A program made the position numbers and the translations under genes. Of a stretch of DNA of 64,000 nt, positions 1 to 64,000 are shown piece by piece; position 1 is the stretch's first letter, and each line of letters begins with the position of its first letter. Below the pieces are notes generated by a model that saw nothing but the letters and a program-made list of their open reading frames with translations, had not been told where the DNA came from and ran no database searches. The stretch is from a virus: the IMG/VR virus record IMGVR_UViG_3300042519_001303, positions 22,771 to 86,770 of that record; one strand, written 5' to 3'.

Positions 1-249
1 GATCCAGTATCTGGTTCTTCAATGCAACCAATGTCAATACCAAGTTCGCCCATGCTTTCATCATCTGGATCATCTGGTGGAGGTGGTTCTTACCATGAAG
101 GTAGTACTGTAACTATTTCACCAGTAATAAATATGACGTCAACAGGTAATAACGGCGCTGTAAGTGAGTATGATTTAAGGTCTATGGCCAAAAAGATTGC
201 AAAGTTAATTGAACAAGAAGCAAATATAACCAAATTTAGGAGTATGTAA
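1..249 (+). CDS. C-terminal fragment of a probable tail tape measure protein (5' end outside window)
   Basis: The frame is open from base 1, with seven codons before the first ATG at 22, so this is the end of a longer gene. The visible part is a Ser/Gly-rich flexible stretch, a short beta-like stretch (TISPVINMTSTG) and a terminal amphipathic helix (MAKKIAKLIEQE). Tape measure proteins of contractile-tail phages often end this way. The genes that follow match the order found downstream of the tape measure in PBSX/P2-type tails. The identity rests mainly on gene order; the body of the protein is not visible. Confidence 0.5.
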   Translation, partial: DPVSGSSMQPMSIPSSPMLSSSGSSGGGGSYHEGSTVTISPVINMTSTGNNGAVSEYDLRSMAKKIAKLIEQEANITKFRSM

Positions 250-2465
250 TGGCTGATTACAAGGGTGATTACGATGATCTTTTTACTTTTTTAGAAGGAA
301 CTCAACCAGGCTCTGGAAAAGACCCAGATGCATCTAAAAGCGTTACCAATGATCCGTTTGGCCTGTACCCAAATAAATCGAGAACTGTTCGTCTTAACAA
401 TGCTACTGATCAATTGGAAGCACATACCCAAGTACTGCCAAAAGGTTTTATTAGAAACTTAGTAACAAATCAAGGTGGAAACCTGGCTCAATTTCCAAAC
501 ATACGATGCAATTTTCAATTTAACCCACAAGATATTCAACATCAAATTGAAGCAAGAAAAGATATGTATTTACCAATCTTGCAAGATCCCTCACAGCTTA
601 ATCAACCAATGGCTGGTAATGCAACATTTGCTTTTGAATTAATATTTGACAGAAGTATGGAAGTCAATAGTAACCGTTCATTAACTGTTACTAATGATGA
701 GGGAACTATGCCAGACCCTAAGTCTCCAGAAACTGTTGGTGTATTCCATGACTTACGTGTACTATATTCAATAATTGGACAGGGACTTAGTTCTGAGTTA
801 ATGGAAGCGCAACTAGCTAAATTGAAACAAGACGTAAAAAATTACGCTACCGTAAACTACAAGCAGTTAAATATCCAAGCAACAGCAACGGCTGGTAATC
901 CTGTTACTACTTTTCAACCTTTAAATACAGATGGCGGGGTATACGCTGAAGATGGCGACGCTGATTACGACTTAAACTCAAAAAAGACTGCTGATTTTTT
1001 AACAAATATTGATAGTGATCCAAGTGGCGGTATTAAATTTATGAGTGATTTAAATGTTGGAAACTCTGCATTCTTGATACCTCAACCATGTCGTGTTATT
1101 TTTTCTCCAATGTTTATGGTTGATGGTTTTGTAATGAATACAAATGTTTTGTTTACAAAGTTTAGTGCAAAGATGATTCCAATACAATGTAAAGTATACT
1201 TACAGATGCAAGCAATTTATATTGGTTTTGCTAGAGCTAAGACATTTATAACTGCACAGATAGAAGAAACTCAAGAACAAAATGATGAAGAACTAACTAC
1301 ATATACAAATAACCTAACCACACTACGTAAGTTGCTCGAAACTCATCTTCAGCGTATTACGGTTGCCTACAATGCAGACCCAAGAATACTTTCTGATGGG
1401 GGCATACCTGACGCAACACTTGAATACTCACAGTCAATTACCTCAACAAAATCAGGGGCAAACAGTGAAAGTTTTGGTCTGATATATCAACCATTTTGGA
1501 TGTTTGCTACTAAAAATTTTTGGTACAACCGACCATATGCAATAACAGGAGGTACCAGCCTTATATCTGAGGCTAAACCTCAATCTACTTCAAATGATCC
1601 ATACGCCATTTATGAGCCTACCGTACTACTAAAATTTGCTAATCCAGAACTCATACCTTGTCTTACCCCATATGGAGTCCCTGGTATTACTGTAGAGCTT
1701 TCACAGACAGTTGATGATAGGAAAGCCATAAGAAAAAAAGTATTTGAAGATATGAGTAGTGACAACCCAGTTGTTGACATAAAAGTATTCTCTTACATTT
1801 ATGGACCATTTAATAGTGAAACAGATGCACGTGCATTCACAGCAACAATACCAAGTGATAGAAAATCTAAGGTCCCAACGGGGAGAGTAGGGGAATACAC
1901 TACAGGATATGCATTTAGAGATACAGATGGCTGGGATGACTTTACTAAGAAACCTAAAAACTGGACGTTAGGAACTAGCACTTTTGATCCAGTATATAAT
2001 GGTTTAAACAAAGGTTCTCAAGCCATAAATATATCAACAGCTAATAGCTCAGGTAGTAACATTAAAACTAGATTAGACCAACTATTGGAAACTTTAGATT
2101 ATCCTGAGACAGACAGTGACCAAGCCAGAAAACTCTATATAGAAACCTCTTCGGTAGATAAAGAAATTAGTGACCCTAGCTGGGATGCTAGCAAAGTAAG
2201 TAGCAATAGTGCTAATGGTTACAATGCAGTTCCATTTGACGTATATCAAAAACTACCTAACTCTTTACTAGATTTAGTTGATGATGTTCACGATCTATCT
2301 AATAAATATTTTGCTGTAGTAACAGTAGTTGCTGTATATTACAATATAGCCGCACCTGGAAATGAAGCTGGTGGTTCTGCGCTAGATAGATCAGTTATTA
2401 TAGTAAAAGGTGACAATACTAGATTTAAAGATACTCTTTCACCCATTTACAGTGTGGTAGCATGA
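249..2465 (+). CDS. Baseplate/tail structural protein (738 aa), upstream partner of LysM protein
   Basis: Starts in a TAATG overlap with the preceding gene and overlaps the next start by four bases. No enzymatic motif is visible. Near residue 90 the sequence CNFQFNPQDIQHQIEAR resembles the 'FNP' entry motif of LysM-containing tail proteins (XkdP/gp53-like) that connect the tail tube to the hub. In this phage the LysM module is a separate small gene directly downstream, so this may be a large split version of that protein. Asn/Ser/Thr-rich, consistent with a beta-rich virion protein. The structural role is inferred from position; the exact baseplate position is unknown. Confidence 0.6.
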   Translation: MADYKGDYDDLFTFLEGTQPGSGKDPDASKSVTNDPFGLYPNKSRTVRLNNATDQLEAHTQVLPKGFIRNLVTNQGGNLAQFPNIRCNFQFNPQDIQHQIEARKDMYLPILQDPSQLNQPMAGNATFAFELIFDRSMEVNSNRSLTVTNDEGTMPDPKSPETVGVFHDLRVLYSIIGQGLSSELMEAQLAKLKQDVKNYATVNYKQLNIQATATAGNPVTTFQPLNTDGGVYAEDGDADYDLNSKKTADFLTNIDSDPSGGIKFMSDLNVGNSAFLIPQPCRVIFSPMFMVDGFVMNTNVLFTKFSAKMIPIQCKVYLQMQAIYIGFARAKTFITAQIEETQEQNDEELTTYTNNLTTLRKLLETHLQRITVAYNADPRILSDGGIPDATLEYSQSITSTKSGANSESFGLIYQPFWMFATKNFWYNRPYAITGGTSLISEAKPQSTSNDPYAIYEPTVLLKFANPELIPCLTPYGVPGITVELSQTVDDRKAIRKKVFEDMSSDNPVVDIKVFSYIYGPFNSETDARAFTATIPSDRKSKVPTGRVGEYTTGYAFRDTDGWDDFTKKPKNWTLGTSTFDPVYNGLNKGSQAINISTANSSGSNIKTRLDQLLETLDYPETDSDQARKLYIETSSVDKEISDPSWDASKVSSNSANGYNAVPFDVYQKLPNSLLDLVDDVHDLSNKYFAVVTVVAVYYNIAAPGNEAGGSALDRSVIIVKGDNTRFKDTLSPIYSVVA

Positions 2466-2707
2466 AAACAACCTACTTATCAACAGATAGATATACACTT
2501 GATGCTTCTGGTCAAACTGCTTCTAGAAGTAAGTTTGTAGTTTCCACTTATGAAGTGTATGTAGCAACACATGGTGACACTTTTATGAATTTAAGTATAA
2601 GATTCTTAAATGATCAATCAAGGTACTGGGAAATTGCGGATATTAATCCGCAAGTGCAATGGCCTGATCAGATCACAGCTGGTACTTTGATACGGATACC
2701 ATTATGA
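2462..2707 (+). CDS. LysM-domain tail/baseplate protein
   Basis: An 81-residue protein overlapping its neighbours by four bases on each side (ATGA junctions). The second half has the LysM pattern: a hydrophobic start (YEVYVATHGDTFMNLSIRFL), a central W/N segment (RYWEIADINPQ) and an ending ITAGTLIRIPL, where family members usually have ..G..L.IP. Baseplate LysM modules bind neighbouring hub proteins and may contact peptidoglycan. It lies between the large tail protein and the hub, as in PBSX XkdP-XkdQ. Confidence 0.75.
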   Translation: MKTTYLSTDRYTLDASGQTASRSKFVVSTYEVYVATHGDTFMNLSIRFLNDQSRYWEIADINPQVQWPDQITAGTLIRIPL

Positions 2708-3861
2708 TATCTAAGTCTTTAAACAATTTTGCTGGTGTAACCACACTAGTCATCAATAACATGCAAGTTTTATATAATTCTGTACTAGAGTATGATCTCT
2801 CATTATCAGAAAATAAGCATGATTTGTTAGTTATAACTATGACCGGTATTTCTCCAAGAGCTGTAACAGATTACATAGGAGCACCAGTTAAGTTTTTTCT
2901 AGGTTCTTCAAGTGGAAGAAGTCAAACTTTTAATGGATATGTTTCTTACACTGAACCTTTTTCAAATAACAGAGACGGCTTTGTAAATAAAAGCCCCATA
3001 CAGTTAACAAAGCTTTACTGTGTGGGTGCTTCATTTGTAATGAAAGAAGTAAGATCAAAGGTATGGGACTACCCAACATTGACTGATATTATTAATGATA
3101 TATCTTCTAGATATAGATTTAGTATTGATTACCCAACAGACTCATATCAGCCTATTCGTTTAGTACAGGCTACTGAGAGCGATTGGTCTTTTTTAAATAA
3201 AGTATGTAAAACATTTGGTTTATCTTTTACATTACATGGAACTCATTTGCATATATGGGATAGGTCAAAAGCAACAGGAAGATTGTCTTCTTATCATGTG
3301 GCTGTTACTTCTTCAAAAACACAAGCTAACCAACCATTTTCGGTATTAAATTTTGAAGCTACTCTTGGAAGAATATCGTCTTCAGTAAATGCAAGTAAGT
3401 CAATTGTAACTGTATTAGATAATCAAAACAATGTGCATACTGTTACTTCAGAAGATATTGACTACAATCCGGGTAGCAGTGCATCTAAAGTATTCAAAAA
3501 ACCACTGTATTACTCAGCAAATTCTTTAGAAGAAGGTTTAAAAATTGTAGATTACAATGATAAAAGTAACTATATATATAACGCTACAATAAAAGTGATG
3601 TATGGTGCTGGTGCAGTACCTGGTGGTTTAATAGACCTAAAGGGCTATTCATCAGATTTTGATGGAATATGGTATGTAACGGATGTTAAACATTTAGTAA
3701 AATCAGAAAACTATGTAACCGAACTTTCAGTAATTAAAGATTCTAAATATGAAGATACACCAACACTTACTTTAACAAAAAAGTTTTCAAACCCTCCTGA
3801 CTCATTTTTATTAAACGATAAATGGGTAGCAGAGACTTCTGAGGTGATGCAGTATGCCTAG
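2704..3861 (+). CDS. Baseplate hub protein (gpD/XkdQ-like)
   Basis: A 385-residue protein. An N-terminal beta-rich part is followed by a segment typical of the gpD/T4 gp27-like hub family: DYPTLTDIINDISSRYRF (near residue 120), then ESDWSFLNKVCKTFGLSF, which matches the 'W.FL..L....G..' pattern of late-control protein D domains. Hubs form the ring at the base of the tail tube onto which the spike is mounted. The next gene encodes a small OB-fold candidate for that spike, supporting the call. Overlaps both neighbours, so it is probably co-translated. Confidence 0.75.
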   Translation: MISKSLNNFAGVTTLVINNMQVLYNSVLEYDLSLSENKHDLLVITMTGISPRAVTDYIGAPVKFFLGSSSGRSQTFNGYVSYTEPFSNNRDGFVNKSPIQLTKLYCVGASFVMKEVRSKVWDYPTLTDIINDISSRYRFSIDYPTDSYQPIRLVQATESDWSFLNKVCKTFGLSFTLHGTHLHIWDRSKATGRLSSYHVAVTSSKTQANQPFSVLNFEATLGRISSSVNASKSIVTVLDNQNNVHTVTSEDIDYNPGSSASKVFKKPLYYSANSLEEGLKIVDYNDKSNYIYNATIKVMYGAGAVPGGLIDLKGYSSDFDGIWYVTDVKHLVKSENYVTELSVIKDSKYEDTPTLTLTKKFSNPPDSFLLNDKWVAETSEVMQYA

Positions 3862-4117
3862 TTCAGATATCAGTCTATATAGAGCTCTTGTAATTAGATC
3901 ATTAGACCAGGAAGTACACGTAAAGATACCATCAATTCTTGGTGCAAATGAAACTATAACTATGCATAGGCCCACTGAAGTTGGTTCAGAATGGCCACCA
4001 GCAGAAGGTGCTCAGTTAATTGTTGCTATTGAGGGAGAAAATTTTAACAAGGTGTATTTAATAAGCAACATTACCGATACTACAACCATTAATAGTATTA
4101 ATGGTGGAAGCGCTTAA
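3854..4117 (+). CDS. Small baseplate spike protein, OB-fold candidate
   Basis: An 87-residue protein beginning inside the end of the hub gene. The short strands (LVIRSLDQEVHVKIPSIL, then EWPPAEGAQLIVAIEG and VYLISNI) have the length and spacing of an OB-fold such as the N-terminal domain of T4 gp5 or P2 gpV, which caps the hub. There is no lysozyme domain or C-terminal beta-helix, so it would be a minimal spike base. The call depends on position between hub and gp25 genes and on predicted strand pattern. Confidence 0.55.
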   Translation: MPSSDISLYRALVIRSLDQEVHVKIPSILGANETITMHRPTEVGSEWPPAEGAQLIVAIEGENFNKVYLISNITDTTTINSINGGSA

Positions 4118-4130
4118 TCGAGAGGATTTT

Positions 4131-4529
4131 ATGAAAGTAATTAAAACACCATTTAGCTTTGCAGGTGGTAAAACTGAAGTAACTAAAGATACTGTTACAA
4201 TCATAAATCAAAAGATTGAAAGTATATTAAACACTCCAAAATTCTCAAGAATACTTCACCCATTATATGGTAGTAATATTGCAATGCTAATTAATGAATA
4301 CCCGAGTGAAATAATATTGCTTGATGCAAAGGTGGAAGCTTTGATGGATTTAGAAGAAAATCTATCTGGTGCTACAGTATTAGACATGCGTTTTGATGTA
4401 TCCTCAATTACCAGTTCTGACCCAATTCTTAATGTATACCTTACATACAGACTACCTATTGGGACTATACTAGGTAGTACTGTAAAAATAGCTATACCAG
4501 GTATAGTTACCGAAGACACGATTGTGTAG
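4131..4529 (+). CDS. Baseplate wedge protein, gp25/GPW family
   Basis: Start chosen at 4131, five bases after a GAGAGG ribosome site; an upstream in-frame start at 4101 lacks one. The 132 residues contain the gp25-like core: a helix (INQKIESILNTPKF) followed by the small polar motif HPLYGSNI and then INEYPSEIILLDAKVEALMDLEENLSG, ending in beta strands. The family joins the sheath-initiating part of the baseplate wedge. It sits just before a Baseplate_J gene, the standard order in contractile tails. Confidence 0.75.
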   Translation: MKVIKTPFSFAGGKTEVTKDTVTIINQKIESILNTPKFSRILHPLYGSNIAMLINEYPSEIILLDAKVEALMDLEENLSGATVLDMRFDVSSITSSDPILNVYLTYRLPIGTILGSTVKIAIPGIVTEDTIV

Positions 4530-4537
4530 GTTGAGTA

Positions 4538-6013
4538 ATGGATCAATCATTTAATTACGCCAGTAGAACATATAGCACCATTAGACAAGACCTTCTTAAT
4601 CGTGCGGCCCTTGTTGCCCCAGAGTGGACGGATAGAGACCCATCAGATTTTGGTATGTTATTTGTCGACCTGTGGTCATATATGGGTGACATTATGAATT
4701 ACTATATTGATCGGGCAGGTAGGGAAGCTTTTATAACTACAGCAACTCAACGTGAAAGCTTAATTGCTTACGCAAACATGTTTGGGTACAAACCTAGTGG
4801 TAGAAGATCATCCACAGCTAATGTCTTTATAGCTAATGGTTCTTCTGCTTCAGCTAACATATACACAGTTAATATTGGAGACAAGTTTTCTGCTGTTTCA
4901 AACAACACTACTTATAACTTCTATGCCTCCAGTGAAGCCCTTATCACTCCTGGTCAATCTGCTGAAATATCAGTTACTGAAGGAATTAGAATAGTTGATG
5001 AAACTGTAGTGTCATCAGCAACTGGTTTGCCTAACCAAGTTTATACGTTGGCTAACTCCGATGCAGATGCAGCAACAATATCTGTTACTGTCACTGAGGA
5101 GGGTGTAGCAAATACTTGGGTTAGTTATGAAACTATTGAAGATATACCACAAAACTCTAGAGGATTTAGTGTTTTTCTATCCTCTTCTGGAAAAGTTCAG
5201 TTAAGTTTTGGTAATAGAATTAATGGGTACATACCACCTTCTGGATCTACTATTAAAGTTAGCTACACTAGAAGTTCTGGTGCTGATGGAAACATTGGAA
5301 GTAACTTAATAAAAACACTTGTTAGTACCGCACCTTCATACATAACAATTAGTAGTTCAAGTGTAGCTTCTGGTGGTACCAATGGAGAAACTGCGGAAAC
5401 ACTTAAGTCTAATATAATATCCTATATTAGAACACAAGATAGAGCTGTAACTCTAAAAGATTATGAAGACCTTACTAGGTCTGTAAGTGGTGTTTATAAA
5501 GCAGTTACTACTTATACTCCGGGATCTGGATCAGCAAGTGGTGGAGCTTCTGTAGTACTTTATGGGTTACCCTATGTAAGTGATTTTTTAACAACTACCT
5601 CGCATTCAATTACTGTCCCTGCTGATTTAAAAACAGATATTGTTAACCGAGTTACACCACGTTCAATGCTTGGTGTAACTCCCATTGCAGCAAGCACTAT
5701 TACTTTAAACAGACTAAACATAACTGCTGAGATTTTTGTTTCAGATGGTTTTGTAAGTAATGCAATAGCTAATAATGTATACAACGCCATAGATGGTTTA
5801 TTATCTTTTGACGCTACTGATTTTGGTAAACAAATAAGAAAGTCTGACGTGTATAAAGCAATTATGGCTTTAAATGGTGTTGATTACATTGAAATATCAA
5901 ATTTTCAAATCTTAAATTCAAGCAATGCAGAAGTTACTGTATTAGATCCAACACACCTAATAAGAAAAGGTTCTATTTCTTTTACCTTTTCTGGAGGGAT
6001 GGTAGCTTCATAA
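4538..6013 (+). CDS. Baseplate J-like wedge protein (gpJ/gp6)
   Basis: A 491-residue protein with the Baseplate_J layout. The N-terminal helical part has APEWTDRDPSDFGMLFVDLW and YIDRAGREAFI, typical of the family's 'DP.....L...A...D' entry. A beta-rich centre follows, then the conserved GGTNGETAETLKSNI and RAVTLKDYEDL (near residues 282-310), and a C-terminal domain with DVYKAIMALNGVDYIEI. The protein forms the wedge ring that triggers sheath contraction. It follows gp25 and precedes the I-like protein, as in P2. Confidence 0.85.
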   Translation: MDQSFNYASRTYSTIRQDLLNRAALVAPEWTDRDPSDFGMLFVDLWSYMGDIMNYYIDRAGREAFITTATQRESLIAYANMFGYKPSGRRSSTANVFIANGSSASANIYTVNIGDKFSAVSNNTTYNFYASSEALITPGQSAEISVTEGIRIVDETVVSSATGLPNQVYTLANSDADAATISVTVTEEGVANTWVSYETIEDIPQNSRGFSVFLSSSGKVQLSFGNRINGYIPPSGSTIKVSYTRSSGADGNIGSNLIKTLVSTAPSYITISSSSVASGGTNGETAETLKSNIISYIRTQDRAVTLKDYEDLTRSVSGVYKAVTTYTPGSGSASGGASVVLYGLPYVSDFLTTTSHSITVPADLKTDIVNRVTPRSMLGVTPIAASTITLNRLNITAEIFVSDGFVSNAIANNVYNAIDGLLSFDATDFGKQIRKSDVYKAIMALNGVDYIEISNFQILNSSNAEVTVLDPTHLIRKGSISFTFSGGMVAS

Positions 6014-6014
6014 G

Positions 6015-7784
6015 ATGGCACGTAGATCTTTTACAATAAGAAGAGGATCATTTGAAGGTGGTTCGTATCTCCAATACTATGCTGGTGGAATTGGTGCTTC
6101 ATTAGGAGGACCACAAAATTATACTGCTTCTGCTTCTGCTACATACATAAAAGGTGACAATGTACAAACTGCCCCGGTTCTAAGCACAGCAATTGCGGCA
6201 GGTAATACACTTTCAAATGCTGCATTTTTTGAAGCTAGGTCAACTGACTACAAACAAGTTACCCTAAAATGGGGCCTTACACTCTATGAACTTGGAGTAA
6301 CCGCAGAACCATACTCAGTACATATTGTGTACTCGCCATTTGGTTGTCCAGATACTATTGCAGAAGGTTCTGTGCTCATAGAAACACGTACAATTGAAGA
6401 GTTTGTACATGCAGGTGTAGAAGGTGAGTGGGCCTACTATACCATGTTTATTCGATATAAATCAAATAACGACGAGTATTATGAACCTGTATCAAAACTT
6501 GAAGTATTAGTCCCATCAGACTACGGCTCAACAGAAAGTCTGTATGCAAAAATACCAGCCTACTACCAATATCAAGATGAAGTTGGTACTGGGGATCTTA
6601 AAAAATACTTATCAGTATTTGGTTGGGACTTAGACAAGTTTAGAACTACTTTAGATTTTGCAATATCAATGAAAGATCCTAGGGTAGCAAATGAAGAAAC
6701 ACTAGATTATATTGCTAGTGATTTAGGAGTAGGTGTTACTGTAAGTGATCTTGGTTCTCAAAGACTTAGAGACCTACTTACTATAGTAAGTAACTCACGT
6801 AAGAAAAATGGTACAGGTGCTTCTATTGAGCAGTTTTTAGAAGCAGTAATTGGCGCAAACGTAGAAATAGATGGTAACAATAAAACTATTAAGGTTTACT
6901 CACAGAGAGTAAACCTAATTAAAGACCCTAAATTTGTTTTTGGGGTAGCAGCTGGATTAGATGGAGGTGGACCTGCTGATGAATCGGCTGTTATATATGA
7001 ATCTGGGGAAGTAGGAACAGCCCAAGCAAGCATCATTGATGGAGGTTCTCCTAGTGATGTTTTTTCTTCAGCTGCTGTATCTACAGAAAAATGGGTAAGT
7101 TTTACTAATCCTAATAATGTTATTCATGGCATTTTAGAAACAGCCAACGCTGACGTAAAAGTCATTGGCGGAGATGTTTTCTATGTTTCAATAAATATTC
7201 CCAACACCACCAGTGGTTCTAGAAACATACCTGGATCAATAGACAATATTGCAATATATAACTCATCAGGTGTAAGCGGTGGTAGTGCAAGTTTAATAGC
7301 ACTAGACTCTGAGCCACAAACTTTTGGTACTACAAAGTATTGGAGAATAGTAATTCCAGATACAGTAACCACATACACTCCAGCAAAATTAACTATTGAG
7401 TATAATACTAATTACAATAATCAAAATATTTCATATTCTGATTTCTCTTATGTTTTACTAGAACGAAATTATATTGGTAAGTATTTTGATGGAGATACTG
7501 TTGAGGGAGGGTGGTTACTAAATGGAAATACTTCTGTAGGAAGTATCTCTGATTATCGATGGCTTGGAACACCCCATAATTCTTTTTCGGTGTATACAAC
7601 TAACTGGAAAAAAACTACCCAGGTAGTTTCTAGATTATTAAAAGACTTGCTTCCAGTTAAAGAAACTATTTCTTCTGGCACTCTATACAGCAATGGATAT
7701 TACAAACCAACAGTTGGTAACATTGTAAAAACACCAAATTATATGTATACTATTACATACGATAAGATACCAGGAGATACATGA
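6015..7784 (+). CDS. Tail protein I-like baseplate component with C-terminal extension
   Basis: A 589-residue protein. The region of residues 175-300 fits the P2 gpI family: IPAYYQYQDE, a helix with LKKYLSVFGWDLDKFRTTLD, then DYIASDLGV and RDLLTIVSNSRKKNGTGASI. GpI joins the J ring to tail fibres. The remaining C-terminal ~290 residues are beta-rich with GG and Ser/Thr runs and could be a carbohydrate-binding or fibre-docking extension. The N-terminal ~170 residues are also beta-like. It starts one base after the J stop; its own end overlaps the next start by four bases. Confidence 0.75.
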   Translation: MARRSFTIRRGSFEGGSYLQYYAGGIGASLGGPQNYTASASATYIKGDNVQTAPVLSTAIAAGNTLSNAAFFEARSTDYKQVTLKWGLTLYELGVTAEPYSVHIVYSPFGCPDTIAEGSVLIETRTIEEFVHAGVEGEWAYYTMFIRYKSNNDEYYEPVSKLEVLVPSDYGSTESLYAKIPAYYQYQDEVGTGDLKKYLSVFGWDLDKFRTTLDFAISMKDPRVANEETLDYIASDLGVGVTVSDLGSQRLRDLLTIVSNSRKKNGTGASIEQFLEAVIGANVEIDGNNKTIKVYSQRVNLIKDPKFVFGVAAGLDGGGPADESAVIYESGEVGTAQASIIDGGSPSDVFSSAAVSTEKWVSFTNPNNVIHGILETANADVKVIGGDVFYVSINIPNTTSGSRNIPGSIDNIAIYNSSGVSGGSASLIALDSEPQTFGTTKYWRIVIPDTVTTYTPAKLTIEYNTNYNNQNISYSDFSYVLLERNYIGKYFDGDTVEGGWLLNGNTSVGSISDYRWLGTPHNSFSVYTTNWKKTTQVVSRLLKDLLPVKETISSGTLYSNGYYKPTVGNIVKTPNYMYTITYDKIPGDT

Positions 7785-8035
7785 GCTTAGTAATAGCTTC
7801 ACTAGCTGTATATAAAGTGCTACAACTTATTGACTCGTTGTTGCCAAAAGAAGCAATGCCTTGGGTCAAAATATTGGCCTCAATAGCCCTATCCTATATT
7901 TCGTGTTTTGCCATAGACACAGATAATATACTTGTAGATGGTGCTGCAATTGCAGCTTTATCTGGTACAGTGCATTCAGCACTCCGCCTATTGACTCTTA
8001 GTGGAGATGCTGCACACCGCAAGAGTCTTCGATAG
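7781..8035 (+). CDS. Small hydrophobic protein, unknown
   Basis: 84 residues with hydrophobic stretches at about 1-16, 27-45 and 52-68, separated by short polar turns and ending in a basic tail (AAHRKSLR). This could be a two- or three-pass membrane protein or a compact helical tail accessory. Not recognised as a known holin. It overlaps the end of the gpI-like gene by four bases and stops just upstream of a ribosome site for the next gene, so it is part of the tail operon. Confidence 0.55.
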   Translation: MSLVIASLAVYKVLQLIDSLLPKEAMPWVKILASIALSYISCFAIDTDNILVDGAAIAALSGTVHSALRLLTLSGDAAHRKSLR

Positions 8036-8042
8036 GAGCGTT

Positions 8043-8816
8043 ATGGCAAAGACAAATACGTATGGAATTCTTGGTGGAGCAAGTGTCCCCAAGGAAGTAA
8101 TTAATGCTTCACTTAATGATATTGCAAAGCATGCTTTTGTAGTCCCCTGGTACGGTTCAAAAACAATTTCACCATCAATGGAATGTGTTTATGATTGGAT
8201 GTTGGATAATGAAATTGACTACGAGATAGTTGCTTCTTCAGAAGGCCGCCCACTTCCAAAAGCATTAAGTAAAAATGCTTTAAATGTAACTTTGGTAGAA
8301 GATGTAGATTCCACAGTAATTGATCTTTTGGTTGACTGTAAGCCTGGGATTGCTTTAATTATGTGGGATGAAACCAATCCTGAGCGTTCATTAAACCTTG
8401 CCAATAGTACAATTAACCGTGGCCTTGAATCATTAGAACTTACTAATGGTTTGTGCCCAATTGTAGTTGACCCTCCAGAACAAAGTGAAGTAACTCTGTC
8501 AGTTACAGAGGTATCTGAAATGGAAGACCATCTGGACAAGGTTCTTGATTTAGATGTAACTAGCTTTGATAGAGAAACTCTTGAAATTATGCCAGCTGCT
8601 TCGGTAAAAAGAATGGCAGCTAATGCTGGGTTCCTGGTAAAGAACAAAGAGGAAGCAATTGACGCTTTGACTGGTTCAACAAAAATCAAAGAAGACATTG
8701 AAATTGGATCAATACTGTTGTTGTTCAATGACGGTACTGAACTTGGCTTTGGAATGAACAAAGATCTTTTGAAAAAGATTATGAATTTAGTTGTAGATAC
8801 TCAATCGGACGAGTAA
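8043..8816 (+). CDS. Conserved phage protein of unknown function
   Basis: Start set at 8043, after GGAGCGTT; the frame extends further upstream but overlaps the previous gene without a ribosome site. 257 residues, acidic, not recognised. An alpha/beta character is suggested by alternating strands and helices (DYEIVASSEG, ALNVTLVEDV, KPGIALIMWD), somewhat like a nucleotide-binding fold, but there is no P-loop. It is the last gene of the rightward tail operon and is followed by a strong terminator. Confidence 0.6.
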   Translation: MAKTNTYGILGGASVPKEVINASLNDIAKHAFVVPWYGSKTISPSMECVYDWMLDNEIDYEIVASSEGRPLPKALSKNALNVTLVEDVDSTVIDLLVDCKPGIALIMWDETNPERSLNLANSTINRGLESLELTNGLCPIVVDPPEQSEVTLSVTEVSEMEDHLDKVLDLDVTSFDRETLEIMPAASVKRMAANAGFLVKNKEEAIDALTGSTKIKEDIEIGSILLLFNDGTELGFGMNKDLLKKIMNLVVDTQSDE

Positions 8817-8849
8817 GATTGTCCTTCACATACGGTTCCCAAACCAAGC

Positions 8850-8876
8850 AAAAGGCCCCCGCAAGGGGGCCTTTTG
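8850..8876. terminator. Strong intrinsic terminator between convergent operons
   Basis: Perfect hairpin AAAGGCCCCC-gcaa-GGGGGCCTTT followed by TT, 34 bases after the tail operon stop. The A-rich left flank also makes it usable for leftward transcripts ending at 8911. Confidence 0.9.
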
Positions 8877-8910
8877 TTATTCAATAGTAACTACTATTAA
8901 ATTAGTGAGT

Positions 8911-9024
8911 TCACTTCTTCTTAGGAGCTGCCTTCTTTGCCGGCGCTGCTTTCTTCTTTGCGGGACCCTTGCCATATCCGGGGTCCTTCTTATCTTTCAA
9001 ACCACATCCACATGCTGCACACAT
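8911..9024 (-). CDS. 37-aa Cys- and Lys/Ala-rich peptide
   Basis: Short leftward gene reading MCAACGCGLKDKK, then a Lys/Ala/Pro-rich tail. It begins about five bases after a GGGGGG ribosome site and ends just before the terminator. The N-terminal CAACGCG cluster could bind a metal or form disulfides. The C-terminal repeat of AKK/APKK units resembles a histone-tail-like DNA-binding extension, also seen at the start of the neighbouring gene (9037-9336) and of the large protein at 25155. Function unknown; the gene itself is likely because of start site, codon pattern and position. Confidence 0.6.
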   Translation of the reverse strand: MCAACGCGLKDKKDPGYGKGPAKKKAAPAKKAAPKKK

Positions 9025-9036
9025 ACTTACCCCCCT

Positions 9037-9336
9037 TCAGCAATCCCAAGCCCGCAAGGACTTGTTAATACGGGAGTCAGGATTGTTGGCTGTTTTTGAT
9101 GAAGTGTTCTTTTTTTTCATGCCTTCCATACGCGCACAGAAAGAATCACGACGCGCTGCTGACTTCTCAGACTTAGCGGCCTGTTCTTTTTTTACCGGTG
9201 GCTTAAGGTCACTACCGGGGTTTTCACGCTCGTAAGACTTACGTCCTTTTTCATTAAGACCACCCTTGGGGTCTTTGCCTTCAGCACGTGACCAAGCGGC
9301 TGTCTTTTTTGCTGGGGCTTTCTTTTTAGCTGCCAT
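9037..9336 (-). CDS. Small basic protein, DUF6321-like
   Basis: 99 residues starting nine bases after GGAG. The protein opens MAAKKKAPAKKTAAW and contains GLNEKGRKSYERENPG, the signature AARRDSFCARMEGMKKKN and a terminal RINKSLRAWDC. I recognise this layout from a small family common in aquatic phages (annotated as DUF6321). It is Lys-rich and probably binds nucleic acid, but no function is established. Located in the leftward cluster with a Dps-like protein. Confidence 0.7.
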   Translation of the reverse strand: MAAKKKAPAKKTAAWSRAEGKDPKGGLNEKGRKSYERENPGSDLKPPVKKEQAAKSEKSAARRDSFCARMEGMKKKNTSSKTANNPDSRINKSLRAWDC

Positions 9337-9349
9337 ATTGGCTCCTTAT

Positions 9350-9982
9350 CTATTTGGTTTCAATGTCATAAAAGTATCTATTGTCGTCTGAGGTGCGCCA
9401 TTTATCAGCGTCTTCTACATCCCATAGACGAGTATTAATAAGTCTTTCAATAAGAGTCCCGTCTTTGGTAGTAAGCGACGGGTCAAATAGTCTTACTCTA
9501 TTGTTTGGCTGTATGGCATAATTACCATCATTTCTTAGAATGACATGGCCGCATTTATGCTGACCTGGGTTTTCACTGAAACCAGCGTTAATTTGATTTG
9601 CATCGGGGGAGTGCCAGTCAAGAGTGAATAGGTATTTGCCGTTAACAAATTCTCCTGAGCGAGCTACATAGGTCATTCGCATATGGCGCATTACTTCAAA
9701 CTCTGTAACAGTGATTTGTGAACTAAAAGAATTCCACAGTACTAGATCATGTATATCTACTTCGGGTACGCCCGGTTCTGCACAGAAAGCTGATATGGGC
9801 ATTCTCCACCAAACACCCCCATCCTCCATCAAGAAATGAAACAAGGGGGATCTGCCTTGCATTGAAGCTACTCCAAAGATCATGCAAGGAAAGTATTGGT
9901 CGTGTGAGTCCAATTGATTACGAAGGTAATTACCTCTTACGTAACACTCAATTGGTGGAATGCTTGCGTTTAATTCAGGCAT
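9350..9982 (-). CDS. Conserved hypothetical phage protein (210 aa)
   Basis: Unrecognised mixed protein. It contains an Asp/His/Trp-rich centre (MEDGGVWWRMPISAFC, LDWHSPDANQINAGF, HKCGHVIL), which could form an active or metal-binding pocket, but no defined motif can be assigned. It lies six bases downstream of the Dps-like gene and ahead of the DUF6321-like gene, so the four leftward genes probably share one transcript from the divergent region at 10424-10499. Confidence 0.6.
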   Translation of the reverse strand: MPELNASIPPIECYVRGNYLRNQLDSHDQYFPCMIFGVASMQGRSPLFHFLMEDGGVWWRMPISAFCAEPGVPEVDIHDLVLWNSFSSQITVTEFEVMRHMRMTYVARSGEFVNGKYLFTLDWHSPDANQINAGFSENPGQHKCGHVILRNDGNYAIQPNNRVRLFDPSLTTKDGTLIERLINTRLWDVEDADKWRTSDDNRYFYDIETK

Positions 9983-9988
9983 TTTAAA

Positions 9989-10423
9989 TTACTTCATTGA
10001 GGATCGGAGTTGCCAAGCCCATTTTTGATGCATGTCAATGCGCTCTGACAAGAAGTTAGCAATACCTTGTTCATCGGCTTTCATAGCTGCTTCAAAGGTA
10101 TCTTTAAGAGATACAAGCAAAGAATCATTTGCTGTTAGCAATGACTTAGCCATTGCCTTAGGGGTAGTTTGTACATCCTTAAAATCAATAGTTCTTAGAT
10201 CAAGAAACTTCTGAAGACTAAAGGGGGCGTAATCATCTAGCTTCCGGATGTTTTCAGCAATGGGGTCAATTGCCCCATATGCATCTTCATAGATCTCAGA
10301 GAATAGGGAATGGTACTGACTGAAGTCCTGGCCCTCTACATTCCAGTGATACCCATGTGCCATAAAGTAAAATGTAACCACATCGGATACCAACACTTTG
10401 AGCGACTTAACTAAATCCTTCAT
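9989..10423 (-). CDS. dps: Dps-like ferritin (DNA protection during starvation family)
   Basis: Start placed at 10423 after AAGGAGTTATC; upstream ATGs lack a site. 144 residues, all-helical. Ferroxidase-type residues are present with exactly the Dps spacing: His26 (in AHGYHWNVEG), His38, Asp53 and Glu57, i.e. gaps of 12, 15 and 4. The family oxidises and stores iron and shields DNA from oxidative damage, forming dodecamers. In a phage it may protect replicating DNA. It lacks the long Lys-rich N-terminal tail of E. coli Dps; the small Lys-rich neighbours might serve that role (speculation). Confidence 0.85.
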   Translation of the reverse strand: MKDLVKSLKVLVSDVVTFYFMAHGYHWNVEGQDFSQYHSLFSEIYEDAYGAIDPIAENIRKLDDYAPFSLQKFLDLRTIDFKDVQTTPKAMAKSLLTANDSLLVSLKDTFEAAMKADEQGIANFLSERIDMHQKWAWQLRSSMK

Positions 10424-10499
10424 GATAACTCCTTGTTGTTTGGCCACCCTAAATCGTATCATTTTTGAATGGGGGTTGCGGAGGTGACTGGAGTGGGCT

Positions 10500-11765
10500 A
10501 TGATCACTAGTCCAATGGGAACCAGTAATGTTTTTGGAGGACGCTTTATAGCAGTCCCTGAGTGGGCAGTTGCTCATATCTTTGAGCATGGCCAACCTCG
10601 TGATCTGCATGTTTTAACATGCCTGGTTTCTATGATGCACATCCACAATAAATCTGCAGAAGTGTCAACTCAAGAGATTGCTGATGCATCACGTACATCA
10701 AAAGAAACTGTAAAACGTTCACTCAAATGGCTCTCTGAGCAACAAATAATTACCACAAAAATTAGACGCAAACCAAAGAAAAACATTTACATAATCAACT
10801 ACACACAACCAGCAATAGGGTCACCCATGACCCTATCAACCTCCAATACAAACCCCCCAATAGGGTCACCCATGACCCTACCCACTACCTCCAATGGGGT
10901 CACCCATGACCCTATCAAAATGAACATAACACCAGCACAAGTAACAAAAGCGCTGATCTCTAGAGAAATAGTAATAATAGAGAGTAATAGTAATAAAACC
11001 GTAAAGAAGGCCGATGGCCCTCGTGATAAGGTAGAGGATATGATTCTTGGCGCAGACGTAAACGAAAAAGCAAAGGTTGAAGAACCAGTAAAACGTAAAC
11101 CCCGACCAGAGGTAAATGACTTAGCTAGTTACTTTGTGTACCATCCCAGATCAGTAATGGTTTGTTCGTATTCTTTTCAGGACATGAACATTCTCCGCAG
11201 AACAATCAAGCTTCTACTAGACGCTGGTGTTTCACGAACAACCGTTCGTCAGATGATTGACAAGTTCTTTAGCACCGACCGTATGCGTGGAGCAGAATCC
11301 CCAGTTCTTATGTTTTCTAGCAAAGGTGTTCAAGCATCCCTAATGGAAACACTTGACACAGTGTTAGATAACACCAGCCCAATTCTAAGTTTGATGCTCA
11401 ATGATTTTAATCGTGAGGGGCTGGACTTACCTTGGGATAAAGCTTCTGATGAAGCCTTACGTAAGGTTATCATTATCTCAGGAATGGACGTTTGCTATAG
11501 ATACCCAGAGCTAGTAGCACAAGTTATTGAGCTAGCTGACGACTTCTCATCATCGTTATTTAGAAATCAAATTAGTTCTTTAAACTCCCTGGTCAAGTGG
11601 CATATTGGAGAAGAAGAGGTAGACCTTAAAGAACTACAGGAAGATCTTGTTGGTATCACACTTCCAAAAGAACTGCTTGCAAAAACTCGCACTACCCTCC
11701 GACCTGCTGCTGATACGATTGTTTCAGCGATTTACAACTATCGGAGAGTGACCCATGGAAATTGA
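10500..11765 (+). CDS. Replication initiator-like helix-turn-helix protein (lambda O-type)
   Basis: 421 residues. Residues ~30-100 form a winged-helix domain (VSTQEIADASRTSKETVKRSLKWLSEQQ), as in phage O proteins and replication organisers. Residues ~105-140 are a Pro/Ser/Thr linker repeating IGSPMTL, encoded by palindromic iterons, followed by an AT-rich stretch. The C-terminal ~200 residues are helical and may recruit the helicase loader. A DnaC-like loader and DnaB-type helicase follow, matching the lambda O-P logic. Divergent from the Dps operon across 76 bases. The initiator role is inference from domain, iterons and neighbours. Confidence 0.75.
   Translation: MITSPMGTSNVFGGRFIAVPEWAVAHIFEHGQPRDLHVLTCLVSMMHIHNKSAEVSTQEIADASRTSKETVKRSLKWLSEQQIITTKIRRKPKKNIYIINYTQPAIGSPMTLSTSNTNPPIGSPMTLPTTSNGVTHDPIKMNITPAQVTKALISREIVIIESNSNKTVKKADGPRDKVEDMILGADVNEKAKVEEPVKRKPRPEVNDLASYFVYHPRSVMVCSYSFQDMNILRRTIKLLLDAGVSRTTVRQMIDKFFSTDRMRGAESPVLMFSSKGVQASLMETLDTVLDNTSPILSLMLNDFNREGLDLPWDKASDEALRKVIIISGMDVCYRYPELVAQVIELADDFSSSLFRNQISSLNSLVKWHIGEEEVDLKELQEDLVGITLPKELLAKTRTTLRPAADTIVSAIYNYRRVTHGN
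10815..10915. repeat. Three palindromic iterons, candidate replication origin
   Basis: Copies: 10815-10836 (ATAGGGTCA-CCCA-TGACCCTAT, 9-bp arms), 10860-10881 (8-bp arms) and 10894-10915 (one arm base changed, ATGGGGTCA). Start-to-start distances are 45 and 34 bp. Copies one and two are read as IGSPMTL, copy three in another frame as GVTHDP, so the DNA rather than the peptide is conserved. The location inside an initiator-like gene parallels the lambda ori. Confidence 0.75.
10916..11005. other. AT-rich segment next to iterons, candidate DNA unwinding element
   Basis: Immediately after the third iteron. The stretch from about 10965 to 11000 is almost only A and T with short TAATAG/AGTAATA repeats, still inside the initiator coding frame (encoding IVIIESNSNK). 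Lambda-type origins place an AT-rich unwinding region on one side of the iterons. Unwinding function is inferred, not shown. Confidence 0.45.
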
Positions 11766-11970
11766 TGGAGTATTTGCATTTACAAGTTTTGAAGAATTAA
11801 TACGTTTTGTGAATTGGGTCACAACCTCATTTGAAACACACGAAGAGTTTGAAGAGTGGCTAGAGTTGCGCACCTCAGAAGCTTCAACTATTGACTCAGA
11901 CTTTTGGAGCATAATTGAAAATGGCTACTACACGGAGAATCATGACACAGACATTCCAGGTTCCGACTGA
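11755..11970 (+). CDS. Small acidic protein, unknown
   Basis: 71 residues, rich in Glu and aromatic residues (FTSFEELIRFVNWV, EEFEEWLELR). Starts after GGAGAGTGACCC within the end of the initiator gene and overlaps the next gene by 29 bases. Not recognised. Its position between initiator and helicase loader suggests a small replication accessory or regulator. Confidence 0.6.
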   Translation: MEIDGVFAFTSFEELIRFVNWVTTSFETHEEFEEWLELRTSEASTIDSDFWSIIENGYYTENHDTDIPGSD

Positions 11971-12550
11971 TTGGAAATCAGAGAAGTGGTGGAGAAACCG
12001 CTCTGTTGAAGAGCGCTTATTCCATACACGAATTCCCACACGCTGGGCAGAATGGTCGTTAGAGGCACTTACGGTAAGTGATCGCTGTATCGAAGAAGTT
12101 ACCAACTGGGTTAACAACTACCAGCAAGGTGACAGTTTGTTTTTGTACGGCAAGACTGGATCAGGAAAGAGTATTGTTGGTCAAGCAGTTCTTCAAGAAC
12201 TTGTTTTGCGCAACGGTGCATCTGGCCGTTTTGTAAGCAGTGACCGCTACATAGACATGCTCAAAGATACGTTTGAACAAGATGGTGGGCTTCTTCCAGA
12301 GATGTACTCAATGCCATACTTGCTTAAGTACATCCAAGGAGTATTTGATATTGTACTACTGGATGGAGTGGGACAAGAGCGTGAAACAGAATTCTCAACT
12401 CATGAAGTTGGCAGTCTTATCCGCAGACGCTATGAAGACACCCGTTCAATTATTATTACCACAACCCTAGGAACCATGGACTTTAATCGTCGGTATGGTG
12501 ATCGGGTCAAGGTATCCACAACAGAGATGACTGAAATAAGGGTTTCCTAA
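11942..12550 (+). CDS. AAA+ helicase loader (DnaC/P-loop family)
   Basis: Start set at 11942 after CGGAGAATC rather than 11915. 202 residues. Walker A GKTGSGKS at 70-77, Walker B FDIVLLDGVGQE around 135-146 and a sensor-like SIIITTTLG near 169-177 mark a DnaC/IstB-type AAA+ protein. These load the replicative helicase on single-stranded DNA. The N-terminal W-rich part (WKSEKWW) may contact the helicase. It lies between the initiator and the DnaB-type helicase. Confidence 0.8.
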   Translation: MTQTFQVPTDWKSEKWWRNRSVEERLFHTRIPTRWAEWSLEALTVSDRCIEEVTNWVNNYQQGDSLFLYGKTGSGKSIVGQAVLQELVLRNGASGRFVSSDRYIDMLKDTFEQDGGLLPEMYSMPYLLKYIQGVFDIVLLDGVGQERETEFSTHEVGSLIRRRYEDTRSIIITTTLGTMDFNRRYGDRVKVSTTEMTEIRVS

Positions 12551-12993
12551 TGGAACGTGGTGACATAGCAGAGTATTCCATTCTTGGACAATCCTGCATA
12601 TGGGAGGGTGTCCTAGCAACACCCCCCGAAGGAATTACAGCTAAGACCAAGTACAAATTTTATGAACGAGCAAATAATTGGGAAACTGCAATTCCAATGT
12701 GGAAACCAAATGATCTTGCTGTACGCTCCATAGCTGACTGCGTTAATCGGTTGGGAATTGGTACTGATGTAATTACCTTCCTGCACCCCGATGCAGTTGA
12801 TCCAATTTACGAATGGTTACTACGTAAAGGAGTCCGCACCACAGTGTTGTGGTACGACTCACCAAAAGATTACGAAATAGATTTGCGATACAACAGAGGC
12901 ATACGAACGGTGTATGTATCAACTGACGAAGAAGCGTTTACAATAGGGTTTAGAGCCCACGTTGTTAAACCAAACACTGCATGGAGAATATGA
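12550..12993 (+). CDS. Unknown protein in replication operon
   Basis: 147 residues beginning in a TAATG overlap with the loader gene. Strands and helices alternate (DVITFLHPDAVDPI, GVRTTVLWYD, GIRTVYVSTDEE), suggesting a small alpha/beta fold. No motif recognised. It ends in an ATGATG overlap with the helicase gene, so the three are probably translated together; a replication accessory role is inferred from position only. Confidence 0.6.
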   Translation: MERGDIAEYSILGQSCIWEGVLATPPEGITAKTKYKFYERANNWETAIPMWKPNDLAVRSIADCVNRLGIGTDVITFLHPDAVDPIYEWLLRKGVRTTVLWYDSPKDYEIDLRYNRGIRTVYVSTDEEAFTIGFRAHVVKPNTAWRI

Positions 12994-14246
12994 TGGCTTC
13001 CAGCGAGCTATACCTAGTTTCAAAAATCATTCAAGAAAAAGACTTAAATACTCCAATCAAGGCCGGTTTGAAAGTTGACCACTTTACTGGTTCATGGCCT
13101 GAGATATGGTCATGGCTATTGGAGTTCAACCGCGTTCATGGTGCAGTTCCTACCGAACGTGTGTTCAACCAAGAATTTGGAGATGTCACATTAGAAGATG
13201 CCTCTGGAGAAACTTTCTCTAGGTTGATTGAAGAAGTGGTAGCAGGGTTTAGAAGAAGAACCATTATGGATTCTTTGTCTCATGCAATTCCTGCGATTGA
13301 CGCAAACAACCTTGAAGAGGCAATGGCCGCTCTATCCGTAGGTTTACAAAAAGCATCTGTTGATGCTGCCCGCCTTAGAGATATTGACATTATTCAAAAC
13401 TGGGAAAACAGAATGGCCCGCTATGAGGTAATGCGGAATACCCCAAACGCTCTTCGTGGTATTCCAACTGGCTTTCATGGTCTTGACAAAATCACACACG
13501 GATTACGTCCACAGCAATTCATTGTGTTTGCTGGTGAACCAAAGCGTGGTAAGTCTTTGTTTGCTTTGATCCTTGCCAACTCTGCACACATCCACGGCAA
13601 GCGCCCACTCTTTGTTTCTTTTGAAATGAGCATTGAAGAACAAGAAGCACGGTATGACTCATTGATTTCCAAAGTACCGTATACCCGCATCTTGTCAGGT
13701 GACTTAAATAATGATGACATGGTAAAGATCCGCAAAGCCCTGAGCATTCGCAAGAACATGCACCCATTTGTTTTCAGTGAAGACACATCTTCTCTTACAA
13801 CAGTTACAGCTCTTGCTGGAAAAGTTCAGGAGTATCAGCCTGATGTGTTGTTTGTTGATGGTGTGTACTTGATGGATGATGAGGAGGGTGAAGCAAAGGG
13901 AAGCCCCCAAGCCCTAACCAACATCACAAGATCTTTGAAAAGACTTGCACAGCGTTTTGACATTCCTGTGGTTGCAACTACCCAGGTTCTTTCTTGGAAG
14001 CTAGGCAACAAAAAGACTCGTGCGGTTACAGCAGATGCAATTGGATACACCTCGTCATTTGCACAAGATGCAGACTTGATTCTTGGTGTTGAACGAAACC
14101 CAGATATGGAAGACCAAGCAATCATTAGAGTTGTACTAGCACGAACAGCACCTACTGGTGAAGTACACGTTAAGTGGGACTGGACTACTATGGAGTTTGA
14201 GGAGGTATCAGACTATGACGACCATATCAACCCCTCATTCGACTAA
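12993..14246 (+). CDS. dnaB: DnaB-type replicative DNA helicase
   Basis: Start at 12993, six bases after GGAG (12981 and 12990 are also in frame). About 417 residues. The N-terminal helical domain is followed by GIPTGFHGLDKITHG, Walker A GEPKRGKS at 181-188 (variant of the usual GxPxxGKT), FVSFEMSIEEQ (motif 1a), VLFVDGVYLM (Walker B) and ATTQVL. Family members are hexameric ring helicases that unwind DNA at the fork. Flanked by loader and primase genes. The atypical Walker A and VDGVYLM are worth noting; function is still well supported. Confidence 0.88.
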   Translation: MASSELYLVSKIIQEKDLNTPIKAGLKVDHFTGSWPEIWSWLLEFNRVHGAVPTERVFNQEFGDVTLEDASGETFSRLIEEVVAGFRRRTIMDSLSHAIPAIDANNLEEAMAALSVGLQKASVDAARLRDIDIIQNWENRMARYEVMRNTPNALRGIPTGFHGLDKITHGLRPQQFIVFAGEPKRGKSLFALILANSAHIHGKRPLFVSFEMSIEEQEARYDSLISKVPYTRILSGDLNNDDMVKIRKALSIRKNMHPFVFSEDTSSLTTVTALAGKVQEYQPDVLFVDGVYLMDDEEGEAKGSPQALTNITRSLKRLAQRFDIPVVATTQVLSWKLGNKKTRAVTADAIGYTSSFAQDADLILGVERNPDMEDQAIIRVVLARTAPTGEVHVKWDWTTMEFEEVSDYDDHINPSFD

Positions 14247-15132
14247 CTTGGCCCAAGTCCTAGAATCACTAGGGGTAGAGGTTAAAAGAGTTGGCGACAA
14301 AGAAATAACTGGTAAGTGCCCAGTCCACATCAGAACGGTTGGCAAACCAGATAATTCTCCATCTTGGAGCATGAATGCTACAACTGGGTTATGGATCTGC
14401 TTTTCATGTGGAGCACGTGGGTCACTCTCATCTCTCCTGTATGAGCTCTCAGGTGGTGACTCTGGGATTGAAATACAGAAGATGATTGTTGATGCAAGCT
14501 ACAAAACCTTGATAGAGGGCAAAGCCCCACAAGAAGATGTGTTTGTAGATCGCGATGCTTTCTTTGGATTTGACCGAGTTCCAGAACGGCTATGCAACTC
14601 TCGCAACTTAGACCCTGAGATAACACATCGCTATGGTGTACGTTGGAACCCAAAGAACAAAGCTTGGGCCATACCCATCATGTCTGCTACCGGACGGTTA
14701 GATGGTTGGCAAGAAAAAAGATTAGGTAGTGTATTAAACTTTCCAACTGGGGTAAAGAAGTCTAAGACTCTATTCGGAGTTGAACGTTTCCGCAGCTCAA
14801 CAGCAGTTATTGTGGAGTCACCATTAGATGTTATTAGACTTGCCAAGGTAACAGATAAGGCTCAAGCACTTGGAACTTTTGGAGCATACGTATCACAAGA
14901 GCAAATAGACCTTATACTACATTTAGCTGATAAAGTTATAGTAGCAATGGATAACGACAAAGCTGGTGTAGAATCTAGTAAGAAGCTTTACCACGCACTT
15001 GGTACACCTCGCAAAGGTTTGTACTGGTGGAACTACAAAAATACTGATGCTAAAGATATAGGAGATATGACGGACGTTGAAATTGAGGTTGGTTTAGAAA
15101 CAGCCAAGATTATGCCCCCATGGATTGCTTAG
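14215..15132 (+). CDS. dnaG: DnaG-type DNA primase
   Basis: Start at 14215 after GGAGGT, overlapping the helicase end. 305 residues. The CHC2-type zinc finger uses Cys35, His38, Cys62 and Cys65. The Toprim core has IVESPLDVIRL (Glu201) and VAMDNDKAG (Asp246, Asp248). It makes RNA primers for the fork polymerase. Shorter than bacterial DnaG (about 600 residues) because the C-terminal helicase-binding domain is absent, as in other phage primases. Confidence 0.88.
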   Translation: MTTISTPHSTNLAQVLESLGVEVKRVGDKEITGKCPVHIRTVGKPDNSPSWSMNATTGLWICFSCGARGSLSSLLYELSGGDSGIEIQKMIVDASYKTLIEGKAPQEDVFVDRDAFFGFDRVPERLCNSRNLDPEITHRYGVRWNPKNKAWAIPIMSATGRLDGWQEKRLGSVLNFPTGVKKSKTLFGVERFRSSTAVIVESPLDVIRLAKVTDKAQALGTFGAYVSQEQIDLILHLADKVIVAMDNDKAGVESSKKLYHALGTPRKGLYWWNYKNTDAKDIGDMTDVEIEVGLETAKIMPPWIA

Positions 15133-16680
15133 ATGTTTACAGGTTCCCTTTACCCCTACCAAGAAGAATCAGTTGAAAAGATGCTTGACCGTGGTCAAGT
15201 GCTTCTTGGGCTTGTCATGGGAGCAGGCAAAACCGTTACAACTATCTCTTGCATAGAAACCCTTTTAGTCAATAGAGACATTGACCGATGTTTAGTTGTT
15301 GTCCCAGCATCGCTCAAGTATCAGTGGAAACGTGAAATACAGAGGTTTACAAACTCCAGAGTAACTGTTATTGATGGCCCTGCAAAGACTAGAGAGAAAC
15401 TTTGGAAAGCAGCCATTTCATCACAGTATGTGATTGTTAATACTGAATGCCTTATTAGAGACCTAGATTTCTTTAAACGCATCCCATGTCAAGCAATTGT
15501 GGTGGACGAAGCAACCATGCTTAAATCTCGTTCAAGTAAACGATCTAAGATGGTAAAAAGGATATCCAAACCAATGGTCTATAGGTACGCCTTAACCGGC
15601 CAGCCAATTGAAAACCGACCAGAAGAGCTGTTCTCCATCATGGAGTTTGTTGACCCAACGGTACTGGGCCCATTTGATGCCTTTGACAGAACCTTTATAG
15701 TTCGTGATTACTATGGTAAACCCGTGCGCTATAGAAACTTAAACAACCTACATTCTTCAATGGAAGACTGCATGATCAGAAAAACTAGAGAAGATATTGC
15801 TGATCAGCTTCCTGAAATTATCCACCAGTTAATTCCTGTACCATTTGATACCCACGGGGCAACATTATACAGAACTATTGCAACTGACCTGCTGCACCAG
15901 CTTCAGCAAGCCATGTCCAAACACGGTGGTTCTTTCAATCTATGGAAGCATTACAATGACCCAGCCTCCAACGAAGCACAAGGGCAGATCATGTCTAGAT
16001 TAACTGTCCTTAGAATGCTATGTGACAACCCAAATCTGGTATCAAGATCCGCTGCAATATATGCAGATCCAAAACGCCCTAACGAGGGAAGCGCCTACGC
16101 ATTTGATATTGATTCAAGAGGCTACTTATCTAAAGCAATAGACACCCCAAAACTTAATGCAGTAGTTGAGTACATTGAAGAAGTCCTTAGTGCAGACCCA
16201 AAAAATAAAGTAGTGCTATTTTCTTTCTTTAAAGAAAACCTAAGATTAATTAAGGAAGCTACTTCTAAGTTAACAAAGAGTGTTTTATTCATGGGAGGGA
16301 TGTCAGCAGAAGATCGTGACAACTCTAAACAGCAGTTTGGTACCGACCCAGACACTCGTTTATTCCTATCCTCCGACGCAGGTGGTTATGGTGTTGACTT
16401 ACCTATGGCCAACTACCTAATTTCATATGACCTTCCATGGAGCAGTGGAAAGCTCGAACAAAGAGAAGCAAGAATTATTAGACTTTCCTCAGAATTTCCT
16501 CACGTTACTATTGCAACTTTTGTTATGCAGGGTAGTATTGAAGAACGCCAATACGAAATGCTTCAACAAAAACGGTCAATCAATGAAGCATTCGTGGATG
16601 GCAAACACCATGATGTTCGTGGTGGGTTTGACATAACACTAGGAAGCCTCACGCAATTCCTGCGTGAATCACACGTATAG
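15133..16680 (+). CDS. SNF2-family DEAD/H-box helicase
   Basis: 515 residues, starting directly after the primase stop. Motif I MGAGKT at 29-34, motif Ia VVVPASLKYQW, motif II DEAT at 125-128, motif III ALTGQPIEN, and in the second RecA lobe the motif V/VI region YDLPWSSGKLEQREARI. SNF2-like proteins translocate on double-stranded DNA. In phages they are proposed to remodel forks or recombination intermediates, like T4 UvsW. A second, different SNF2 protein is encoded at 43474-44946. Confidence 0.85.
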   Translation: MFTGSLYPYQEESVEKMLDRGQVLLGLVMGAGKTVTTISCIETLLVNRDIDRCLVVVPASLKYQWKREIQRFTNSRVTVIDGPAKTREKLWKAAISSQYVIVNTECLIRDLDFFKRIPCQAIVVDEATMLKSRSSKRSKMVKRISKPMVYRYALTGQPIENRPEELFSIMEFVDPTVLGPFDAFDRTFIVRDYYGKPVRYRNLNNLHSSMEDCMIRKTREDIADQLPEIIHQLIPVPFDTHGATLYRTIATDLLHQLQQAMSKHGGSFNLWKHYNDPASNEAQGQIMSRLTVLRMLCDNPNLVSRSAAIYADPKRPNEGSAYAFDIDSRGYLSKAIDTPKLNAVVEYIEEVLSADPKNKVVLFSFFKENLRLIKEATSKLTKSVLFMGGMSAEDRDNSKQQFGTDPDTRLFLSSDAGGYGVDLPMANYLISYDLPWSSGKLEQREARIIRLSSEFPHVTIATFVMQGSIEERQYEMLQQKRSINEAFVDGKHHDVRGGFDITLGSLTQFLRESHV

Positions 16681-16687
16681 GAGAAAC

Positions 16688-17116
16688 ATGAGTACCAACT
16701 CAAAAATTCATGAAATTGATCTAGGACGAATAGTTACTGAGTACGTAAACTTAAAGGGTCTTATTGAGAAATACCAAGAGCGCCTGGATCAGATTAAAAA
16801 AGAACTAAGCAGCCAAGTAGACTTTTACGGAGATGTTGATGATAAAGGCCATAAGTGGCTTCCTGCAGGAGAGCACCAACTAAAGAGAGAACGTCGTGTC
16901 TCTATCAACTTGGATAACCGAACTGCAGAACAGTGGGCTAGAGCTAAAAACATGTGGGAAGACGTCTCTGAAGAAGTAAGAGTACTTAGCGAAGATAAGC
17001 TTTTAGGTAAAGTATGGGATAACCCAGAGCTAAAACTTGAGCTTGATGAGCTTTATGTCAAAAAGGAATCGTGGGCATTTAAAGTGGTAGAGGGTAAGAG
17101 CTACGGAGACGAATGA
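16688..17116 (+). CDS. Unknown protein, helical (142 aa)
   Basis: Start at 16688 after AGGAGAAAC. The N-terminal part has heptad character (LIEKYQERLDQIKKELSSQ), followed by a charged region containing WARAKNMWEDVSEEVRVL. Not recognised; it recalls the short coiled-coil proteins that precede recombination genes in other phages, such as the unknown at 43121-43477, but homology is not established. It ends in an ATGATG overlap with the next gene. Confidence 0.6.
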   Translation: MSTNSKIHEIDLGRIVTEYVNLKGLIEKYQERLDQIKKELSSQVDFYGDVDDKGHKWLPAGEHQLKRERRVSINLDNRTAEQWARAKNMWEDVSEEVRVLSEDKLLGKVWDNPELKLELDELYVKKESWAFKVVEGKSYGDE

Positions 17117-17553
17117 TGCCTAGAGACCCATTAGACTTCTTCAATGATCTACCTGACTATCCTGGTAAAACACCTCCTAAAAATAGGGAGAGTGTCAAGA
17201 AAAAAGATTCAAGACTTGAAGATAGACTAAATGGTGCACGTGGTAAAGTCTTTCATATGTCTGGAGAAGAACGTGTGTTCTTTTCTGTTGGAGAACTTGC
17301 TAAAGCATTAGATAGAAAGCCGGTGACCATTAGGATGTGGGAGCAACAAGGGTGGATACCTAGAGCCACCTTTAGAACTCCCACACCTCGTGGCCAACAA
17401 ATTCCTGGAAAAACTTTGAAAGGTCGTAGACTTTACAGTTTGGAGCAGGTAGAATTTCTGATTGACGCTGTTGATCAGTTTCAAATTTCCAATCCAGCAA
17501 AGGCCAACTGGGATGGATTCAGAAAATACATAAAACAAAAATGGCCCAACTAA
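17116..17553 (+). CDS. MerR-like helix-turn-helix DNA-binding protein
   Basis: Start at 17116, seven bases after GGAG (17113 is the alternative). 145 residues. The central FFSVGELAKALDRKPVTIRM followed by WEQQGWIP is a MerR-type winged helix, with the second half GRRLYSLEQVEFLIDAV. No effector domain or cysteines, so it is a simple DNA-binding protein, perhaps a regulator of the replication operon or a DNA-processing accessory. Target unknown. Confidence 0.75.
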   Translation: MPRDPLDFFNDLPDYPGKTPPKNRESVKKKDSRLEDRLNGARGKVFHMSGEERVFFSVGELAKALDRKPVTIRMWEQQGWIPRATFRTPTPRGQQIPGKTLKGRRLYSLEQVEFLIDAVDQFQISNPAKANWDGFRKYIKQKWPN

Positions 17554-17573
17554 CAAACACAAAGGAAAAAATC

Positions 17574-18269
17574 ATGAGCAGATACGACGATGACGACGAA
17601 ACAGAAATCATGGAAGAAGCGGCAAAGCCAACACGTGCTAGCCGCAAAATCGATGATGATGAAGATGACAAGCCCGCTGTGGCTACCAAAGTAATCCGTA
17701 GTGGTTGGGGTGCTGTAGAGCAAGCTAAATCAGCAGATTCCCCATACGCACAGAGATTGCGCATCTCAGAAGATACAACCATTATCAAGTTTCTTGAAGA
17801 TGAGCCGTACGCTACCTACCGCCAACACTGGGTAGAACGTACTGGTCAGAAGTCCTTTACTTGCATTGCTGATCTAGACCCCAAGGGTTGTCCGCTTTGT
17901 GATGCAGGTAGCCGACCCTCAACACGCTTTGCGTTTAACGTAGTGTTGCTATCTTCAGATGCTGAACCAATGCATAAGTCCTACGAAGTTGGTCCACGAG
18001 TTATTGACCAACTTAAGAACTTCCACATTGATCCACGACAGGGACCACTTTCCAAGCACTACTGGGCGGTTAGCCGTTCAGGTAAGGGTGCAACTTCTGC
18101 AACCAATCATCAGTTGGTTAAGGAACGAGATCTTGAAGAGTGGAACATTGACGGTCTTACCGAAGATGACTTGAAGACTTTCCGCAAGGATGCCTACACC
18201 CCTGAAATTATCCAAATCCCAACCCGCAAGGACCTTACTCAGATTGCCTTAGAAGATTTGGCAGACTGA
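17574..18269 (+). CDS. Putative single-stranded DNA-binding protein
   Basis: Start at 17574 after AAGGAAAAAATC. 231 residues. The Asp/Glu-rich N terminus is unusual, since SSBs more often have an acidic C terminus; here both ends are acidic (LEDLAD at the end). A zinc-binding set, Cys97, Cys106 and Cys109 (CPLC), with aromatic strands (FAFNVVLL, HYWAVSRSG) resembles T4 gp32-like and actinophage SSB proteins. Located directly before the DNA polymerase. The role is inferred from this resemblance and context. Confidence 0.6.
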   Translation: MSRYDDDDETEIMEEAAKPTRASRKIDDDEDDKPAVATKVIRSGWGAVEQAKSADSPYAQRLRISEDTTIIKFLEDEPYATYRQHWVERTGQKSFTCIADLDPKGCPLCDAGSRPSTRFAFNVVLLSSDAEPMHKSYEVGPRVIDQLKNFHIDPRQGPLSKHYWAVSRSGKGATSATNHQLVKERDLEEWNIDGLTEDDLKTFRKDAYTPEIIQIPTRKDLTQIALEDLAD

Positions 18270-18270
18270 G

Positions 18271-20358
18271 ATGAACCAGTTGAATGGTTGCATGGGGGGC
18301 TTAACGGCCCCCCATGTTGTATCTACAATAGAAGAGTTACAGGAGATTGTAGCTACAATTACTGAGGTAGGGGCGTTTGCATTTGACGTTGAAACCCGAG
18401 GTATTGTAGAACGACATTCTGATGTTATGGCTTGGATTGACCAGGAATGGGAAACACACGCTACAACTATTAAAACAACCTCTGAAGATGTAATTGCCCG
18501 ATCAAAAGAAATCCTTGTAAACAAATGGGCAAATACTCTTGCGTTAGATCCAATGCGTAATGAAGTCTTTTGGCTTGGTCTTGCTACAGAGGGGCATTCA
18601 TGGGCAATCCCAATGGGGCACCCCAACGGTGAAATCATTATCCCCGAAGAACGTGGCGATGGTTCTACAATCCCACCAAGTGGTTACCGTAAACTCCTGG
18701 CTAATGGTAAGGAGTCAATGGCTAAGGGTAGGTATTATATCCCAGCAGTGTTTTCCCCTGCCCCGGAACAGCTGTCTCGAACTGAAGTTTTTAAGGAACT
18801 TGAACCCATATTCTTTGGTGATCTTGTTAAGGTCGGACATAACGTCAAATTTGACGCAAGATCTGTTCGTAAGTACTTTGATAATGAGTTGCCAGAAGGT
18901 CCATTTATTGACACTATGATTGCTCAGCATATTCTTAATGAGAACCTATCAGAGTACAGTCTTGACAAGCTTATAGCTCACAACTTTGGTGGGTTTAACC
19001 CTTACCATCAGGACGGTAAGCTTGGTGCAATAATCACTCAGGTTCCTTTTTCAAAAGCAACAAAGTATGTGCACCTAGATGCCAAATGGACATGGCATTT
19101 GTACAAAATTCTTTGGCAGAAGATTCAAAACAAAGAAGAGTTGTTGTCATGTCTGCGCCAAGACATGGAAGTTATCCGTGTGCTTATGGAAATGGAAGAT
19201 ACAGGTATCCCTGTTGACCATAGATCTATGAAGAAGTTAGGTGTTGAACTAGACAAAAATCTAAACAACCTGCTTCTAAATATGATGGACTACGCTCCCC
19301 CTGGATTTAACCCAGATAGCCCCAAGCATAAACAACAACTGTTGTTTACTAAGAAGCGAGAGGGGGGTCTTGGTCTAAAGCCCACCAAGTTTACAGAAAA
19401 GGGTTCAGCCTCAGTAGACGAAGAAGCTTTACACAACCTTGAGGCCAAACACCCAATTGTTCCAATGTTGATTGACTGGGCAGAAACAAAAAAGGTCAAG
19501 TCAACTTATGTTGATGGTTTGCTCACAAAGTTAAACAAAGGCTCTCTACATCCGTCCTTCCACTTACACAGAACTGCTACGGGTCGTTTGTCCTCAAGCA
19601 ACCCTAACTTACAGAACATCCCAAGAGACAGTAGCGTTCGTAGTTTGTTTGTGGCCACTCCAGGAAACGTTTTGTTAGTAGCTGACTATGACCAGATTGA
19701 ACTGCGTGTCATGTGTATGTTCTCAGGGGATAAGAAAATGAGTGAGTTCTTTCTCAATGGCGATGATATTCACTCTGGAGCAGCTGCTCTTATATTGGGT
19801 AAACCAGTTGAGGAAGTTACTTCAGAAGAACGCCAACTTGGAAAAGGCGTTAACTTCTTAACTGCTTATGGTGGAGGCCCTCAAAAACTAGCAAGAACAA
19901 CTGGCGTTGATGAAGAGCATGCACGGTTTGTTATTGACCAGTACTACAAGCAGTTCTCAGGAATAACTAAATGGAAGAAGTCCATCATTGATGAGGGTAT
20001 AAAAATGGGGTATGTAAAAACTATCTCAGGTCGTCGTCGTAGACTTCCTGATTTACGATCAGATGATTACATGTTACGTTCTAGAGCAGAGCGTCAGGCT
20101 GTAAATGCAGTAGTACAAGGATCAGCGGCTGATATCTGTAAGAAAGCAATGATTGACGTTTATGAAGTACTCAAGTACACAGACTCTAATATAATTGTTC
20201 AGGTTCATGACGAACTAGTGGCCATGGTTCCAGAAGACTCAGTTGACATAATTCAGCCATTGTTTATAAATGCCATGGGTGATGGTAACATTATTAATGG
20301 AATACCATTGAGAGTGTCCTGTCACTCAGCTTATAACTGGTCGGAGGCGAAAGGATGA
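18271..20358 (+). CDS. polA: Family A DNA polymerase (PolI-like) with 3'-5' exonuclease domain
   Basis: 695 residues. Exonuclease motifs: AFDVETRG (Asp39, Glu41) and KVGHNVKFDARSVR. Polymerase motifs: A, VADYDQIELRVM around residue 470; B, RQLGKGVNFLTAYGG; C, VQVHDELV with HDE at 646-648. The 5'-3' nuclease domain of bacterial PolI is missing, as in phage replicative polymerases. A roughly 60-residue insertion follows exo motif I (residues 45-110), where the protein has QEWETHATTIKTTSED. The start is two bases after the SSB stop with only a weak ribosome site. Confidence 0.92.
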   Translation: MNQLNGCMGGLTAPHVVSTIEELQEIVATITEVGAFAFDVETRGIVERHSDVMAWIDQEWETHATTIKTTSEDVIARSKEILVNKWANTLALDPMRNEVFWLGLATEGHSWAIPMGHPNGEIIIPEERGDGSTIPPSGYRKLLANGKESMAKGRYYIPAVFSPAPEQLSRTEVFKELEPIFFGDLVKVGHNVKFDARSVRKYFDNELPEGPFIDTMIAQHILNENLSEYSLDKLIAHNFGGFNPYHQDGKLGAIITQVPFSKATKYVHLDAKWTWHLYKILWQKIQNKEELLSCLRQDMEVIRVLMEMEDTGIPVDHRSMKKLGVELDKNLNNLLLNMMDYAPPGFNPDSPKHKQQLLFTKKREGGLGLKPTKFTEKGSASVDEEALHNLEAKHPIVPMLIDWAETKKVKSTYVDGLLTKLNKGSLHPSFHLHRTATGRLSSSNPNLQNIPRDSSVRSLFVATPGNVLLVADYDQIELRVMCMFSGDKKMSEFFLNGDDIHSGAAALILGKPVEEVTSEERQLGKGVNFLTAYGGGPQKLARTTGVDEEHARFVIDQYYKQFSGITKWKKSIIDEGIKMGYVKTISGRRRRLPDLRSDDYMLRSRAERQAVNAVVQGSAADICKKAMIDVYEVLKYTDSNIIVQVHDELVAMVPEDSVDIIQPLFINAMGDGNIINGIPLRVSCHSAYNWSEAKG

Positions 20359-20813
20359 TCATGGCTTCAAACCCAGTAGAAGAACGCAACTTCTATCTGA
20401 CTCTATCTATATTGGAGGGTCAAAAGTTAGCTCACGCTGCTGGTTTTTCTGTACCATCCCCTGATGTTCAACAACATGAAATTATAGATACCATGCAAAA
20501 ATGGTTTGTATTGTCTAATACCGGCGTATTACACCATTTAAAAGAGTGTGCATCATGGATGATCACTGTTCTTAGAGAAAATAATGACTTTGACGAAGCT
20601 ACATTAAAAGCAACTGAAAATATTATTACATCATTTGGTGTGGCAACCATTGCACATCTAATAGATCAAGATATAATATCCATTGATGAAACAGCAGTAG
20701 ACCCATCGTTTACCGAAAAAACTATGGAATCTTTAGTTGGATTGATGCTTGCAGCAGCATTAGATGATCTAGACTATGACGAAGACGAGGAGGAAGACGA
20801 GGACTATGAGTAG
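20355..20813 (+). CDS. Unknown helical protein with acidic tail
   Basis: 152 residues, ATGA overlap with the polymerase gene, preceded by GGAGG. Mostly helical with a C terminus of about 15 Asp/Glu/Tyr residues (DLDYDEDEEEDEDYE). Acidic tails of this kind mimic DNA or dock to basic surfaces of SSB or polymerase partners. Not recognised as a known family. Confidence 0.6.
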   Translation: MIMASNPVEERNFYLTLSILEGQKLAHAAGFSVPSPDVQQHEIIDTMQKWFVLSNTGVLHHLKECASWMITVLRENNDFDEATLKATENIITSFGVATIAHLIDQDIISIDETAVDPSFTEKTMESLVGLMLAAALDDLDYDEDEEEDEDYE

Positions 20814-21210
20814 TGATTGGTGGTCAAAAAAACTAAGTGGAGACAAACCATCTCCGTCAACTAACCGTAGCTTTAACCCAGTTATACCTCCTACCTCTGG
20901 TGTCATTAGATTCCCACAACCAGTAATACCTCAACAAGGTCCCGACGAACCACAACGAGTTTTACGCCCAGATTTAGATTCACAAGCACAAATTACAATG
21001 GGTGAAGCGTTAAGACTATGGAAGGGTGGAGAAGCTGCCAAGAAACAAGGGGACGTTACTTGCCCTGAATGTGGTAGCCCTAACGTATTTACACGAAGTT
21101 CTAGAGCAGCAAGTACAAGTATTCAAGGTAAGTCACCAGCACCCAGATGTTTTGAATGTGGCTGGAATGGTATGTATGACCAAGCTTCCCAGAGTTCCTG
21201 GGGCGTCTAA
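20806..21210 (+). CDS. Zinc-ribbon protein, unknown
   Basis: Start at 20806 after GAGG, overlapping the acidic-tail gene by 8 bases. 134 residues. A Pro-rich N-terminal half (VIPPTSGVIRFPQPVIPQ) leads to a C-terminal zinc ribbon, CPECGSPNVF then CFECGWNGMYDQ. Likely binds nucleic acid or a replication partner. It lies directly before recA. Confidence 0.6.
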   Translation: MSSDWWSKKLSGDKPSPSTNRSFNPVIPPTSGVIRFPQPVIPQQGPDEPQRVLRPDLDSQAQITMGEALRLWKGGEAAKKQGDVTCPECGSPNVFTRSSRAASTSIQGKSPAPRCFECGWNGMYDQASQSSWGV

Positions 21211-21224
21211 CAAAAAGGAAACAA

Positions 21225-22244
21225 ATGCGCATTGATGCAACACGCGAGAGCCTTGATTCAATCATCTCCGCAATCAATAAAAAGTACGGCGAAAACATAA
21301 TTGTCCAAGGTAATCAAGTCAAAGAAGAAGTACCTCGTATTACTACAGGCATTCTTGCATATGACCTAATGCTTGGAGGAGGCTGGCCAGCAAACCAGTG
21401 GTCTGAGATCATTGGAGATGAATCCTCAGGAAAAACTGCTCTTGCTTACAAAACTATTGCGGCTAATCAAGCAATAGATCCAGACTGGGTAGCAATGTGG
21501 ATTGCCGCTGAAGAGTTTGTACCTGACTATGCCAAAGCAATCGGTGTTGATCTTGACCGACTTTGGGTTGTTGAAACCAACGTTATGGAACAAGTCTATG
21601 ATTTGATTATTCGTGCGATGGAAAACCGTGCGGTTGACTGCATTGTTCTTGACTCTTTACCCGCACTCGTCCCAGGCGACGAAGCAGAAAAAATGATGGA
21701 TGAGTTTACAATGGGGTTAGGTGCACGTCTTACAGGTAAGTTCTTCCGTAAGAGTAGCAAGGCACAGAAACGCTCAATGGTCGTAGAAGATCGTGGTTGT
21801 ACAGGATTGATCATTAACCAATGGCGTGAAAAGATTGGCGTAATGTATGGTGACCCACGCACCACCCCAGGTGGTAAGGCCAAGAACTTCCATTACTTTG
21901 CCAGAGTAGAAGTTAAGCGTGACGAGTGGATTAAAGAAAAGGATGAGCCAGTAGGTCAAACCATCCGTGCTCGTACAATGAAAAATAAGACATACCGCCC
22001 ACAGCAGGTTGCCGTCGTAGACTTCTACTTTTCAGAGGCAAACGGTTTTAAACTTGGGGAATTTGACACTATCAAAGATATCGTAAACATCTGTATCTCG
22101 GTAGAAATCATTACACGAGGTGGGGCGTACTACAATTACAACGGGCAGAAGTGGCAAGGTAAGGAAGCATTACTTAATGCTGTTCGTGAAGATCTAGACA
22201 TGCAAGCAGAATTACGACAGAAAGCTACGGAGTATTTCCTATGA
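21225..22244 (+). CDS. recA: RecA/UvsX-like recombinase
   Basis: 339 residues, starting after AAGGAAACAA. Walker A GDESSGKT at 64-71, catalytic-type glutamate in AAEEFVPDYA, Walker B CIVLDSLPALVP, and loop L2-like GCTGLIINQWREK. RecA proteins form filaments on single-stranded DNA and drive strand exchange; in phages this supports recombination-dependent replication. Downstream genes encode three nuclease-like proteins, consistent with a recombination module. Confidence 0.9.
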   Translation: MRIDATRESLDSIISAINKKYGENIIVQGNQVKEEVPRITTGILAYDLMLGGGWPANQWSEIIGDESSGKTALAYKTIAANQAIDPDWVAMWIAAEEFVPDYAKAIGVDLDRLWVVETNVMEQVYDLIIRAMENRAVDCIVLDSLPALVPGDEAEKMMDEFTMGLGARLTGKFFRKSSKAQKRSMVVEDRGCTGLIINQWREKIGVMYGDPRTTPGGKAKNFHYFARVEVKRDEWIKEKDEPVGQTIRARTMKNKTYRPQQVAVVDFYFSEANGFKLGEFDTIKDIVNICISVEIITRGGAYYNYNGQKWQGKEALLNAVREDLDMQAELRQKATEYFL

Positions 22245-22570
22245 TGTTTGGTAGAGAAGAAAAGCGTTCAATAATGAAAGCTTCTAAGAAGCAAGAGAAC
22301 CGTTCTGCAAAAATATATAAGGGTAGCCGTAATGCAGGATCAGGTTCAGGTTGGATGCGCAAGAATGACGTGCGTACCCATGAACTTCTTATTGAAAATA
22401 AACTTACAAATAATGTTAAATCATACTCAGTTAAATCCCAAGAGCTGGTAGAGTTAACACAACGTGCAGTACTAGAAGATAGATTACCGGTTTTGCAGTT
22501 TGATCTTGGTGGTCGTCATTATGTAGTACTAAACGAAGCCGACTTCCAAATGCTTATTGGAGAACAATGA
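22241..22570 (+). CDS. PD-(D/E)XK-like putative Holliday junction resolvase
   Basis: 109 residues. The segment GSGSGWMRKNDVRTHELLIE followed by NKLT supplies an Asp and an E-x-K pair in the spacing of small phage resolvases of the PD-(D/E)XK fold. The usual end LPVLQFDLGGRHYVVLNEAD is also in family style. Overlaps recA by four bases. The E-N-K form of the catalytic pair is acceptable for the family; activity is inferred. Confidence 0.6.
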   Translation: MMFGREEKRSIMKASKKQENRSAKIYKGSRNAGSGSGWMRKNDVRTHELLIENKLTNNVKSYSVKSQELVELTQRAVLEDRLPVLQFDLGGRHYVVLNEADFQMLIGEQ

Positions 22571-22743
22571 ATAGGTATGATCAGTCAAGCTTAATAGAAT
22601 ATGGTTTATCTAAAGAAACAGATCAACCAGATTGGCAAACTATTGCCAAGAACCTATATGAAGTTATTCAACAAGGTACCGAAATGCCTGTTCATATAGG
22701 ATTACAATACATAGAAGACTACATTAAGGCGACTCGTGGATAA
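22567..22743 (+). CDS. 58-aa unknown protein
   Basis: Starts in an ATGA overlap with the resolvase-like gene and stops inside the start of the next small gene. Sequence begins MNRYDQSSLIEYGLSKE and ends LQYIEDYIKATRG. Helical and acidic, not recognised. The tight overlaps on both sides are the main evidence that it is translated. Confidence 0.55.
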   Translation: MNRYDQSSLIEYGLSKETDQPDWQTIAKNLYEVIQQGTEMPVHIGLQYIEDYIKATRG

Positions 22744-22873
22744 TACACCAAATGTTGAAAAATTGCGTAGTGATTGTGAACACTTAGCAAGAATTATTGC
22801 ATCAATGTACAACTGGAAAAATAAGAGTGTTGAAGAAATCATCGCTGCTTTTCCAAAGGAAACAAATGACTGA
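22736..22873 (+). CDS. 45-aa unknown protein, GTG start
   Basis: Reads (GTG)DNTPNVEKLRSDCEHLAR and ends FPKETND. A ribosome-like AAGG lies upstream of GTG at 22736, and the stop overlaps the ATG of the nuclease gene. Predicted helical. It continues the chain of overlapping genes between recA and the Cas4-like nuclease. Function unknown. Confidence 0.5.
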   Translation: MDNTPNVEKLRSDCEHLARIIASMYNWKNKSVEEIIAAFPKETND

Positions 22874-23735
22874 TACCCCGTGGTACACAAAGAACTACAA
22901 AGACTTAGCCAAGGTTAAGGGAAGAATCCTCCCAGCAATTCAAACTCAAGTGGCTCTTAATAGCAAAGAGCGCAATAGCACTAGAGACACAGAACATCTA
23001 CACCCATCAGAACTTTCCAAAAAAGACTGGTGTGCCAGAGCCGCATGGTATAAAATTAAACAACACCCTGCGGCAGATGAATCACTAGCTTTTAGCCGCC
23101 TTAACATATTTGAGGAGGGCCATGCGATACATGCAAAATGGCAAAAGTGGATTCAGCAAGCTGGCATTCTTGGTGGCACCTGGGAATGTGAGGCTTGTCA
23201 TGAACGCTGGGAAGGCGTTTCTCCTGAGTGTTGTCCTGTTTGTTCTAGTGATGCCTTTCGCTATCGGGAGGTACCTGTACGTAACGATGCACACAGAATA
23301 CTCGGTCACGCGGATGGAGAAGTTGTGGATGCGGATGGTAGAGCCCTTATTGAGATAAAAAGCGTAGGGTTAGGAACTGTTAGGTGGGACCACCCAACTC
23401 TCTTTAAAGCCTACTCAAGTGGAGAACTTACTCTTGATGGACTTTGGAAGAACATTAAAAAGCCGTTTGCTTCGCACGTTCGACAAGGCCATGTGTACAT
23501 GTATTGCACAGGGCATGACAGTATTGTTTTTATTTACGAGTGGAAGCCCACACAAGAGGTAAAAGAGTTTACGGTAAATTACCAAGAAGAAATTATGCAA
23601 CCAATACTAGATAACTGCAAGACAGTTATGCATCATTTAGAGGAAGATACTCTTCCTGATACACCAGATTGGGCTTATGACAAAAACTCTAACGGATGCA
23701 AGTTTTGCCCGTATAAAAAGGAATGCTGGAAATGA
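22866..23735 (+). CDS. Cas4/RecB-like PD-(D/E)XK exonuclease with iron-sulfur cysteines
   Basis: Start at 22866 after AAAGGAAACA. 289 residues. Cys56 (DWCARAAWY) plus the C-terminal trio GCKFCPYKKEC form the four-cysteine iron-sulfur set of Cas4/AddB-type nucleases. Motifs GHADGEV and LIEIKSV give the catalytic Asp and E-x-K, with QGHVYMYC as the QxxxY motif. An inserted zinc ribbon (CEACHERW, CCPVC) is unusual. No cas1/cas2 or array is nearby; a role in end resection for recombination is likely. Confidence 0.8.
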   Translation: MTDTPWYTKNYKDLAKVKGRILPAIQTQVALNSKERNSTRDTEHLHPSELSKKDWCARAAWYKIKQHPAADESLAFSRLNIFEEGHAIHAKWQKWIQQAGILGGTWECEACHERWEGVSPECCPVCSSDAFRYREVPVRNDAHRILGHADGEVVDADGRALIEIKSVGLGTVRWDHPTLFKAYSSGELTLDGLWKNIKKPFASHVRQGHVYMYCTGHDSIVFIYEWKPTQEVKEFTVNYQEEIMQPILDNCKTVMHHLEEDTLPDTPDWAYDKNSNGCKFCPYKKECWK

Positions 23736-24229
23736 GAGTAATACCCAAAGTTGAAGATGAAGGCCCAGCACTTACACGCTTTAAAACTAAATTTACGTTA
23801 CCAACACGACCATCAGACTCTCCACCAGACTTACCTAATGATCTAGATGATATGGATGATAGAGATCTCATGAATGTTTACACAGAGTTTATGGCATGGG
23901 TGTCATACCTTAAAGGCCAGTTAGTCCAAGCAGAGATTGAAGAAGATAGAGAGGGTAACCAATGTCGGGTTACAGAGGCAAGAGTTTTAATAGAGCAATG
24001 GGGAGCAGATGCCAAGGGGGATCGCGTTACTATCGCAAAAGCAAAAAGAGATGTAGATTCCCGCGTCTTGTCCCAACAAGAGAAATACCAAGTTTCTAGA
24101 GCATACAGAAAGTTATTAGAAGCACTGTTTGATTCATGTGAACGTGGAGCACAATTGCTTTCACGCGAACTTAGTCGTAGAATTGGTTTGCACAGTAAAG
24201 AACAACGTACATCAAGATTTGGAGCATGA
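23732..24229 (+). CDS. Unknown coiled-coil protein (165 aa)
   Basis: ATGA overlap with the nuclease gene. A Pro/Asp-rich N terminus (RPSDSPPDLPNDLDDMDD) is followed by DLMNVYTEFMAWVSYLKGQL and a long helical region. The layout 'LPD..DLM..Y..F..W..Y....L..AE..' recurs in actinophage proteins of unknown function near recombination genes. No catalytic motif. Confidence 0.65.
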   Translation: MRVIPKVEDEGPALTRFKTKFTLPTRPSDSPPDLPNDLDDMDDRDLMNVYTEFMAWVSYLKGQLVQAEIEEDREGNQCRVTEARVLIEQWGADAKGDRVTIAKAKRDVDSRVLSQQEKYQVSRAYRKLLEALFDSCERGAQLLSRELSRRIGLHSKEQRTSRFGA

Positions 24230-24230
24230 T

Positions 24231-24416
24231 ATGCCAACATGGGATGAAATTGGAGCTAAAAACGCTAGAGAAGCAAATGAGCGTATGCGTCAAGATGCAA
24301 ACGCAAGAGCCTCAATTGCGCCAATTAATGAAGTAAACCATACTCTAAAAGAAATTAAAGCCCTTCTTATAGAGATTAGAAATGTAATAAAGGACACCAA
24401 GAATGTCAGCGGCTAA
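24231..24416 (+). CDS. 61-aa unknown protein
   Basis: Start at 24231, six bases after GGAG. Charged and helical (NAREANERMRQDANAR; LKEIKALLIEIRNVIKD), probably a short coiled coil. It overlaps the next gene by 14 bases. Unrecognised. Confidence 0.6.
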   Translation: MPTWDEIGAKNAREANERMRQDANARASIAPINEVNHTLKEIKALLIEIRNVIKDTKNVSG

Positions 24417-24765
24417 ACAAAAAGGTACTTCCTTTGAAACAGCTATACGTAAATACCTCAATACCAAAGGTTTTCCTAAAGCATCCCGCACAGTTCTAAA
24501 GGGCGGAGAAGACACTGGGGATATCAATGGTATCCGTAATGAGGGACAAGAACGAGAGCTCGCCATACAGTGTAAAAACCAACGTAAGTTAAGCTTAAGT
24601 GGCTGGTTAGATGCTACAGTAGAACAAGCAGCTAGGTTAGGAAAATCAATGCCTGCCTTAGTTGTTAAACGCGCTGGTAAAGGCGAAAAAGCATTGGGTG
24701 ATACATATGTTGTGATGAGGTTAGATGACTTCGTTACACTGCTACAAGAGGGTGGTTACTCGTAA
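24403..24765 (+). CDS. PD-(D/E)XK resolvase-like endonuclease
   Basis: 120 residues. KGTSFETAIRKYLNTKGFPK, then GGEDTGDINGI and LAIQCKNQRKLSLSGWLD give the E...GD...Q-x-K arrangement of archaeal-type Hjc or phage PD-(D/E)XK resolvases (Gln in place of Glu in the E-x-K pair). Such enzymes cut branched DNA. With the gene at 22241 the phage may have two resolvase-like proteins; which one acts on Holliday junctions cannot be told. Confidence 0.65.
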   Translation: MSAAKQKGTSFETAIRKYLNTKGFPKASRTVLKGGEDTGDINGIRNEGQERELAIQCKNQRKLSLSGWLDATVEQAARLGKSMPALVVKRAGKGEKALGDTYVVMRLDDFVTLLQEGGYS

Positions 24766-24767
24766 AA

Positions 24768-24793
24768 TTAAAGGGTTGATAATAACCCTTTAA
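24768..24793. terminator. Perfect stem-loop, possible weak terminator
   Basis: TTAAAGGGTT-gataat-AACCCTTTAA, ten paired bases, three bases after the resolvase-like stop. There is no long T tract, so it may attenuate or stabilise the mRNA end before the SpoVS-like gene rather than terminate fully. Confidence 0.5.
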
Positions 24794-24809
24794 CCATATG
24801 GAGTAACTT

Positions 24810-25091
24810 ATGTCACAAGATAATGTAGACGATATTGTAAAAGTTTCCGGTAGCAGCAACCCACAGAGTGTTGGCTCTATCGTAGCCCGAGCGGTCATTG
24901 CTGGCCAGCATCCAAAGATGCGTGCTATTGGCGCAAGTGCCGTAAACCAGGCTGTAAAAGCATGTGCTATTGCACGTGGGTTTGTCGCACCAAGGGGTGT
25001 TGACCTGTGCTTTGTCATTGGTTTTGATGACATTGAAGGGGATAACGGAGAGACCATCTCAGCTATCGCTTTTAGACCTGTCGAACGATAA
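24810..25091 (+). CDS. spoVS: SpoVS-like (stage V sporulation protein S) protein
   Basis: 93 residues. The core IGASAVNQAVKACAIARGFV followed by APRGVDLCFVIGFDDIE is almost diagnostic for SpoVS, a small protein with an Alba-like nucleic-acid-binding fold; the N-terminal VKVSGSSNPQSVGSIVARAV also fits. In Bacillus SpoVS affects septation and sporulation. In a phage it could compact DNA or alter host gene expression (inference). It stands alone between two stem-loops. Confidence 0.85.
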   Translation: MSQDNVDDIVKVSGSSNPQSVGSIVARAVIAGQHPKMRAIGASAVNQAVKACAIARGFVAPRGVDLCFVIGFDDIEGDNGETISAIAFRPVER

Positions 25092-25154
25092 TACCCCTGT
25101 ATAAAGTGGTATTATTGTTTATCTTGTCTTTCACTATTTAGGAGACCCCCCACC

Positions 25155-28100
25155 ATGGCAGCAAAGAAAAAAGGCGCATCTGACAAAGATCCAGCACCTA
25201 AGAAAACAACACCTAAAAAACCAGCAGCTAAAAAAGAAGATACTCCTAAAAAAGAAACAAAAAAGAAGATTGGTGAGGGAGTTTCCCTTCCAAAGAGCGA
25301 GCGAGCAGTTTCAAACAACGCTCGCGCCAATATGTTGAGGCTTAAAAAAGAAAAGGAAGATCAAGAAGCATTACTTTTAAGTAGTGGTGTTTCCGCTCAG
25401 CAAGCTTCTGATGCTGCCGAAATAGCTAGACTTGCCCAAATAGAAGCCTTGAAGGGTAGTAGTGTTGTACCTGAAAGAGCTGCACTAGATGAAGAAGACG
25501 CAGCTTTTTCTGAATTAACAGCTAAAAGAGCTTTAGAAGATAAAGCAAGAGAACTCAGTGCATCTAAGCTTTCAAAGGGAAATAAAAAGACTTATGGTGG
25601 TAGAACTGCCTTTAGAGCTCTTCCAGAAGCCAGAAAAGCCAGTATTATGGCTGCTCGTGAAAATACACGTAAGATTATTGAAGCGGTAAAGCCTGCTCGT
25701 AGAGGCAGAGAACAACAGGCAGCTGAAGACGCAGTTCTTGCAGACGTCATAGGTGATACAGACACTTCTACTCTTGTTCCCCCTGGTGAAAATAAGCGTA
25801 GACAAAGAAGCCAAGCACGAGCTGCAGCAGGAACCACTAGTAACAGGTCTCGTACAGTACGCCAACAGCGGGCTGTAAGCGCCAACGTTCCTAAGAGAGA
25901 TAATACTGCTAAACCTGTTAGCACCACACGTATAGACCCCAAAAAGTTAAAAAGAGTACCAAGGGATCAGGCTGAAATTGACAGGGAAATACAGGCACGT
26001 AAAGATAAAGCTGCAAGCAAATCTCGTGTTGCAGGAGCTGGGTTACCTTTAAATCAAGTTGAAGGTATTGATGATAACGCTATGGGTAACGTAGCCACAG
26101 CAGATACTGCATCTAGAAACTTTAATAGAGAAGGGGAGGTTACTGAAGTAACTCGCCCTTCAGCACAAGAATTGAGTGTTGCTGGAATCAGCATTAGTTC
26201 TGATAGATTAAATAGGCTTATGTATGGTGACCCACAGGGTACCAAGTCAGAACGTTTGCAATCGCAAAACTTTTGGTCACAACATCCGGTAGAAAGCTTT
26301 TTTCACCCAGACGCTGGAAATGTTGATGCATTAAAACTGGCTCATGAACGACCTGATTTGCTAAAGCCAGAAAACAGAGAAGCTGCAATAGCAGAAGGTA
26401 TTAGCCCTGAGTTACACGAAGAACTTGGCAACTTAACTCCTGAAGAACGTCATATTCGTTATGAGGACGCCGCTGCTAATGCTCCAGATAAAAACGCTTA
26501 TGATAAATTTACATCAGTAATTGCACAGACATATAAAGAAGCCCGCCAGGGAACTCGGGGATCAACAAGGGTAGCTGGTATAGAAGCAGAAAAACCAATT
26601 GAAGGGTTAAGCCATGAAAAAGCCACAGAAATGGCTTATAAAGCTGGACTTGCAGAGATACAAAAATTCCAGACAATGAATAATAGGGGAGCACTAAATA
26701 TTTCCGAATCTATTAAGCGTTTAAGAAGAATAGAAGAAGAAAATTTAGTTACTAAAAAAGATGTTGCGGGTGAGTCGGAACAAGTAATAGACCCAAAACA
26801 ATTTGAAGGCCTAGACACTGCGGACATTAGTGCCTTAATACTAGGTGGGCAAGTGCGTACTACAGCTGCTCCACTCAATACTGTTTTGAGTAGACAATTA
26901 TTTGTAAAAGGCGCAGCTCCAGGAAAAGACAAGCCTGATGAAAGACCTGTTAGTGTTAAAGGTACAGCCGCTCAGGGTCGTTCAGTACTTTCTGAAGGAA
27001 TGCCTGCAAGACTACAGCAGCAACTTAGAGATAACCCAGTTAAAGCCCAAAGACACCTTGGTAAAATTGCCAGAGAAGCAACTGGTTCTAGCCTTGTAGT
27101 TCCTCATAACCCCATAACTGGTAAAAGCTATGGTGACACCATACAAGGGGCACACTTTATAGAAGACCCATATACCGGCACTTTAGCAAAAGTTAATATG
27201 CTTGCTGGAATGCAAACAAGTGCTATGGACCAGTTTGGAGAGCTGTCTACTCTTACTGAAGACCACCCCAGCTATGATCCAAAATTGCATGCTCAACATA
27301 TTGGCGCCCATGTTCTTAAAGTAGACCCAGACAAAGCATTTTTAGCATCTCATGCTGACGACGAAGAATCTGATAACGAAACATCTGTGTCACTCCACAG
27401 AAAAGTTACTACAACTGATTCAACTAACTCTAGACATCCTAATTTGCCAACTCTTGCCGGTGCAATAGGTGACCAACACCTTGAAGGTGTTCGAAAATGG
27501 CAAGAAGCTGGTCTTCGTACAAACCCAAGTGTTAAAGAAGAAGCAGCAGCAGATCCTTACATGGATGTTTCTAGCGATGAAACTGGCGAAGCAATTAAAA
27601 GACACACAGCTGCAGCTCTTGGTTTAACTGATAGGCCCTCTCAAACAATGCGCACAGTTAATGGTGTTACTTTTAATACAAGAGGACCAGTTATACCTGG
27701 AAGAATCAGCCAGATTATTTCCGATAGAAGAGCACTTGATACTTCTGCAGCCGAATCAGCTGCTGGTGCTATCAACGATCTCTCTGAAGGTGGCACTGCT
27801 GCTAAAGCAGACACCGTTACGGATATGCCATACAAAACTGCACAACAGCAGGCATGGTCTGAAATAAATGCTAGACAAGACGAATCAGCTGCTAAAAGAA
27901 AAGCTGAAGATACTACCTATGATTCTGATATGTCTGACTATATAAAAGAAATGGAAGGTTTTGACAAAGAAAATCCAGGAGTTGTAGCACGAGAAGATCT
28001 TGAACAAAAAGCTAGTTCAATAGCTGGTCTTTCAAAAACTATTGCTAATAAGGCGGTACAGCACATTACTTCTGGGGCTTCTCCAGAAGCAGTGGGGCTT

Positions 28101-29177
28101 AATATTGATGACATGATTCAACAACACGATTTAGGTGATCACCATCATGTTGTTAAAGACCTTGTAGCAAGACACGTAGGTATCAGTTTGTCTGAAAGTC
28201 TTATTAAAGCTACCAACCCTGAAACTAAAGCCGCCTATAAACCAGCAGACTATTCTGAACACCTTGGAAAAGCAGCAAGAGCTGCAGCAGAAGGTAAAGA
28301 TATCACAGGTATTGAATCATCAGTAACAAGCCCCGGTGGTGTACGAAAAGAAGTATTAAATTACTTAAGAACAACGCTTCCAGCAGACCACCCACTATCT
28401 GCAAAACCAGTTGGAAACACCGCAAGAGAAGTTGTAGGTGAACCACTTTCACAAGAAGTGCGCCCATCTTTTGCAACTTTCCGTAAACCACGCTTAAATG
28501 CAAGAGCTACTGCTGCTGAATTGGAAAGTGTTACAGGAAGGTTTGATAATGACCCGCCACAGCCTGTAACACCTGCTCCAGTTCCTAAAGGACAACTAAC
28601 CTTACCAAGACAGTCAGAAACAAACAGGTTAAGCTCACAATTTAGTGTTCCAGAAAACGCGGATGTTTATACCAGAACAGCTTTACAAGGACTTCAAAAA
28701 GCTGAGTTTGTAAAATCTCCAATACTTAGAAATTTTGAAACTAATGAAAGAACTGGAGAAAGAAGATACACTGATAGTTTGGGAATAGCCAGTCACCCTG
28801 ATGATCAAATACTTGACGAAAAAGGTAAAGTTGCTGGCATTAACGTTACTTCACGTAATCCTCGTATGGGTAAACGCCTGTATGCTACTTCACCTGGACA
28901 AATATCCGATGCAAAACTAGAGTATGGCAATTCGGACGTATCGCCTGTTAATAGAAACATCCCTCCAACTCCATCACGTCAACAATCAGTAATGAACACT
29001 CGGCAACTTGGAACTGGAGCACAATTTGGTGAATCAGGATTGACACCGACTGATAGGCCACTCATGGCTGGTGACAGCATGCCAACTGGTCGTTTATTTA
29101 ACGCTGGACAGTACGCAAAAATTGCTCCAAAAAGAATGCGTCAACAAGAAGTACTCTCCCCTGATACAAACAACTAA
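25155..29177 (+). CDS. Very large unknown protein (1340 aa) with histone-like N terminus
   Basis: Longest gene in the window; starts after AGGAGACCCCCCACC. Residues 1-45 are Lys/Pro/Ala repeats (KKTTPKKPAAKK) resembling histone H1 tails. Much of the rest is polar, Ala/Glu-rich and probably helical or disordered, with scattered Arg-rich patches. No catalytic motif was found in residues 300-1100, although conserved-looking stretches such as DRLNRLMYGDPQGTKSE occur. A plausible role is an internal virion or ejected DNA-binding protein, but it could also be a structural scaffold. Confidence 0.6.
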   Translation: MAAKKKGASDKDPAPKKTTPKKPAAKKEDTPKKETKKKIGEGVSLPKSERAVSNNARANMLRLKKEKEDQEALLLSSGVSAQQASDAAEIARLAQIEALKGSSVVPERAALDEEDAAFSELTAKRALEDKARELSASKLSKGNKKTYGGRTAFRALPEARKASIMAARENTRKIIEAVKPARRGREQQAAEDAVLADVIGDTDTSTLVPPGENKRRQRSQARAAAGTTSNRSRTVRQQRAVSANVPKRDNTAKPVSTTRIDPKKLKRVPRDQAEIDREIQARKDKAASKSRVAGAGLPLNQVEGIDDNAMGNVATADTASRNFNREGEVTEVTRPSAQELSVAGISISSDRLNRLMYGDPQGTKSERLQSQNFWSQHPVESFFHPDAGNVDALKLAHERPDLLKPENREAAIAEGISPELHEELGNLTPEERHIRYEDAAANAPDKNAYDKFTSVIAQTYKEARQGTRGSTRVAGIEAEKPIEGLSHEKATEMAYKAGLAEIQKFQTMNNRGALNISESIKRLRRIEEENLVTKKDVAGESEQVIDPKQFEGLDTADISALILGGQVRTTAAPLNTVLSRQLFVKGAAPGKDKPDERPVSVKGTAAQGRSVLSEGMPARLQQQLRDNPVKAQRHLGKIAREATGSSLVVPHNPITGKSYGDTIQGAHFIEDPYTGTLAKVNMLAGMQTSAMDQFGELSTLTEDHPSYDPKLHAQHIGAHVLKVDPDKAFLASHADDEESDNETSVSLHRKVTTTDSTNSRHPNLPTLAGAIGDQHLEGVRKWQEAGLRTNPSVKEEAAADPYMDVSSDETGEAIKRHTAAALGLTDRPSQTMRTVNGVTFNTRGPVIPGRISQIISDRRALDTSAAESAAGAINDLSEGGTAAKADTVTDMPYKTAQQQAWSEINARQDESAAKRKAEDTTYDSDMSDYIKEMEGFDKENPGVVAREDLEQKASSIAGLSKTIANKAVQHITSGASPEAVGLNIDDMIQQHDLGDHHHVVKDLVARHVGISLSESLIKATNPETKAAYKPADYSEHLGKAARAAAEGKDITGIESSVTSPGGVRKEVLNYLRTTLPADHPLSAKPVGNTAREVVGEPLSQEVRPSFATFRKPRLNARATAAELESVTGRFDNDPPQPVTPAPVPKGQLTLPRQSETNRLSSQFSVPENADVYTRTALQGLQKAEFVKSPILRNFETNERTGERRYTDSLGIASHPDDQILDEKGKVAGINVTSRNPRMGKRLYATSPGQISDAKLEYGNSDVSPVNRNIPPTPSRQQSVMNTRQLGTGAQFGESGLTPTDRPLMAGDSMPTGRLFNAGQYAKIAPKRMRQQEVLSPDTNN

Positions 29178-29186
29178 ATATAAACA
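29178..29186 (+). promoter_or_regulatory. ATATAAACA motif, possible promoter element
   Basis: Lies in the 28-base gap between the large protein and the next small gene, 20 bases before its ATG. The same nine bases occur upstream of genes at 37667 and 56735, each time 15-40 bases before a start. No convincing -35 box. Confidence 0.3.
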
Positions 29187-29205
29187 CAAGGTGTAAACTA
29201 ACCAT

Positions 29206-29367
29206 ATGCGTAAGTACAATAATGATGATTGGCGAAAGCTAGCTAATTCACCACACTTAGATGATGAGTTTGACGATATATACGAAGAACAAGATAAGCT
29301 AGAACGCAAACAGAAACGTAAAGAAAAGGACCGTCATGGCCTCAAAGAAGACTTCTTCAACTTCTAA
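29206..29367 (+). CDS. 53-aa charged protein
   Basis: Begins MRKYNNDDWRKLANSPHLDD and contains many Asp/Glu then Lys/Arg residues (KLERKQKRKEKDRHG), ending EDFFNF. Weak ribosome site AAGGTG upstream. It overlaps the following basic gene by 32 bases. Not recognised; probably belongs with the small virion-associated proteins downstream. Confidence 0.5.
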   Translation: MRKYNNDDWRKLANSPHLDDEFDDIYEEQDKLERKQKRKEKDRHGLKEDFFNF

Positions 29368-29485
29368 GAAAAAGATCAATAAAAAAGTAGTTAAGAAGGT
29401 AGTACCACGCCCAAAGCCAATTTCTAATGTTGGTGGAGGACAAGGTGGCATTCTTGGAGCGTTTGGTGGAGTAAATGGCCGCTAG
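29336..29485 (+). CDS. 49-aa Lys/Gly-rich protein
   Basis: Starts after AAAGGACCGTC inside the previous gene. The Ser/Lys/Thr-rich basic first half (KKTSSTSKKKINKK) is followed by a Gly-rich tail (VGGGQGGILGAFGG). It overlaps the next start. Possibly DNA-binding or a small capsid accessory; no known family. Confidence 0.5.
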   Translation: MASKKTSSTSKKKINKKVVKKVVPRPKPISNVGGGQGGILGAFGGVNGR

Positions 29486-29978
29486 TCCAAACCAGCAGAC
29501 GTTTACCGATTGGGGTGGAGGGTATGACCCTTATACCCCCGAAAGCCAACCTCTGTTAGGACCTACCCCTGCCTTTCGTAATGCTAAAGACGCACAACTT
29601 TCAGCATGGGGTGGTTCCCCTGACACTCAGTATCCAGATGGTTACTTGGGCACCATGTCATCTAATCGACGACAAGATAAGATTCTAAATGCTGTACAAC
29701 GTACTAACACCCGCCCTTACACCCGTGGTGTCCACAAAGGTGAGAGGATCAATGCTGGTGATTATCTCTGGCCAGATGAGTTCAACCTACAGACAGGGTT
29801 AGTACTGCAGTCACAGGGCCTCAAATTTGCCCCTCCAGGGGCTGAACCGGTAAGATTAACTAATGATGGTAAAGCTGGTCCTAGAGGCATTCCTAGAGGC
29901 TTAGACCGCCCTCAAGAAGAAGTTGTAGACATGCAACGAAGAAGCCTATTAAAGTCACTTGCTCCCCCGTGGAGATGA
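29475..29978 (+). CDS. Unknown, probably virion-associated protein (167 aa)
   Basis: Pro/Gly/Tyr-rich, low hydrophobicity (DWGGGYDPYTPESQPLLGPT; APPGAEPVRLTNDG). First of a series of eight small, mostly disordered proteins between 29206 and 33825. The absence of enzyme motifs and the Gly/Pro/Asn composition suggest capsid or tail decoration or scaffold roles. Inference from composition and context only. Confidence 0.55.
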   Translation: MAASPNQQTFTDWGGGYDPYTPESQPLLGPTPAFRNAKDAQLSAWGGSPDTQYPDGYLGTMSSNRRQDKILNAVQRTNTRPYTRGVHKGERINAGDYLWPDEFNLQTGLVLQSQGLKFAPPGAEPVRLTNDGKAGPRGIPRGLDRPQEEVVDMQRRSLLKSLAPPWR

Positions 29979-29981
29979 TAA

Positions 29982-30065
29982 ACTTGTATACAAACAGAAG
30001 AACTTGAAAAAGAAGTTGAGCGCCTAAAAGCTCTTAATGACTCACCCACTAATTTAAAGGATTAA
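29982..30065 (+). other. Coding-like short frame without normal start codon
   Basis: After the previous stop the frame ACT-TGT-ATA-CAA continues to a stop as IQTEELEKEVERLKALND-SPTNLKD, a plausible coiled-coil peptide with coding character. No ATG, GTG or TTG is available; an ATA at 29988 would be the only near start. It may be a decayed gene, a gene using ATA, or contain a sequencing error. Confidence 0.3.
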
Positions 30066-30068
30066 CTT

Positions 30069-30467
30069 ATGGGAATTAAAGATACTATGCGAGGCGGTTC
30101 TGGTGGCACCCATGCTGCCACAGGTCGTCAGGATTTTCCACACCCCCAAGTCGCAGCTGCTGGTGGTGGAAAAGGACCTCCCGATGATCCTAACGATCCC
30201 AATAAAGCACCCACTTCACATAATAAGCCCAATCTGGTGTATCAGGATAGATGGGATAGTAATGCACTTAATGCTAAACCTGAAAGAAACAATAAAGATC
30301 CTGAGCCAGAAGTAGATCTTAATGCTTTAAGAAAATCAGTAAAAGATGGTAATGCTCCAATGGTGGAGCATAACCAAGATGAAGCAACTATAAAAAGAGA
30401 AGCAAAAGAGAACCCTAGTCAAGGCCCAAGTATGGATGACATTAGGAATGCAATAAAAGGTCAGTAA
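30069..30467 (+). CDS. Disordered protein with IKD-RGGS-G-HA N-terminal motif
   Basis: 132 residues. Begins MGIKDTMRGGSGGTHAATGR, closely matching the start of the otherwise different protein at 56735 (MAIKDMFRGGSDGEHAHS). The rest is Pro/Asn/Asp-rich (PPDDPNDPNKAPTSHNKPN) with a short helical end. The shared start could be a targeting or assembly signal. No enzymatic motif. Confidence 0.55.
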   Translation: MGIKDTMRGGSGGTHAATGRQDFPHPQVAAAGGGKGPPDDPNDPNKAPTSHNKPNLVYQDRWDSNALNAKPERNNKDPEPEVDLNALRKSVKDGNAPMVEHNQDEATIKREAKENPSQGPSMDDIRNAIKGQ

Positions 30468-30501
30468 CAACATGGCAAATACACAACAAGGAGAACACAA
30501 T

Positions 30502-30699
30502 ATGATTAAGCCTCACATGACAATTGCTGAAGCTTGGTACAAGATTAACGTCGAAGGACTTAACCCAGGTCCTTTTTTAGAAGAAGCCCGTAAAAGTCAT
30601 GCAAAACTTAGAGAGCAATACAAAGATGTAATTGCTGCAGCTGAAAAAATGAGAAGCAGTTTAGGTAACCGAAGAAGCTACAAAGATTACACAGGCTAA
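30502..30699 (+). CDS. 65-aa helical protein
   Basis: Start at 30502, eight bases after AAGGAG, is preferred over the ATG at 30472, which lacks a site. Sequence begins MIKPHMTIAEAWYKINVEGL, followed by a charged coiled coil (ARKSHAKLREQYKDVIAAAE). Not recognised. Confidence 0.55.
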   Translation: MIKPHMTIAEAWYKINVEGLNPGPFLEEARKSHAKLREQYKDVIAAAEKMRSSLGNRRSYKDYTG

Positions 30700-30716
30700 A
30701 TTTTAAAGGAGTTATT

Positions 30717-31157
30717 ATGGCAAATGGACAAGATACTGGAGCACATTCAGGTAGACAAGGTGGCAGAGATTCTCATGCTACTAGAAAAGCTGGTAAGCTC
30801 GCACCTTCAGGTGACATGGGTACCCCAGAAATTAACGCTAAAGTAAAAGAAGCTAACCCAATGCCTGCTGGAGGAACAGCTCCTGAGGGTACAACTAAAA
30901 TTTACCAAACCCCCGCTAGTTTGCAGGGATATGGTAAAGCAGCACATGCTGTTCCTAATGAAAGTATGCCTGGGATTAAAGATCATTATAAAGACCTTAG
31001 AAGAGGTACTAACAACTCAGGTAAAAACCCAGAAAATCAAACAATGGGTAGACAAACCGCTCGAGATGTTTCAGTGACTACTGGTGGCGGTAAATCAACT
31101 ATGATTCAAGACGCTTATGGTAAGCCAACTACTAACAACCTTGGAGTCAGCTACTAA
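30717..31157 (+). CDS. Gly/Asn/Lys-rich protein with QDTGxHxGR motif
   Basis: 146 residues after AAAGGAGTTATT. N terminus NGQDTGAHSGRQGGRDSHA resembles an internal segment of the protein at 54035 (RQDTGSHPGRKTDRSAH). Mostly disordered, Gly/Pro/Asn/Thr-rich. Part of the small virion-associated cluster. No function assigned. Confidence 0.55.
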   Translation: MANGQDTGAHSGRQGGRDSHATRKAGKLAPSGDMGTPEINAKVKEANPMPAGGTAPEGTTKIYQTPASLQGYGKAAHAVPNESMPGIKDHYKDLRRGTNNSGKNPENQTMGRQTARDVSVTTGGGKSTMIQDAYGKPTTNNLGVSY

Positions 31158-31158
31158 A

Positions 31159-31365
31159 ATGGCAATTGTTGGGACCACCAGAGGTGGAGCAGACGCAGGT
31201 CGTGGGGACAACCCCCATGCTCGTCCACGTCTCAAAGCTACCCCTGCTGATGAAATCAGTGATGACTTCAAAGCAGTAGGTGAAGCAATCAAAGGTGTTG
31301 TTCACAGTAAGTTTGGTAATCAACCCACTCAACGTCCAGTTCTTAAGACACAGACGGAGGAATAG
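31159..31365 (+). CDS. 68-aa unknown protein
   Basis: Start at 31159, two bases after the previous stop; the longer frame from 31117 lies inside the upstream gene. Begins MAIVGTTRGGADAGRGDNPH, again with RGG and a following His, then a helix (DEISDDFKAVGEAIKGVVHS). It overlaps the next GTG start. Unknown. Confidence 0.5.
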   Translation: MAIVGTTRGGADAGRGDNPHARPRLKATPADEISDDFKAVGEAIKGVVHSKFGNQPTQRPVLKTQTEE

Positions 31366-31658
31366 TGGCAAAGCCTTGGGGTACACGTCAAGAGTTTCTA
31401 GTGGATCAGGCCCTTCAGGCCGCCGTTAGCGACCCCGAAACTATACGTGCAATCCGCCCCACTGTTCCTCAACAGCTATTTCCACAAACCCGTGGGTTCA
31501 TGAAGCAGTCACCTACTCTTATGGATATCTTTAGCATGAGTCGTTATGGTGTAAAGAACCGTTCATGGGTTTCAGGTATGCCAGTTATGCCAGAAATGAA
31601 TACAGGTGAGTTTGAAGGTACTGGAAGGTACTCAATGAACTCGTTAGGAAACGTATAA
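31365..31658 (+). CDS. 97-aa unknown protein, GTG start
   Basis: GTG at 31365 overlaps the previous TAG and follows ACGGAGGAATA, a good ribosome site. Compact sequence (RQEFLVDQALQAAVSDPETI; FPQTRGFMKQSPTLMDIFSM) with more hydrophobic residues than its neighbours, so it may be folded. Unrecognised. Confidence 0.6.
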   Translation: MAKPWGTRQEFLVDQALQAAVSDPETIRAIRPTVPQQLFPQTRGFMKQSPTLMDIFSMSRYGVKNRSWVSGMPVMPEMNTGEFEGTGRYSMNSLGNV

Positions 31659-31659
31659 C

Positions 31660-33585
31660 ATGCCCTTTAACGGAGATTTCTATACTCAAGACGAAGGTAA
31701 AGCACCTTCACACGACTTTTACACTCAAAATATGAAGCAAAAGGGTGTCCTTCCAGGCTCTTGGCAAATGCGTCAAGCGTATGCCAATGGTTCAGGTGGA
31801 GCAGAAGGTAGCAACCCAAATCAACCAGCTTTTCAAAGTAGTTATTCTAGGGATGTTGGTGATCGTTTAGGTGGTAATACATCTACTTACAACGCCCGTG
31901 GAGTAACTGGTACTACCTCTGTTCCTGGTTCAGGAGAAAGCTATAATAGTAAAAGATGGGGCGCCACCGGTTCTAATGAAGAAAACACTTTAAAAAACTT
32001 CTTTGGAGCTAAAGGAAAACTTAAAAAAAGTAAAGAATCAACTCCTGGAAAAGGTTCACCAGGCGGTCAAGGAAGTGATGAGGATATGGCAATAGCATCT
32101 AACAACAACGTAAAAGTTGGAAAAAACGCAAGGCAGTCTGGTAACCAGTCTGGTGGTGCGAACATCCAAGCAGGTGGAGACATCGATGCTGGTAGCTCAG
32201 TTGGATTTGGAGCCACTAACAGTGGTGGGGGTGTCCAACAGATTGGTGGCGAAGGCTCTCGTCAAGTTCACAACCAATTTATGTTTGACCCCAACCATCC
32301 AAGATGGAGTGGTGATCCTGGAGATAAGCCTAAAGCCGATAAGCCCAAGGCAGATACACCTAAAGAACCTGAAAAATGGGCACCCGAAGATCGGGGTGAC
32401 AGAGACATGGGTCTACCCAGAAAGGGTGAACCTGGTTCAAACACTGGTGGAATGCCCAGCCAATATGAAGGTATGGGTGGAGACTATGATGCCACAGGCA
32501 CTGGTTCAAAACCACCGACTGGTTCAACACCAGGAACATCAACACCTCCTGACCAAGGAGACAACTTTGGTGGAGGTGATCCACGTGTTGTAAAGAAAAC
32601 GCGACGTAAAGGCACCCCTGGACAAGCTGAACAACCTTATCCAAAGCCCACTAAACGTAAGGTAGGTGGGCAGGGACCTTCTTGGGAACAAGGAGATGAG
32701 GGTTCTCTTGCTAAAAAGTTTCCTAATGCAATTGAAGGTACTTCAACTGAAGGAACTCCTACGACTGGCCTTCCAACAACCCCTTCAGGGACTGACATAG
32801 AGAAGTTTCGTGGTGGTGTACCTGCAGGTACTGGGCAAACTCCTACTACTGGAGCACCTCCTACTGTGGATAACTCTACAGGTGCCCCAAAAGGCCCCGG
32901 TTTCTTTGGAAGAATGTGGAACAAAGCTGCTGACCGTGTAATGACCGCACCTGGTGGTGGGCCAATCAACTTTGGTCCAGGAGCAGAATACACACGTACT
33001 CCAGATCGTGGTTTGCCCGCAGGACCACAAGTAATGGGTGAAATAGGCACTGGAGCACCTACTCCAATGGGTGAAATTGGTCCCGGACCAAGAGCTGTTG
33101 GACCTGGTTCTAGAGTAATGGGAGCAATTGGTGCAGGAGATAGTCCTGCTAGTGCCCCTATTCAACAGGTCAACCCAAGAGGAACCTATGGTCACCCCAC
33201 GAATGGTTCTTTTGGTGGACGTGGACCAGGAAGAGGTGCCCCTAGAATCACTCGTTTTGGTGATATGGGCATGGGTGTTCCTATGCAAGGTTCTGTTCCT
33301 AATGGTGGAATGCCACCACAGTATGAGGGTATGGGCGGGGATTATGATGCGACTGGTCCACAAACTGCCCCCTCACGCCACCCTAGACCTGGTGGTCAAA
33401 GAACGCCTTATGAAGGACCCTCACGCCACCCTAGACCACCACTTCCTGCAGGTTCAAGACCTTATGTAGGACCCTCACGTCACCCTAGACCCGGAGATCC
33501 TTATCCTTCTCAAGGTGTTGAAGCAAGTCGAAGATTTGGTGTTGAGAGTGATGACTATGGTCGTCCGCAAGATTTTAACTACTGA
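31660..33585 (+). CDS. Large Gly/Pro-rich repetitive protein (641 aa)
   Basis: Low-complexity protein. Residues ~145-170 carry NNNVKVGKNARQSGNQSGG, matched by the small protein at 36245. The unit GGMP(S/P)QYEGMGGDYDATG occurs twice (about residues 265 and 555). The unit (G)PSRHPRP occurs four times near the C terminus, and MGEIGTG/MGEIGPG/MGAIGAG tandem variants lie near 450-490. Probably disordered and virion-associated, such as a fibrous decoration or scaffolding protein. No catalytic motif visible. Confidence 0.6.
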   Translation: MPFNGDFYTQDEGKAPSHDFYTQNMKQKGVLPGSWQMRQAYANGSGGAEGSNPNQPAFQSSYSRDVGDRLGGNTSTYNARGVTGTTSVPGSGESYNSKRWGATGSNEENTLKNFFGAKGKLKKSKESTPGKGSPGGQGSDEDMAIASNNNVKVGKNARQSGNQSGGANIQAGGDIDAGSSVGFGATNSGGGVQQIGGEGSRQVHNQFMFDPNHPRWSGDPGDKPKADKPKADTPKEPEKWAPEDRGDRDMGLPRKGEPGSNTGGMPSQYEGMGGDYDATGTGSKPPTGSTPGTSTPPDQGDNFGGGDPRVVKKTRRKGTPGQAEQPYPKPTKRKVGGQGPSWEQGDEGSLAKKFPNAIEGTSTEGTPTTGLPTTPSGTDIEKFRGGVPAGTGQTPTTGAPPTVDNSTGAPKGPGFFGRMWNKAADRVMTAPGGGPINFGPGAEYTRTPDRGLPAGPQVMGEIGTGAPTPMGEIGPGPRAVGPGSRVMGAIGAGDSPASAPIQQVNPRGTYGHPTNGSFGGRGPGRGAPRITRFGDMGMGVPMQGSVPNGGMPPQYEGMGGDYDATGPQTAPSRHPRPGGQRTPYEGPSRHPRPPLPAGSRPYVGPSRHPRPGDPYPSQGVEASRRFGVESDDYGRPQDFNY

Positions 33586-33603
33586 TAGGCAAGGAGCCCC
33601 CAA

Positions 33604-33825
33604 ATGGCAGTTAATACAGAAAGATCAATGAATGGTGATCGTAAGCTCGGAGAAAACGACGGTATGATGAAGAGTATTGCTCCAAGTCGAGGTGGCATTC
33701 TTGAAGAAGAACATGCACTTGAAAGAGCAAAATTGCTTCAAACTCAGTATAATGTCGTTGACAAGAAGCGTGGAGTTAATGTATCATCAGATAATGATTA
33801 CGAATACGGCTACGCAGACGACTGA
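33604..33825 (+). CDS. 73-aa unknown protein
   Basis: Starts after AAGGAGCCCCCAA. Charged, with a central helix (LEEEHALERAKLLQTQYNVV) and an acidic Tyr/Asp-rich tail (DNDYEYGYADD) like the C terminus of the protein at 54035 (DYGYEDLYE). End of the small-protein cluster. Confidence 0.6.
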   Translation: MAVNTERSMNGDRKLGENDGMMKSIAPSRGGILEEEHALERAKLLQTQYNVVDKKRGVNVSSDNDYEYGYADD

Positions 33826-33851
33826 GTAGTACAAACAATTAGGAGTACAAT

Positions 33852-34307
33852 ATGCCCCGTCTTTTGACGTGTCAAACCTGTGGAACCATGTACAGAATGA
33901 AGGACTATGAAGGTCCTGTTCAATATGACATGGAGCTTATAGAGCTATGCAATAGGCATCTTGGTCAGGCCGCAAACCCTGATCCAGACGCCCATAAGTC
34001 ACTTATTATTAGATGCGATCAAGCCACCTGGGAAAAACTTGGTGATGAGACTCAGATCAAAAAAGAACTTGCCAAAAATGAATGGGAAGTTCGTGAACTA
34101 AAAGATGATCTAAAAGTTGAAGCTCTTAGGTGCTTTAGTAGACATAACCGCCCAGCAGGTATGTGCATTGATTATGAGGATGAAAGCAAGACGATTGGTC
34201 GTAAGATTGGTGTTCCTAAAGAAAACCGCCAATACCTTTGTCACTATTGCCCAGCACAAGAATTTGTGACTCATAAAAATCGCATTGCCAAAGGGATGTA
34301 TGACTAG
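33852..34307 (+). CDS. Zinc-binding protein, unknown
   Basis: 151 residues after AGGAGTACAAT. CQTCGTMYRM at the N terminus and, much later, C(F)SRHNRPAGMCIDYED and CHYCPAQ form at least two cysteine pairs, suggesting a bound zinc. The middle is helical and charged. Start of a three-gene run with overlapping ends (to 36204). No activity can be assigned. Confidence 0.6.
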   Translation: MPRLLTCQTCGTMYRMKDYEGPVQYDMELIELCNRHLGQAANPDPDAHKSLIIRCDQATWEKLGDETQIKKELAKNEWEVRELKDDLKVEALRCFSRHNRPAGMCIDYEDESKTIGRKIGVPKENRQYLCHYCPAQEFVTHKNRIAKGMYD

Positions 34308-34777
34308 TGATATTGTTTAACTTTTCTGTATTGGCCCGTCCAGCAGATTCAATAGCACTCCGTCAGCCAGATCCACAAGGGCTTTATATTTGGCGTATGT
34401 TGCATGAACAGTCACTTGGACGCATATGCCTAGTAGTTAATGAGGACTACAGCAAATTAGTACTTGAAGATTGGCTTAAAAAAGAAGGAATAAAACCTTC
34501 ATTTTATGAAATGCTTGATGAACCTGACCCTTATCTACAGGCAGAGAAGATAAACCGTATTGGTGCAATATTTGGCAAGCCGGAATGGTACGTAGATAAC
34601 AACCCTAGAACCTGTGCAGAGCTACTTAAACTAGGCATGGCTACCCTTTTAATTGCTTCCCCTTATCTAGTACGACCTGAATGGTCTAACATGAAGATAA
34701 TAAAAGAGTGGGATGTTTTAGTTGAGGAATTAGACAGTCAAGCCCTAAAGGCTGCTGAGAAGACCTGGAGAGAGTAA
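34307..34777 (+). CDS. Unknown protein, possible HAD-like fold
   Basis: GTG start overlapping the previous TAG. 156 residues. ICLVVNEDYSKLVLEDWLKKE and WYVDNNPRTCAELLKLGMAT look like the strand-helix pattern and the DNNP motif of degenerate HAD-type proteins, in which a late Asp follows a strand. The N-terminal catalytic DxD is not seen, so enzymatic activity is doubtful. Transcribed with the next gene, overlapping by one base. Confidence 0.5.
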   Translation: MILFNFSVLARPADSIALRQPDPQGLYIWRMLHEQSLGRICLVVNEDYSKLVLEDWLKKEGIKPSFYEMLDEPDPYLQAEKINRIGAIFGKPEWYVDNNPRTCAELLKLGMATLLIASPYLVRPEWSNMKIIKEWDVLVEELDSQALKAAEKTWRE

Positions 34778-36204
34778 TGCACATATTCTTTGGAGGTGCT
34801 GAAAAAGGCACCCATAGAAACCTACTTATAGCTAATGACATAACTAGAGTAGCTGTTAACGTCACTCACTTACCTATCCCAAAACGTAAAGAGTTTAATC
34901 CTCAAGAGGTATTTGCCTCCGCTGAAATACTGGTGTACACATCAGAGGGGGATGAAGACCTTAATAAGTACGAAACTTTCGTAAGAGACCACGCTGACTC
35001 CCTATCAGTTGTTATTGGGCGTCCTGATATGGATGGAGACTGGCTGGGAGACAAGTATGTCCCGGTATGGTCAGATGACGACGATTTAGAAAGATTGGCA
35101 TGGTTATGTCAACGTTATGGTAGAGCTGCCATATCAGACAAGGCTATAAACTCTAAAACACTTCCGCGTATCCGGTCCCTCTCGCAGCGTTGGGGAGCAA
35201 AGCTTTATGGTTTAACAAGTAAACCTGATGTTATCCAATCATTACCTTGGGAAGCTGTTGTAGTGGGATCATGGACCTCATCCATACGCTACGGCGAAAC
35301 CCAAATATGGGACGGTCATGGTCTCCACAGATACCCTGCGCAGCAGAAAGAATCTGCTCGTAAAAAGCATAGAGCAGACATTTTAAGATTAGGTATTGAT
35401 TACGATGCAATCTTAGAAGATAACGTAACGGCGGTTGGGTCACTTGCAATCAAGTCTTGGAAGGCCTGGGAGCAGTCCACATTTTTGGGCTATGACCCCC
35501 AAGTTATTGATGATGAGTCCGAGTTTGGAGAGGTAGAAGAGGGGGATATAGTTGCTATACCCCCTATGTCACCTAATGCGGATAAACCGGTTTCTAAGGG
35601 GGGTAATATTGCTATCTCCCACCTAGAGAAGCGGCACGAAAGTGACCGTGTATTGCTACCGGTTATGGGCATAGAACATATCTTGTCAATGGGTACACAA
35701 AGTGGCTCTGAACAGGGAGAACACATAGAAATTGCCCCTACAGAGACACCTGTTATTAGGTACCAAAGTGGTCCTCTACGACAATGCGATAGTTGCTATC
35801 TTGCATCGCGTTGTCCTGCATTCAAGGAACATTCAGATTGTGGGTTTAAGTTACCTGTAGAAATACGTTCTAAGGATCAGTTAAACGCTGTTCTACAGGC
35901 CATGATTGAGATGCAAGCTAGCCGAGTTTTGTTTGCAAGATTTGCTGAAGAACTGGAAGGCCAAGGTCTTGACCCAGCTTTGTCATCAGAGATGGATAGG
36001 TTATTCTCCCTCATTGACAAGTTCAAGAATATTTCTGACACCCGTGATCTTATGCGTATTGAAGTGGAAGCAAGAGGTAACGCAGGGGTACTTTCTAGAC
36101 TGTTTGGTAGCAAAGCTGGAGAAACAGCTAGACAACTTCCTAGTGGAGGATTGGGCCCAAATCAGACTGACCAATTTATTCAAGATGTAATTGACTTAAG
36201 CTAA
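34777..36204 (+). CDS. Unknown 475-aa protein with Cys cluster
   Basis: The N-terminal ~170 residues are alpha/beta (MHIFFGGAEKGTHRNLLIAN; SLSVVIGRPDMDGDWLGD; AKLYGLTSKP). The centre is acidic and disordered. A cysteine cluster CDSCYLASRCPAFKEHSDC lies near residue 340, then a helical C-terminal region (MDRLFSLIDKFKNISDTRDL). The helical end is somewhat like small terminase or sigma-type regions, but I cannot assign either. It forms an overlapping trio with the two genes before it. Confidence 0.5.
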   Translation: MHIFFGGAEKGTHRNLLIANDITRVAVNVTHLPIPKRKEFNPQEVFASAEILVYTSEGDEDLNKYETFVRDHADSLSVVIGRPDMDGDWLGDKYVPVWSDDDDLERLAWLCQRYGRAAISDKAINSKTLPRIRSLSQRWGAKLYGLTSKPDVIQSLPWEAVVVGSWTSSIRYGETQIWDGHGLHRYPAQQKESARKKHRADILRLGIDYDAILEDNVTAVGSLAIKSWKAWEQSTFLGYDPQVIDDESEFGEVEEGDIVAIPPMSPNADKPVSKGGNIAISHLEKRHESDRVLLPVMGIEHILSMGTQSGSEQGEHIEIAPTETPVIRYQSGPLRQCDSCYLASRCPAFKEHSDCGFKLPVEIRSKDQLNAVLQAMIEMQASRVLFARFAEELEGQGLDPALSSEMDRLFSLIDKFKNISDTRDLMRIEVEARGNAGVLSRLFGSKAGETARQLPSGGLGPNQTDQFIQDVIDLS

Positions 36205-36244
36205 CTTTGTCTGTAGACTACAAGTAACACAACAAGGAGGAACC

Positions 36245-36544
36245 ATGGAAAGAACATGGTGGAAAAACAACAAGCAGGTTACACCTAATAACAACAATGT
36301 TATTGTTGGTAAAAATGCGTACCAATCGGGAAATATCTCTGGTGGGAGCATGATAAATGGTGCAACAATTGAAGCTACTGTAATTGGCATAGAAGAGGTT
36401 ATGGGGTATCTATCAACAAAGGGTTGCACACTTTGGGGCAATTGGGATATCTCTTCAGAAGATGGTCTTCAAGATGCCGCTGAATGGTTAACCACTGAAA
36501 TATACAACGTATTACTATTTGTTTCACAAGAAGAAACAGAATGA
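36245..36544 (+). CDS. 99-aa protein with NNNVxVGKNAxQSGN motif
   Basis: Starts after AAGGAGGAACC. Residues ~13-38 read NNNVIVGKNAYQSGNISGG then SMINGATI, closely matching residues ~145-170 of the 641-residue protein at 31660. Short-period N/G patterns like this often form beta-solenoid rungs. The C-terminal part is helical and acidic with W residues. It overlaps the WhiB-like gene by four bases. Confidence 0.6.
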   Translation: MERTWWKNNKQVTPNNNNVIVGKNAYQSGNISGGSMINGATIEATVIGIEEVMGYLSTKGCTLWGNWDISSEDGLQDAAEWLTTEIYNVLLFVSQEETE

Positions 36545-36924
36545 CCTCTAAACCTTGGATGGAAGAGTCACCATGCAAGGGAATACATCCAAACTTGTTT
36601 TTCCCCCCATTAGAGGAGACCAACCACAATGCCTACTACAAAGTGGGTAAGGCAGTATGCAACACTTGTCCAGTGTGGCAAAGTTGCCTCGATTATGGTA
36701 TTGAAGAACACTGGGGTTTGTGGGGTGGATTGACACCTCAAGAAAGACGTGGTACAGCAAGAATGCATCATGGATCTCTTGAAATGTATCGTTCAGGATG
36801 CAGATGTCCTAAGTGTAGAGAGGCCTCTGTAGTAGTTAGGAAACATGTCACATTAGACATATTCCCTGCTAGAGGGCAAGATTTTGACATAGAATCATTA
36901 GTTTTTAAACTTTCTAGCATGTGA
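36541..36924 (+). CDS. whiB: WhiB-like iron-sulfur transcription factor (first copy)
   Basis: 127 residues. Cys12, Cys40, Cys43 and Cys49 match the C...CxxCxxxxxC cluster ligands, followed by HWGLWGGLTPQERR (GLWGG at 59-63). A C-terminal extension (CRCPKCREASVVVRKHV) adds three cysteines and basic residues. WhiB proteins bind a [4Fe-4S] cluster and the host sigma factor SigA region 4; phage copies can reprogram host transcription, as WhiBTM4 does. Strong marker for an actinobacterial host. Confidence 0.88.
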   Translation: MTSKPWMEESPCKGIHPNLFFPPLEETNHNAYYKVGKAVCNTCPVWQSCLDYGIEEHWGLWGGLTPQERRGTARMHHGSLEMYRSGCRCPKCREASVVVRKHVTLDIFPARGQDFDIESLVFKLSSM

Positions 36925-36962
36925 TGTAGCTAGTACTCGTAACACTTTGGTAATATAGATAG

Positions 36963-36992
36963 TGCCCAGCCAATACAGTTCAGGCTGGGCAT
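36963..36992 (+). terminator. Intrinsic terminator candidate
   Basis: TGCCCAGCC-aatacagttca-GGCTGGGCA followed by TTGTCATT. Located between the WhiB-like gene and the secreted transglycosylase. Confidence 0.65.
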
Positions 36993-37022
36993 TGTCATTA
37001 TCCCCTATCAAGGAGCTAGCTT

Positions 37023-37583
37023 TTGAAAATTAAATACTTTAAACCAGTACTATTTGTAGCACTAGCCATAAGCATCGCAGGGCCCATAATATTGGTCAAC
37101 AGTACAGAATCCAAAAAAGTAACAATCCAAGAAACTACAACGGCATCTACTGTAATAATCACTACACCTGAAACAACTACCGTCGCCCCAGAGACGACAA
37201 CCACTGCCCCCGAAACCACCACCACAGTGGCTATTGATTGGGAAGCTATAGCGCAAACTGCGGCAGCCCAAATAGATGAAGCTCGTTTCACTTGGGGTCC
37301 TTGTGGAGAATGGCATGACCTAGCCATATCAGTAGGTTGGCCTGAAGAAGAATGGCCAACCCTCAGTAAAGTAATTTGGAGAGAGTCGAGATGCACAATA
37401 GATGCCTGGAATGGTCATGATGCAGGACTCACTCAAGTAAACCAAATTCATAAAAAGTGGTTAGCAGAAATGGGATGGAATCACCCAAATGACATGTTTG
37501 ATCCTGAGAAAAACCTAACTTTTGCATTTCGCTTATGGTCAGGTTCCGGTTGGAAACCATGGAAAGCAACTAGTGGTAAATAA
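37023..37583 (+). CDS. Secreted lytic transglycosylase/lysozyme-like protein, TTG start
   Basis: TTG at 37023 lies eight bases after AAGGAG. 186 residues. A membrane-spanning signal segment (FKPVLFVALAISIAG) is followed by a Thr/Pro/Glu linker (residues ~38-70) and a C-terminal domain with WRESRC (Glu121 as the likely catalytic residue) and DAGLTQVNQIHKKW, as in goose-type/SLT lysozyme-like folds. Would cleave peptidoglycan outside the membrane, for release or for superinfection effects. A similar Thr-rich linker occurs in the secreted protein at 60558. Confidence 0.75.
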   Translation: MKIKYFKPVLFVALAISIAGPIILVNSTESKKVTIQETTTASTVIITTPETTTVAPETTTTAPETTTTVAIDWEAIAQTAAAQIDEARFTWGPCGEWHDLAISVGWPEEEWPTLSKVIWRESRCTIDAWNGHDAGLTQVNQIHKKWLAEMGWNHPNDMFDPEKNLTFAFRLWSGSGWKPWKATSGK

Positions 37584-37596
37584 TATATAACGGTAG

Positions 37597-37632
37597 TTGT
37601 AATTGTTAATAATGTGTTGTAGTATATAAACA
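37597..37632 (+). promoter_or_regulatory. Promoter candidate upstream of HTH gene
   Basis: TTGTAA at 37597 and TAGTAT at 37620 are separated by 17 bases; ATATAAACA follows at 37624. It precedes the gene at 37667 within an 83-base gap. Resembles a vegetative sigma promoter but not confirmed. Confidence 0.35.
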
Positions 37633-37666
37633 AAGCCCGATATGGGCACCTCACAAGGAGCACAAT

Positions 37667-37906
37667 ATGAATGAAAATAGCATTACAGTTCAATTAGATT
37701 CTGATATGTTGCTTATTAAAATTGACGACATTGTTGGAACTTCGGAAGTGGCAGAGATCCTTAGTTGCCCAAAGCAACAGATCCATGCTCTTCGCAAACG
37801 AGCTGACTTTCCCAAGCCAATCACAACTTTGGCCGCTACACCACTATGGAACGCAATGGATATCAAGTTCTTTGCAATCACTTGGAAGCGCCGCAAATCA
37901 GTCTGA
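37667..37906 (+). CDS. Small HTH DNA-binding protein (AlpA/excisionase-like)
   Basis: 79 residues. VGTSEVAEILSCPKQQIHAL then RKRADFPKP is the helix-turn-helix layout of AlpA/MerR-like small regulators, with the wing-like TPLWNAMDIKFFAITWKRR. Its own promoter-like region suggests separate control. Could regulate the glycosyltransferase or neighbouring genes. Excisionase function is unlikely because no integrase is present. Confidence 0.7.
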   Translation: MNENSITVQLDSDMLLIKIDDIVGTSEVAEILSCPKQQIHALRKRADFPKPITTLAATPLWNAMDIKFFAITWKRRKSV

Positions 37907-38112
37907 TGAGTAGTACAATGTTTCTCATGTCTGATACAGAGAAAGCACAGTACCCCAAAGGGTATTATGCATGTCCAAAATGCAATGAGGGAGTGGAGGT
38001 GTTTGTTCCTTTGAACGAGCACCCCACTCACCATTGTGGCGTAGGTAAGAAAGTACACAAAATGGAATACAGAGGGAGTTCACGTGCTTCGTCTAGGCAT
38101 AGCATCGGGTGA
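37906..38112 (+). CDS. Small zinc-ribbon protein
   Basis: Starts in a TGATG overlap with the HTH gene. 68 residues. CPKCNEGVEVFVPLNEHPTH then HC suggests a CxxC plus His/Cys zinc site. It overlaps the glycosyltransferase GTG start. Unknown function. Confidence 0.5.
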   Translation: MSSTMFLMSDTEKAQYPKGYYACPKCNEGVEVFVPLNEHPTHHCGVGKKVHKMEYRGSSRASSRHSIG

Positions 38113-39148
38113 TTGGTTACATCCAAACAGAACAGGTTTAGATACAGCCAAATGGGGAGGAAGTGGATGGGCCCGCCTGGGTCAGTATGTTTCCACACTT
38201 CCTTTTGATGTAAGTGTTGGTGTACTCACTTGGATGTACGACAGATTTGTCATTATGTCAGTTGATGGTAAGGTCAGTGAGGTTGACGTTGTATACATGC
38301 AACGTTTAATGCATGAAGGGCTTACTCAGCACGTTCCAATGGCTAGAGCAAATGGCCAGAAGATAATCAACGATCTTGACGACTGGTATTGGGGTTTAGA
38401 CACTTCAAATATGGCTTTTGAGCATAACCATCCAAAGCACAATAAGATTGAAAATACAAACTTTTATAAAACAATTTTGTCAAAGTCTGATGTTGTGACA
38501 GTAAGCACCACATACATCAGGGACAGAATATCTAAGTTTGTAAGATGCCCAATTCATGTATTAGAAAACACAGTAGATATACATAGGTTTAACCAAGTAA
38601 CCTATAGTGCTACAGACACCCCAGTAGTTGGGTGGGTAGGGTCAACGGCCCACAGAAGTAGGGATATTGAAACCTTAAAAGGAATATTATCCCCATTAGT
38701 CAATGATGGTAAGGTCAGTCTCTATCATGGCGGTGACCACTTGTCTGCACCAACGTTTGCCAGCAAACTGGGAATTGATGAATCCTTAGTAACTGTTAAG
38801 CAAATGGTAGATGCAGAGGATTACCCAAGCTTATTAACTATGGATATTGGAATTGTTCCATTAAATAAAACTCCTTTTAATATGGCAAAATCTGATATTA
38901 AAGGATTAGAGTATGCTGCTTCAGGTATTCCTTTCATTGCCCAGGATTTAGACTCCTATGTAAATTTATATAAAACGTTAGGTGTAGGTGTAATAGCTAA
39001 AAGTCCTATTGATTGGATAAAATCCATAAAAAGACTATGCGATCCAAAAGTTCGAGAAGAGCTAGGAGCACCAATGAGAGAACAGATTGCTTCAAGAGAC
39101 ATAAACATTGGTTTGGAAAGACTTGTAAATCTAATCAGTAATTTGTAG
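38084..39148 (+). CDS. Glycosyltransferase (GT4/GT1-like, GT-B fold)
   Basis: 354 residues, GTG start after AGAGGGAGTTCAC. The C-terminal half has a GT-B pattern: VVGWVGSTAHRSRDIETLKG, HVLENTVDIHRF, LLTMDIGIVPLNKTPFN and KGLEYAASGIPFIAQDL, similar to the 'K..EYMA.G.P.V' donor-binding loop. It would transfer a sugar from a nucleotide donor to an unknown acceptor such as phage DNA, a virion protein or host surface glycan. Its gene ends at a bidirectional terminator. Confidence 0.75.
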   Translation: MLRLGIASGDWLHPNRTGLDTAKWGGSGWARLGQYVSTLPFDVSVGVLTWMYDRFVIMSVDGKVSEVDVVYMQRLMHEGLTQHVPMARANGQKIINDLDDWYWGLDTSNMAFEHNHPKHNKIENTNFYKTILSKSDVVTVSTTYIRDRISKFVRCPIHVLENTVDIHRFNQVTYSATDTPVVGWVGSTAHRSRDIETLKGILSPLVNDGKVSLYHGGDHLSAPTFASKLGIDESLVTVKQMVDAEDYPSLLTMDIGIVPLNKTPFNMAKSDIKGLEYAASGIPFIAQDLDSYVNLYKTLGVGVIAKSPIDWIKSIKRLCDPKVREELGAPMREQIASRDINIGLERLVNLISNL

Positions 39149-39160
39149 TCAGAATACAAC

Positions 39161-39208
39161 AAAAAAAAAGAACCCCTAGCGGCACCAAATTGGTACCACT
39201 AGGGGTTT
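39161..39208. terminator. Bidirectional terminator between convergent operons
   Basis: Runs of A, then AACCCCTAG with inner GG-CC steps pairing with CTAGGGGTT and a T run. It works on both strands and lies between the glycosyltransferase (+) and the leftward block ending at 39253. Confidence 0.85.
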
Positions 39209-39252
39209 TTGCGTTTTGGACAAAGCCACGATTGCGACAATGCCAGGTCTAC

Positions 39253-39516
39253 TCAATCTTTGCCTATTCGTCGATCATAATTCTTATTTGAGTAATACGC
39301 TTTCATTTCTTCTTCAAGTCTATGATTCCTATTTTCGTAGGAATCATCAATATATTTTTCTTCTTCTAGTCTTACAGCAGCATCTATCTTTCTAATTTTT
39401 TCAGCAAAGTTACTGTTACTATAATTTACCCACAAAATAATAATGGGTGGAATTATAAATGCTGCAGGAATACATACAAACATAAGAAACTCAATGTAGT
39501 TCATAGCAATCATCAT
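39253..39516 (-). CDS. Small membrane protein
   Basis: 87 residues, ATGA overlap with the upstream gene. One strong membrane segment (FLMFVCIPAAFIIPPIIILW) at ~10-29, then a charged coiled-coil tail. Probably an inner-membrane protein with a cytoplasmic or external helical domain. Function unknown. Confidence 0.65.
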   Translation of the reverse strand: MMIAMNYIEFLMFVCIPAAFIIPPIIILWVNYSNSNFAEKIRKIDAAVRLEEEKYIDDSYENRNHRLEEEMKAYYSNKNYDRRIGKD

Positions 39517-39959
39517 TTAATTGGCCATTTGTAAGGAAGGTCAGGTGACACTTCAGGCCAATATTGTGAATAATGATTAGGTAACTTACGAAGTAAATTT
39601 GACTTATGTGATTCCATCACTTCAGGGTCATCCAACCATTCAGGCATATCTATTTCAGGATATTCAAAGCTGGCAATGCGCACTCCTGAAAAGGCACACT
39701 TTTGTAGTATTTTTATACCACAAGTATCTTTGTAACCTAGCGAAGTCCATACTTTACACATTTCTAAAGTGTATTGAACAAGAGCTGGTTCATATCCTTT
39801 CCACATTTTTACTGCTGGGTGATTTGCCCAACCACTGCTATAACCAAGCAGAGTATTAAGTATTTGCATACCTTCAACTCTTTGCTTACCCAATCTCTGT
39901 CGGTCAAGCACCAAGGCATTACTAGTAAAGTCACTTCCGTGTGGTACAAATGTTTGCAT
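39513..39959 (-). CDS. Pyrimidine dimer DNA glycosylase-like protein (MSMEG_6728-type)
   Basis: 148 residues. DRQRLGKQRVEGMQILNTLLG, then WANHPAVKMWKGYEPALVQY and SHKSNLLRKLPNHYSQYWP match the family related to T4 endonuclease V (pyrimidine dimer glycosylase), including actinobacterial MSMEG_6728-like proteins. T4-type enzymes use the N-terminal amine as nucleophile; here the N terminus MQTF would need methionine removal. Probably repairs UV damage or acts on modified bases. Start after AAGGATGAATA. Confidence 0.8.
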   Translation of the reverse strand: MQTFVPHGSDFTSNALVLDRQRLGKQRVEGMQILNTLLGYSSGWANHPAVKMWKGYEPALVQYTLEMCKVWTSLGYKDTCGIKILQKCAFSGVRIASFEYPEIDMPEWLDDPEVMESHKSNLLRKLPNHYSQYWPEVSPDLPYKWPIK

Positions 39960-40033
39960 TATTCATCCTTTTTTATTTGATCTGCTATGTAGTAAAAAAT
40001 TACGCATAAAATAATTACCATGATTATCCACAT
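39959..40033 (-). CDS. 24-aa membrane peptide
   Basis: Start after AAAGGAGTTGTGAT: MWIIMVIILCVIFYYIADQIK, ending KDE. It has one transmembrane helix and a TAATG overlap with the following glycosylase-like gene. The ribosome site and overlap make translation likely. Function unknown. Confidence 0.5.
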   Translation of the reverse strand: MWIIMVIILCVIFYYIADQIKKDE

Positions 40034-40034
40034 A

Positions 40035-40505
40035 TCACAACTCCTTTTGCAAAGTATCGGGATCGTAACCAATATCAGTAAGGAACTCACGCAGTCTTTT
40101 AATTTCTGCGTTAAGTGCATGATACAGGTGCTGTCTTTCAATGTTCTCAATGAGAGCAACTTTTTCTAGGTGCTCAGGATTACAACACAATGTATTTCTG
40201 CACAAGTGGTCAAGTGTTTCGGCCTTAGTCAAAGATACGTGTCTGTGTTGTTCATATGACCATCTGTGAGACTGAAATGCTTTGTTCCCGACGTACATAC
40301 GGCCATAACCTTTATCAACAGTTCCTGTCCATGTCCAGCAACCATTTTCTTCTTTTTTTATGTTCTTCCAGAACTTATCTTCAGGAAGTTGTGATTTTTC
40401 AATGATATGCAACTTACCATCACGTTTCAATTGTTTGTAATGGGCGGCGCATAACCCTTTAGCCACAGTTTTTTCACTACATAACGGGCCACGGCATAGG
40501 CTCAT
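40035..40505 (-). CDS. HNH endonuclease
   Basis: 156 residues after GGAGAAAACC. The Cys pairs CRGPLC and C(AAHYK) at the N terminus and the HNH core ETLDHLCRNTLCCNPEHLEK (His-Asn-His with the 'DHLCRN..C.NP.HLE' pattern) identify a small phage HNH nuclease. Could be a free-standing homing endonuclease or a nuclease for host DNA. It is the last gene before a leftward membrane-peptide gene; an upstream motif TTGCGAC recurs (see findings). Confidence 0.85.
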   Translation of the reverse strand: MSLCRGPLCSEKTVAKGLCAAHYKQLKRDGKLHIIEKSQLPEDKFWKNIKKEENGCWTWTGTVDKGYGRMYVGNKAFQSHRWSYEQHRHVSLTKAETLDHLCRNTLCCNPEHLEKVALIENIERQHLYHALNAEIKRLREFLTDIGYDPDTLQKEL

Positions 40506-40590
40506 GGTTTTCTCCTTTGGACGGTATCACGCTTGCGACGAGTACAAGTCTACCTTAGCGCGAGTGCCTGAGATGAGGCTAGAAATAAAA

Positions 40591-40647
40591 ACAAAAAAAA
40601 AAGCAACCCCGAGCGGGGCCACTGGTTAAGTGACTCCGCTCGGGGTT
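40591..40647 (-). terminator. Leftward intrinsic terminator
   Basis: On the minus strand AACCCCGAGCGG pairs with CCGCTCGGGGTT around a 19-base loop, followed by a T run (the plus-strand A stretch). It closes the transcript of the WhiB-like gene at 40651. Confidence 0.9.
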
Positions 40648-40650
40648 ATG

Positions 40651-40914
40651 CTAATGTTTATGATTTACAGGAGCAAATACAAGACCTAGTTCTTTACGTA
40701 TTTTGTTACGTTCTCTAGATGTCTTGCCACCATATATTCCGTAGGTGTCATATATGGGGTTAATGTGTACGGCCTCATCTAAGCATTCAGCTTTGACTGA
40801 ACATGTATCACATATCTTTCTTGCTTCTTTACTTGACTCACCTTTACTAAGGAAGAATCTTTCTGTTGGTATGCCAAGACAAGCAGCCATGGATCGCCAT
40901 TCTTTAGTTTCCAT
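40651..40914 (-). CDS. whiB: WhiB-like iron-sulfur transcription factor (second copy)
   Basis: 87 residues. Cys12, Cys35, Cys38 and Cys44 are the cluster ligands, and GIYGG lies at 59-63, before KTSRERNK. Shorter than the copy at 36541 and lacking its cysteine-rich extension. On the opposite strand from the first copy, so the two are likely expressed at different times. Ends at a strong terminator. Confidence 0.85.
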   Translation of the reverse strand: METKEWRSMAACLGIPTERFFLSKGESSKEARKICDTCSVKAECLDEAVHINPIYDTYGIYGGKTSRERNKIRKELGLVFAPVNHKH

Positions 40915-40920
40915 ACTTCC

Positions 40921-41130
40921 TCACAGTTGTATTTTGTAGAGCTTTTTAAAGTCTCTTTTTATTGGATGAAATGCAGACTCAGTTGCGTGAGTTGTATACG
41001 CCGGCCCATCAATATGAGCCGGCGGTACAAGCAGATACGTTCCTGATTTCTTTTGGGTTACATCGAACCCTAAGTCTTTAATTTCTTTGAGCAATTTCCT
41101 CATTGAAGTTGACTGGTGCTGTCGGGGCAT
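40921..41130 (-). CDS. HicA-like dsRBD-fold protein without catalytic His
   Basis: Start at 41130 (MPRQHQST...) follows AAAGG; 41103 (MRKLLKEI) is an alternative. KLLKEIKDLGFDVTQKKSG then TYLLVPP and TTHATESAFHPIKRDF look like HicA mRNA interferase, but the usual His after the SG turn is Thr. No HicB partner. Possibly an RNA- or DNA-binding protein. It overlaps the upstream gene by 53 bases. Confidence 0.5.
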   Translation of the reverse strand: MPRQHQSTSMRKLLKEIKDLGFDVTQKKSGTYLLVPPAHIDGPAYTTHATESAFHPIKRDFKKLYKIQL

Positions 41131-41476
41131 CGCGTCTAACCTTTCTAGTAGTTGTGCACTCGGGGCATAGGGTTTTAATCCAGCACGCCTCACGATCTAA
41201 ACTACCAGGGTTACCGCATAGCTCACAAGTCACTGCACTTAATTCTTCTGCTTCTTCAACGCATTTTGCCATACTGGCCTGGTCACTATGGTTACTGTGA
41301 AAGTAGTACCTAAGCGTTCCAAACTTTTCTTTAACCTGATAGATAACATAATCAGGATCAATGGACTTTAATTTGTTATGGCAGTCAATGATAATCTTAT
41401 CCCAACCTTGGTCAGGGAAAGATGCACCAAAGCTGGGGTGCATAGTTCTTGCTAGGTCTTTAAGCTCTGGTCGCAT
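41078..41476 (-). CDS. Zinc-binding unknown protein
   Basis: 132 residues after GGAGGTGAATA. The N-terminal helical part has PSFGASFPDQGWDKIIIDCH and VKEKFGTLRYYF, a motif seen in small phage and bacterial proteins of unknown function. CELCGNPG and CPECTT form a zinc ribbon. No enzymatic assignment. Confidence 0.6.
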   Translation of the reverse strand: MRPELKDLARTMHPSFGASFPDQGWDKIIIDCHNKLKSIDPDYVIYQVKEKFGTLRYYFHSNHSDQASMAKCVEEAEELSAVTCELCGNPGSLDREACWIKTLCPECTTTRKVRRDAPTAPVNFNEEIAQRN

Positions 41477-42015
41477 TATTCACCTCCATGTCTGGAAACT
41501 AAAATACCCATTGTCTCTTGTACCAGCTTTACTGATTTGCTATAAAGCTCAGGGAAACCCTCAGCACCCACACTGCATGCTAACTGGTAAGAAAACAGCT
41601 TAAGAGCCACTAGTAGGTCACCATCATGGGAACCGTCATTTACTTCTTCTGGTTCGTGGATATACTCACCTGTTTCATAATCCCAAGCGCCATGCCATAT
41701 TCGATTAGCACGCTCAACAACAAACAGCATAAACATTTTCTTCTTCTCGCCTGTTTCAGGGTTAGTAGCGGTAGCTGGAGCAATCAATGCAAACTGAATA
41801 CATCCATTCATTATCTCCACATTGCGTGAAAGGAACCTAATTAGCTTGTAAACATCCCCATCACCAAACGGAACGCTTGAAAGTGGTACATCAAATAACT
41901 CCTTATCCATATCTTTGATAGGGAGGATGAACGGCATAAGTTCATCGTGGATATCTTTGCTTGTTTTACTTTGTAAGTCAACAAGCATATCCTTAAGTGT
42001 CATGATAGTAATCAC
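41476..42015 (-). CDS. Unknown protein (179 aa), GTG start
   Basis: GTG at 42015 overlaps the upstream TGA and follows GAGGAGG; ATG at 42003 is an alternative. Mixed alpha/beta composition, no recognised motif. Conserved-looking aromatic stretch FMLFVVERANRIWHGAWDY. Part of the leftward run of translationally coupled genes from 43477 downstream. Confidence 0.6.
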   Translation of the reverse strand: MITIMTLKDMLVDLQSKTSKDIHDELMPFILPIKDMDKELFDVPLSSVPFGDGDVYKLIRFLSRNVEIMNGCIQFALIAPATATNPETGEKKKMFMLFVVERANRIWHGAWDYETGEYIHEPEEVNDGSHDGDLLVALKLFSYQLACSVGAEGFPELYSKSVKLVQETMGILVSRHGGE

Positions 42016-42608
42016 TTACCCTCCTCCTCTTTATTGATGTTCTTAAGAAGGTTCTCAAGTTCAGTGAACACTCCAGCCAACTCTTCGGCCATCATGTCTG
42101 CCTCAAGAGAAGCAAGATCTGCTTCAATTTGATTGTTTTTGGCGTGACGCTCTTCAATCATGTTGTTGAACTCCTCAGCCATACGCACAAGTTCTTCAGG
42201 CATATCCAATTCCTCAATCAATTCCTCAGCGTTGTCGGCACTTCTAATCCGATCATTTAGTTCCACGTGGTGTTGGAAACTTTCGTAAGCAGCTTGGCGA
42301 GCAGCTTCAGGATCATCTCTGTACTCACGATCATGGAAAATGTATTGTCCCAATTTTGCATACATAGCTGTGTCGTCAATAGACAACCCTGTCTGCCGTT
42401 GAAGTTCTTCCATGAACTGATCCATTTCTTTCTCGACAATCTTTGGGTCCTTGTGACCGTGAAGATAGCTGATCATCATTCTTTCAGTAAATTCGGAAGT
42501 TACATGGAACATCCAAACATAATCATGGGTTGTGTTACAAGTCTGCCACTCTTGTGGTGTAGCAGGGGACTTTCCGTATTCTTCAAACACTTCGTGATAG
42601 TTAAACAT
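42012..42608 (-). CDS. Unknown acidic helical protein (198 aa)
   Basis: Starts after CAAGGAGCAATA. Long Glu/Leu/Ala-rich helices in the second half (ELVRMAEEFNNMIEERHAKN; LASLEADMMAEELAGVFTEL) suggest a coiled coil. The first half has H and Y residues and mixed polarity. Not recognised. Confidence 0.6.
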   Translation of the reverse strand: MFNYHEVFEEYGKSPATPQEWQTCNTTHDYVWMFHVTSEFTERMMISYLHGHKDPKIVEKEMDQFMEELQRQTGLSIDDTAMYAKLGQYIFHDREYRDDPEAARQAAYESFQHHVELNDRIRSADNAEELIEELDMPEELVRMAEEFNNMIEERHAKNNQIEADLASLEADMMAEELAGVFTELENLLKNINKEEEGK

Positions 42609-42628
42609 TATTGCTCCTTGTTGTTGGT

Positions 42629-42838
42629 TTAGTTGTTGTCGGTTTCATGTTCGTAATACCATTCTTTATTACATTCGGGGCAGGTTACATCCCCGCTTTC
42701 TGTACCACGGTTATATGTAACTTCTGCTTCAAAGTCGATTTGGCAGTCATCACAGTAAATCATTGCAGTTATATCTTCGTCATCCCAACCAGGTATGTCA
42801 CTCTCGTAACAACCATCAGGCATATTGTATCCAGACAT
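42629..42838 (-). CDS. Zinc-ribbon protein (69 aa)
   Basis: CDDCQIDFEAEVTYN then CPECNKEWYYE: two CxxC pairs 20-30 residues apart. Acidic N terminus. Starts after GAGG. One of several small zinc ribbons in the leftward block. Confidence 0.6.
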   Translation of the reverse strand: MSGYNMPDGCYESDIPGWDDEDITAMIYCDDCQIDFEAEVTYNRGTESGDVTCPECNKEWYYEHETDNN

Positions 42839-42840
42839 GC

Positions 42841-43113
42841 TTATACCTCACTTTCTGATAATTCTTTGACTGCATTTACCCATGCCGAGACAGATAACTC
42901 ATTCAACTTATTAGTTGCTGACTCAATGATTTGATTAAGAACCTCAATTAAGTTTGGTTCATTGTGCTCCATGAAGAACACATTTACCTCATGTTCTCCT
43001 GCGCATAGCTTTAGTGTCCTAAATGGAGCTCCGCAATCAAGATAGTCATTAAATTCAATGCTTACCTTTGGGTTGTAACAACCATTTAAATGCACGTTTG
43101 TTGATGTGCTCAT
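42841..43113 (-). CDS. Unknown protein (90 aa)
   Basis: Starts after GTGAGGAAACA. The first part is beta-like (VSIEFNDYLDCGAPFRTLKL), the second helical (LIEVLNQIIESATNKLNEL). No recognised family. It lies between the helical protein at 43121 and the zinc ribbon at 42629. Confidence 0.55.
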   Translation of the reverse strand: MSTSTNVHLNGCYNPKVSIEFNDYLDCGAPFRTLKLCAGEHEVNVFFMEHNEPNLIEVLNQIIESATNKLNELSVSAWVNAVKELSESEV

Positions 43114-43120
43114 TGTTTCC

Positions 43121-43477
43121 TCACTTCACTCGTAGTTGTTTGTATTCGGTTTTCTTGGTTACTTGCTCAACCACATCAGGCTTGATTGTGCCCAACTTAA
43201 CTGCGGCGTCAATCAATGCTGTATCAACAGTTGGCTTTGTTATCTTGTTAAAGACTGAAGCACTTATCATGTCTTTCAATGCAGTTGCATCGAATGATCT
43301 GCGAGCGTTAACTTGCAACTCAATGACATTCTTATCTACTTCAATGGTCTTAAGGCCGGTTGAAAACATGAACTCTTTGAGCTTTGCATCCAACTCGTCA
43401 AACTCTGCCTGTAACTCAGCAAGAGCTTTCTTCTTTTCTAACCATTCTTTACCTAGATTGAATGAGTTAACCTTCAT
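43121..43477 (-). CDS. Unknown coiled-coil protein (118 aa)
   Basis: The N-terminal coiled coil KEWLEKKKALAELQAEFDEL is followed by a small domain (GLKTIEVDKNVIELQVNARR), reminiscent of phage Gp157-like or nuclease-accessory proteins, but similarity is not strong enough to name it. Overlaps the SNF2 gene end by four bases. Confidence 0.6.
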   Translation of the reverse strand: MKVNSFNLGKEWLEKKKALAELQAEFDELDAKLKEFMFSTGLKTIEVDKNVIELQVNARRSFDATALKDMISASVFNKITKPTVDTALIDAAVKLGTIKPDVVEQVTKKTEYKQLRVK

Positions 43478-44946
43478 GGATTTACCTTCTTTCGTTTGTA
43501 GGAGTCAAGCACTCCGTTTTGGATTGTTTCAAGTAACACTTCAGCTTCCCCATCAATAAGTATTCCTGTTGAGAACGCCTTATCTTCAAGGACACCCCAC
43601 AATCTTTCATCAATTGTTTGGCGACCCTCTATATGACACAGTGGAATGGTAACGCATACATCCATTGACTGTGAAATTCTGTGTACTCTATCCTCTGCTT
43701 GTTTGAGCGAGGCAGGGTTCCACGGTAACTGCGCAATAATTGTTCGGTGGTTTACGTTAATACCATTACCAGTAAGAGTCAAGCCCGTACCAGCAGAGAT
43801 TATCTGACCTACCATAACTCTTGAAGCGCCACTGTTAAAGTCATTGACTGCTTTATGCTTAGCAGATTCTGACATACCACCACGAACCTCGCAAACTTTA
43901 TATTTGCTTAGGCCCGCAGATAAAGCGTTCATAGTGTCCACATGCTCGGCAACTATAAACACACCACCAGGTTCGTTATCTAATACTTCAGATACAAACT
44001 TGATTATTGATTCAACCTTAGCTTTACCCACATGCTTACGCAAAAAACCAAGCTGTACTAATGCATATGCTCTTTCGGCCCCAGTCGTATCTTTGTCTAA
44101 TGATTCAAGCCATGCAATCAAATCATTCTCGCAGGCTATGTAGTCATCAACAGCGGTACCTGTTCCCTCAAGAACAACAGTTGATCTTGTTTTTGTAGGT
44201 AAATCTATTACTTCATCTCTTTTACGCCTAAACATAAAAGAAGCATGCATCTTGTTTTTAAGGTCCAGATCATTAGTGGATATTCTTCCTACTTTTTTAC
44301 CATTAATGATTACCCCAGACCATGGGGCATAGTGTTGCCAAAAGTAACCAATGCCACCAACCCCTTGCCATGCATTAGGGCCAAGAGTATCTATCTGTGT
44401 TACCAACTCCATGTTTCGCCCATTAGGCGCAGGTGTTCCTGACATAAGAACACGTATTGCGTTAGTGGGCATGTATTGACTAAGACTTATCAAAGCTTTA
44501 GTACGTTTAGAGTTGTTCTTAAAGAAATGAGCTTCATCAACTATAAGAGCGTCTATCTCTCCCATAAGTACTAAAACCCATTGTGCTAAAACTGCGTTAC
44601 CAATTATGTATACATCGGCATCTGGCAAACCAGATGGAGACTTACCTCGTAAAACGGCAACGTTTATATTCTTATTGAACTTACCAAATTCTGTTACCCA
44701 ATTTAATATAAGACTTGGCGGAACTATGATAAGTACTTTTTGTTGCAGCTGCTCAACCAAAGCTGAGGCAACTGCTATTGCTACCGCTGTTTTACCTAAC
44801 CCCATATCTAACGCTAAATAAGATTGCTGTTTATCAACAGCCCATTCAAACGCTTCTACTTGATAATCAAATAGATCTAGATTGAGGCTAGGTAAATACA
44901 ACAGATTGGACGCCGGCACGTTTGCCGAACTGAGTTGTCCACTCAT
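43474..44946 (-). CDS. SNF2/SMARCAL1-like helicase (second copy)
   Basis: 490 residues after CCGGAGGACGA. Motif I DMGLGKT at 47-53, motif Ia IIVPPSLILNW, motif II DEAH at 137-140, motif III LMSGTPAPNG, and second-lobe motifs VGQIISAGTGLTLTG and QAEDRVHRISQ. The sequence looks closer to SMARCAL1-like annealing helicases than the copy at 15133, which has DEAT. The two are likely not functional duplicates. Co-transcribed with the VWA-MoxR pair upstream. Confidence 0.88.
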   Translation of the reverse strand: MSGQLSSANVPASNLLYLPSLNLDLFDYQVEAFEWAVDKQQSYLALDMGLGKTAVAIAVASALVEQLQQKVLIIVPPSLILNWVTEFGKFNKNINVAVLRGKSPSGLPDADVYIIGNAVLAQWVLVLMGEIDALIVDEAHFFKNNSKRTKALISLSQYMPTNAIRVLMSGTPAPNGRNMELVTQIDTLGPNAWQGVGGIGYFWQHYAPWSGVIINGKKVGRISTNDLDLKNKMHASFMFRRKRDEVIDLPTKTRSTVVLEGTGTAVDDYIACENDLIAWLESLDKDTTGAERAYALVQLGFLRKHVGKAKVESIIKFVSEVLDNEPGGVFIVAEHVDTMNALSAGLSKYKVCEVRGGMSESAKHKAVNDFNSGASRVMVGQIISAGTGLTLTGNGINVNHRTIIAQLPWNPASLKQAEDRVHRISQSMDVCVTIPLCHIEGRQTIDERLWGVLEDKAFSTGILIDGEAEVLLETIQNGVLDSYKRKKVNP

Positions 44947-45218
44947 TCGTCCTCCGGAATATACAATGGATTACCTAAGTCATCCAAGTACACCAACTTT
45001 GTGGCGTCAGTGGGATGGCCCCACTGACACCCAAAGTCTTCCGATGCCCAACCAGCGACAACGCTTAACACGTCATCAATGGTTGGGTTTGGGAATTCTC
45101 CATGAACTTGCATAGCAGATAAGACACGTTCAATGTCATAACTAATTAGTTTAACTACCTGTATAACACCAGGTAGCTCTTCCTCTATTTCCGTGTCAGA
45201 AACATCTGACCATTCCAT
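44943..45218 (-). CDS. Unknown acidic protein (91 aa)
   Basis: Starts after AGGAGGTTAT. Acidic with two helices (IQVVKLISYDIERVLSAMQ; TIDDVLSVVAGWASED). Four-base overlap with the SNF2 gene. Unknown; possibly a regulator of either flanking machine. Confidence 0.55.
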   Translation of the reverse strand: MEWSDVSDTEIEEELPGVIQVVKLISYDIERVLSAMQVHGEFPNPTIDDVLSVVAGWASEDFGCQWGHPTDATKLVYLDDLGNPLYIPEDE

Positions 45219-45226
45219 ATAACCTC

Positions 45227-47440
45227 CTAGGCTAGGAATCCGATAAGAGCTTTCTCAATTTCCTTAGGAAGATCCATGACGTTATCAATACCAATTGCTA
45301 CGTCACCACCCTTTTTAGCCACTAGATCTTTGGCGTAACCAGGAGTACCAAGACCTACTAACAACCAATACTGTCCGGGTTCTACGAATGGTTTAATTGA
45401 ATTAACATACGACCATTCTCCGTCAGTGAGTATAACAACCAGGTGTCGTTGTTTACCCGCATTTTGATTTTTAATTTGGCGTAATCCTTCAAGTGGATTC
45501 GTTCCACCACCATCATGAATTAGCACTGGCGTGATCGGTTCATCGTTATCCCAGATCATGTATGGTTCAGTGTCAAAGGTAGATACTGTGCATGGAACAC
45601 CTAGGCTATCGCAAGCACTACGAATACCATAAGCAGCAACGGAAAGTTGATCCATCCATCCTCCCATAGATCCTGAAGTATCTAACATAACAGATACCGC
45701 AAGACTATGGCCATGAGCGCCTTCGCCTTCGTAGTCCACCCAGTAGTCTGAGTCACCAGGTTCGTGCATCTTGTATGACGTTGGGTCAAGCACACCATGT
45801 TCCTGACGGAAACGCCATGCTGGGTCGGCAGTCAATGCTAATGGTTCAAGAGCCGATAACATTTGATTGGCTACTGCAATAGAATCAACTAACAAGTTAC
45901 TTGGCATTTCTGATACTGCACCGTTATGTGGCAAGTCTCTCATAAGTTCTGAGTTGATCTCGGAGATTAGTTGACCTATTTCTTCGTCAGTAACAACACG
46001 CTTCATTGCTTCTGCCGCTTTTTGTTTAAGATCCTCACGGATCTTGGCATAGTCAACATTTTCTTTGATTTGACCGCCAGTGCCTTTAGTACCACCAGTG
46101 TTGTTAATGAATTCTGTTGCAGTCTCATTACCATCTTTAGTGGGTGCTTCACCGTTAGCCTTACCTTCACCTTCCTTACCACCACCAGGTGACTCTTCTC
46201 CCTCCTCAGAGGATTCTTTCTTGGATTCACCTGGTTTTGTTTCCCAACCTTTTTCTTCGTTACCAAACGTTGGCTTCTTAGTTACTTGGGTTGCACCATT
46301 GTGCCCACTCTTGTGGTCACCTCCTGTAGGGTTAGGAGTACCTTTGCCTTCACGACCTCTACTATCGTCTGGTCGTGGTTCCTGACCATTGTTTGCACCA
46401 GTGATCCACTGCGTGATTAGGTTATGCAATTGCCATACAGCAATAACAACATCTGTTGCTGATCTCGACTCACGGTATACATGGACTTGGTTTTCAATTT
46501 GATCAACTAATGATATATCCATATCATTATCTAATGCAAACTTATATGCCAACTGACGAGCATTATCCATAAGCTCTTGATCTAAGTAAGATCTAGTCGT
46601 AACAAACGGCCATGAGTAACCAGGCTTAGTATCATCATTGATGTAGTTCAGCACAAGAGCAGTAAAATAGTCAATCAATGGAGGACTATTTATCACCATC
46701 TCTTCTTCCATGCGTCCATCTTCCAATAGATTCCATGATATTTGGATAGCATCAGCAAACGGTCTGTAGTGTTGCTGATGTGCATACCACTTATTAGTAA
46801 TGTTAGTTGCTGGATTAACAACTCTTTCACCAAATGGCACTCTGTCAAATACTGTAACTAATGAGCTACGAACATCCTCATAAGCTGGATACAGATTTGC
46901 AAACTCATCACCCCAACGAGTGTCGTGTGGGTTGATTGCAACAGGTAATAACCCATTGTCCATTAGTGCACAGTCAAACAGAGCTGACCACGGAAGAGTG
47001 CACAAAATGTGACCGCCTTCGTGATAAACAACTCCCTTGAGAGCAGCCAAAAGGCTACCAATCTTGTCCATGTCTGACGGATCAACCATACCCATATCGA
47101 ACGAGATGTTTATACCTTTAAAATCCGTAGCAGCATTTACTGATCTAGTTTCATTACGGTAATAGTTAACATCTAGCTTGAGTGGTGGATTGATACCCAA
47201 AGAAGTAAGAACCTTACGTGCTCGGTCGGCCAGCACATATGCAGTGGCCCTAATAGCTCGTGGATCATGCTTGCTTTTGGCAGAAAGGAAAGTCTTTTCA
47301 ACTATTTGGTCGTTTGAGTAAATTAACTCTAAGACTTCTTTGTTGTAAGACTCTCTAATCTTTGTAGCTTCACGACGGTTAAAGGAGCGGGCACTAGCAC
47401 GTCGTGCTAGTGCCTCCTCATCAAACTTTTTCTTTACCAT
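45227..47440 (-). CDS. VWA-domain protein with HEGGH motif (CobT/metallopeptidase-like), partner of MoxR ATPase
   Basis: 737 residues. The N-terminal half contains VVYHEGGHILCTLPW (HEGGH at 140-144), an HExxH zincin-like motif. An acidic, Gly/Lys/Glu-rich linker spans ~350-460. The C-terminal VWA domain has a full MIDAS: DTSGS at 587-591, Thr in GGGTNP and Asp in LTDGE. Same layout as CobT and DUF2201-type proteins that work with MoxR AAA+ ATPases in metal insertion or protein remodelling. No cobalamin genes are nearby, so a CobT role is doubtful. Confidence 0.8.
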   Translation of the reverse strand: MVKKKFDEEALARRASARSFNRREATKIRESYNKEVLELIYSNDQIVEKTFLSAKSKHDPRAIRATAYVLADRARKVLTSLGINPPLKLDVNYYRNETRSVNAATDFKGINISFDMGMVDPSDMDKIGSLLAALKGVVYHEGGHILCTLPWSALFDCALMDNGLLPVAINPHDTRWGDEFANLYPAYEDVRSSLVTVFDRVPFGERVVNPATNITNKWYAHQQHYRPFADAIQISWNLLEDGRMEEEMVINSPPLIDYFTALVLNYINDDTKPGYSWPFVTTRSYLDQELMDNARQLAYKFALDNDMDISLVDQIENQVHVYRESRSATDVVIAVWQLHNLITQWITGANNGQEPRPDDSRGREGKGTPNPTGGDHKSGHNGATQVTKKPTFGNEEKGWETKPGESKKESSEEGEESPGGGKEGEGKANGEAPTKDGNETATEFINNTGGTKGTGGQIKENVDYAKIREDLKQKAAEAMKRVVTDEEIGQLISEINSELMRDLPHNGAVSEMPSNLLVDSIAVANQMLSALEPLALTADPAWRFRQEHGVLDPTSYKMHEPGDSDYWVDYEGEGAHGHSLAVSVMLDTSGSMGGWMDQLSVAAYGIRSACDSLGVPCTVSTFDTEPYMIWDNDEPITPVLIHDGGGTNPLEGLRQIKNQNAGKQRHLVVILTDGEWSYVNSIKPFVEPGQYWLLVGLGTPGYAKDLVAKKGGDVAIGIDNVMDLPKEIEKALIGFLA

Positions 47441-47455
47441 GATTCCTCCTCAGGA

Positions 47456-48736
47456 TCAGTATGGTTCCTCATCAGAGATGAGGGACGTAAGGTCAACTGC
47501 TGGTGCAGTAGCGGCAGGTTCAAACTCATCACGCATCATGACCGCAATACCACGATCTTTGATGATCTCGTTCACCACAATCTTTTCTTGTGATGACACG
47601 AACTGGCCCATGAAGGCCCAGAGACTGAAGTCAACTCCAAGATGAACCAAGTCACCTTCAAGCAACTGTAATGCTCTAGTACCAACAGGGGTAGTAATGC
47701 TACGTTGTGCACGAGCATTACGTAATGCTTGACCAAGCAGACGAACTGCTGGTGACTTGATCAATTTCTTCTCAACCTCTTCGTCATATCCCCATTCAAG
47801 GAGCTTGAAGCGGTTAGCGAAGGCCTCGTTTGTCTTGGCCATTCCAGCGTAGCCTGGGTTCCATGAAGCCATGATCCACAGGTTCTTATTCGCCACTACT
47901 GTTTCTGGGCGATAAGCACCGTGGTGCGTCTCAACACCAGTCACTTCGTCAACCTCAACCGTGCCTTTCCAGACAGGCTTACGGATGTTGACAAACTGAT
48001 GACGATTGTCAAGCAGTGGGTGAATAGCCGCTGTTACTGAACCTGACATGGCGTTAACCTCGTCAAGGTACAAGATACCGCCAAGACGAGCGGCGAGAGC
48101 AACGATGCCCTCCATCCACACAAGCCGTTCTTGTCCATTCACGATGATCGGACGATACTGACCGAATAGGTCGTGGTCGGTAATCGCTGATGAACCTGCA
48201 AGCAGGAACAACGGCAATGGCTTCTGAAGGCCGAGCAACTTCGCAATACGGAACGCTTGAACTTGGATCAAGTATGTCTTACCCGACTGGGTATCGCCTA
48301 CCAAGGCAACGGATACTGGGTAACCATCGTTCTCATCACGACGATTGAAATAACCTTCCATTACTTCAAGGTCTGTCTTACCGCCTGCCAGAACACGAGA
48401 CACATAATTGCGTGGATCGATATTCGGACGGAAGTCGTCCAATGCGGGGTCGTCGAGACTGTCGATACGCATATCGCTGATGATTACGTTGCCAACTTGT
48501 GATGTTATGGTGCTGGACGGGGCGGCGTTTGCAACGCTAGCACGTCCAATCAACTCCACACCCTTAGGCAATATCTCGACAGTGCCTAACAGTGTATCGT
48601 CAAACATCACTTGAATCTTGCTACCAGGTCCCCCTGGTACAAGCGTACTGCGGGTGATTACCCCTTCAGCATCCTTGAATGGTGGGTACTTGCCCACCAC
48701 TCTCATACCTACTCGCAACTCTTTGACACTGGCCAT
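47456..48736 (-). CDS. MoxR/CobS-type AAA+ ATPase
   Basis: 426 residues after AAGGAGGACAACAAA. An N-terminal SH3/KOW-like beta domain (residues ~8-65, MRVVGKYPPFKDAEGVI) is followed by Walker A GDTQSGKT at 147-154, Walker B ILYLDEVN at 221-228 and LAGSSAITDHDLFGQ, a MoxR-type loop. MoxR ATPases remodel proteins together with VWA partners; the VWA gene is 15 bases downstream. GC is visibly higher here than in the tail genes (58% in the 60 bases from 48061 versus 30% from 2041). Confidence 0.85.
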   Translation of the reverse strand: MASVKELRVGMRVVGKYPPFKDAEGVITRSTLVPGGPGSKIQVMFDDTLLGTVEILPKGVELIGRASVANAAPSSTITSQVGNVIISDMRIDSLDDPALDDFRPNIDPRNYVSRVLAGGKTDLEVMEGYFNRRDENDGYPVSVALVGDTQSGKTYLIQVQAFRIAKLLGLQKPLPLFLLAGSSAITDHDLFGQYRPIIVNGQERLVWMEGIVALAARLGGILYLDEVNAMSGSVTAAIHPLLDNRHQFVNIRKPVWKGTVEVDEVTGVETHHGAYRPETVVANKNLWIMASWNPGYAGMAKTNEAFANRFKLLEWGYDEEVEKKLIKSPAVRLLGQALRNARAQRSITTPVGTRALQLLEGDLVHLGVDFSLWAFMGQFVSSQEKIVVNEIIKDRGIAVMMRDEFEPAATAPAVDLTSLISDEEPY

Positions 48737-48769
48737 TTTGTTGTCCTCCTTGGACGTTGTTGTTGTTAA

Positions 48770-48967
48770 TTACTTGGCATTCATGAAGGATGTTTTTGCC
48801 TTCACTTCACTAGAATTGGGACCACACACAATAGGTGTACTTTTGTGTACTCCTAATATGTAGTACTCCGCTTGCTTAAAACCCTTGGCGTAACATGCCT
48901 CATTGAGACAATATTCGTAAGGGCGTTCTGGGTGCATTGTTTCTCCGCAATACACACAGGTCTTCAT
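48770..48967 (-). CDS. Zinc-finger protein (65 aa)
   Basis: Start at 48967 in an ATGA overlap. CVYCGETMHPERPYEYCLNE followed by AC gives four cysteines in a treble-clef arrangement near the N terminus. No known family. Part of a chain of overlapping small genes. Confidence 0.55.
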   Translation of the reverse strand: MKTCVYCGETMHPERPYEYCLNEACYAKGFKQAEYYILGVHKSTPIVCGPNSSEVKAKTSFMNAK

Positions 48968-49203
48968 GGGGCATCCCATGATTCTGAGGTTGACCACATG
49001 CTTTTACATGTGGCACCTAGATCTTCTACAGATGATTGCAGAACCTTTTGTACAAGTATCTCTATCATGTATGGTTCGGCATCATCGGCCATCTTTGATC
49101 GGATGCTCAACACATCCTGCGGGTCAAGCTGAAAGCGTTCGGGGAAATACATATCCCCATCCAACTCAACACAAATTGAAACACAAACTTTATGCTTACG
49201 CAT
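48964..49203 (-). CDS. Unknown protein (79 aa)
   Basis: Start at 49203 seven bases after GAGGAGG; the longer frame lacks a site. Contains LDPQDVLSIRSKMADDAEPY and a helical end. Four-base overlap with the zinc-finger gene. Unrecognised. Confidence 0.5.
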   Translation of the reverse strand: MRKHKVCVSICVELDGDMYFPERFQLDPQDVLSIRSKMADDAEPYMIEILVQKVLQSSVEDLGATCKSMWSTSESWDAP

Positions 49204-49450
49204 TAAATACCTCCTCGTAATAGATGACTGCTTCATCTAATATGTCAATAAGTTCTTGGGTTTTTTGGAAAACAACCCATTCACCTGTAACGTCAGATGG
49301 ACGATGAGTCCAGTTGTCTGATCGTTGCAAGATGTTATGCATAAAGAGGGCTACACATTTTGTATGCCCATCTTGTCTGATGTATGCATGGACATCAAGA
49401 CCTTCGTTAATTGGAACAATCAAAGCTCCAAATGATTCAATAAGGGCCAT
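49196..49450 (-). CDS. Unknown protein (84 aa)
   Basis: Starts after AGGAGAGATA; overlaps neighbours on both sides. Beta-like N-terminal half (GLDVHAYIRQDGHTKCVALF), helical C-terminal half (ELIDILDEAVIYYEEVF). No motif recognised. Confidence 0.55.
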   Translation of the reverse strand: MALIESFGALIVPINEGLDVHAYIRQDGHTKCVALFMHNILQRSDNWTHRPSDVTGEWVVFQKTQELIDILDEAVIYYEEVFNA

Positions 49451-49662
49451 TATCTCTCCTTGTTTGAGAATAGTTCGACCTTCATCGGGCCGAGTCTTGC
49501 TACTAATTGCTCTGCTGCTTGCTCCAGAAATTTGAAGGCTTGAACTGAAGAGTTAAACTCTTTAGTTCCTACCCCCTCTTTTGTGGTGATCTCTACCAAC
49601 CATTTATCTCTACCTTTAACAGGTGGATGAATCCATGCTGATACACCGATTGGCTCATTCAT
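49450..49662 (-). CDS. Unknown protein (70 aa)
   Basis: Start at 49662 (MNEPIGVSAW) inside the end of the DnaJ-like zinc gene, matching the arrangement at 50728; the longer frame is non-coding-like. Short beta strands with KGRDKWLVEITTKEGVG, then a helix. Unknown. Confidence 0.5.
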   Translation of the reverse strand: MNEPIGVSAWIHPPVKGRDKWLVEITTKEGVGTKEFNSSVQAFKFLEQAAEQLVARLGPMKVELFSNKER

Positions 49663-49912
49663 ATGTATGTCCCCACCCCTCACACTTAGGGCACTCAACA
49701 TACTTGATTGCATTCTTCCACTTGCCACCGTGGCCTTTGCACGATCTGCACCACACTTTGTGGTCTTCTTCTTCATACATAAACGGAAGATCTTCATCGA
49801 ATTCATCAAAGTCATTGTCTAATGATCTCTGACGGATTTCCATAATTGTTTTAATTGACCAATATATAAGAGTTAAATAGAACCCCCAAATGATTATGCT
49901 GCTCATGCCCAT
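49655..49912 (-). CDS. Membrane-anchored half DnaJ-type zinc finger protein
   Basis: 85 residues. An N-terminal transmembrane segment (SSIIIWGFYLTLIYWSI) is followed by an acidic linker and CRSCKGHGG ... CPKCEGWG, half of a DnaJ CxxCxGxG zinc domain. It starts inside the end of the preceding gene. A related zinc pair ends the protein at 50721, suggesting duplication within this cluster. Confidence 0.6.
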   Translation of the reverse strand: MGMSSIIIWGFYLTLIYWSIKTIMEIRQRSLDNDFDEFDEDLPFMYEEEDHKVWCRSCKGHGGKWKNAIKYVECPKCEGWGHTYE

Positions 49913-50109
49913 TCCTCTCCGGATAAGATCCGTTTGATGTAACCCAAAGCTAATGATGTGAATTCATCATCAGCGTTATTAATCAACAAGTTACGTTGTA
50001 TCCAATATAAGTTGTTGTCATTAGACATGTCCCTACGTTCTAAAGGCAGGTCATAGTTTGCTAGGAGAAACCTTACGGTTGCTCTCAGCGATAATGGGGT
50101 GGGGATCAT
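49903..50109 (-). CDS. Unknown protein (68 aa)
   Basis: Start at 50109 after GGTGGAGGAAACA, in an ATGA overlap with the small membrane gene. Helical (LSLRATVRFLLANYDLPLER; DEFTSLALGYIKRILSGEE). Unrecognised. Confidence 0.55.
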   Translation of the reverse strand: MIPTPLSLRATVRFLLANYDLPLERRDMSNDNNLYWIQRNLLINNADDEFTSLALGYIKRILSGEEWA

Positions 50110-50237
50110 TGTTTCCTCCACCATCTGAAGAGCTTTTTAAAGCCCCAAAATGGGTAGGCAAACAGAACTGCCCACCCTGCAATCGCCCAAAAACTATGCA
50201 TCCCTTTTACAGGGTGTGCTGCAATTATTTCAAGCAT
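50106..50237 (-). CDS. 43-aa small membrane protein
   Basis: Reads MLEIIAAHPVKGMHSFWAIA followed by GWAVLFAYPF and a basic aromatic tail (KKLFRWWRKQ). One transmembrane segment. Starts after GAGGAAAAGAA and overlaps genes on both sides. The coding call rests on these overlaps and the start site. Confidence 0.5.
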   Translation of the reverse strand: MLEIIAAHPVKGMHSFWAIAGWAVLFAYPFWGFKKLFRWWRKQ

Positions 50238-50391
50238 TTCTTTTCCTCTTTTCCGCCCCACACTTGGGGCAATAGCAGGGGTGGCGGGTTACCACGTCCC
50301 TGTTGCTTCTGCTTACTTTTGCAAGCATAAGTAACTGATGACCACACCCTAAGAAATGGGTGTAGTGGTGTTGGACTCGTGTCCTACTCAT
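50230..50391 (-). CDS. Zinc-ribbon protein (53 aa)
   Basis: Start at 50391 in an overlap with the upstream gene end. CGHQLLMLAKVSRSN and CYCPKCGAEKRK give a C/H plus CxxC zinc pair with a basic tail. Unknown, in the overlapping chain. Confidence 0.5.
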   Translation of the reverse strand: MSRTRVQHHYTHFLGCGHQLLMLAKVSRSNRDVVTRHPCYCPKCGAEKRKRNA

Positions 50392-50728
50392 TAGGGTGTT
50401 CTGCTTGCCAATTGACAATACAATCATGGTTGCAGAAGCCCCACATGAACTGAATGCGTTCAACAGGGGTAAAGTAGTCAAGAGTGTCAACAAAGTTCTT
50501 GAGATTATCTATAATCTCATCGGCACGTTCGGGAAAGTTGATCGCTTCCGTACGCAACGTTATGAGCATTGTTGCGTCATCATAAGGAATAGCTATTACT
50601 TCCTGACCTCTGCATTGTGGGCACTTCAACCCAATACTCAGGGCAATGTCTTGCCCTGGGAAGTAATCAGGTGGTGCAACCCACCCATTGATCTCTTCCT
50701 TTGACTTGAATTTAACTAACTTATTCAT
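50384..50728 (-). CDS. Unknown Cys-containing protein (114 aa)
   Basis: Start at 50728 (MNKLVKFKSK), overlapping the end of the DnaJ-like zinc gene upstream. CPQCRGQEVIAIPYDDATML in the middle and CNHDCIVNWQ at the end suggest a zinc site. No known family. Confidence 0.55.
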   Translation of the reverse strand: MNKLVKFKSKEEINGWVAPPDYFPGQDIALSIGLKCPQCRGQEVIAIPYDDATMLITLRTEAINFPERADEIIDNLKNFVDTLDYFTPVERIQFMWGFCNHDCIVNWQAEHPNE

Positions 50729-51194
50729 ATGTGCTACCCCATCCGTAACACTTGGGGCATTCTGCCCCGTCATGAACTCCATGGCTCATTAAAGAACCAG
50801 TTCCATGACAATTAAGGCAATTGGTTTTACCATTGCTTGTGCTAAAGGTGTCGCTGGGTGGAGATGTAGTGAATCCCAAGTGCATGAGCAACCATTCGGG
50901 AACATCTGTACATTCCCCTTCCTCATCAGGGGGTCCTTGAATAACAATTGGACCAACTAGTACGTCACCAGCTGCTACACAGCCGTAAACGTCGAAGACC
51001 TCCCATAAATCGGTGGCAATGAGGTTGAAGTCTAACTTCAACATTTTTCCTTCCTCATTGCACCAGATTGTTATCTCTGGTGAGGCTGGCACACTTTCAA
51101 TGAGCCCACCTATAACGTCAGATAGGGGTTTATACCCCTCTAAATCAATCTTTCTAATGGTTCCTACTGTTTCTATAACCAATGAGATGGTCAT
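50721..51194 (-). CDS. Unknown protein with C-terminal half DnaJ-type zinc finger
   Basis: Start at 51194 after AAAGGAGGAGTGGAT. 157 residues. An N-terminal alpha/beta domain (SLVIETVGTIRKIDLEGYK; MLKLDFNLIATDLWEVFDVY) leads to CLNCHGTGS ... CPKCYGWG, like the end of the protein at 49655. The same C-terminal STYE/HTYE ending and overlapping junction occur in both. Confidence 0.6.
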   Translation of the reverse strand: MTISLVIETVGTIRKIDLEGYKPLSDVIGGLIESVPASPEITIWCNEEGKMLKLDFNLIATDLWEVFDVYGCVAAGDVLVGPIVIQGPPDEEGECTDVPEWLLMHLGFTTSPPSDTFSTSNGKTNCLNCHGTGSLMSHGVHDGAECPKCYGWGSTYE

Positions 51195-51223
51195 ATCCAC
51201 TCCTCCTTTGTTGTTTTAGTGGG

Positions 51224-51296
51224 CGCACCAGGCAGGGGTCGAACCTACAACCTACAGATTAGAAGTCTGTTGCTCTATCCATTGAGCTACTGGTGC
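51224..51296 (-). tRNA. tRNA-Arg(UCU)
   Basis: On the minus strand: acceptor GCACCAG pairs with CTGGTGC; D arm AGCTCAATGGATAGAGC; anticodon stem ACAGA/TCTGT with loop CTTCTAA (anticodon TCT); T arm with GGTTCGACCCC. CCA is not encoded. Decodes AGA, a common codon here (for example in LRR/IRR stretches of the tail genes). Confidence 0.9.
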
Positions 51297-51776
51297 AGTG
51301 TATGTTTTTATTTATACAGTAAAAAACATACAAAAACCTGACTATGTGATCACGGGAGCAGTACCCCGAGGTAAAACCAGTCCGCCTGGTTTTCTAATCC
51401 ACGTCTTATGTATAAGCTTAAGAATGCGTTACAACAAGCAACTACCGCAAACCGCAACCCTGTTATACATAGGTAGGAGTAACACCTGTATCCCTGCAGT
51501 GTAATTTGCCCGATAGGGAATTCCGGGTTACTAGGGCTTACACATTGCCCATCAGCAACTTGATACCCAGTAGCTTATTCCTGGGGACATATTTAGGGGG
51601 TAAGACAGCGATGCTGCTAAAGGGCGTCTTTCGCCCGGCATCTAAGCCAAAACTGCCTTACCCAACGCTTTGTAGAATGACATCATTAAAGGGTATACAC
51701 CTAACAACAAGCCCTAGATATCACTCAGCAAGTGTCGTGTCCTCTACTTAGGCCAAGTATGTCAAATGGCCCAATC
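51297..51776 (-). ncRNA. Candidate large structured RNA next to tRNA-Arg
   Basis: 480 bases without a gene between tRNA-Arg and the gene ending at 51777. Helices visible: 51300-51309 with 51322-51331 (10 bp), 51373-51380 with 51386-51393 (8 bp), 51407-51415 with 51463-51471 (9 bp), 51531-51539 with 51709-51717 (9 bp, closing a 169-base domain), 51598-51608 with 51653-51663 (11 bp), inner 51610-51614 with 51638-51642 and 51622-51626 with 51632-51636, and 51566-51570 with 51581-51585. One pair in the 11-bp helix is G-U on the minus strand but A-C on the plus strand, supporting leftward transcription. TTGACA at 51764-51759 may be a -35 box. Confidence 0.65.
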
Positions 51777-51998
51777 CTAAACTCTTTGTCTGCGGTAGTA
51801 CTCCACCGCACGATTATAAGCGGCAACGGCTGTAATTGTTTCTTCACCATCACTCCAGCCGATGTTGTCAGCTAAGCGAATAATTCGCATGCCAACCTTT
51901 TGGCCGTAAGTCTTGATGATGTACTCCTCTACCTCGACGTTCTCATTGTTAGTGAGTCGTCGGTAGAGCTTGTCGCCCAAGTTATTTAAAGGATTCAT
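51777..51998 (-). CDS. Unknown protein (73 aa)
   Basis: Starts after AAGGAGGTGTC. Helical and basic at both ends (LGDKLYRRLTNNENVEVEEY; VAAYNRAVEYYRRQRV). Four-base overlap with the HTH gene upstream. Unrecognised. Confidence 0.55.
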   Translation of the reverse strand: MNPLNNLGDKLYRRLTNNENVEVEEYIIKTYGQKVGMRIIRLADNIGWSDGEETITAVAAYNRAVEYYRRQRV

Positions 51999-52357
51999 GA
52001 CACCTCCTTGTGTGCATAAGAGTTGCCGAGCATCCTCGGATGTCGTGTGGGCAGATTATGCCCGCTACGGCGGAGTAAGAATATCCGCTGATTTACCGAG
52101 GCAACAGTTCGCCCCAATCTTTTAGCCATATCTTTGGGGAGATAACCTTCCCCATACATACTCACTATCTGCTCGTCGTCCCAATCGGTCCATCTGGCCT
52201 TGCCAGTTCTGTCTTTGAAGAACTGGTCTATTTTGCTGATGAACGCTTCTGACTCTTCATCATTTAACCCCATTGCTGAAGCGAGCATCTTCAAAGCCTG
52301 GTCAGGCTCGAGGATACCATCAACACAAAGGTCAACGATGAGTCTTTCCTTAGTCAT
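51995..52357 (-). CDS. Myb/SANT-like helix-turn-helix protein
   Basis: Start at 52357 after AAAGGAGACATT. 120 residues. RWTDWDDEQIVSMYGEGYLP then KDMAKRLGRTVASVNQRIF resembles a Myb/SANT or GcrA-type HTH: W..WDDEQI ... MAKRLGRT..SV..R. Probably a DNA-binding regulator. First protein gene after the leftward intergenic region, so it may control this block. Confidence 0.65.
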   Translation of the reverse strand: MTKERLIVDLCVDGILEPDQALKMLASAMGLNDEESEAFISKIDQFFKDRTGKARWTDWDDEQIVSMYGEGYLPKDMAKRLGRTVASVNQRIFLLRRSGHNLPTRHPRMLGNSYAHKEVS

Positions 52358-52385
52358 AATGTCTCCTTTCGTTGTCATAACATTA

Positions 52386-52462
52386 TGGTGCCACCAGCAG
52401 GACTTGAACCTGCGACCCAGGCATTATGAGTGCCTTGCTCTAACCAACTGAGCTATGGTGGC
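52386..52462 (-). tRNA. tRNA with CAU anticodon (Met or Ile2)
   Basis: Minus strand: acceptor GCCACC/GGTGGC, discriminator A and encoded CCA; anticodon stem AGGCA/TGCCT with loop CTCATAA (CAT); T arm GGTTCAAGTCC. The first acceptor pair is G-C rather than the C-A mismatch of initiator tRNA, so it is elongator Met or, with lysidine modification, Ile2 for AUA. Confidence 0.9.
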
Positions 52463-52503
52463 TTTTTTCGCCCAAACCTATAATCATCCCCTTTTATATA
52501 AGA

Positions 52504-52613
52504 GATGGTAGAGTCACTGCTCTAGTCAATGATGGTAGAGTCAGTGATGCTAGAGTCAGTGGGATTTAGACACTGGTCTAGTCAATGGTCTTGCCAGTGA
52601 AGGTGCAGGCAGT
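52504..52613. repeat. Degenerate 12-15 bp tandem repeat array
   Basis: Eight head-to-tail units of 15, 12, 15, 15, 14, 12, 12 and 15 bases. Examples: GATGGTAGAGTCACT, GATGGTAGAGTCAGT, GATGCTAGAGTCAGT, with shorter GGTCTAGTCAAT forms. Lies in the ~570-base gene-free stretch between the tRNA and the gene at 53033. The rest of that stretch (52614-52922) holds palindromes and inverted repeats, but no gene was seen. Confidence 0.7.
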
Positions 52614-52783
52614 TGATATGCGCACTCAACACTGGCTCACCTATACAGTGGCTATGGATCGCTATAAAATGGAGAATACAGCGATAGCAACTACTGGAAA
52701 GGGGTAGTAGTAGCTTTAGCAGGGCTTGCACCGCAATTTTGGTGCTCACCCCACCCATAGGCCCACTTATAGGCCAAATCTTA

Positions 52784-52834
52784 GTGACATTTGTCACGTA
52801 GCGAGGCATAAGTCACTCAATATGACATATGTCA
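52784..52834. promoter_or_regulatory. Two operator-like palindromes
   Basis: TGACATTTGTCA (in GTGACATTTGTCAC, 52784-52797) and perfect TGACATATGTCA (52823-52834), centres 38 bases apart. A related inverted site lies at 53774-53790. They sit upstream of the leftward tRNA/HTH transcript; binding partner unknown. Confidence 0.55.
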
Positions 52835-52922
52835 CACGCCTATTAGGACGTCACCCTTGACGCAATCACAATTGCGACGGGCTCTGTCCACACGGCAACA
52901 CACACCTCTCAGTTTTTGGGTA

Positions 52923-52964
52923 CAAAAAAAACCAACCGATAGGTGCGTAACCTATCGGTTTTTA
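52923..52964. terminator. Terminator, bidirectional
   Basis: AACCGATAGG-tgcgtaa-CCTATCGGTT with an A run on the left and a T run on the right, so it acts on both strands. Second of two terminators downstream of the gene at 53033. Confidence 0.85.
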
Positions 52965-52967
52965 GAT

Positions 52968-53014
52968 ACAAAAAAAGAGAGGGGGTAGTGAGGGCATTAC
53001 ACCCTCACCACCCC
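52968..53014 (-). terminator. Leftward terminator after 53033 gene
   Basis: Minus strand GGGGTGGTGAGGG pairs with CCCTCACTACCCC (one mismatch), followed by CTCTCTTTTTTT. Lies 18 bases after the stop of the leftward gene. Confidence 0.85.
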
Positions 53015-53032
53015 GTAGTGGCTAACCGCTGG

Positions 53033-53755
53033 TCAGTCCAGACTGAACTCAGGCTCAAGTTGATTGATCGTTACGAACAACGCATCAACCTTATCCCTAA
53101 GTTCTTTGACTAACTCCTTTTCCTCAAGCGTGATGTGACCACCAGTGCCACGAGGTAGCAGTTGCTTGTCGGCGGTCTCAATTGCCGTGATGGCTTTCGC
53201 CAATTCACTAGCAGGTGTGACCACTTTCTTCGCTCGTACTGCGGGAGCATTGCCATTAGCAGTTTGGACTGCTTTCTTGATCTCTCGTGCCACCTCAAGG
53301 TCACTTCCCTTGAGTTTGATACGAGTCGCCTCATTGCCCTTGACCCAACGCCAAGTATCAACATCGGTCAAGCCATTGTTCACACGCTTCAGCGTAGCGA
53401 AACGAGACTGAACAGAACCAATCTCACCGTTCTTTCGACATTTGTTGACGAAGTCTAGGACTTCTTTTGCCAACTCTGAGTCGGTGATCTCGGTGTTCTT
53501 GACCACGATCGCTGTCCAACGGAGACCGCTAAGCATATTCTCGCTGATGGCGAGTCGCTTCGCTTCCTCTTTCGCTGTCTTACGGTCGTGGATTAGATCG
53601 CTAAGAACGACGGGGAGAAGTAAAACATCTTTCCCGTAATTACTACCGTTCTCGCAATACTCTGCGAGCCTGGCAACGATCTGCTTCTGCTGATCAAGAG
53701 TCAGCGGTTCGTTTGTAGACGGCACCACTCCTCCCTCAACTGTTGAGTTTGTCAT
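53033..53755 (-). CDS. Unknown protein (240 aa), higher-GC gene
   Basis: Predicted mainly helical, Lys/Glu-rich (LAEYCENGSNYGKDVLLLPV; KRVNNGLTDVDTWRWVKGN). No motif recognised. Its GC is clearly above its neighbours (55% in the 60 bases from 53521), and it has its own two terminators and operator-like upstream site, so it is a single-gene transcription unit. Possibly a regulator of the divergent promoters or a recently acquired gene. Confidence 0.6.
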   Translation of the reverse strand: MTNSTVEGGVVPSTNEPLTLDQQKQIVARLAEYCENGSNYGKDVLLLPVVLSDLIHDRKTAKEEAKRLAISENMLSGLRWTAIVVKNTEITDSELAKEVLDFVNKCRKNGEIGSVQSRFATLKRVNNGLTDVDTWRWVKGNEATRIKLKGSDLEVAREIKKAVQTANGNAPAVRAKKVVTPASELAKAITAIETADKQLLPRGTGGHITLEEKELVKELRDKVDALFVTINQLEPEFSLD

Positions 53756-53773
53756 GATTGTTTTCCCATCTCC

Positions 53774-53790
53774 AATGTCACCGTGACATT
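53774..53790. promoter_or_regulatory. Inverted repeat upstream of 53033 gene
   Basis: AATGTCAC-c-GTGACATT, eight-base perfect arms, 19 bases upstream of the start. Uses the same half-site (GTGACAT) as the two palindromes at 52784-52834 but in the opposite arrangement. Candidate operator. Confidence 0.5.
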
Positions 53791-53962
53791 GACTATGCCT
53801 AGAACCACAACGGCACTAGGGCTTAGGGTGGTGGGAGGTCTAGGTGTCCCTAGGGGGTCTCCCACCCCCATACTTCACCCTACCCCCCAGATTAGGGGGT
53901 GAGTAGGGGCCAGATGTTAAGGACCACCCACCCCCCATATAGCCCTATTCCGAAACTTAACC

Positions 53963-54013
53963 GGTTATAACGTAAAGCGGCCCAACCGTCAAATAGGTTA
54001 TAATAGACCTATT
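53963..54013 (+). promoter_or_regulatory. Tandem promoter-like elements with embedded palindrome
   Basis: GGTTATAA occurs at 53963 and again at 53996, 33 bases apart. The second is inside AATAGGT-tataatag-ACCTATT (53992-54013), a 7-bp inverted repeat with a -10-like TATAAT in its centre. No good -35 box. Immediately upstream of the gene at 54035. The rest of the 280-base gap 53756-54034 is a GC-rich C/G-tract region with no gene. Confidence 0.5.
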
Positions 54014-54034
54014 CCATAACTAAGGAGCTACACC

Positions 54035-54556
54035 ATGGCCAATGAAGAACGCCCAACTATTACATGGAAACGTGATGAGCCCCAGCGTCCAACGATCCAA
54101 CGTCCTAACGTAGATCCCCCTCGACCAACCATTGAACGTCCTACCATAGACATTCAACGACCAACTATTCAGCGTCCAGCTCCTGAACGCCCAACCATAT
54201 CACTTGGTGATACTCCAGCTGCATCCCCGGCCCAACGGCCAGCTCCTACGCCAACCCAAGGACGTCAAGACACTGGTAGTCACCCAGGTCGTAAAACTGA
54301 TCGATCAGCTCATACTAGCCGATTCGCTAATGTCGTGACTACCCATGCTAATAACCTTATGAGAGAAGATGATGGTACTATTCCAAGTGATGATCTTCTA
54401 AGTGTTGAACGAACTCAAGAACTCATCGACCATCACCGTACTACTAGACACAGACTTGGTTATGACGAGGATATACAGTCTAGAAAGGAAATGCTAGAAG
54501 CTTCTTTTAAGAATAGACATAATAAAGACTATGGTTACGAAGATCTCTACGAATAA
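54035..54556 (+). CDS. RPTI-repeat protein, probably virion-associated
   Basis: 173 residues. The N-terminal 60 carry repeated RPT(I)xRP units (PQRPTIQRPNVDPPRPTIER). Near residue 78, RQDTGSHPGRKTDRSAH resembles the N terminus of the protein at 30717. Ends in YGYEDLYE. Mostly disordered. First gene of a rightward operon that also encodes a metalloprotease. Confidence 0.6.
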   Translation: MANEERPTITWKRDEPQRPTIQRPNVDPPRPTIERPTIDIQRPTIQRPAPERPTISLGDTPAASPAQRPAPTPTQGRQDTGSHPGRKTDRSAHTSRFANVVTTHANNLMREDDGTIPSDDLLSVERTQELIDHHRTTRHRLGYDEDIQSRKEMLEASFKNRHNKDYGYEDLYE

Positions 54557-54558
54557 CA

Positions 54559-55443
54559 ATGACGTTAAACCCTAAACAGTTTGGCCCAACCGGCCAGTTA
54601 CAACTACCAGGTGCTGATAAGTGGGAAACTGATGCTCGGAAAGAAGCAGTTAAAAGTATTACTGTATCTTCTCATGATCCAGACTTGTCTGAGGACAAAG
54701 CAAGGTCATTCGCCCATACCTCCCTGTTGAGCACCAAATTACCATCTACAACACTTAATAAAATGGCAGGCACCCATATTGCCTATACTCCCGCATCAGA
54801 CTACCCTGAGTGGTCTGGTGAGCATTTTCCAGAGAGTAACACTATCGCGTTCAATACTAAAGCTCATGCTGACGTTATGGATGAAGAAGCTCCTGTGTGG
54901 ATGACTCATGAGCTAGGCCACGCTGCAGATGCTAAGGAACTACCTAATTCTAATAATAGAGACTTCTTACAGAAGAACTCACCAGAACGTAGATCAGAAA
55001 ACTTCCCCACTCCAGATCCAAGGCTAGAGGGTGTGGCAGATGGTTTCATGGATAAACATACCGGAACTACAAAAGGGTATGAACACCAAACACAGACCTC
55101 CTACGGTAAGGGTGTTAAAGCATGGTCTCCGGTAGATACTGCTGTCTACCATGCCACCAGAGCACACTCAGCGGCTACTGGAGAGAACCTAGCAGTAGAT
55201 TACTCTGGTGACCATCCTGAGGGGGAATTCCTCCATAAACTAACTAGCCGTGGGCCACATGCTATGGAAGCGTTAAAAATTGCCGGGCTAGGCGACGTTG
55301 CTCAAGAGCACATCGATAAGTGGAAGGCAACAAGAAAGAGTGGCACCCAACTGTCTTTCTTTGGAGATGCTGATTACGATACTCACAATATACCTGCTAG
55401 CCATATGAGTAGTCAGTTTGACGACGACGCACCTAAAGATTAA
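54559..55443 (+). CDS. Zinc metalloprotease-like protein (HExxH)
   Basis: 294 residues. VWMTHELGHAADAKE provides His117, Glu118 and His121 (HELGH), and LEGVADGFM supplies Glu157 as a third ligand (E-x-x-A-D), the gluzincin pattern. Acidic, with a Pro/Asn-rich region between. It could process virion proteins or attack host proteins. The neighbours (RPTI protein, unknowns) suggest a structural or maturation role rather than lysis. Confidence 0.75.
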   Translation: MTLNPKQFGPTGQLQLPGADKWETDARKEAVKSITVSSHDPDLSEDKARSFAHTSLLSTKLPSTTLNKMAGTHIAYTPASDYPEWSGEHFPESNTIAFNTKAHADVMDEEAPVWMTHELGHAADAKELPNSNNRDFLQKNSPERRSENFPTPDPRLEGVADGFMDKHTGTTKGYEHQTQTSYGKGVKAWSPVDTAVYHATRAHSAATGENLAVDYSGDHPEGEFLHKLTSRGPHAMEALKIAGLGDVAQEHIDKWKATRKSGTQLSFFGDADYDTHNIPASHMSSQFDDDAPKD

Positions 55444-55527
55444 CTTAAGTAACATTAAAATTGATGTAAAATAGATCTACTGCTGATTTCGTATAGTGAC
55501 GGAAGTCACATAACAAAGGATTAAATT

Positions 55528-56271
55528 ATGGGGCTGTTACGTAACGCAAGTGGATTGCTGATCCCTGATGCATTTGGTGGTAAACCAGGTAGAGCTGACG
55601 ATCCAGAATTCCATATACGTAGACTTCACCATTTTGGTCAAGGTATGGGTGTTGATTTAACTTCTACACACCCTAATTTTAGTAGGAAACATATTGCCAG
55701 AAGTCCTGTTAGTGCTATTCCAACAGACCTACTTCAAATGGATAGTCATGGTGAGGGGATACACTTACCTCAAGGACATATTAATGCTGGTAGTGACGCT
55801 ATTCAACTTGAAATGGGGTCTGAATGGAGAAAGTCCGATAAAGCACTATCTGAGTTACACCACCGTGCACCTTTTCATAACTATGCGAGAACTGCTCCTC
55901 GAGGAAGTATGTATGGAAACATATCCAAAGAAATATCTGATGGTGACCGTTTTGCAACTATATCAGAGCCTTGGGACCAACAAGGTTCACAATCTTTTAA
56001 AGATGCTGATAAGCTAATAAGAAGTGAGTTTGGAAATCAAAACCGTAATAGAAGTGTACCAAGTACTGACACTCTTGCAATAGTTAATCGGGCTATTCAA
56101 CATCCAGCTGAAGAAAGTATGAGGGTTAGTCGTAGGCAACTGCCAAGTGAACTTAGTCCTCAGTTTTTAAGCGTTAGACATTTTGAAAATGACAACATAG
56201 ATAGTGACCACATTGACCTTGAGACAGGAAATTGGGCTAAAATAGATCCTGAAGGTTACTTCCCAGATTAA
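55528..56271 (+). CDS. Unknown protein (247 aa)
   Basis: Starts after AAAGGATTAAATT, with a TATAGT-like box 30 bases upstream. His- and Arg-rich (HIRRLHHFGQGMGVDLTSTH; ELHHRAPFHNYARTAPRGS). No motif recognised. Probably virion-associated like its neighbours. Confidence 0.55.
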   Translation: MGLLRNASGLLIPDAFGGKPGRADDPEFHIRRLHHFGQGMGVDLTSTHPNFSRKHIARSPVSAIPTDLLQMDSHGEGIHLPQGHINAGSDAIQLEMGSEWRKSDKALSELHHRAPFHNYARTAPRGSMYGNISKEISDGDRFATISEPWDQQGSQSFKDADKLIRSEFGNQNRNRSVPSTDTLAIVNRAIQHPAEESMRVSRRQLPSELSPQFLSVRHFENDNIDSDHIDLETGNWAKIDPEGYFPD

Positions 56272-56281
56272 AGAGCTGAAC

Positions 56282-56695
56282 ATGCCACACGGACACCCAG
56301 ATAACTACCCAGATAGAAGTAACGAACCAAATAGAAGGGCATTTGGTCGTCCTACCCCAAGAATTGACGCGTTAATTAACAACACTCTTGCCTTAGGGCC
56401 TGGTCGGGGTACGCTCAATATTGTTCCCAATGCTGGATCTCGTGTAACTGCTGCGCACAGGAAAAACAGAGCTGAAATGCTTGGTATGGGAGATCTACTA
56501 CCAGCAGTTGCAAATATGCCAAATGATGAGTATTCAAATGAACTAAGAGAAACCTATGCTGAAAGCTTATCAAAGGCAACCGATAGATTTGAGGGCACTT
56601 CAACTAGTATTAAGGGCGCTTTAGCTAAAAGACACGAAATACGTGCAGATGCTAAAAATATGGCAGAAGAGAAATTTGAGTGGCCAGATGAGTAA
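56282..56695 (+). CDS. Unknown protein (137 aa)
   Basis: Basic N terminus with His and Pro/Asn (MPHGHPDNYPDRSNEPNRRA), then a helical second half (ELRETYAESLSKATDRFEG). Starts ten bases after the previous stop. Unrecognised. Confidence 0.55.
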   Translation: MPHGHPDNYPDRSNEPNRRAFGRPTPRIDALINNTLALGPGRGTLNIVPNAGSRVTAAHRKNRAEMLGMGDLLPAVANMPNDEYSNELRETYAESLSKATDRFEGTSTSIKGALAKRHEIRADAKNMAEEKFEWPDE

Positions 56696-56703
56696 ACTTA
56701 GTC

Positions 56704-56719
56704 TATAATAATATAAACA
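56704..56719 (+). promoter_or_regulatory. Promoter-like TATAAT/ATATAAACA element
   Basis: TATAATAATATAAACA (56704-56719), 15 bases before the ATG at 56735. Third copy of the ATATAAACA motif. Confidence 0.35.
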
Positions 56720-56734
56720 ACTTAAGGAGTTTCC

Positions 56735-57160
56735 ATGGCAATTAAAGACATGTTTAGAGGCGGATCTGATGGAGAGCATGCACATAGTAGTGCAAGGACT
56801 TCATACTCTATGAAAAATGGCAGAACGCCAATAGACAATAGTAGAGCTGATGAGGCTCGGGCCAACGAGATAATGGGTTATGAAACTGGAAGTGTTCCCC
56901 CATTGATGACTATGGATGGAATTAAGCAAACAGCCATTAATGCTGCAAATAATGGGCACGCACAAGCATCAGCAGCAGGAGCTGCCATTGGAGCAGGGCT
57001 ACTTGGAGGCGTTGTTTCTATAGGAGCAGGTGACCAAACTTACTATGATGGCATTACTTCGGCACCAAAGGCAGCAATGCTCGGTGCAGCTGTTGGAGCA
57101 GCCGGAAAATTCATTAGTGACACCGTTAAAATGCCCAAAGGTTCACGTAAAGGCAATTAA
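56735..57160 (+). CDS. Membrane-active Gly/Ala protein with IKD-RGGS N terminus
   Basis: 141 residues. Begins MAIKDMFRGGSDGEHAHS, like the protein at 30069. Residues ~75-135 have two hydrophobic Gly/Ala segments (AAGAAIGAGLLGGVVSIGAG; AAMLGAAVGAAGKFISD) in glycine-zipper style, suggesting membrane insertion, perhaps as a pore or ejection protein. Unknown function; the motif link is described in findings. Confidence 0.6.
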   Translation: MAIKDMFRGGSDGEHAHSSARTSYSMKNGRTPIDNSRADEARANEIMGYETGSVPPLMTMDGIKQTAINAANNGHAQASAAGAAIGAGLLGGVVSIGAGDQTYYDGITSAPKAAMLGAAVGAAGKFISDTVKMPKGSRKGN

Positions 57161-57162
57161 AA

Positions 57163-57489
57163 ATGGGTTATATTGACAAAAATGGGGATTATCAACCTAA
57201 TCCTAATGATCGATATGGCAGATCTGATGCTGCTTCAGTAAAAAAGTACAAAAAACCGTCTACTGGCATCTCTGCAAAAGAAAAAAAGCAGAGAAAAGTT
57301 GCTACAGCTGCAATGATTGCGGATGCATCTAAGTCTGATCAGAACATAATGGACGATCAAGGTGATGTAATGGTCCCTTCATCCAGTATTTCTGGTACTT
57401 TTCCAAGTAAAAAGGCCACTTTTCTTCATGCAATAGGCTCATGTAGCTGTGATAGCGCCGGTTGTTGCGATGTGAGTGGCCCAATGTAA
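57163..57489 (+). CDS. Unknown protein with Cys-rich end (108 aa)
   Basis: Starts two bases after the previous stop. The N-terminal half is polar and Lys-rich (KKYKKPSTGISAKEKKQRKV); the C terminus is HAIGSCSCDSAGCCDVSG, with four closely spaced cysteines. It runs directly into the glycosyltransferase gene. Function unknown. Confidence 0.6.
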   Translation: MGYIDKNGDYQPNPNDRYGRSDAASVKKYKKPSTGISAKEKKQRKVATAAMIADASKSDQNIMDDQGDVMVPSSSISGTFPSKKATFLHAIGSCSCDSAGCCDVSGPM

Positions 57490-58302
57490 ATGAAATACGG
57501 AATAGGTATCACAACACGAAATAGACCAGAATGTCTTGAAGTTTGCCTCCGACATTTCGCAAAATTTGGCTACGGTGACAAAATTGTTGTTATAGATGAC
57601 AATAGTGAGATGTGGCAAGTTAACAAAATTGTTGCTGAATCATTCGGTATTAACGTTATATACAAATATAGCAATTCACGCCTTGGTGTATCAAAAGCAA
57701 AAAATGCATGTCTATGGGAATTGCGTGATTGCGAACATGTATTCTTATTTGATGATGATGCTTGGCCTCAATGTGATAACTGGGCTGAAACATGGGTCAA
57801 TATAAATGAAGTAAACAATGTTGGACACTCTATGTTTAATGTCACTGCTTCAGACCTACTGGAATTAAATCCAGCATTTAAAGCAGTTGTTCAACCAATC
57901 TCTTCAATTGGTACTGATGAAACAAAAATGGTTTCATTTTCTAACTGTTTTGGCGTAATGCTCTACTTTAATAGAAAGTGCCTAGATACCTTAGGTGGCT
58001 ATCTCAATGATACCCCGCATCCGTATGGATATGAGCATGCTCAGATTAGTATGAGGGCAAATATGGCAGGATTTACACAAGGCCACCAATATCTTACGCC
58101 AGCAATTGCAAGCGAACTAATTTACAGTATTGATATTACCTATTGCATGTTAAAAATTACTCCACCTTTAGATGCTCGCTGGATAGGGAACTTTCACTCA
58201 TCAGTAACATTGGAAGAATCATCTCAAGCAGGAAAAAACTCTGCCATAATGGGTATCCAAGAAGTATACTCTCCACTAGTAGCCCAATTAGATCAAGGAT
58301 AA
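57490..58302 (+). CDS. Family 2 glycosyltransferase
   Basis: 270 residues. YGIGITTRNRPECLEVCL at the start, KIVVIDDNSE and HVFLFDDDAWPQ (DDD metal-binding motif) match GT-A family 2 enzymes that use nucleotide sugars. No membrane segments, so it is a soluble enzyme. First gene of a four-gene sugar cassette (to 60417). Confidence 0.8.
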   Translation: MKYGIGITTRNRPECLEVCLRHFAKFGYGDKIVVIDDNSEMWQVNKIVAESFGINVIYKYSNSRLGVSKAKNACLWELRDCEHVFLFDDDAWPQCDNWAETWVNINEVNNVGHSMFNVTASDLLELNPAFKAVVQPISSIGTDETKMVSFSNCFGVMLYFNRKCLDTLGGYLNDTPHPYGYEHAQISMRANMAGFTQGHQYLTPAIASELIYSIDITYCMLKITPPLDARWIGNFHSSVTLEESSQAGKNSAIMGIQEVYSPLVAQLDQG

Positions 58303-58304
58303 AA

Positions 58305-58976
58305 ATGTCTGAAATGACCATACTCGTTCCATCCCGTGGACGACCCCAAAATATAATGCGTCTAATGAACGCTTGGAGTATGACAACTACACGCGATACA
58401 CGTCTGCTTGTACTTGTTGACAATGATGATCCCAAACTGGACGAATACCTTGCTATTCCTGATATTGACATGCAGGTTGGACCACGCCTCCGAATTGGTG
58501 GTACTCTCAATGCTGTGGCCCCAATTGAAGCAACAAAGTGTTTTGCTATTGGCTTTTTAGGAGACGATCACCTGCCCCGTACTAAGGGATGGGATGACCG
58601 ATTCCTTACTACACTGGAAAAGGCTAAAGTTGGAGTCACATGGGGTAATGATCTTTATCACGGCGCAAACCTGCCAACTGCAGTAGCCATGACCTCAAAT
58701 ATTGTTAATACTTTGGGATACTTTGTGATGCCTGGAGGTATCCACTTATTTTTAGACAACTTCTGGTTAGCAATAGGTCGAGGACTAGATAGCGCGCACT
58801 ACCTGGATGATGTCATTATTGAGCATATACACCCATTTTTTGGAAAAGCAGAACATGATGAAACTTATACTGAAGCAAATGATGCAAAAGTATCAAGTGC
58901 GGATGAACTAACATTCAATAATTATGTTGCTACCCAACTACAATCTGACCTACAGAAACTGAGAACCATAAAATGA
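58305..58976 (+). CDS. Glycosyltransferase-like protein (GT-A)
   Basis: Start at 58305, ten bases after AAGG, three bases past the previous stop. 223 residues. MTILVPSRGRPQNIMRLMNA, LLVLVDNDD and FAIGFLGDDHLPR (GDD/H) follow the GT-A fold, although the acceptor part differs from the previous gene. Ends in an ATGA overlap with the methyltransferase. Confidence 0.7.
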   Translation: MSEMTILVPSRGRPQNIMRLMNAWSMTTTRDTRLLVLVDNDDPKLDEYLAIPDIDMQVGPRLRIGGTLNAVAPIEATKCFAIGFLGDDHLPRTKGWDDRFLTTLEKAKVGVTWGNDLYHGANLPTAVAMTSNIVNTLGYFVMPGGIHLFLDNFWLAIGRGLDSAHYLDDVIIEHIHPFFGKAEHDETYTEANDAKVSSADELTFNNYVATQLQSDLQKLRTIK

Positions 58977-59560
58977 GAGAAGATAGATTTTTCCCATTAG
59001 GTACCATCCCAGAGTATTGCACTGCTGAATGGTATTTGGACCGCGAAATTGCACCCCATGTTGACCAAGAAATGCACCGACCTCGGTTAGACGCCGCAGC
59101 ACGACTTGCTATGTCTGTATGGTCTCCAGAATTGACAGTTGTTGACCTAGGTTCTGGTGACGGTGGTCTTCTATCACTACTAACAGAAATCCCTAAATCC
59201 CAAAAATGGGGGTATGATTTGCAACCATCAAATGTCGCTGGAGCAGTAAATAGAAATCAGGATGTTCGTTACGGCAGCGTGTTTGACCCAATTGACTGGG
59301 CGGATATTGCTATCGCTACAGAAATGATTGAGCATCTAGCAGGACCACACCAGTTTGTCAATATGATTAGTCAAAAAAGCAAGTATCTGATTGCTAGCTC
59401 TCCATGGACAGAAAGTGTGCATAACCACTACGAATACCATGCTTGGGCATGGGACGTAGAAGGGTATGCTCATATGCTTGAATCAAATGGATGGAAAGTC
59501 ATCAGTCATGAAACGCCTGGTAATTTTCAAGTAGCACTATGCGAATCGTTAAACGTATGA
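58973..59560 (+). CDS. SAM-dependent methyltransferase-like protein
   Basis: 195 residues. LTVVDLGSGDGGLLSLL is the class I SAM-binding motif, followed by KWGYDLQPSN, ADIAIATEMIEHLAGPHQF and LIASSPWTESVHNHYEYH. Similar to small phage and bacterial sugar or lipid methyltransferases. Overlaps the epimerase gene by four bases. Substrate unknown; a sugar transferred by the neighbouring enzymes is plausible. Confidence 0.7.
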   Translation: MREDRFFPLGTIPEYCTAEWYLDREIAPHVDQEMHRPRLDAAARLAMSVWSPELTVVDLGSGDGGLLSLLTEIPKSQKWGYDLQPSNVAGAVNRNQDVRYGSVFDPIDWADIAIATEMIEHLAGPHQFVNMISQKSKYLIASSPWTESVHNHYEYHAWAWDVEGYAHMLESNGWKVISHETPGNFQVALCESLNV

Positions 59561-60417
59561 AAATTCTAATAACTGGAAATGCTGGCTTTGTTGGCAGAGA
59601 ATTCATGAAGCAGTTAGATGGTCATGATATAACTGGAATTGATATAGTAAATGGCATTGATGCAAGAGATTTCTTTGCAAAAGACAACACTAAATTTGAC
59701 CTAGTTATCCACCTAGCCGCAATTGTAGGTGGAAGAGCCACAATTGAAGGCAACCCACTAAAGGTAGCTACTGACCTTGCTATTGACTCCGACATGTTTC
59801 AATGGGCCTTGCGTACACGACCAGGTAGAACTGTGTATTACTCCTCCTCGGCAGCATATCCAACGGCATATCAAACTCATACTATGAAGTATGTTCTTAA
59901 TGAAAACCATATTGACCTAGACTCCATAATGTCTCCTGATCTAACTTACGGGTGGGCGAAACTTACAGGAGAAACTTTGGCTAAGTACGCCAGCAATGAG
60001 GGTCTCCGTGTCCATGTTTTCCGTCCATTTTCTGGGTACGGAGAAGATCAAGACTTAGATTATCCATTCCCCTCATTTATTGCAAGAGGAAAAAGAAAAG
60101 ATAATCCATTTGAAATTTGGGGTACTGGAGAACAAGTACGCGATTTCATACATATTGAAGACGTAGTTAGCGCAACTCTAGAAGCAGTTAACCAGGATAT
60201 TCAAGGCCCTGTTAATTTAGGATGTGGAAGAGCTACAAGCTTTAATGAACTGGCTAAATTGGTATCAACAGAAGTTGGGTACACACCAGAGATTAAGCAC
60301 ATCTTGGGGGCACCTGAAGGGGTTTCCTACCGTGTATGTGACCCTTCAAAACTTCTTACGTTCTATACTCCTAAAATATCCTTAGAAGAGGGCATACGTC
60401 GAGCTATTCGTTCCTGA
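59557..60417 (+). CDS. NAD-dependent sugar epimerase/dehydratase (SDR)
   Basis: Start at 59557 in an ATGA overlap (59539 is the longer alternative). 286 residues. ILITGNAGFVGREF is the Gly-rich NAD(P) site, DLVIHLAAIVGG the family strand, and YYSSSAAYP with TYGWAKLTGE the catalytic Ser/Tyr-x-x-x-Lys, as in GDP-fucose synthase or UDP-glucose 4-epimerase. Makes a nucleotide sugar for the two glycosyltransferases upstream. Confidence 0.85.
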   Translation: MKILITGNAGFVGREFMKQLDGHDITGIDIVNGIDARDFFAKDNTKFDLVIHLAAIVGGRATIEGNPLKVATDLAIDSDMFQWALRTRPGRTVYYSSSAAYPTAYQTHTMKYVLNENHIDLDSIMSPDLTYGWAKLTGETLAKYASNEGLRVHVFRPFSGYGEDQDLDYPFPSFIARGKRKDNPFEIWGTGEQVRDFIHIEDVVSATLEAVNQDIQGPVNLGCGRATSFNELAKLVSTEVGYTPEIKHILGAPEGVSYRVCDPSKLLTFYTPKISLEEGIRRAIRS

Positions 60418-60431
60418 AAGCTGAAGCTTCA

Positions 60432-60505
60432 GCCGGATGATGCGTCCGGTTGACGCAAGGTGTCTTATAAACACCCGTAGACGGGTTCAACTCCCGTATC
60501 CGGCA
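60432..60505 (+). tRNA. tRNA-Ile(UAU)
   Basis: Acceptor GCCGGAT/ATCCGGC with discriminator A; D arm GCGT/ACGC; anticodon stem GGTGT/ACACC with loop CTTATAA (anticodon TAT); T arm ACGGG/CCCGT around TTCAACT. CCA not encoded. Decodes AUA, which is abundant in this genome. A perfect 14-base palindrome (GCTGAAGCTTCAGC, 60420-60433) abuts the 5' end. Confidence 0.88.
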
Positions 60506-60557
60506 CTGCTATACTTGTAAAGATCGTGTGTAATTAACCACTTTTAAAAGGAGTATA

Positions 60558-61853
60558 TTGATAAGAAAAGCTTTTCGGAATATCATAAGTATCTCAAGAT
60601 GGTCCCTTATAGCTTTATCAATATTTCCAATAAGTTCAGCGAAAGCTGACACCAACCCAATAATTACTGAACCCACTGACTTTTGGTTTTCATATGCAGA
60701 ACCAACTCAGTTTTTGGCACAAACATATCAATCTGATGGATTTGAGTCAGATCCACAACTTTGGTTATACAATGCTGATACAGGCCAAGAAATTGCATCA
60801 AATGATGACTATTTTGGTCTTCAATCTAAAATTGATTTAGCAGTTCCTGCAGGTAATTATCGTTTAAGAGCAGCAACATGCTGTGGTGACCCCAATGCTT
60901 GGCGTGATGGAGTTGTTTGGAACATCAAGTATGAGCTATCCTTTAACGGTAATCCAGTAAATACAACGACTACAACTGAGGTGACAACATCGCTACCACC
61001 AGAAGTGCCTACGACGACGACCCTTCCAGAATTGCCTACAACAACTTCCTCAACTACAACGGAGACACCAACAACATGGCCGGAAAATACAACATCCACG
61101 GAACCGACGACGACAACTACTACTATTGCCCCAACGACGACTGCCCCTGTAATGGAGGTAACTACAACAACTACTGTTGTGGACACTGTGGCGCCTTCTA
61201 CAACGCCTACGACGAGCCCATCTGTAACGATTGTGGAGCCCCCGCAGACTTCTCTAGCTCCTTCAACTACTTTAAGTCCCTTTTTCCCGACACCGTTGAC
61301 GACATTGCCAGAAACTACGACAACAACTCCGGAAACTCCAACGGAAACTACAGAGACACCTACAACGACCGTACCTGAAGAAGAAACCATACCTGAGGAA
61401 GAAATAGTAATCCCTGATAGCCCTACTTCAGAAGAAATTAATGAATTAGCAGATGAATTAGTATCATCAATTACCGAATTATCTGACGAAGAGATCACCA
61501 ACCTAGTAGAATCTATAGATGTAAGTGAATTAACCGAGGAATCAATCTCCGCTGTCTTTAGCGAAGAAGTACTTAACGAACTATCTGATGACCAGGTTAC
61601 AGAACTTATTGACGCAATCGTTCCAAGCGAATTGTCTGATGATCAGGCTTTGGCGCTTTCAGAAGCACTAACAGATGCCCCAGACAACGTAAAACAAGAG
61701 TTTGAGCAGCAGATTGATGTATTTGGTGGTCAATTTGACACTTATGTAGCAACTGGTTCTGCAGTATCAGTGGGGGCACGACGCGTACTCGTAGCTGCAG
61801 CAGTAGCTGCTTTTGCTATGCCCATCCCTACTAGCTCTTCAAGGAAGCAATAA
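60558..61853 (+). CDS. Secreted Thr/Pro-rich protein, TTG start
   Basis: TTG at 60558, four bases after GGAG. 431 residues. Signal peptide (LIALSIFPISSAKA), a ~120-residue beta-type domain with DFWFSYAEPTQFLAQTYQSD, a long Thr/Pro linker (~135-275), an acidic Glu-rich helical segment and a C-terminal hydrophobic helix (RVLVAAAVAAFAMP) that may anchor it. The beta domain resembles pre-peptidase C-terminal domains. The linker type matches the transglycosylase at 37023. Role at the host surface is likely but not defined. Confidence 0.65.
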   Translation: MIRKAFRNIISISRWSLIALSIFPISSAKADTNPIITEPTDFWFSYAEPTQFLAQTYQSDGFESDPQLWLYNADTGQEIASNDDYFGLQSKIDLAVPAGNYRLRAATCCGDPNAWRDGVVWNIKYELSFNGNPVNTTTTTEVTTSLPPEVPTTTTLPELPTTTSSTTTETPTTWPENTTSTEPTTTTTTIAPTTTAPVMEVTTTTTVVDTVAPSTTPTTSPSVTIVEPPQTSLAPSTTLSPFFPTPLTTLPETTTTTPETPTETTETPTTTVPEEETIPEEEIVIPDSPTSEEINELADELVSSITELSDEEITNLVESIDVSELTEESISAVFSEEVLNELSDDQVTELIDAIVPSELSDDQALALSEALTDAPDNVKQEFEQQIDVFGGQFDTYVATGSAVSVGARRVLVAAAVAAFAMPIPTSSSRKQ

Positions 61854-62032
61854 TGATCGGTAAATTTTTAAAAGAAACATCAGCACTATCTTGGACCCTT
61901 GGTGGTACCGGATTGGTACTTATTACATTAAGTGGCCCAACTAAAGTATTGGGTATATGGATTTCAGTAATTTCGTTAGTTGTACACCTTATTGGTGTTG
62001 CATTTTCAAAAGATGAGGAGGAATCAGAGTGA
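61853..62032 (+). CDS. 59-aa two-segment membrane protein, holin-like
   Basis: Starts in a TAATG overlap with the previous gene. LSWTLGGTGLVLITLSG and IWISVISLVVHLIGVAF are two hydrophobic segments, followed by a charged tail (SKDEEESE). Size and topology match small phage holins; the following lipoprotein and membrane genes support a lysis cassette. Confidence 0.5.
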   Translation: MIGKFLKETSALSWTLGGTGLVLITLSGPTKVLGIWISVISLVVHLIGVAFSKDEEESE

Positions 62033-62184
62033 AAATATCTAGTAGACTATTTAGTGTAGTTGCCATTACAATGATATCCGCAACGCTGCTTTCAGCTTGC
62101 TCTGATAGATACAGGAACCCAGAAGATGACCCAAGAAACCAGGCCACAACGGTCAATCCCGTCACGCAAACGCCTCTCCCCTGA
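62029..62184 (+). CDS. 51-aa lipoprotein, GTG start
   Basis: GTG at 62029 follows GGAGG with seven bases' spacing and overlaps the holin-like gene. The signal segment LFSVVAITMISATLLSAC ends in a lipobox (LSAC), so Cys24 would be lipid-modified; the mature part is Pro/Asn-rich. Its 3' part overlaps the next gene in another frame, as with Rz1-type spanins, but Gram-positive hosts lack an outer membrane. Confidence 0.55.
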   Translation: MKISSRLFSVVAITMISATLLSACSDRYRNPEDDPRNQATTVNPVTQTPLP

Positions 62185-62422
62185 GGAAATTGAAGCCAGA
62201 ACACGAGCAGTTGTTATTATATGTTTAGTAAGTGTTCTTCTAGGAAGTGTTGGAGCTCTGCTCTATTCTTTAATTTTTGTTTACCAACCATCGGAGCAAT
62301 CACCAAATGACGCAGCGTTTCTTAAAATCCTTGAGCCTCTTATGTTTAGCATTGGCGGCGCCCTTACCGGTTTGGCTGCTGGTCGTGCTATGTCTTCTGG
62401 TAAAAAAGATGAGGACGAATAA
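62126..62422 (+). CDS. Small membrane protein (98 aa)
   Basis: Starts after AGGAACCCAGAAG inside the lipoprotein gene. The basic N terminus is cytoplasmic-like; VVIICLVSVLLGSVGALLYS is a strong membrane helix and FSIGGALTGLAAGRAMSSG a second, Gly-rich one. Similar small two-helix proteins occur near lysis genes of actinophages. Function not certain. Confidence 0.6.
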   Translation: MTQETRPQRSIPSRKRLSPEEIEARTRAVVIICLVSVLLGSVGALLYSLIFVYQPSEQSPNDAAFLKILEPLMFSIGGALTGLAAGRAMSSGKKDEDE

Positions 62423-62695
62423 ATGGAACCGATCTACATCCCCGTCGTAGTTGCATTAATTGGAGGACCAGTTATGTGGTTCCTCAGTCGCTTTGATAAG
62501 CGCAACACAGAACAGCATGACAGAAATATGCATGTACTTGATAAACTAGATATCAAGGTTGACCAGATGAACTGGAAAATAGACAAAATAGACGGAAAAG
62601 TAGATCGAATAGACTCTCGAGTTACTAACATTGAGAATACTAAAGCACTTCCTGAATTAAAAGTTACTAAACCACGCTCTAAGCGCAGTGTATAA
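62423..62695 (+). CDS. Membrane-anchored coiled-coil protein (90 aa), holin/DUF2746-like
   Basis: Stop and start are adjacent (TAAATGG). One N-terminal membrane helix (IYIPVVVALIGGPVMWFLS), a basic turn (RFDKRN) and a long coiled coil (LDIKVDQMNWKIDKIDGKVD). This architecture is common in actinophage proteins annotated as DUF2746 or holin-like. Completes the putative lysis module. Confidence 0.6.
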   Translation: MEPIYIPVVVALIGGPVMWFLSRFDKRNTEQHDRNMHVLDKLDIKVDQMNWKIDKIDGKVDRIDSRVTNIENTKALPELKVTKPRSKRSV

Positions 62696-62718
62696 TTATT
62701 AGAACGGAATCCGGTTAA

Positions 62719-62746
62719 GGGTGGGCTATCTGAGGGTGGCCCACCC
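62719..62746 (+). terminator. Terminator candidate
   Basis: GGGTGGGC-tatctgagggtg-GCCCACCC, 8 bp, between the lysis-type genes and the tail gene at 62773. No long T tract. Confidence 0.6.
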
Positions 62747-62772
62747 TATACTCCACGAGGTAGAATGGTCTT

Positions 62773-63510
62773 ATGATAAACAAAGTTAACTATTCTATGT
62801 ATAAGGGTCTACCGTGGGAAAGACTCATTATTGTGAAGGATAAACGCACACATCGCGTTATCCGACCAATTAGTGCACGTGCTAGTGTGCAAACAAGTAC
62901 AACTGGTCGTAAGGAAATGACTACCTTTATTACTTCAGAAGGTGGCATTATGCTAGCCCTTACTGAAGAAGATACTGCAGATTTGCCAGTAGGGGATTTA
63001 AGCTATGATGTTTTAGCTACCTACGCTAGAGCAGCACCATACACTGGTGCAAGTGACCAAGTAACACGCCCCGTTGCAGCAGGTACAATTACTGTTACCG
63101 CATTAGATAACATTACACCAATGGAGGATACACAAGCTATGGAAATCAGATTTAAACAGCGTGTTGATTTCCGTCGTAATTTTACTTGGCGCGATGCAGA
63201 AGACAATATATTAACTGTTCAAGATGCCTTTATGCAGGCAAAAGATAGCGCCGGAGCTAACGTTCTTGATCTTCGTTGGTATGCTACCAAGCCCTCAGAA
63301 GAGACTGTAATAGCCCTAACCGGTAGTCGTCGTGGTTATATAGCCCCAATATCTGGTGCAACACTAGAATTGCATGTATCAGATAAAAACACCGTTCCAG
63401 CTGGTATTTACCCATTTGACCTGTTTGTTAAAGATTCAGCAGGAGATTGGGATTGCTTAGCTTCTGGAACGGTAGTAGTTGAAGCATCAGTATCGGTTCC
63501 CCCAACATGA
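62773..63510 (+). CDS. Tail/baseplate upper protein candidate (245 aa)
   Basis: Beta-rich protein with two similar halves; both contain 'P.G.YPFDL'-type strands (VGDLSYDVLATYARAAPYTG and GIYPFDLFVKDSAGDWDCLA), typical of BppU-like N-terminal modules of receptor-binding complexes. Followed by tail-fibre genes. A role linking baseplate and fibre is inferred. Confidence 0.5.
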   Translation: MINKVNYSMYKGLPWERLIIVKDKRTHRVIRPISARASVQTSTTGRKEMTTFITSEGGIMLALTEEDTADLPVGDLSYDVLATYARAAPYTGASDQVTRPVAAGTITVTALDNITPMEDTQAMEIRFKQRVDFRRNFTWRDAEDNILTVQDAFMQAKDSAGANVLDLRWYATKPSEETVIALTGSRRGYIAPISGATLELHVSDKNTVPAGIYPFDLFVKDSAGDWDCLASGTVVVEASVSVPPT

Positions 63511-63932
63511 CCACCGTAGAGGTTTCAAAACCAGCAAGTAAGTACACTACAGTAACTAAAACCAATACAGTATCTACTGTTGATAAAAGTACTGGTTCTA
63601 ATGTGCTTGAAATACATGATCCTGGTGTAGCTGGGCCTCCTAATGTGTTAGCAGTAGGAACGGTTACTACTGGTGAAGCAGCGGTAAATATCACTGGTAT
63701 TGCACCTTCTCAAGTTCTTAATTTTGTACTACCTCTCTCAGGTAGCTATTCTCATACACAAAGCGTGTCATCAGCAACTTGGACAATAACTCATAATTTA
63801 GGTTACAGACCAGCAGTATCCGTCGTGGATAGCGGGGGTAACCATGTCATAGGTGATGTAAACTATATATCAACTAACTCTTTAACCATTTCATTTTCAT
63901 CCCCATTTGGGGGTTCGGCTTACTTATCGTGA
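63507..63932 (+). CDS. Tail fibre-like protein (141 aa)
   Basis: Overlaps the previous gene by four bases. Ser/Thr-rich, with the C-terminal HTQSVSSATWTITHNLGYRP and SVVDSGGNHVIGDVNYIST, a domain recurrent at the ends of phage tail fibres. Probably contacts the receptor or other fibre subunits. Confidence 0.65.
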   Translation: MTTVEVSKPASKYTTVTKTNTVSTVDKSTGSNVLEIHDPGVAGPPNVLAVGTVTTGEAAVNITGIAPSQVLNFVLPLSGSYSHTQSVSSATWTITHNLGYRPAVSVVDSGGNHVIGDVNYISTNSLTISFSSPFGGSAYLS

Positions 63933-63938
63933 GGTATC

Positions 63939-64000
63939 ATGTCTAAGTTTTTAAATAATATTGATCTTAATGGCAATGAGTTGCGCAACGTCAAGTTGCA
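63939..64000 (+). CDS. N-terminal part of a tail fibre gene (continues beyond window)
   Basis: ATG at 63939 after TGAGG: MSKFLNNIDLNGNELRNVKL, a start seen in phage tail fibre proteins ('L.N.L.L.GNEI.N..'). Only 20 residues are visible. Confidence 0.55.
   Translation, partial: MSKFLNNIDLNGNELRNVKL

What the first reader, a model, noticed from the sequence alone, without database searches (positions are those of the whole stretch)
45227..48736. Phage-encoded MoxR AAA+ and VWA pair with HEGGH motif and higher GC
A MoxR-type ATPase (Walker A GDTQSGKT, N-terminal SH3-like domain) and a VWA protein (full MIDAS plus HEGGH in its N-terminal half) are adjacent and co-oriented. Such pairs remodel proteins or insert metals in bacteria (for example CobS/CobT, RavA/ViaA, NorQ/NorD). 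Here there are no cobalt, nickel or gas-vesicle genes, so the client is unknown. The zincin-like HEGGH and the SH3 fusion are unusual. The ATPase gene is richer in GC than the tail genes, hinting at different ancestry.
Basis: partly seen in the sequence, partly recalled or inferred. Interest (0 to 1): 0.75.

Follow-up and report, generated by a model that had tools for sequence, protein, structure and literature searches.

The report
Phage ATPase and metalloprotease-VWA pair
A phage carries a gene pair usually labelled as vitamin B12 enzymes, but its second protein looks like a zinc protease fused to a docking domain, so the pair is more likely an ATP-driven protein-cutting or remodelling machine than a cobalt-inserting one.

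Summary
In detail: a MoxR-type AAA+ gene (47456-48736, -) and a VWA gene (45227-47440, -) are adjacent and co-oriented, with HEGGH at residue 140 and a full MIDAS. HEGGH is no oddity of this phage: in loci found by searching with the ATPase alone, 69 of 69 distinct VWA partners have HExxH followed by E[DE]xRxE (shuffles: 1.4%). AlphaFold2 gives the N-terminal half a confident fold with HEGGH in one helix and the conserved Glu in a later one; 26 of the top 30 structural matches are zincins, each weak (Z at most 7.6). The ATPase is clearly CbbQ/NorQ-like (Z 23.3). CobT and CobT-like cellular proteins (8 of 8) lack HExxH, yet their N-domain is related to phage-plasmid N-domains that mostly keep it. 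So the usual "CobST" label is doubtful. The pair sits near replication and helicase genes. Against this: 20 of 54 related records hold a B12-type ribonucleotide reductase, though none was found in this one. The architecture was already reported for some jumbo phages. Client and catalysis are untested. The ATPase gene's high GC is intrinsic, not a sign of foreign ancestry.

The parts
47456..48736 (-). MoxR/CbbQ/NorQ-type AAA+ ATPase (P0002, 426 aa)
   Evidence: Pfam AAA_5 and PHROG 249; AF2 model pLDDT 89.8, CbbQ 6l1q Z 23.3, NorQ 9qh4 Z 21.6
48542..48709 (-). N-terminal small beta-barrel (SH3/KOW-like) of the ATPase, about residues 10-65
   Evidence: five predicted strands at 12-62; weak KOW match in relative L021 only; not searched as a separate model
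48275..48298 (-). Walker A GDTQSGKT, residues 147-154
   Evidence: sequence; G147 and K153 invariant in 57 aligned proteins
45227..47440 (-). metallopeptidase-like/VWA protein (P0001, 737 aa)
46400..47263 (-). predicted zincin-like domain plus helical extension, about residues 60-347
   Evidence: AF2 of residues 1-350: pLDDT 86.5, pTM 0.81; fold comparison
47009..47023 (-). HEGGH, residues 140-144, in predicted helix 124-147
46706..46723 (-). EDGRME, residues 240-245, in predicted helix 214-251; E240 is the candidate third metal ligand
46031..46393 (-). low-complexity, acidic/Gly-rich linker, about residues 350-470
   Evidence: sequence and alignment
45227..45718 (-). VWA domain, about residues 575-737
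   Evidence: CobT_C (PF11775) weak match below cut-off; PHROG 1576/1314; family profile aligns to CobT and other VWA structures
45668..45682 (-). MIDAS DTSGS, residues 587-591
44943..45218 (-). 91-aa protein of unknown function between the pair and the helicase
   Evidence: no Pfam match above cut-off and no PHROG match; homologues in the same place in L014, L015, L016
43474..44946 (-). SNF2-family helicase downstream on the same strand
   Evidence: Pfam SNF2-rel_dom E 2.8e-21; same-strand neighbour of the pair in relatives

Best explanation
The pair is most likely an ATP-driven protein-processing machine of the infected cell. The AAA+ protein forms a CbbQ/NorQ-like ring with a small KOW/SH3-like domain in front. 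The VWA domain of the second protein docks on the ring (as NorD's does on NorQ), and its N-terminal gluzincin-like domain, joined by a flexible linker, binds a metal through H140, H144 and probably E240 and cuts a client that the ring pulls on or remodels. Shown here: gene pairing, conservation of the motifs, predicted zincin-like fold, ATPase type, no CobN found in the record. Inferred: ring assembly, docking, metal binding, proteolysis. Guessed: that the client acts on nucleic acid (replication or host transcription), because the gene neighbours are helicases, polymerases and nucleotide enzymes rather than virion genes.
For: 69 of 69 distinct VWA partners from ATPase-only scans keep HExxH and E[DE]xRxE. 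The P-SSM2 'peptidase' near its 'cobS' has HEVGH, CEDVRIE and a VWA MIDAS; that protein finds 463 phage records. AF2 model pLDDT 86.5 with HEGGH and E240 in two helices after three strands; 26 of the top 30 VIA rows are zincins by title or recall (HtpX Z 7.6, Wss1 6.0, jannalysin 5.8, selecase 5.7, SPRTN 5.3). ATPase Z 23.3 to CbbQ, 21.6 to NorQ, including NorQ-NorD VWA complexes. No CobN and no RNR found in the record. The E. coli control genome has no CobN match while 230 of the 972 plasmid records matched by a phage-plasmid relative are Escherichia, and the one E. coli copy read keeps HEVAH. Neighbours: SNF2/DNA helicase 15, DnaB 7 of 106 neighbouring ORFs scanned, no structural family among the 25 listed; dnaE/polymerase III alpha within about 4 kb in L185, L198, L199, L202, L203, L205 and L034.
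Against: No activity is known. Foldseek gives no match at E 0.001 or better, and Z below 8 can be a common arrangement (note). Metal-site geometry was not measured. E240, R243 and E245 have counterparts in CobT, which has no HExxH, so they may be structural rather than catalytic. Some phage relatives lack HExxH (3 of 16 named phages and phage-plasmids), so cutting is not always needed. Class II RNR sits near the pair in one set of relatives.
Confidence: 0.55

Rival explanations
1. Virion-assembly chaperone and processing protease: the pair assembles tails or heads and trims structural proteins, as proposed for jumbo phages (PMC7824862).
For: The same architecture was assigned this role by analogy with the Acidianus two-tailed virus MoxR-vWA pair (passage read). 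Present in many tailed-phage records.
Against: No structural family among the 25 most frequent neighbour families of 106 ORFs from 59 loci; the pair lies among replication genes in named phages and phage-plasmids. Gene position alone does not exclude a late role.
Confidence: 0.2
2. CobS/CobT of cobaltochelatase that hijacks host CobN to raise cobalamin, feeding B12-dependent ribonucleotide reductase (proposal in PMC8651126, passage read).
For: Strong matches to ribonucleotide reductase PHROG 367 in 20 of 54 records; B12-dependent RNR insertion domain (PF21995) in 9 of 106 neighbouring ORFs; N-domain of phage-plasmid relatives matches Pfam CobT in 6 of 6; VWA part aligns with CobT.
Against: No RNR and no CobN found in this record; 30 of 54 records have no RNR match and 4 more only weak ones. 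CobT and CobT-like cellular proteins lack HExxH (0 of 8 plasmid-borne genes read). No PF06213 match in this record and no NCBIfam match for P0001. The E. coli control genome lacks CobN, yet E. coli phage-plasmids carry the pair.
Confidence: 0.12
3. Non-proteolytic reactivase/remodeller: HEGGH is a structural metal site or docking point, and the pair re-activates a phage or host enzyme as CbbQ/CbbO does Rubisco.
For: Closest ATPases are CbbQ and NorQ, whose partners are not proteases (recalled); some relatives lack HExxH.
Against: The Glu of HExxH, which is catalytic in zincins rather than a ligand (recalled), is kept in 69 of 69.
Confidence: 0.1

Closest known systems
MoxR AAA+ / vWA pair with N-terminal metallopeptidase of group 2.2 jumbo phages (PMC7824862; passages read)
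   Same: Same two-gene architecture, metallopeptidase domain at the N-terminus of the vWA protein
   Different: Their proteins (ASV44728/44729) were not compared here; this phage record is about 87 kb, the pair is followed by a SNF2 helicase, and there is a long insertion between HExxH and the ED motif (100 residues apart, against 32 in many relatives)
Cyanophage 'peptidase' (T4-GC 146) and 'cobS' (T4-GC 150), e.g. P-SSM2
   Same: HEVGH, CEDVRIE, VWA with DWSGS, nearby AAA+
   Different: Genes not adjacent (about 1.2 kb and three small genes apart); sequence identity about 19%
Cobaltochelatase CobS/CobT
   Same: AAA+ plus VWA; homologous N-domain by way of phage-plasmid proteins
   Different: CobT has no HExxH; no CobN found here
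CbbQ/CbbO and NorQ/NorD activases
   Same: ATPase fold, Z 23.3 and 21.6; VWA partner
   Different: VWA partners there are not known to carry a zincin domain (recalled)
Minigluzincins, HtpX/Ste24, Wss1/SPRTN
   Same: Helix with HExxH after a small sheet, Glu-bearing later helix
   Different: No significant sequence match; weak structural scores

Membership tests
Cobaltochelatase CobT | Pfam CobT (PF06213) / NCBIfam CobT match | tested here: not met
   PF06213: 0 matches in the record; no NCBIfam match for P0001. Phage-plasmid relatives do match PF06213, 6 of 6
Cobaltochelatase CobT | N-domain without a metalloprotease motif | tested here: not met
   CobT and CobT-like 0 of 8 with HExxH; P0001 has it
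Cobaltochelatase CobNST | CobN subunit in the same genome | tested here: not met
   PF02514 not found in the 86,770-base record, which may be a fragment; the host is unknown and could supply it
Cobaltochelatase CobNST | Cobalt insertion with host CobN | not testable with these tools
   needs biochemistry
MoxR/CbbQ/NorQ AAA+ clade | AAA+ fold closest to CbbQ/NorQ with Walker A | tested here: met
MoxR-VWA pairs | Adjacent VWA gene with MIDAS | tested here: met
   104 of 104 loci have a VWA hit within 566 bases, same strand in 99; DxSxS in 64 of 69 distinct proteins, 4 of the 5 misses truncated
Zincin (gluzincin-like) metallopeptidases | HExxH in a helix after a small sheet | tested here: met
   (predicted structure)
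Zincin (gluzincin-like) metallopeptidases | Third ligand Glu in a later helix at metal-binding distance | tested here: inconclusive
   E240 conserved and in helix 214-251; distances not measured
Zincin (gluzincin-like) metallopeptidases | Significant fold match to a solved zincin | tested here: inconclusive
   best Z 7.6; no Foldseek E at 0.001 or better
Phage MoxR-vWA-metallopeptidase (PMC7824862) | MoxR gene plus vWA gene with N-terminal metallopeptidase domain | tested here: met
   architecture as described in the passage; not aligned with the paper's own proteins

The most novel reading that the evidence does not exclude
Phage 'CobST' genes are in general not B12 genes but ATP-powered metalloproteases that clear or process proteins bound to nucleic acid (a phage counterpart of Wss1/SPRTN with Cdc48), here working with a SNF2 helicase; and the cobaltochelatase subunit CobT of bacteria descends from such a protein whose protease centre has decayed.
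Probability: 0.2. Interest if true: 0.8.

Novelty: new member of a known kind. Interest (0 to 1): 0.55.

Why it matters
cobS and cobT are counted as auxiliary metabolic genes of phages, and B12 boosting has been inferred from them (PMC8651126, PMC12043954; passages read). If the partner is an active metalloprotease, such inferences fall, and a common two-gene phage machine needs a client. The E. coli phage-plasmids that carry the pair make this testable in laboratory strains.

Tried and rejected
Foreign ancestry from GC: rejected, because the ATPase gene is richer in GC than its locus in 25 of 25 loci that I picked for the check. Relatives in cellular genomes: a scan of genome contigs with A3 matched 78 stretches but confirmed none, using one divergent query for confirmation, so it says little; a second scan with A4 was not possible because no stretch was conserved enough. 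A sequence-only PDB search with the N-domain profile gave nothing significant (best zincin Wss1, E 1.0). Direct profile comparison of the phage N-domain with CobT failed (probability 0.8%); the link rests on the intermediate phage-plasmid proteins. A phmmer search for the ATPase N-terminus found no solved relative. Structural rows of baculovirus capsid proteins (4 of the top 30) were not pursued. PF02867 as the RNR test proved weak, since only 2 of the 106 neighbouring ORFs match it while 12 match PHROG 367, so PHROG 367 was used. A haloarchaeal virus could not be checked: the accession I recalled led to an unrelated plasmid. The host was not identified; the DNA polymerase search gave only distant matches.

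Full report
WHAT IS THERE. The window is bases 22771-86770 of an 86,770-base virus record. On the - strand, an AAA+ gene (47456-48736) is followed 15 bases later by a VWA gene (45227-47440), then a 91-aa ORF and a SNF2 helicase. WhiB-type genes in the window suggest an actinobacterial host (inference). Two other contigs carry parts or all of the pair at 100% identity (L002, L003).

THE HEGGH IS CONSERVED. Scans of viral contigs with the ATPase alone gave 104 loci with 69 distinct VWA proteins; all 104 have a VWA hit within 566 bases, on the same strand in 99. HExxH and a later E[DE]xRxE occur in 69 of 69; shuffles give HExxH in 48 of 3450. DxSxS is present in 64 of 69; four of the five misses are truncated, L152 is full length. 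Six proteins read LEExR rather than LEDxR. The spacing from HExxH to this motif runs from 32 to 113 residues; the window's clade has the long form (100). In a 32-protein alignment that includes the six LEExR forms and the P-SSM2 protein, H, E, H, E, R and E are invariant. Among named phages and phage-plasmids read, HExxH is present in 13 of 16; Pseudomonas ZY21, Stenotrophomonas ANB28 and one Acinetobacter phage-plasmid lack it.

FOLD. AlphaFold2 on residues 1-350 (75 sequences) gave pLDDT 86.5 and pTM 0.81: a helix, three strands, helix 124-147 with HEGGH, and helix 214-251 with E240. VIA-align rows are dominated by zincins (26 of the top 30 by title and recall): HtpX Z 7.6, Wss1 6.0, leukotriene A4 hydrolases, jannalysin 5.8, selecase 5.7, Ste24 5.6, SPRTN 5.3, abylysin 5.2; four rows are baculovirus capsid proteins. 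Scores are weak one by one, and Foldseek has no E at 0.001 or better, its first row being selecase at 0.26. The ATPase model (pLDDT 89.8) matches CbbQ (Z 23.3, 253 residues, rmsd 2.2) and NorQ (21.6), well above the next family at 15.3. The start of the ATPase is a small barrel of five strands; a KOW match in L021 is below Pfam's cut-off.

RELATION TO CobT. Databases call these proteins CobT or porphyrin biosynthesis. CobT next to cobS on rhizobial and other plasmids has no HExxH: 0 of 8 CobT or CobT-like proteins; at the aligned place it reads, for example, GDSMALRLACH in Rhizobium, while VEQARVE stands where the phages have LEDxRxE. The profile of the phage N-domain matches that of the phage-plasmid N-domain (probability 98%, E 1.7e-13); the phage-plasmid profile matches CobT (E 5.9e-5, probability 65.5%, 113 columns that span both motifs), and 6 of 6 phage-plasmid N-domains hit Pfam CobT (best E 2.6e-20). 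The direct comparison of phage and CobT is not significant. I infer that CobT's N-domain is a decayed member of the same fold family; the direction (loss in CobT) is inference, no rooted tree was made.

CONTEXT. From 59 non-redundant loci, the 106 longest of 628 neighbouring ORFs within 5 kb were scanned. Most frequent: SNF2/DNA helicase (15), queuine tRNA-ribosyltransferase family (14), ribonucleotide reductase (12), DnaB (7); none of the 25 families listed (of 72) is structural. The SNF2 gene was found in 17 of the 59 loci, in 11 within 400 bases of the pair and on its strand (gaps by my arithmetic). Polymerase III alpha or other replication genes lie close by in several named phages and phage-plasmids. 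I did not compute a background rate for such neighbours.

THE B12 QUESTION. In favour of a B12 role: B12-type RNR (PF21995, 9 of 106 neighbours) and strong RNR matches in 20 of 54 pair-bearing records. Against: 30 of 54 have none and 4 only weak matches; the window's record has none, nor CobN; the RNR-positive records all have relatives of the HE[LIV]xH type, and none of the HEGGH/HEAGH-type records has one; the E. coli control genome lacks CobN though Escherichia makes up 230 of 972 plasmid records hit by a phage-plasmid relative. Records may be fragments, and only records that I chose from the loci in hand were searched.

LITERATURE. Passages read: PMC7824862 reports the MoxR-vWA-metallopeptidase pair in group 2.2 jumbo phages and proposes virion assembly; PMC8651126 calls it CobST, says cobT of cyanophages is mistakenly annotated as a peptidase and proposes hijack of CobN; PMC7159879 reviews MoxR-vWA systems; PMC3037559 lists cobS as cyanophage core; PMC2784084 only mentions cobS; PMC12043954 repeats the B12 view. 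In searches (listings only) I saw no paper that links CobT's N-domain to a lost zincin site or tests these phage proteins; that is a statement about those searches only.

VERDICT. A real, widespread phage machine of a kind already noticed in print; this locus is a new member. Most likely an AAA+/VWA metalloprotease or remodeller, not a cobaltochelatase. Client, catalysis and timing are open.

Noticed in passing
window 9989-10507 (-): Ferritin/Dps-like protein encoded by the phage (Pfam Ferritin E 7.7e-16).
   Followed up: partly
window 40651-40914 (-) and 36541-36924 (+): Two WhiB-type transcription factors (E 1.4e-15 and 3.3e-14), pointing to an actinobacterial host.
   Followed up: partly
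window 34777-36204 (+): Queuine tRNA-ribosyltransferase family protein (PHROG 887, E 8.6e-38); the same family is a frequent neighbour of the pair in relatives (14 of 106 ORFs), perhaps DNA modification.
   Followed up: no
window 15133-16680 (+) and 43474-44946 (-): Two SNF2-like helicases of PHROG 62 in one phage.
   Followed up: no
window 40035-40505 (-): HNH-like endonuclease close to the minus-strand cluster, below Pfam cut-offs.
   Followed up: no
window 57490-60417 (+): Glycosyltransferase and NAD-dependent epimerase genes near the right end.
   Followed up: no
L186:2912-4834: Acinetobacter phage-plasmid copy whose HExxH reads QEVAK, while another Acinetobacter copy (L197) keeps HEVAH: repeated loss of the motif.
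   Followed up: partly
P0001 residues 145-235 (window 46736-47008, -): Long clade-specific insertion between HExxH and the ED motif, about 70 residues more than in many relatives; role unknown.
   Followed up: no

What the first reader, a model, noticed from the sequence alone, without database searches (positions are those of the whole stretch)
51297..51776. Large structured RNA candidate adjacent to tRNA-Arg, possibly GOLLD/ROOL-like
In an otherwise densely packed leftward gene block, 480 bases carry no gene but contain at least eight helices found by eye, several long-range: 51531-51539 with 51709-51717 (9 bp), 51407-51415 with 51463-51471 (9 bp), 51598-51608 with 51653-51663 (11 bp, stacked on two further helices), plus 51300-51309 with 51322-51331 (10 bp) and 51373-51380 with 51386-51393 (8 bp). 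The one non-Watson-Crick pair in the 11-bp helix is G-U on the minus strand but A-C on the plus strand. GOLLD and ROOL are known large phage-associated RNAs, often encoded near tRNAs, whose function is still unclear. I cannot match this sequence to their consensus, so it may be one of them, a divergent member or a new class. I see no tmRNA or RNase P core.
Basis: partly seen in the sequence, partly recalled or inferred. Interest (0 to 1): 0.92.

Follow-up and report, generated by a model that had tools for sequence, protein, structure and literature searches.

The report
New large structured phage RNA
This gene-free stretch of an uncultured phage genome encodes a previously uncatalogued, roughly 410-480-base folded RNA that ends three bases before a transfer-RNA gene; it resembles the mysterious GOLLD and ROOL phage RNAs in setting and style but belongs to neither family.

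Summary
In detail: 51298-51773, minus strand, is a real structured RNA gene, not a protein gene. Five related phage contigs carry it directly upstream of the same tRNA-Arg(TCT). Sequences are 64-73% identical between lineages, yet the helices are kept: 98.8% of cells pair, and 19 of 68 pairs change on both sides (0 of 500 shuffles; slid controls 1-5). A search with no preset structure finds the 3' hairpin, a nearby hairpin and a long-range pseudoknot covarying beyond coding controls.

It is not GOLLD or ROOL by covariance model (no match at E<=10), while those models find true members in Mycobacterium phage Bongo and Lactobacillus phages. Nothing else in Rfam matches. Bongo's GOLLD also sits about 10 nt upstream of a tRNA-Arg. 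Sister phages carry a second, unrelated-looking ~540-600-nt structured RNA in the same slot.

Most likely: a leftward-transcribed RNA, freed by tRNA processing, acting as a folded RNA in lytic infection, perhaps as a homo-oligomer (a self-complementary loop changes letters but stays self-complementary in three of four lineages). Expression and oligomerisation are untested.

The parts
51298..51773 (-). structured non-coding RNA (type I), 5' end at about 51773, 3' end abutting tRNA-Arg
   Evidence: homologues L002, L003, L004, L007, L012; covariation; no Rfam match
51749..51773 (-). P1 5' hairpin, 51773-51767 with 51755-51749; 4 of 7 pairs change on both sides
51758..51763 (-). PK1 5' arm (loop of P1, GACAUA) pairing with 51591-51586; long-range pseudoknot, 2 pairs compensated
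   Evidence: also found with no preset structure
51586..51591 (-). PK1 3' arm (UAUGUC)
51598..51663 (-). P3, 51663-51653 with 51608-51598 (11 bp, one G-U)
   Evidence: 3 of 7 tested pairs compensated (GGG/CCC to AUA/UAU)
51566..51585 (-). Ha hairpin CCCAG/CUGGG with conserved loop, start of the conserved core
   Evidence: invariant
51534..51550 (-). Hb hairpin GGGC/GCCC whose loop forms PK2
   Evidence: invariant stem
51538..51543 (-). PK2 5' arm (GUGUAA) pairing with 51504-51499 (UUACAC)
   Evidence: A-U, G-U and G-C alternate; found unaided
51499..51504 (-). PK2 3' arm
51509..51527 (-). Hc hairpin CCCG/CGGG
   Evidence: invariant stem
51517..51524 (-). self-complementary 8-mer GGAAUUCC in Hc; GGUUAACC in L007, GGAGUUCC in L012, absent in L002-L004; candidate self-kissing contact
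51394..51498 (-). hypervariable linker, 89-105 nt, with lineage-specific helices
51373..51393 (-). Hd hairpin AAAACC/GGUUUU
   Evidence: A-U to G-C in L003 and L004; one break in L002
51353..51368 (-). He hairpin CGGG/CCCG with loop forming PK3
   Evidence: 2-3 pairs compensated
51358..51363 (-). PK3 5' arm (UACUGC) pairing with 51345-51340; 4 of 6 pairs in the window, UACUGC/GCAGUA in L002, UGUUGU/ACAACA in L007
   Evidence: 88.9% of cells paired, 3 pairs compensated
51340..51345 (-). PK3 3' arm
51300..51331 (-). Hf 3'-terminal hairpin, 51331-51322 with 51309-51300, three nt before the tRNA in six of six
51220..51297 (-). tRNA-Arg (TCT), follows the RNA in every homologue
51777..51998 (-). 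73-aa gene of unknown family just upstream; replaced by another gene in L012 and in type II loci
51995..52378 (-). 127-aa gene, weak match to phrog_323 (D5-like transcriptional regulator)
52386..52462 (-). tRNA-Met (CAT) at the head of the leftward block
52934..53014 (-). two intrinsic-terminator-like hairpins (53014-52982, 52960-52934), likely upstream edge of the transcription unit that holds the RNA
   Evidence: 2 found, 0.3 expected

Best explanation
A phage-encoded non-coding RNA gene of a new class. SHOWN by comparison: a leftward RNA of about 410-480 nt with P1, P3, a compact invariant core (Ha, Hb, Hc), three pseudoknots (PK1 ties the 5' hairpin to the core), a hypervariable linker, and a 3' domain (Hd, He, Hf) that ends three bases before tRNA-Arg. 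INFERRED: it is transcribed in one unit with tRNA-Met, two small genes and tRNA-Arg. RNase P cutting at the 5' end of tRNA-Arg sets the RNA's 3' end, which explains the fixed spacing and the lack of a terminator. The freed RNA then acts in lytic infection as a stable folded particle in the manner of GOLLD and ROOL. LEAST CERTAIN: copies associate with each other through the self-complementary Hc loop and other loops.
For: Six homologues (four lineages) keep 98.8% of 408 cells paired; 19 of 68 pairs change on both sides (shuffles 8.9, sd 1.9, none of 500 reach it; slid controls 1-5). A scan with no preset structure finds 3 helices with at least 2 compensated pairs, against 0 in 12 of 13 coding control windows and 1 in the other. 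G-U 10 to A-C 1 fixes the strand. No conserved frame. Spacer ACU or GCU before the tRNA in six of six. The upstream gene changes while the RNA-tRNA pair stays. No minus-strand terminator-like site occurs between the RNA and the tRNA, and two lie upstream of the block. In Mycobacterium phage Bongo, which shares a homologue of the next gene, a true GOLLD ends about 10 nt before a tRNA-Arg. Hc loop: GGAAUUCC, GGUUAACC, GGAGUUCC, the kind of palindrome switch that was read as intermolecular pairing in OLE and GOLLD (PMC12286853).
Against: No transcript data. Only four lineages, so no R-scape-grade statistics. The helix blocks were chosen by eye, which inflates the percentage of cells paired. RNAalifold finds 17 of 80 pairs compensated here, but also 4-12 of 52-143 in coding control windows, so counts alone are weak. 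The palindrome is missing in L002-L004, and GG/CC closing a 4-nt loop is a local alternative. A conserved 8-bp alternative helix (CUGAUGGG with CCUAUCGG) competes with Hb and Hc. No sigma-70-like promoter was found on the minus strand.
Confidence: 0.5

Rival explanations
1. A monomeric folded RNA acting in trans, with no self-assembly (as the raiA motif is a monomer), binding a phage or host protein or RNA.
For: Everything shown fits equally well. The self-complementary loop is absent in one of four lineages. raiA RNA stayed monomeric under the same conditions in which GOLLD, ROOL and OLE multimerised (PMC12286853).
Against: The setting, linker and loop palindromes resemble the RNAs that do multimerise; no partner protein gene is always beside it.
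Confidence: 0.3
2. A cis-acting 5' leader of tRNA-Arg (or of the downstream genes) that governs processing or read-through rather than a free RNA.
For: A fixed three-base spacer before the tRNA in six of six; the RNA and tRNA-Arg are always together.
Against: A leader would not need about 450 nt with three pseudoknots. Sister phages carry an unrelated-looking RNA in the slot before the same tRNA.
Confidence: 0.15
3. A diverged GOLLD or ROOL that the Rfam models cannot reach.
For: Same kind of host virus and same setting: GOLLD lies before tRNA-Arg in Bongo. Conserved and variable domains coexist, as in GOLLD and ROOL.
Against: No match at E<=10 in nine records while true members score 128-216 bits. 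Our core model finds nothing in Bongo, LP65 or Lb338-1. No long 5'-3' closing helix as in ROOL; about half the length of GOLLD.
Confidence: 0.1
4. Not an RNA gene: a DNA-level element or a decayed gene whose inverted repeats are accidental.
For: Single-sequence fold z is only about -2.5 on both strands.
Against: Compensatory changes, the 10 to 1 G-U over A-C ratio and the unaided helix scan.
Confidence: 0.03

Closest known systems
GOLLD RNA (Rfam RF02032)
   Same: Large folded phage RNA beside tRNAs; in Mycobacterium phage Bongo it ends about 10 nt before tRNA-Arg, as here. Has conserved and variable parts, loop-linker pseudoknots and covarying palindromic loops (PMC12286853).
   Different: No covariance-model match. 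This RNA is 411-479 nt, GOLLD often exceeds 800; different sequence motifs.
ROOL RNA (Rfam RF03087)
   Same: Phage RNA near tRNAs, several pseudoknots, a variable linker in the 3' half (PMC12286853).
   Different: No match, while the model finds ROOL in LP65 and Lb338-1. No long 5'-3' closing helix found here; shorter.
Long non-coding RNAs of phage K and ICP1
   Same: Large abundant phage RNAs compared with GOLLD and ROOL by location or length (PMC9241854, PMC7567579).
   Different: Core model R1 finds nothing in phage K or ICP1.
Type II RNA of the sister phages L013/L015 and L017 (found here)
   Same: Same slot before the same tRNA-Arg(TCT); about 540-600 nt; 8 compensated pairs between two sequences.
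   Different: No detectable sequence or model similarity to type I in either direction.

Membership tests
GOLLD (RF02032) | match to the family covariance model over the gathering score of 150 bits | tested here: not met
   0 of 9 records at E<=10; positive control Bongo 216 bits
GOLLD (RF02032) | encoded by a phage or prophage next to tRNA genes | tested here: met
   tRNA-Arg three nt downstream; virus record
GOLLD (RF02032) | large size, many members over 800 nt | tested here: not met
   411-479 nt in six homologues
GOLLD (RF02032) | 14-mer cage; expression rises in lysis | not testable with these tools
   no RNA or structure data
ROOL (RF03087) | match to the family covariance model over 99.1 bits | tested here: not met
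   0 of 9 records at E<=10; positive controls 213 and 128 bits
ROOL (RF03087) | long helix joining 5' and 3' ends | tested here: not met
   5' end forms P1 and PK1, 3' end forms Hf; ROOL consensus shown
ROOL (RF03087) | variable linker between conserved parts | tested here: met
   89-105 nt linker without shared sequence; analogy only
ROOL (RF03087) | octameric cage | not testable with these tools
   no structure data
RNase P RNA, group I/II introns, OLE, HEARO and the other Rfam families | Rfam match | tested here: not met
   only tRNA reaches gathering; no relevant family at E<=10, nor in four related loci at E<=1
tmRNA | ARAGORN tmRNA gene or Rfam tmRNA match | tested here: not met

The most novel reading that the evidence does not exclude
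Two unrelated classes of large structured RNA (types I and II), both new, alternate in one genomic slot before tRNA-Arg in a single clade of phages, as GOLLD occupies a similar slot in Mycobacterium phage Bongo. At least type I assembles into an RNA-only oligomer through a self-complementary loop whose letters change but whose self-pairing is kept. Phages would then repeatedly recruit cage-like RNAs of independent origin to the same place and role.
Probability: 0.25. Interest if true: 0.9.

Novelty: new variant of a known kind. Interest (0 to 1): 0.72.

Why it matters
The function of GOLLD and ROOL is an open question. New, shorter RNA classes of the same kind, in the same setting, allow comparison: what they share (a place next to a tRNA, pseudoknots, a variable linker, self-complementary loops) is more likely to be what the function needs. 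At 411-479 nt this class is a smaller target for in vitro structure work. The slot exchange between type I and type II makes 'same job, different RNA' directly testable.

Tried and rejected
Rfam at gathering and at E<=10: only tRNA; RF04354 hits are tRNA antisense. Low-score model matches in G023/L072 and G009/L212 lie over coding frames and were rejected as chance. Three bacterial contigs matching a core pattern lie in unrelated sequence and were rejected. BLASTN against 50,697 phage records finds only the tRNA part for the window region and nothing significant for L012 or L017. The ATPase neighbour gave no prokaryote-genome relatives. Distant ATPase relatives (55% identity or less) show no tRNA at the locus (the one found, in L073, is several kb away on the other strand) and no type I core. 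Type I and type II as one family: tested both ways, no match. Helix P2 (GUAGA/UCUAC) was left out of the test because its partner is ambiguous in L002-L004.

Full report
SETTING. The window is the last 64,000 bases of an 86,770-base virus record. Its genes mark it as a tailed phage with a baseplate wedge protein, DnaB-like helicase, DNA polymerase and UvsX-like recombinase. The nearest annotated relatives of two neighbouring genes are in Gordonia and Mycobacterium phages, so an actinobacterial host is likely but not shown.

THE OBSERVATION. Between the stop codon at 51777 and tRNA-Arg(TCT) at 51297 there is no gene. Taken alone the sequence folds only a little better than shuffled sequence, equally on both strands, so the claim needed homologues.

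HOMOLOGUES. Searches with two neighbouring proteins and BLASTN gave five distinct relatives: L002, L003, L004, L007 and L012. L005 is a truncated contig whose 87-nt remnant of the RNA is identical to the window. In all of them the RNA lies directly before tRNA-Arg(TCT). The RNA is 64-73% identical between lineages. The gene upstream differs in L012, so the unit that travels together is RNA plus tRNA-Arg. No reading frame is conserved.

STRUCTURE. An explicit model has P1; PK1, in which the P1 loop pairs with a segment before the core; P3; Ha; Hb; PK2; Hc; a short linker hairpin; Hd; He; PK3; and Hf. Counted on six sequences, 98.8% of cells pair and 19 of 68 pairs change on both sides (shuffled 8.9, sd 1.9, 0 of 500). 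Sliding the partner by 1-3 columns leaves 1-5 such pairs. Because I chose the blocks by eye, I also ran an exhaustive search for gap-free helices with no preset structure. The RNA region has 3 helices with at least two compensated pairs (Hf, He, PK1); of 13 coding control windows from the same phages, 12 have none and one has one. As a caution, RNAalifold reports 17 of 80 compensated pairs here but also 4-12 in coding windows. G-U cells outnumber A-C cells 10 to 1 on the minus strand, which fixes the sense strand.

WHAT DIFFERS FROM THE FINDING. The 51531/51709 helix uses an insertion present only in the window and conflicts with Hb and PK2. The 51407/51463 helix lies in a linker (89-105 nt) that has no shared sequence among homologues.

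THE 3' END. The last hairpin Hf is followed by ACU or GCU and then the first base of tRNA-Arg in six of six. No minus-strand terminator-like site lies between 51150 and 52650, while two lie upstream of the block at 53014-52934. I infer that the RNA is part of a leftward unit headed by tRNA-Met and that RNase P frees its 3' end; this is not tested.

NOT GOLLD OR ROOL. The Rfam models for GOLLD and ROOL find nothing at E<=10 in the window's record and eight relatives. The same tool finds ROOL at 213 and 128 bits in Lactobacillus phages Lb338-1 and LP65 and GOLLD at 216 bits in Mycobacterium phage Bongo. In Bongo the GOLLD ends about 10 nt before a tRNA-Arg, and Bongo shares a homologue of the gene just downstream of our tRNA. 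The setting is therefore the same kind, with a different RNA. Core model R1 finds nothing in Bongo, LP65, Lb338-1, phage K, ICP1 or phage G.

A SECOND RNA IN THE SAME SLOT. Sister phages L013/L015 (identical) and L017 (ATPase neighbour 79-81% identical) carry a different sequence of about 540-600 nt before the same tRNA-Arg. Between the two sequences, 128 predicted pairs are all kept and 8 change on both sides; slid controls give 0-1 (the structure was derived from the same pair, so this flatters it). Models of the type I and type II cores do not find each other. Rfam has no match for type II either.

HOW IT MAY WORK. Published GOLLD and ROOL RNAs form empty cages of 14 and 8 copies, held by kissing loops and A-minor contacts; in GOLLD and OLE, palindromic loops whose letters switch together support contacts between copies (PMC12286853). 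Type I has a loop with GGAAUUCC in the window, GGUUAACC in L007 and GGAGUUCC (self-pairing with two G-U) in L012; L002-L004 lack it. That is suggestive, not proof: GG/CC closing four bases is a local alternative, and an invariant 8-bp helix competes with Hb and Hc. I put the reality of a new structured RNA class at about 0.93, action as a free RNA in infection at about 0.7, and homo-oligomer formation at about 0.35. The stated confidence of 0.5 is for the explanation as a whole.

LIMITS. Four independent lineages, no transcript data, no metagenome scan, host not established.

Noticed in passing
L013:5055-5594, L017:4440-5045: A different ~540-600-nt structured RNA (type II) occupies the same slot before tRNA-Arg(TCT) in sister phages; no Rfam match; a hairpin with the palindromic loop region CUGCAG is conserved in both.
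   Followed up: partly
L218 (Mycobacterium phage Bongo JN699628.3, about 56,107-56,520): True GOLLD (216 bits) about 10 nt before a tRNA-Arg(ACG), with a tmRNA about 770 nt upstream.
   Followed up: yes
window 52500-52590 (-): Several imperfect direct repeats (CATTGACTAGA / CACTGACTCTA[GC]CATC) just upstream of tRNA-Met, followed by TTATATAAAAGG: possible phage-specific promoter or binding sites.
   Followed up: no
window 52787-52797 (-); L013:3975, 4014; L017:4088, 4107, 4146; L004:3251: GTGACAAATGT repeat upstream of the tRNA/RNA block in several relatives (0.05 expected by chance in the window).
   Followed up: partly
window 52934-53014 (-): Two strong intrinsic-terminator-like hairpins in a row between gene 53033-53755 and the tRNA-Met block.
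   Followed up: partly
window 45227-48736 (-): AAA ATPase (phrog_249, porphyrin-biosynthesis-like) next to a 737-aa protein with a stretch similar to CobT-like proteins of Gordonia phages: a CobS/CobT-like pair.
   Followed up: no
window 34777-36204 (+): Queuine tRNA-ribosyltransferase family gene (phrog_887, E 9e-38), a tRNA or DNA modification gene.
   Followed up: no
window 51510-51555 (-): Alternative helix CUGAUGGG/CCUAUCGG, possible in all six homologues, competes with Hb and Hc: possible conformational switch.
   Followed up: partly
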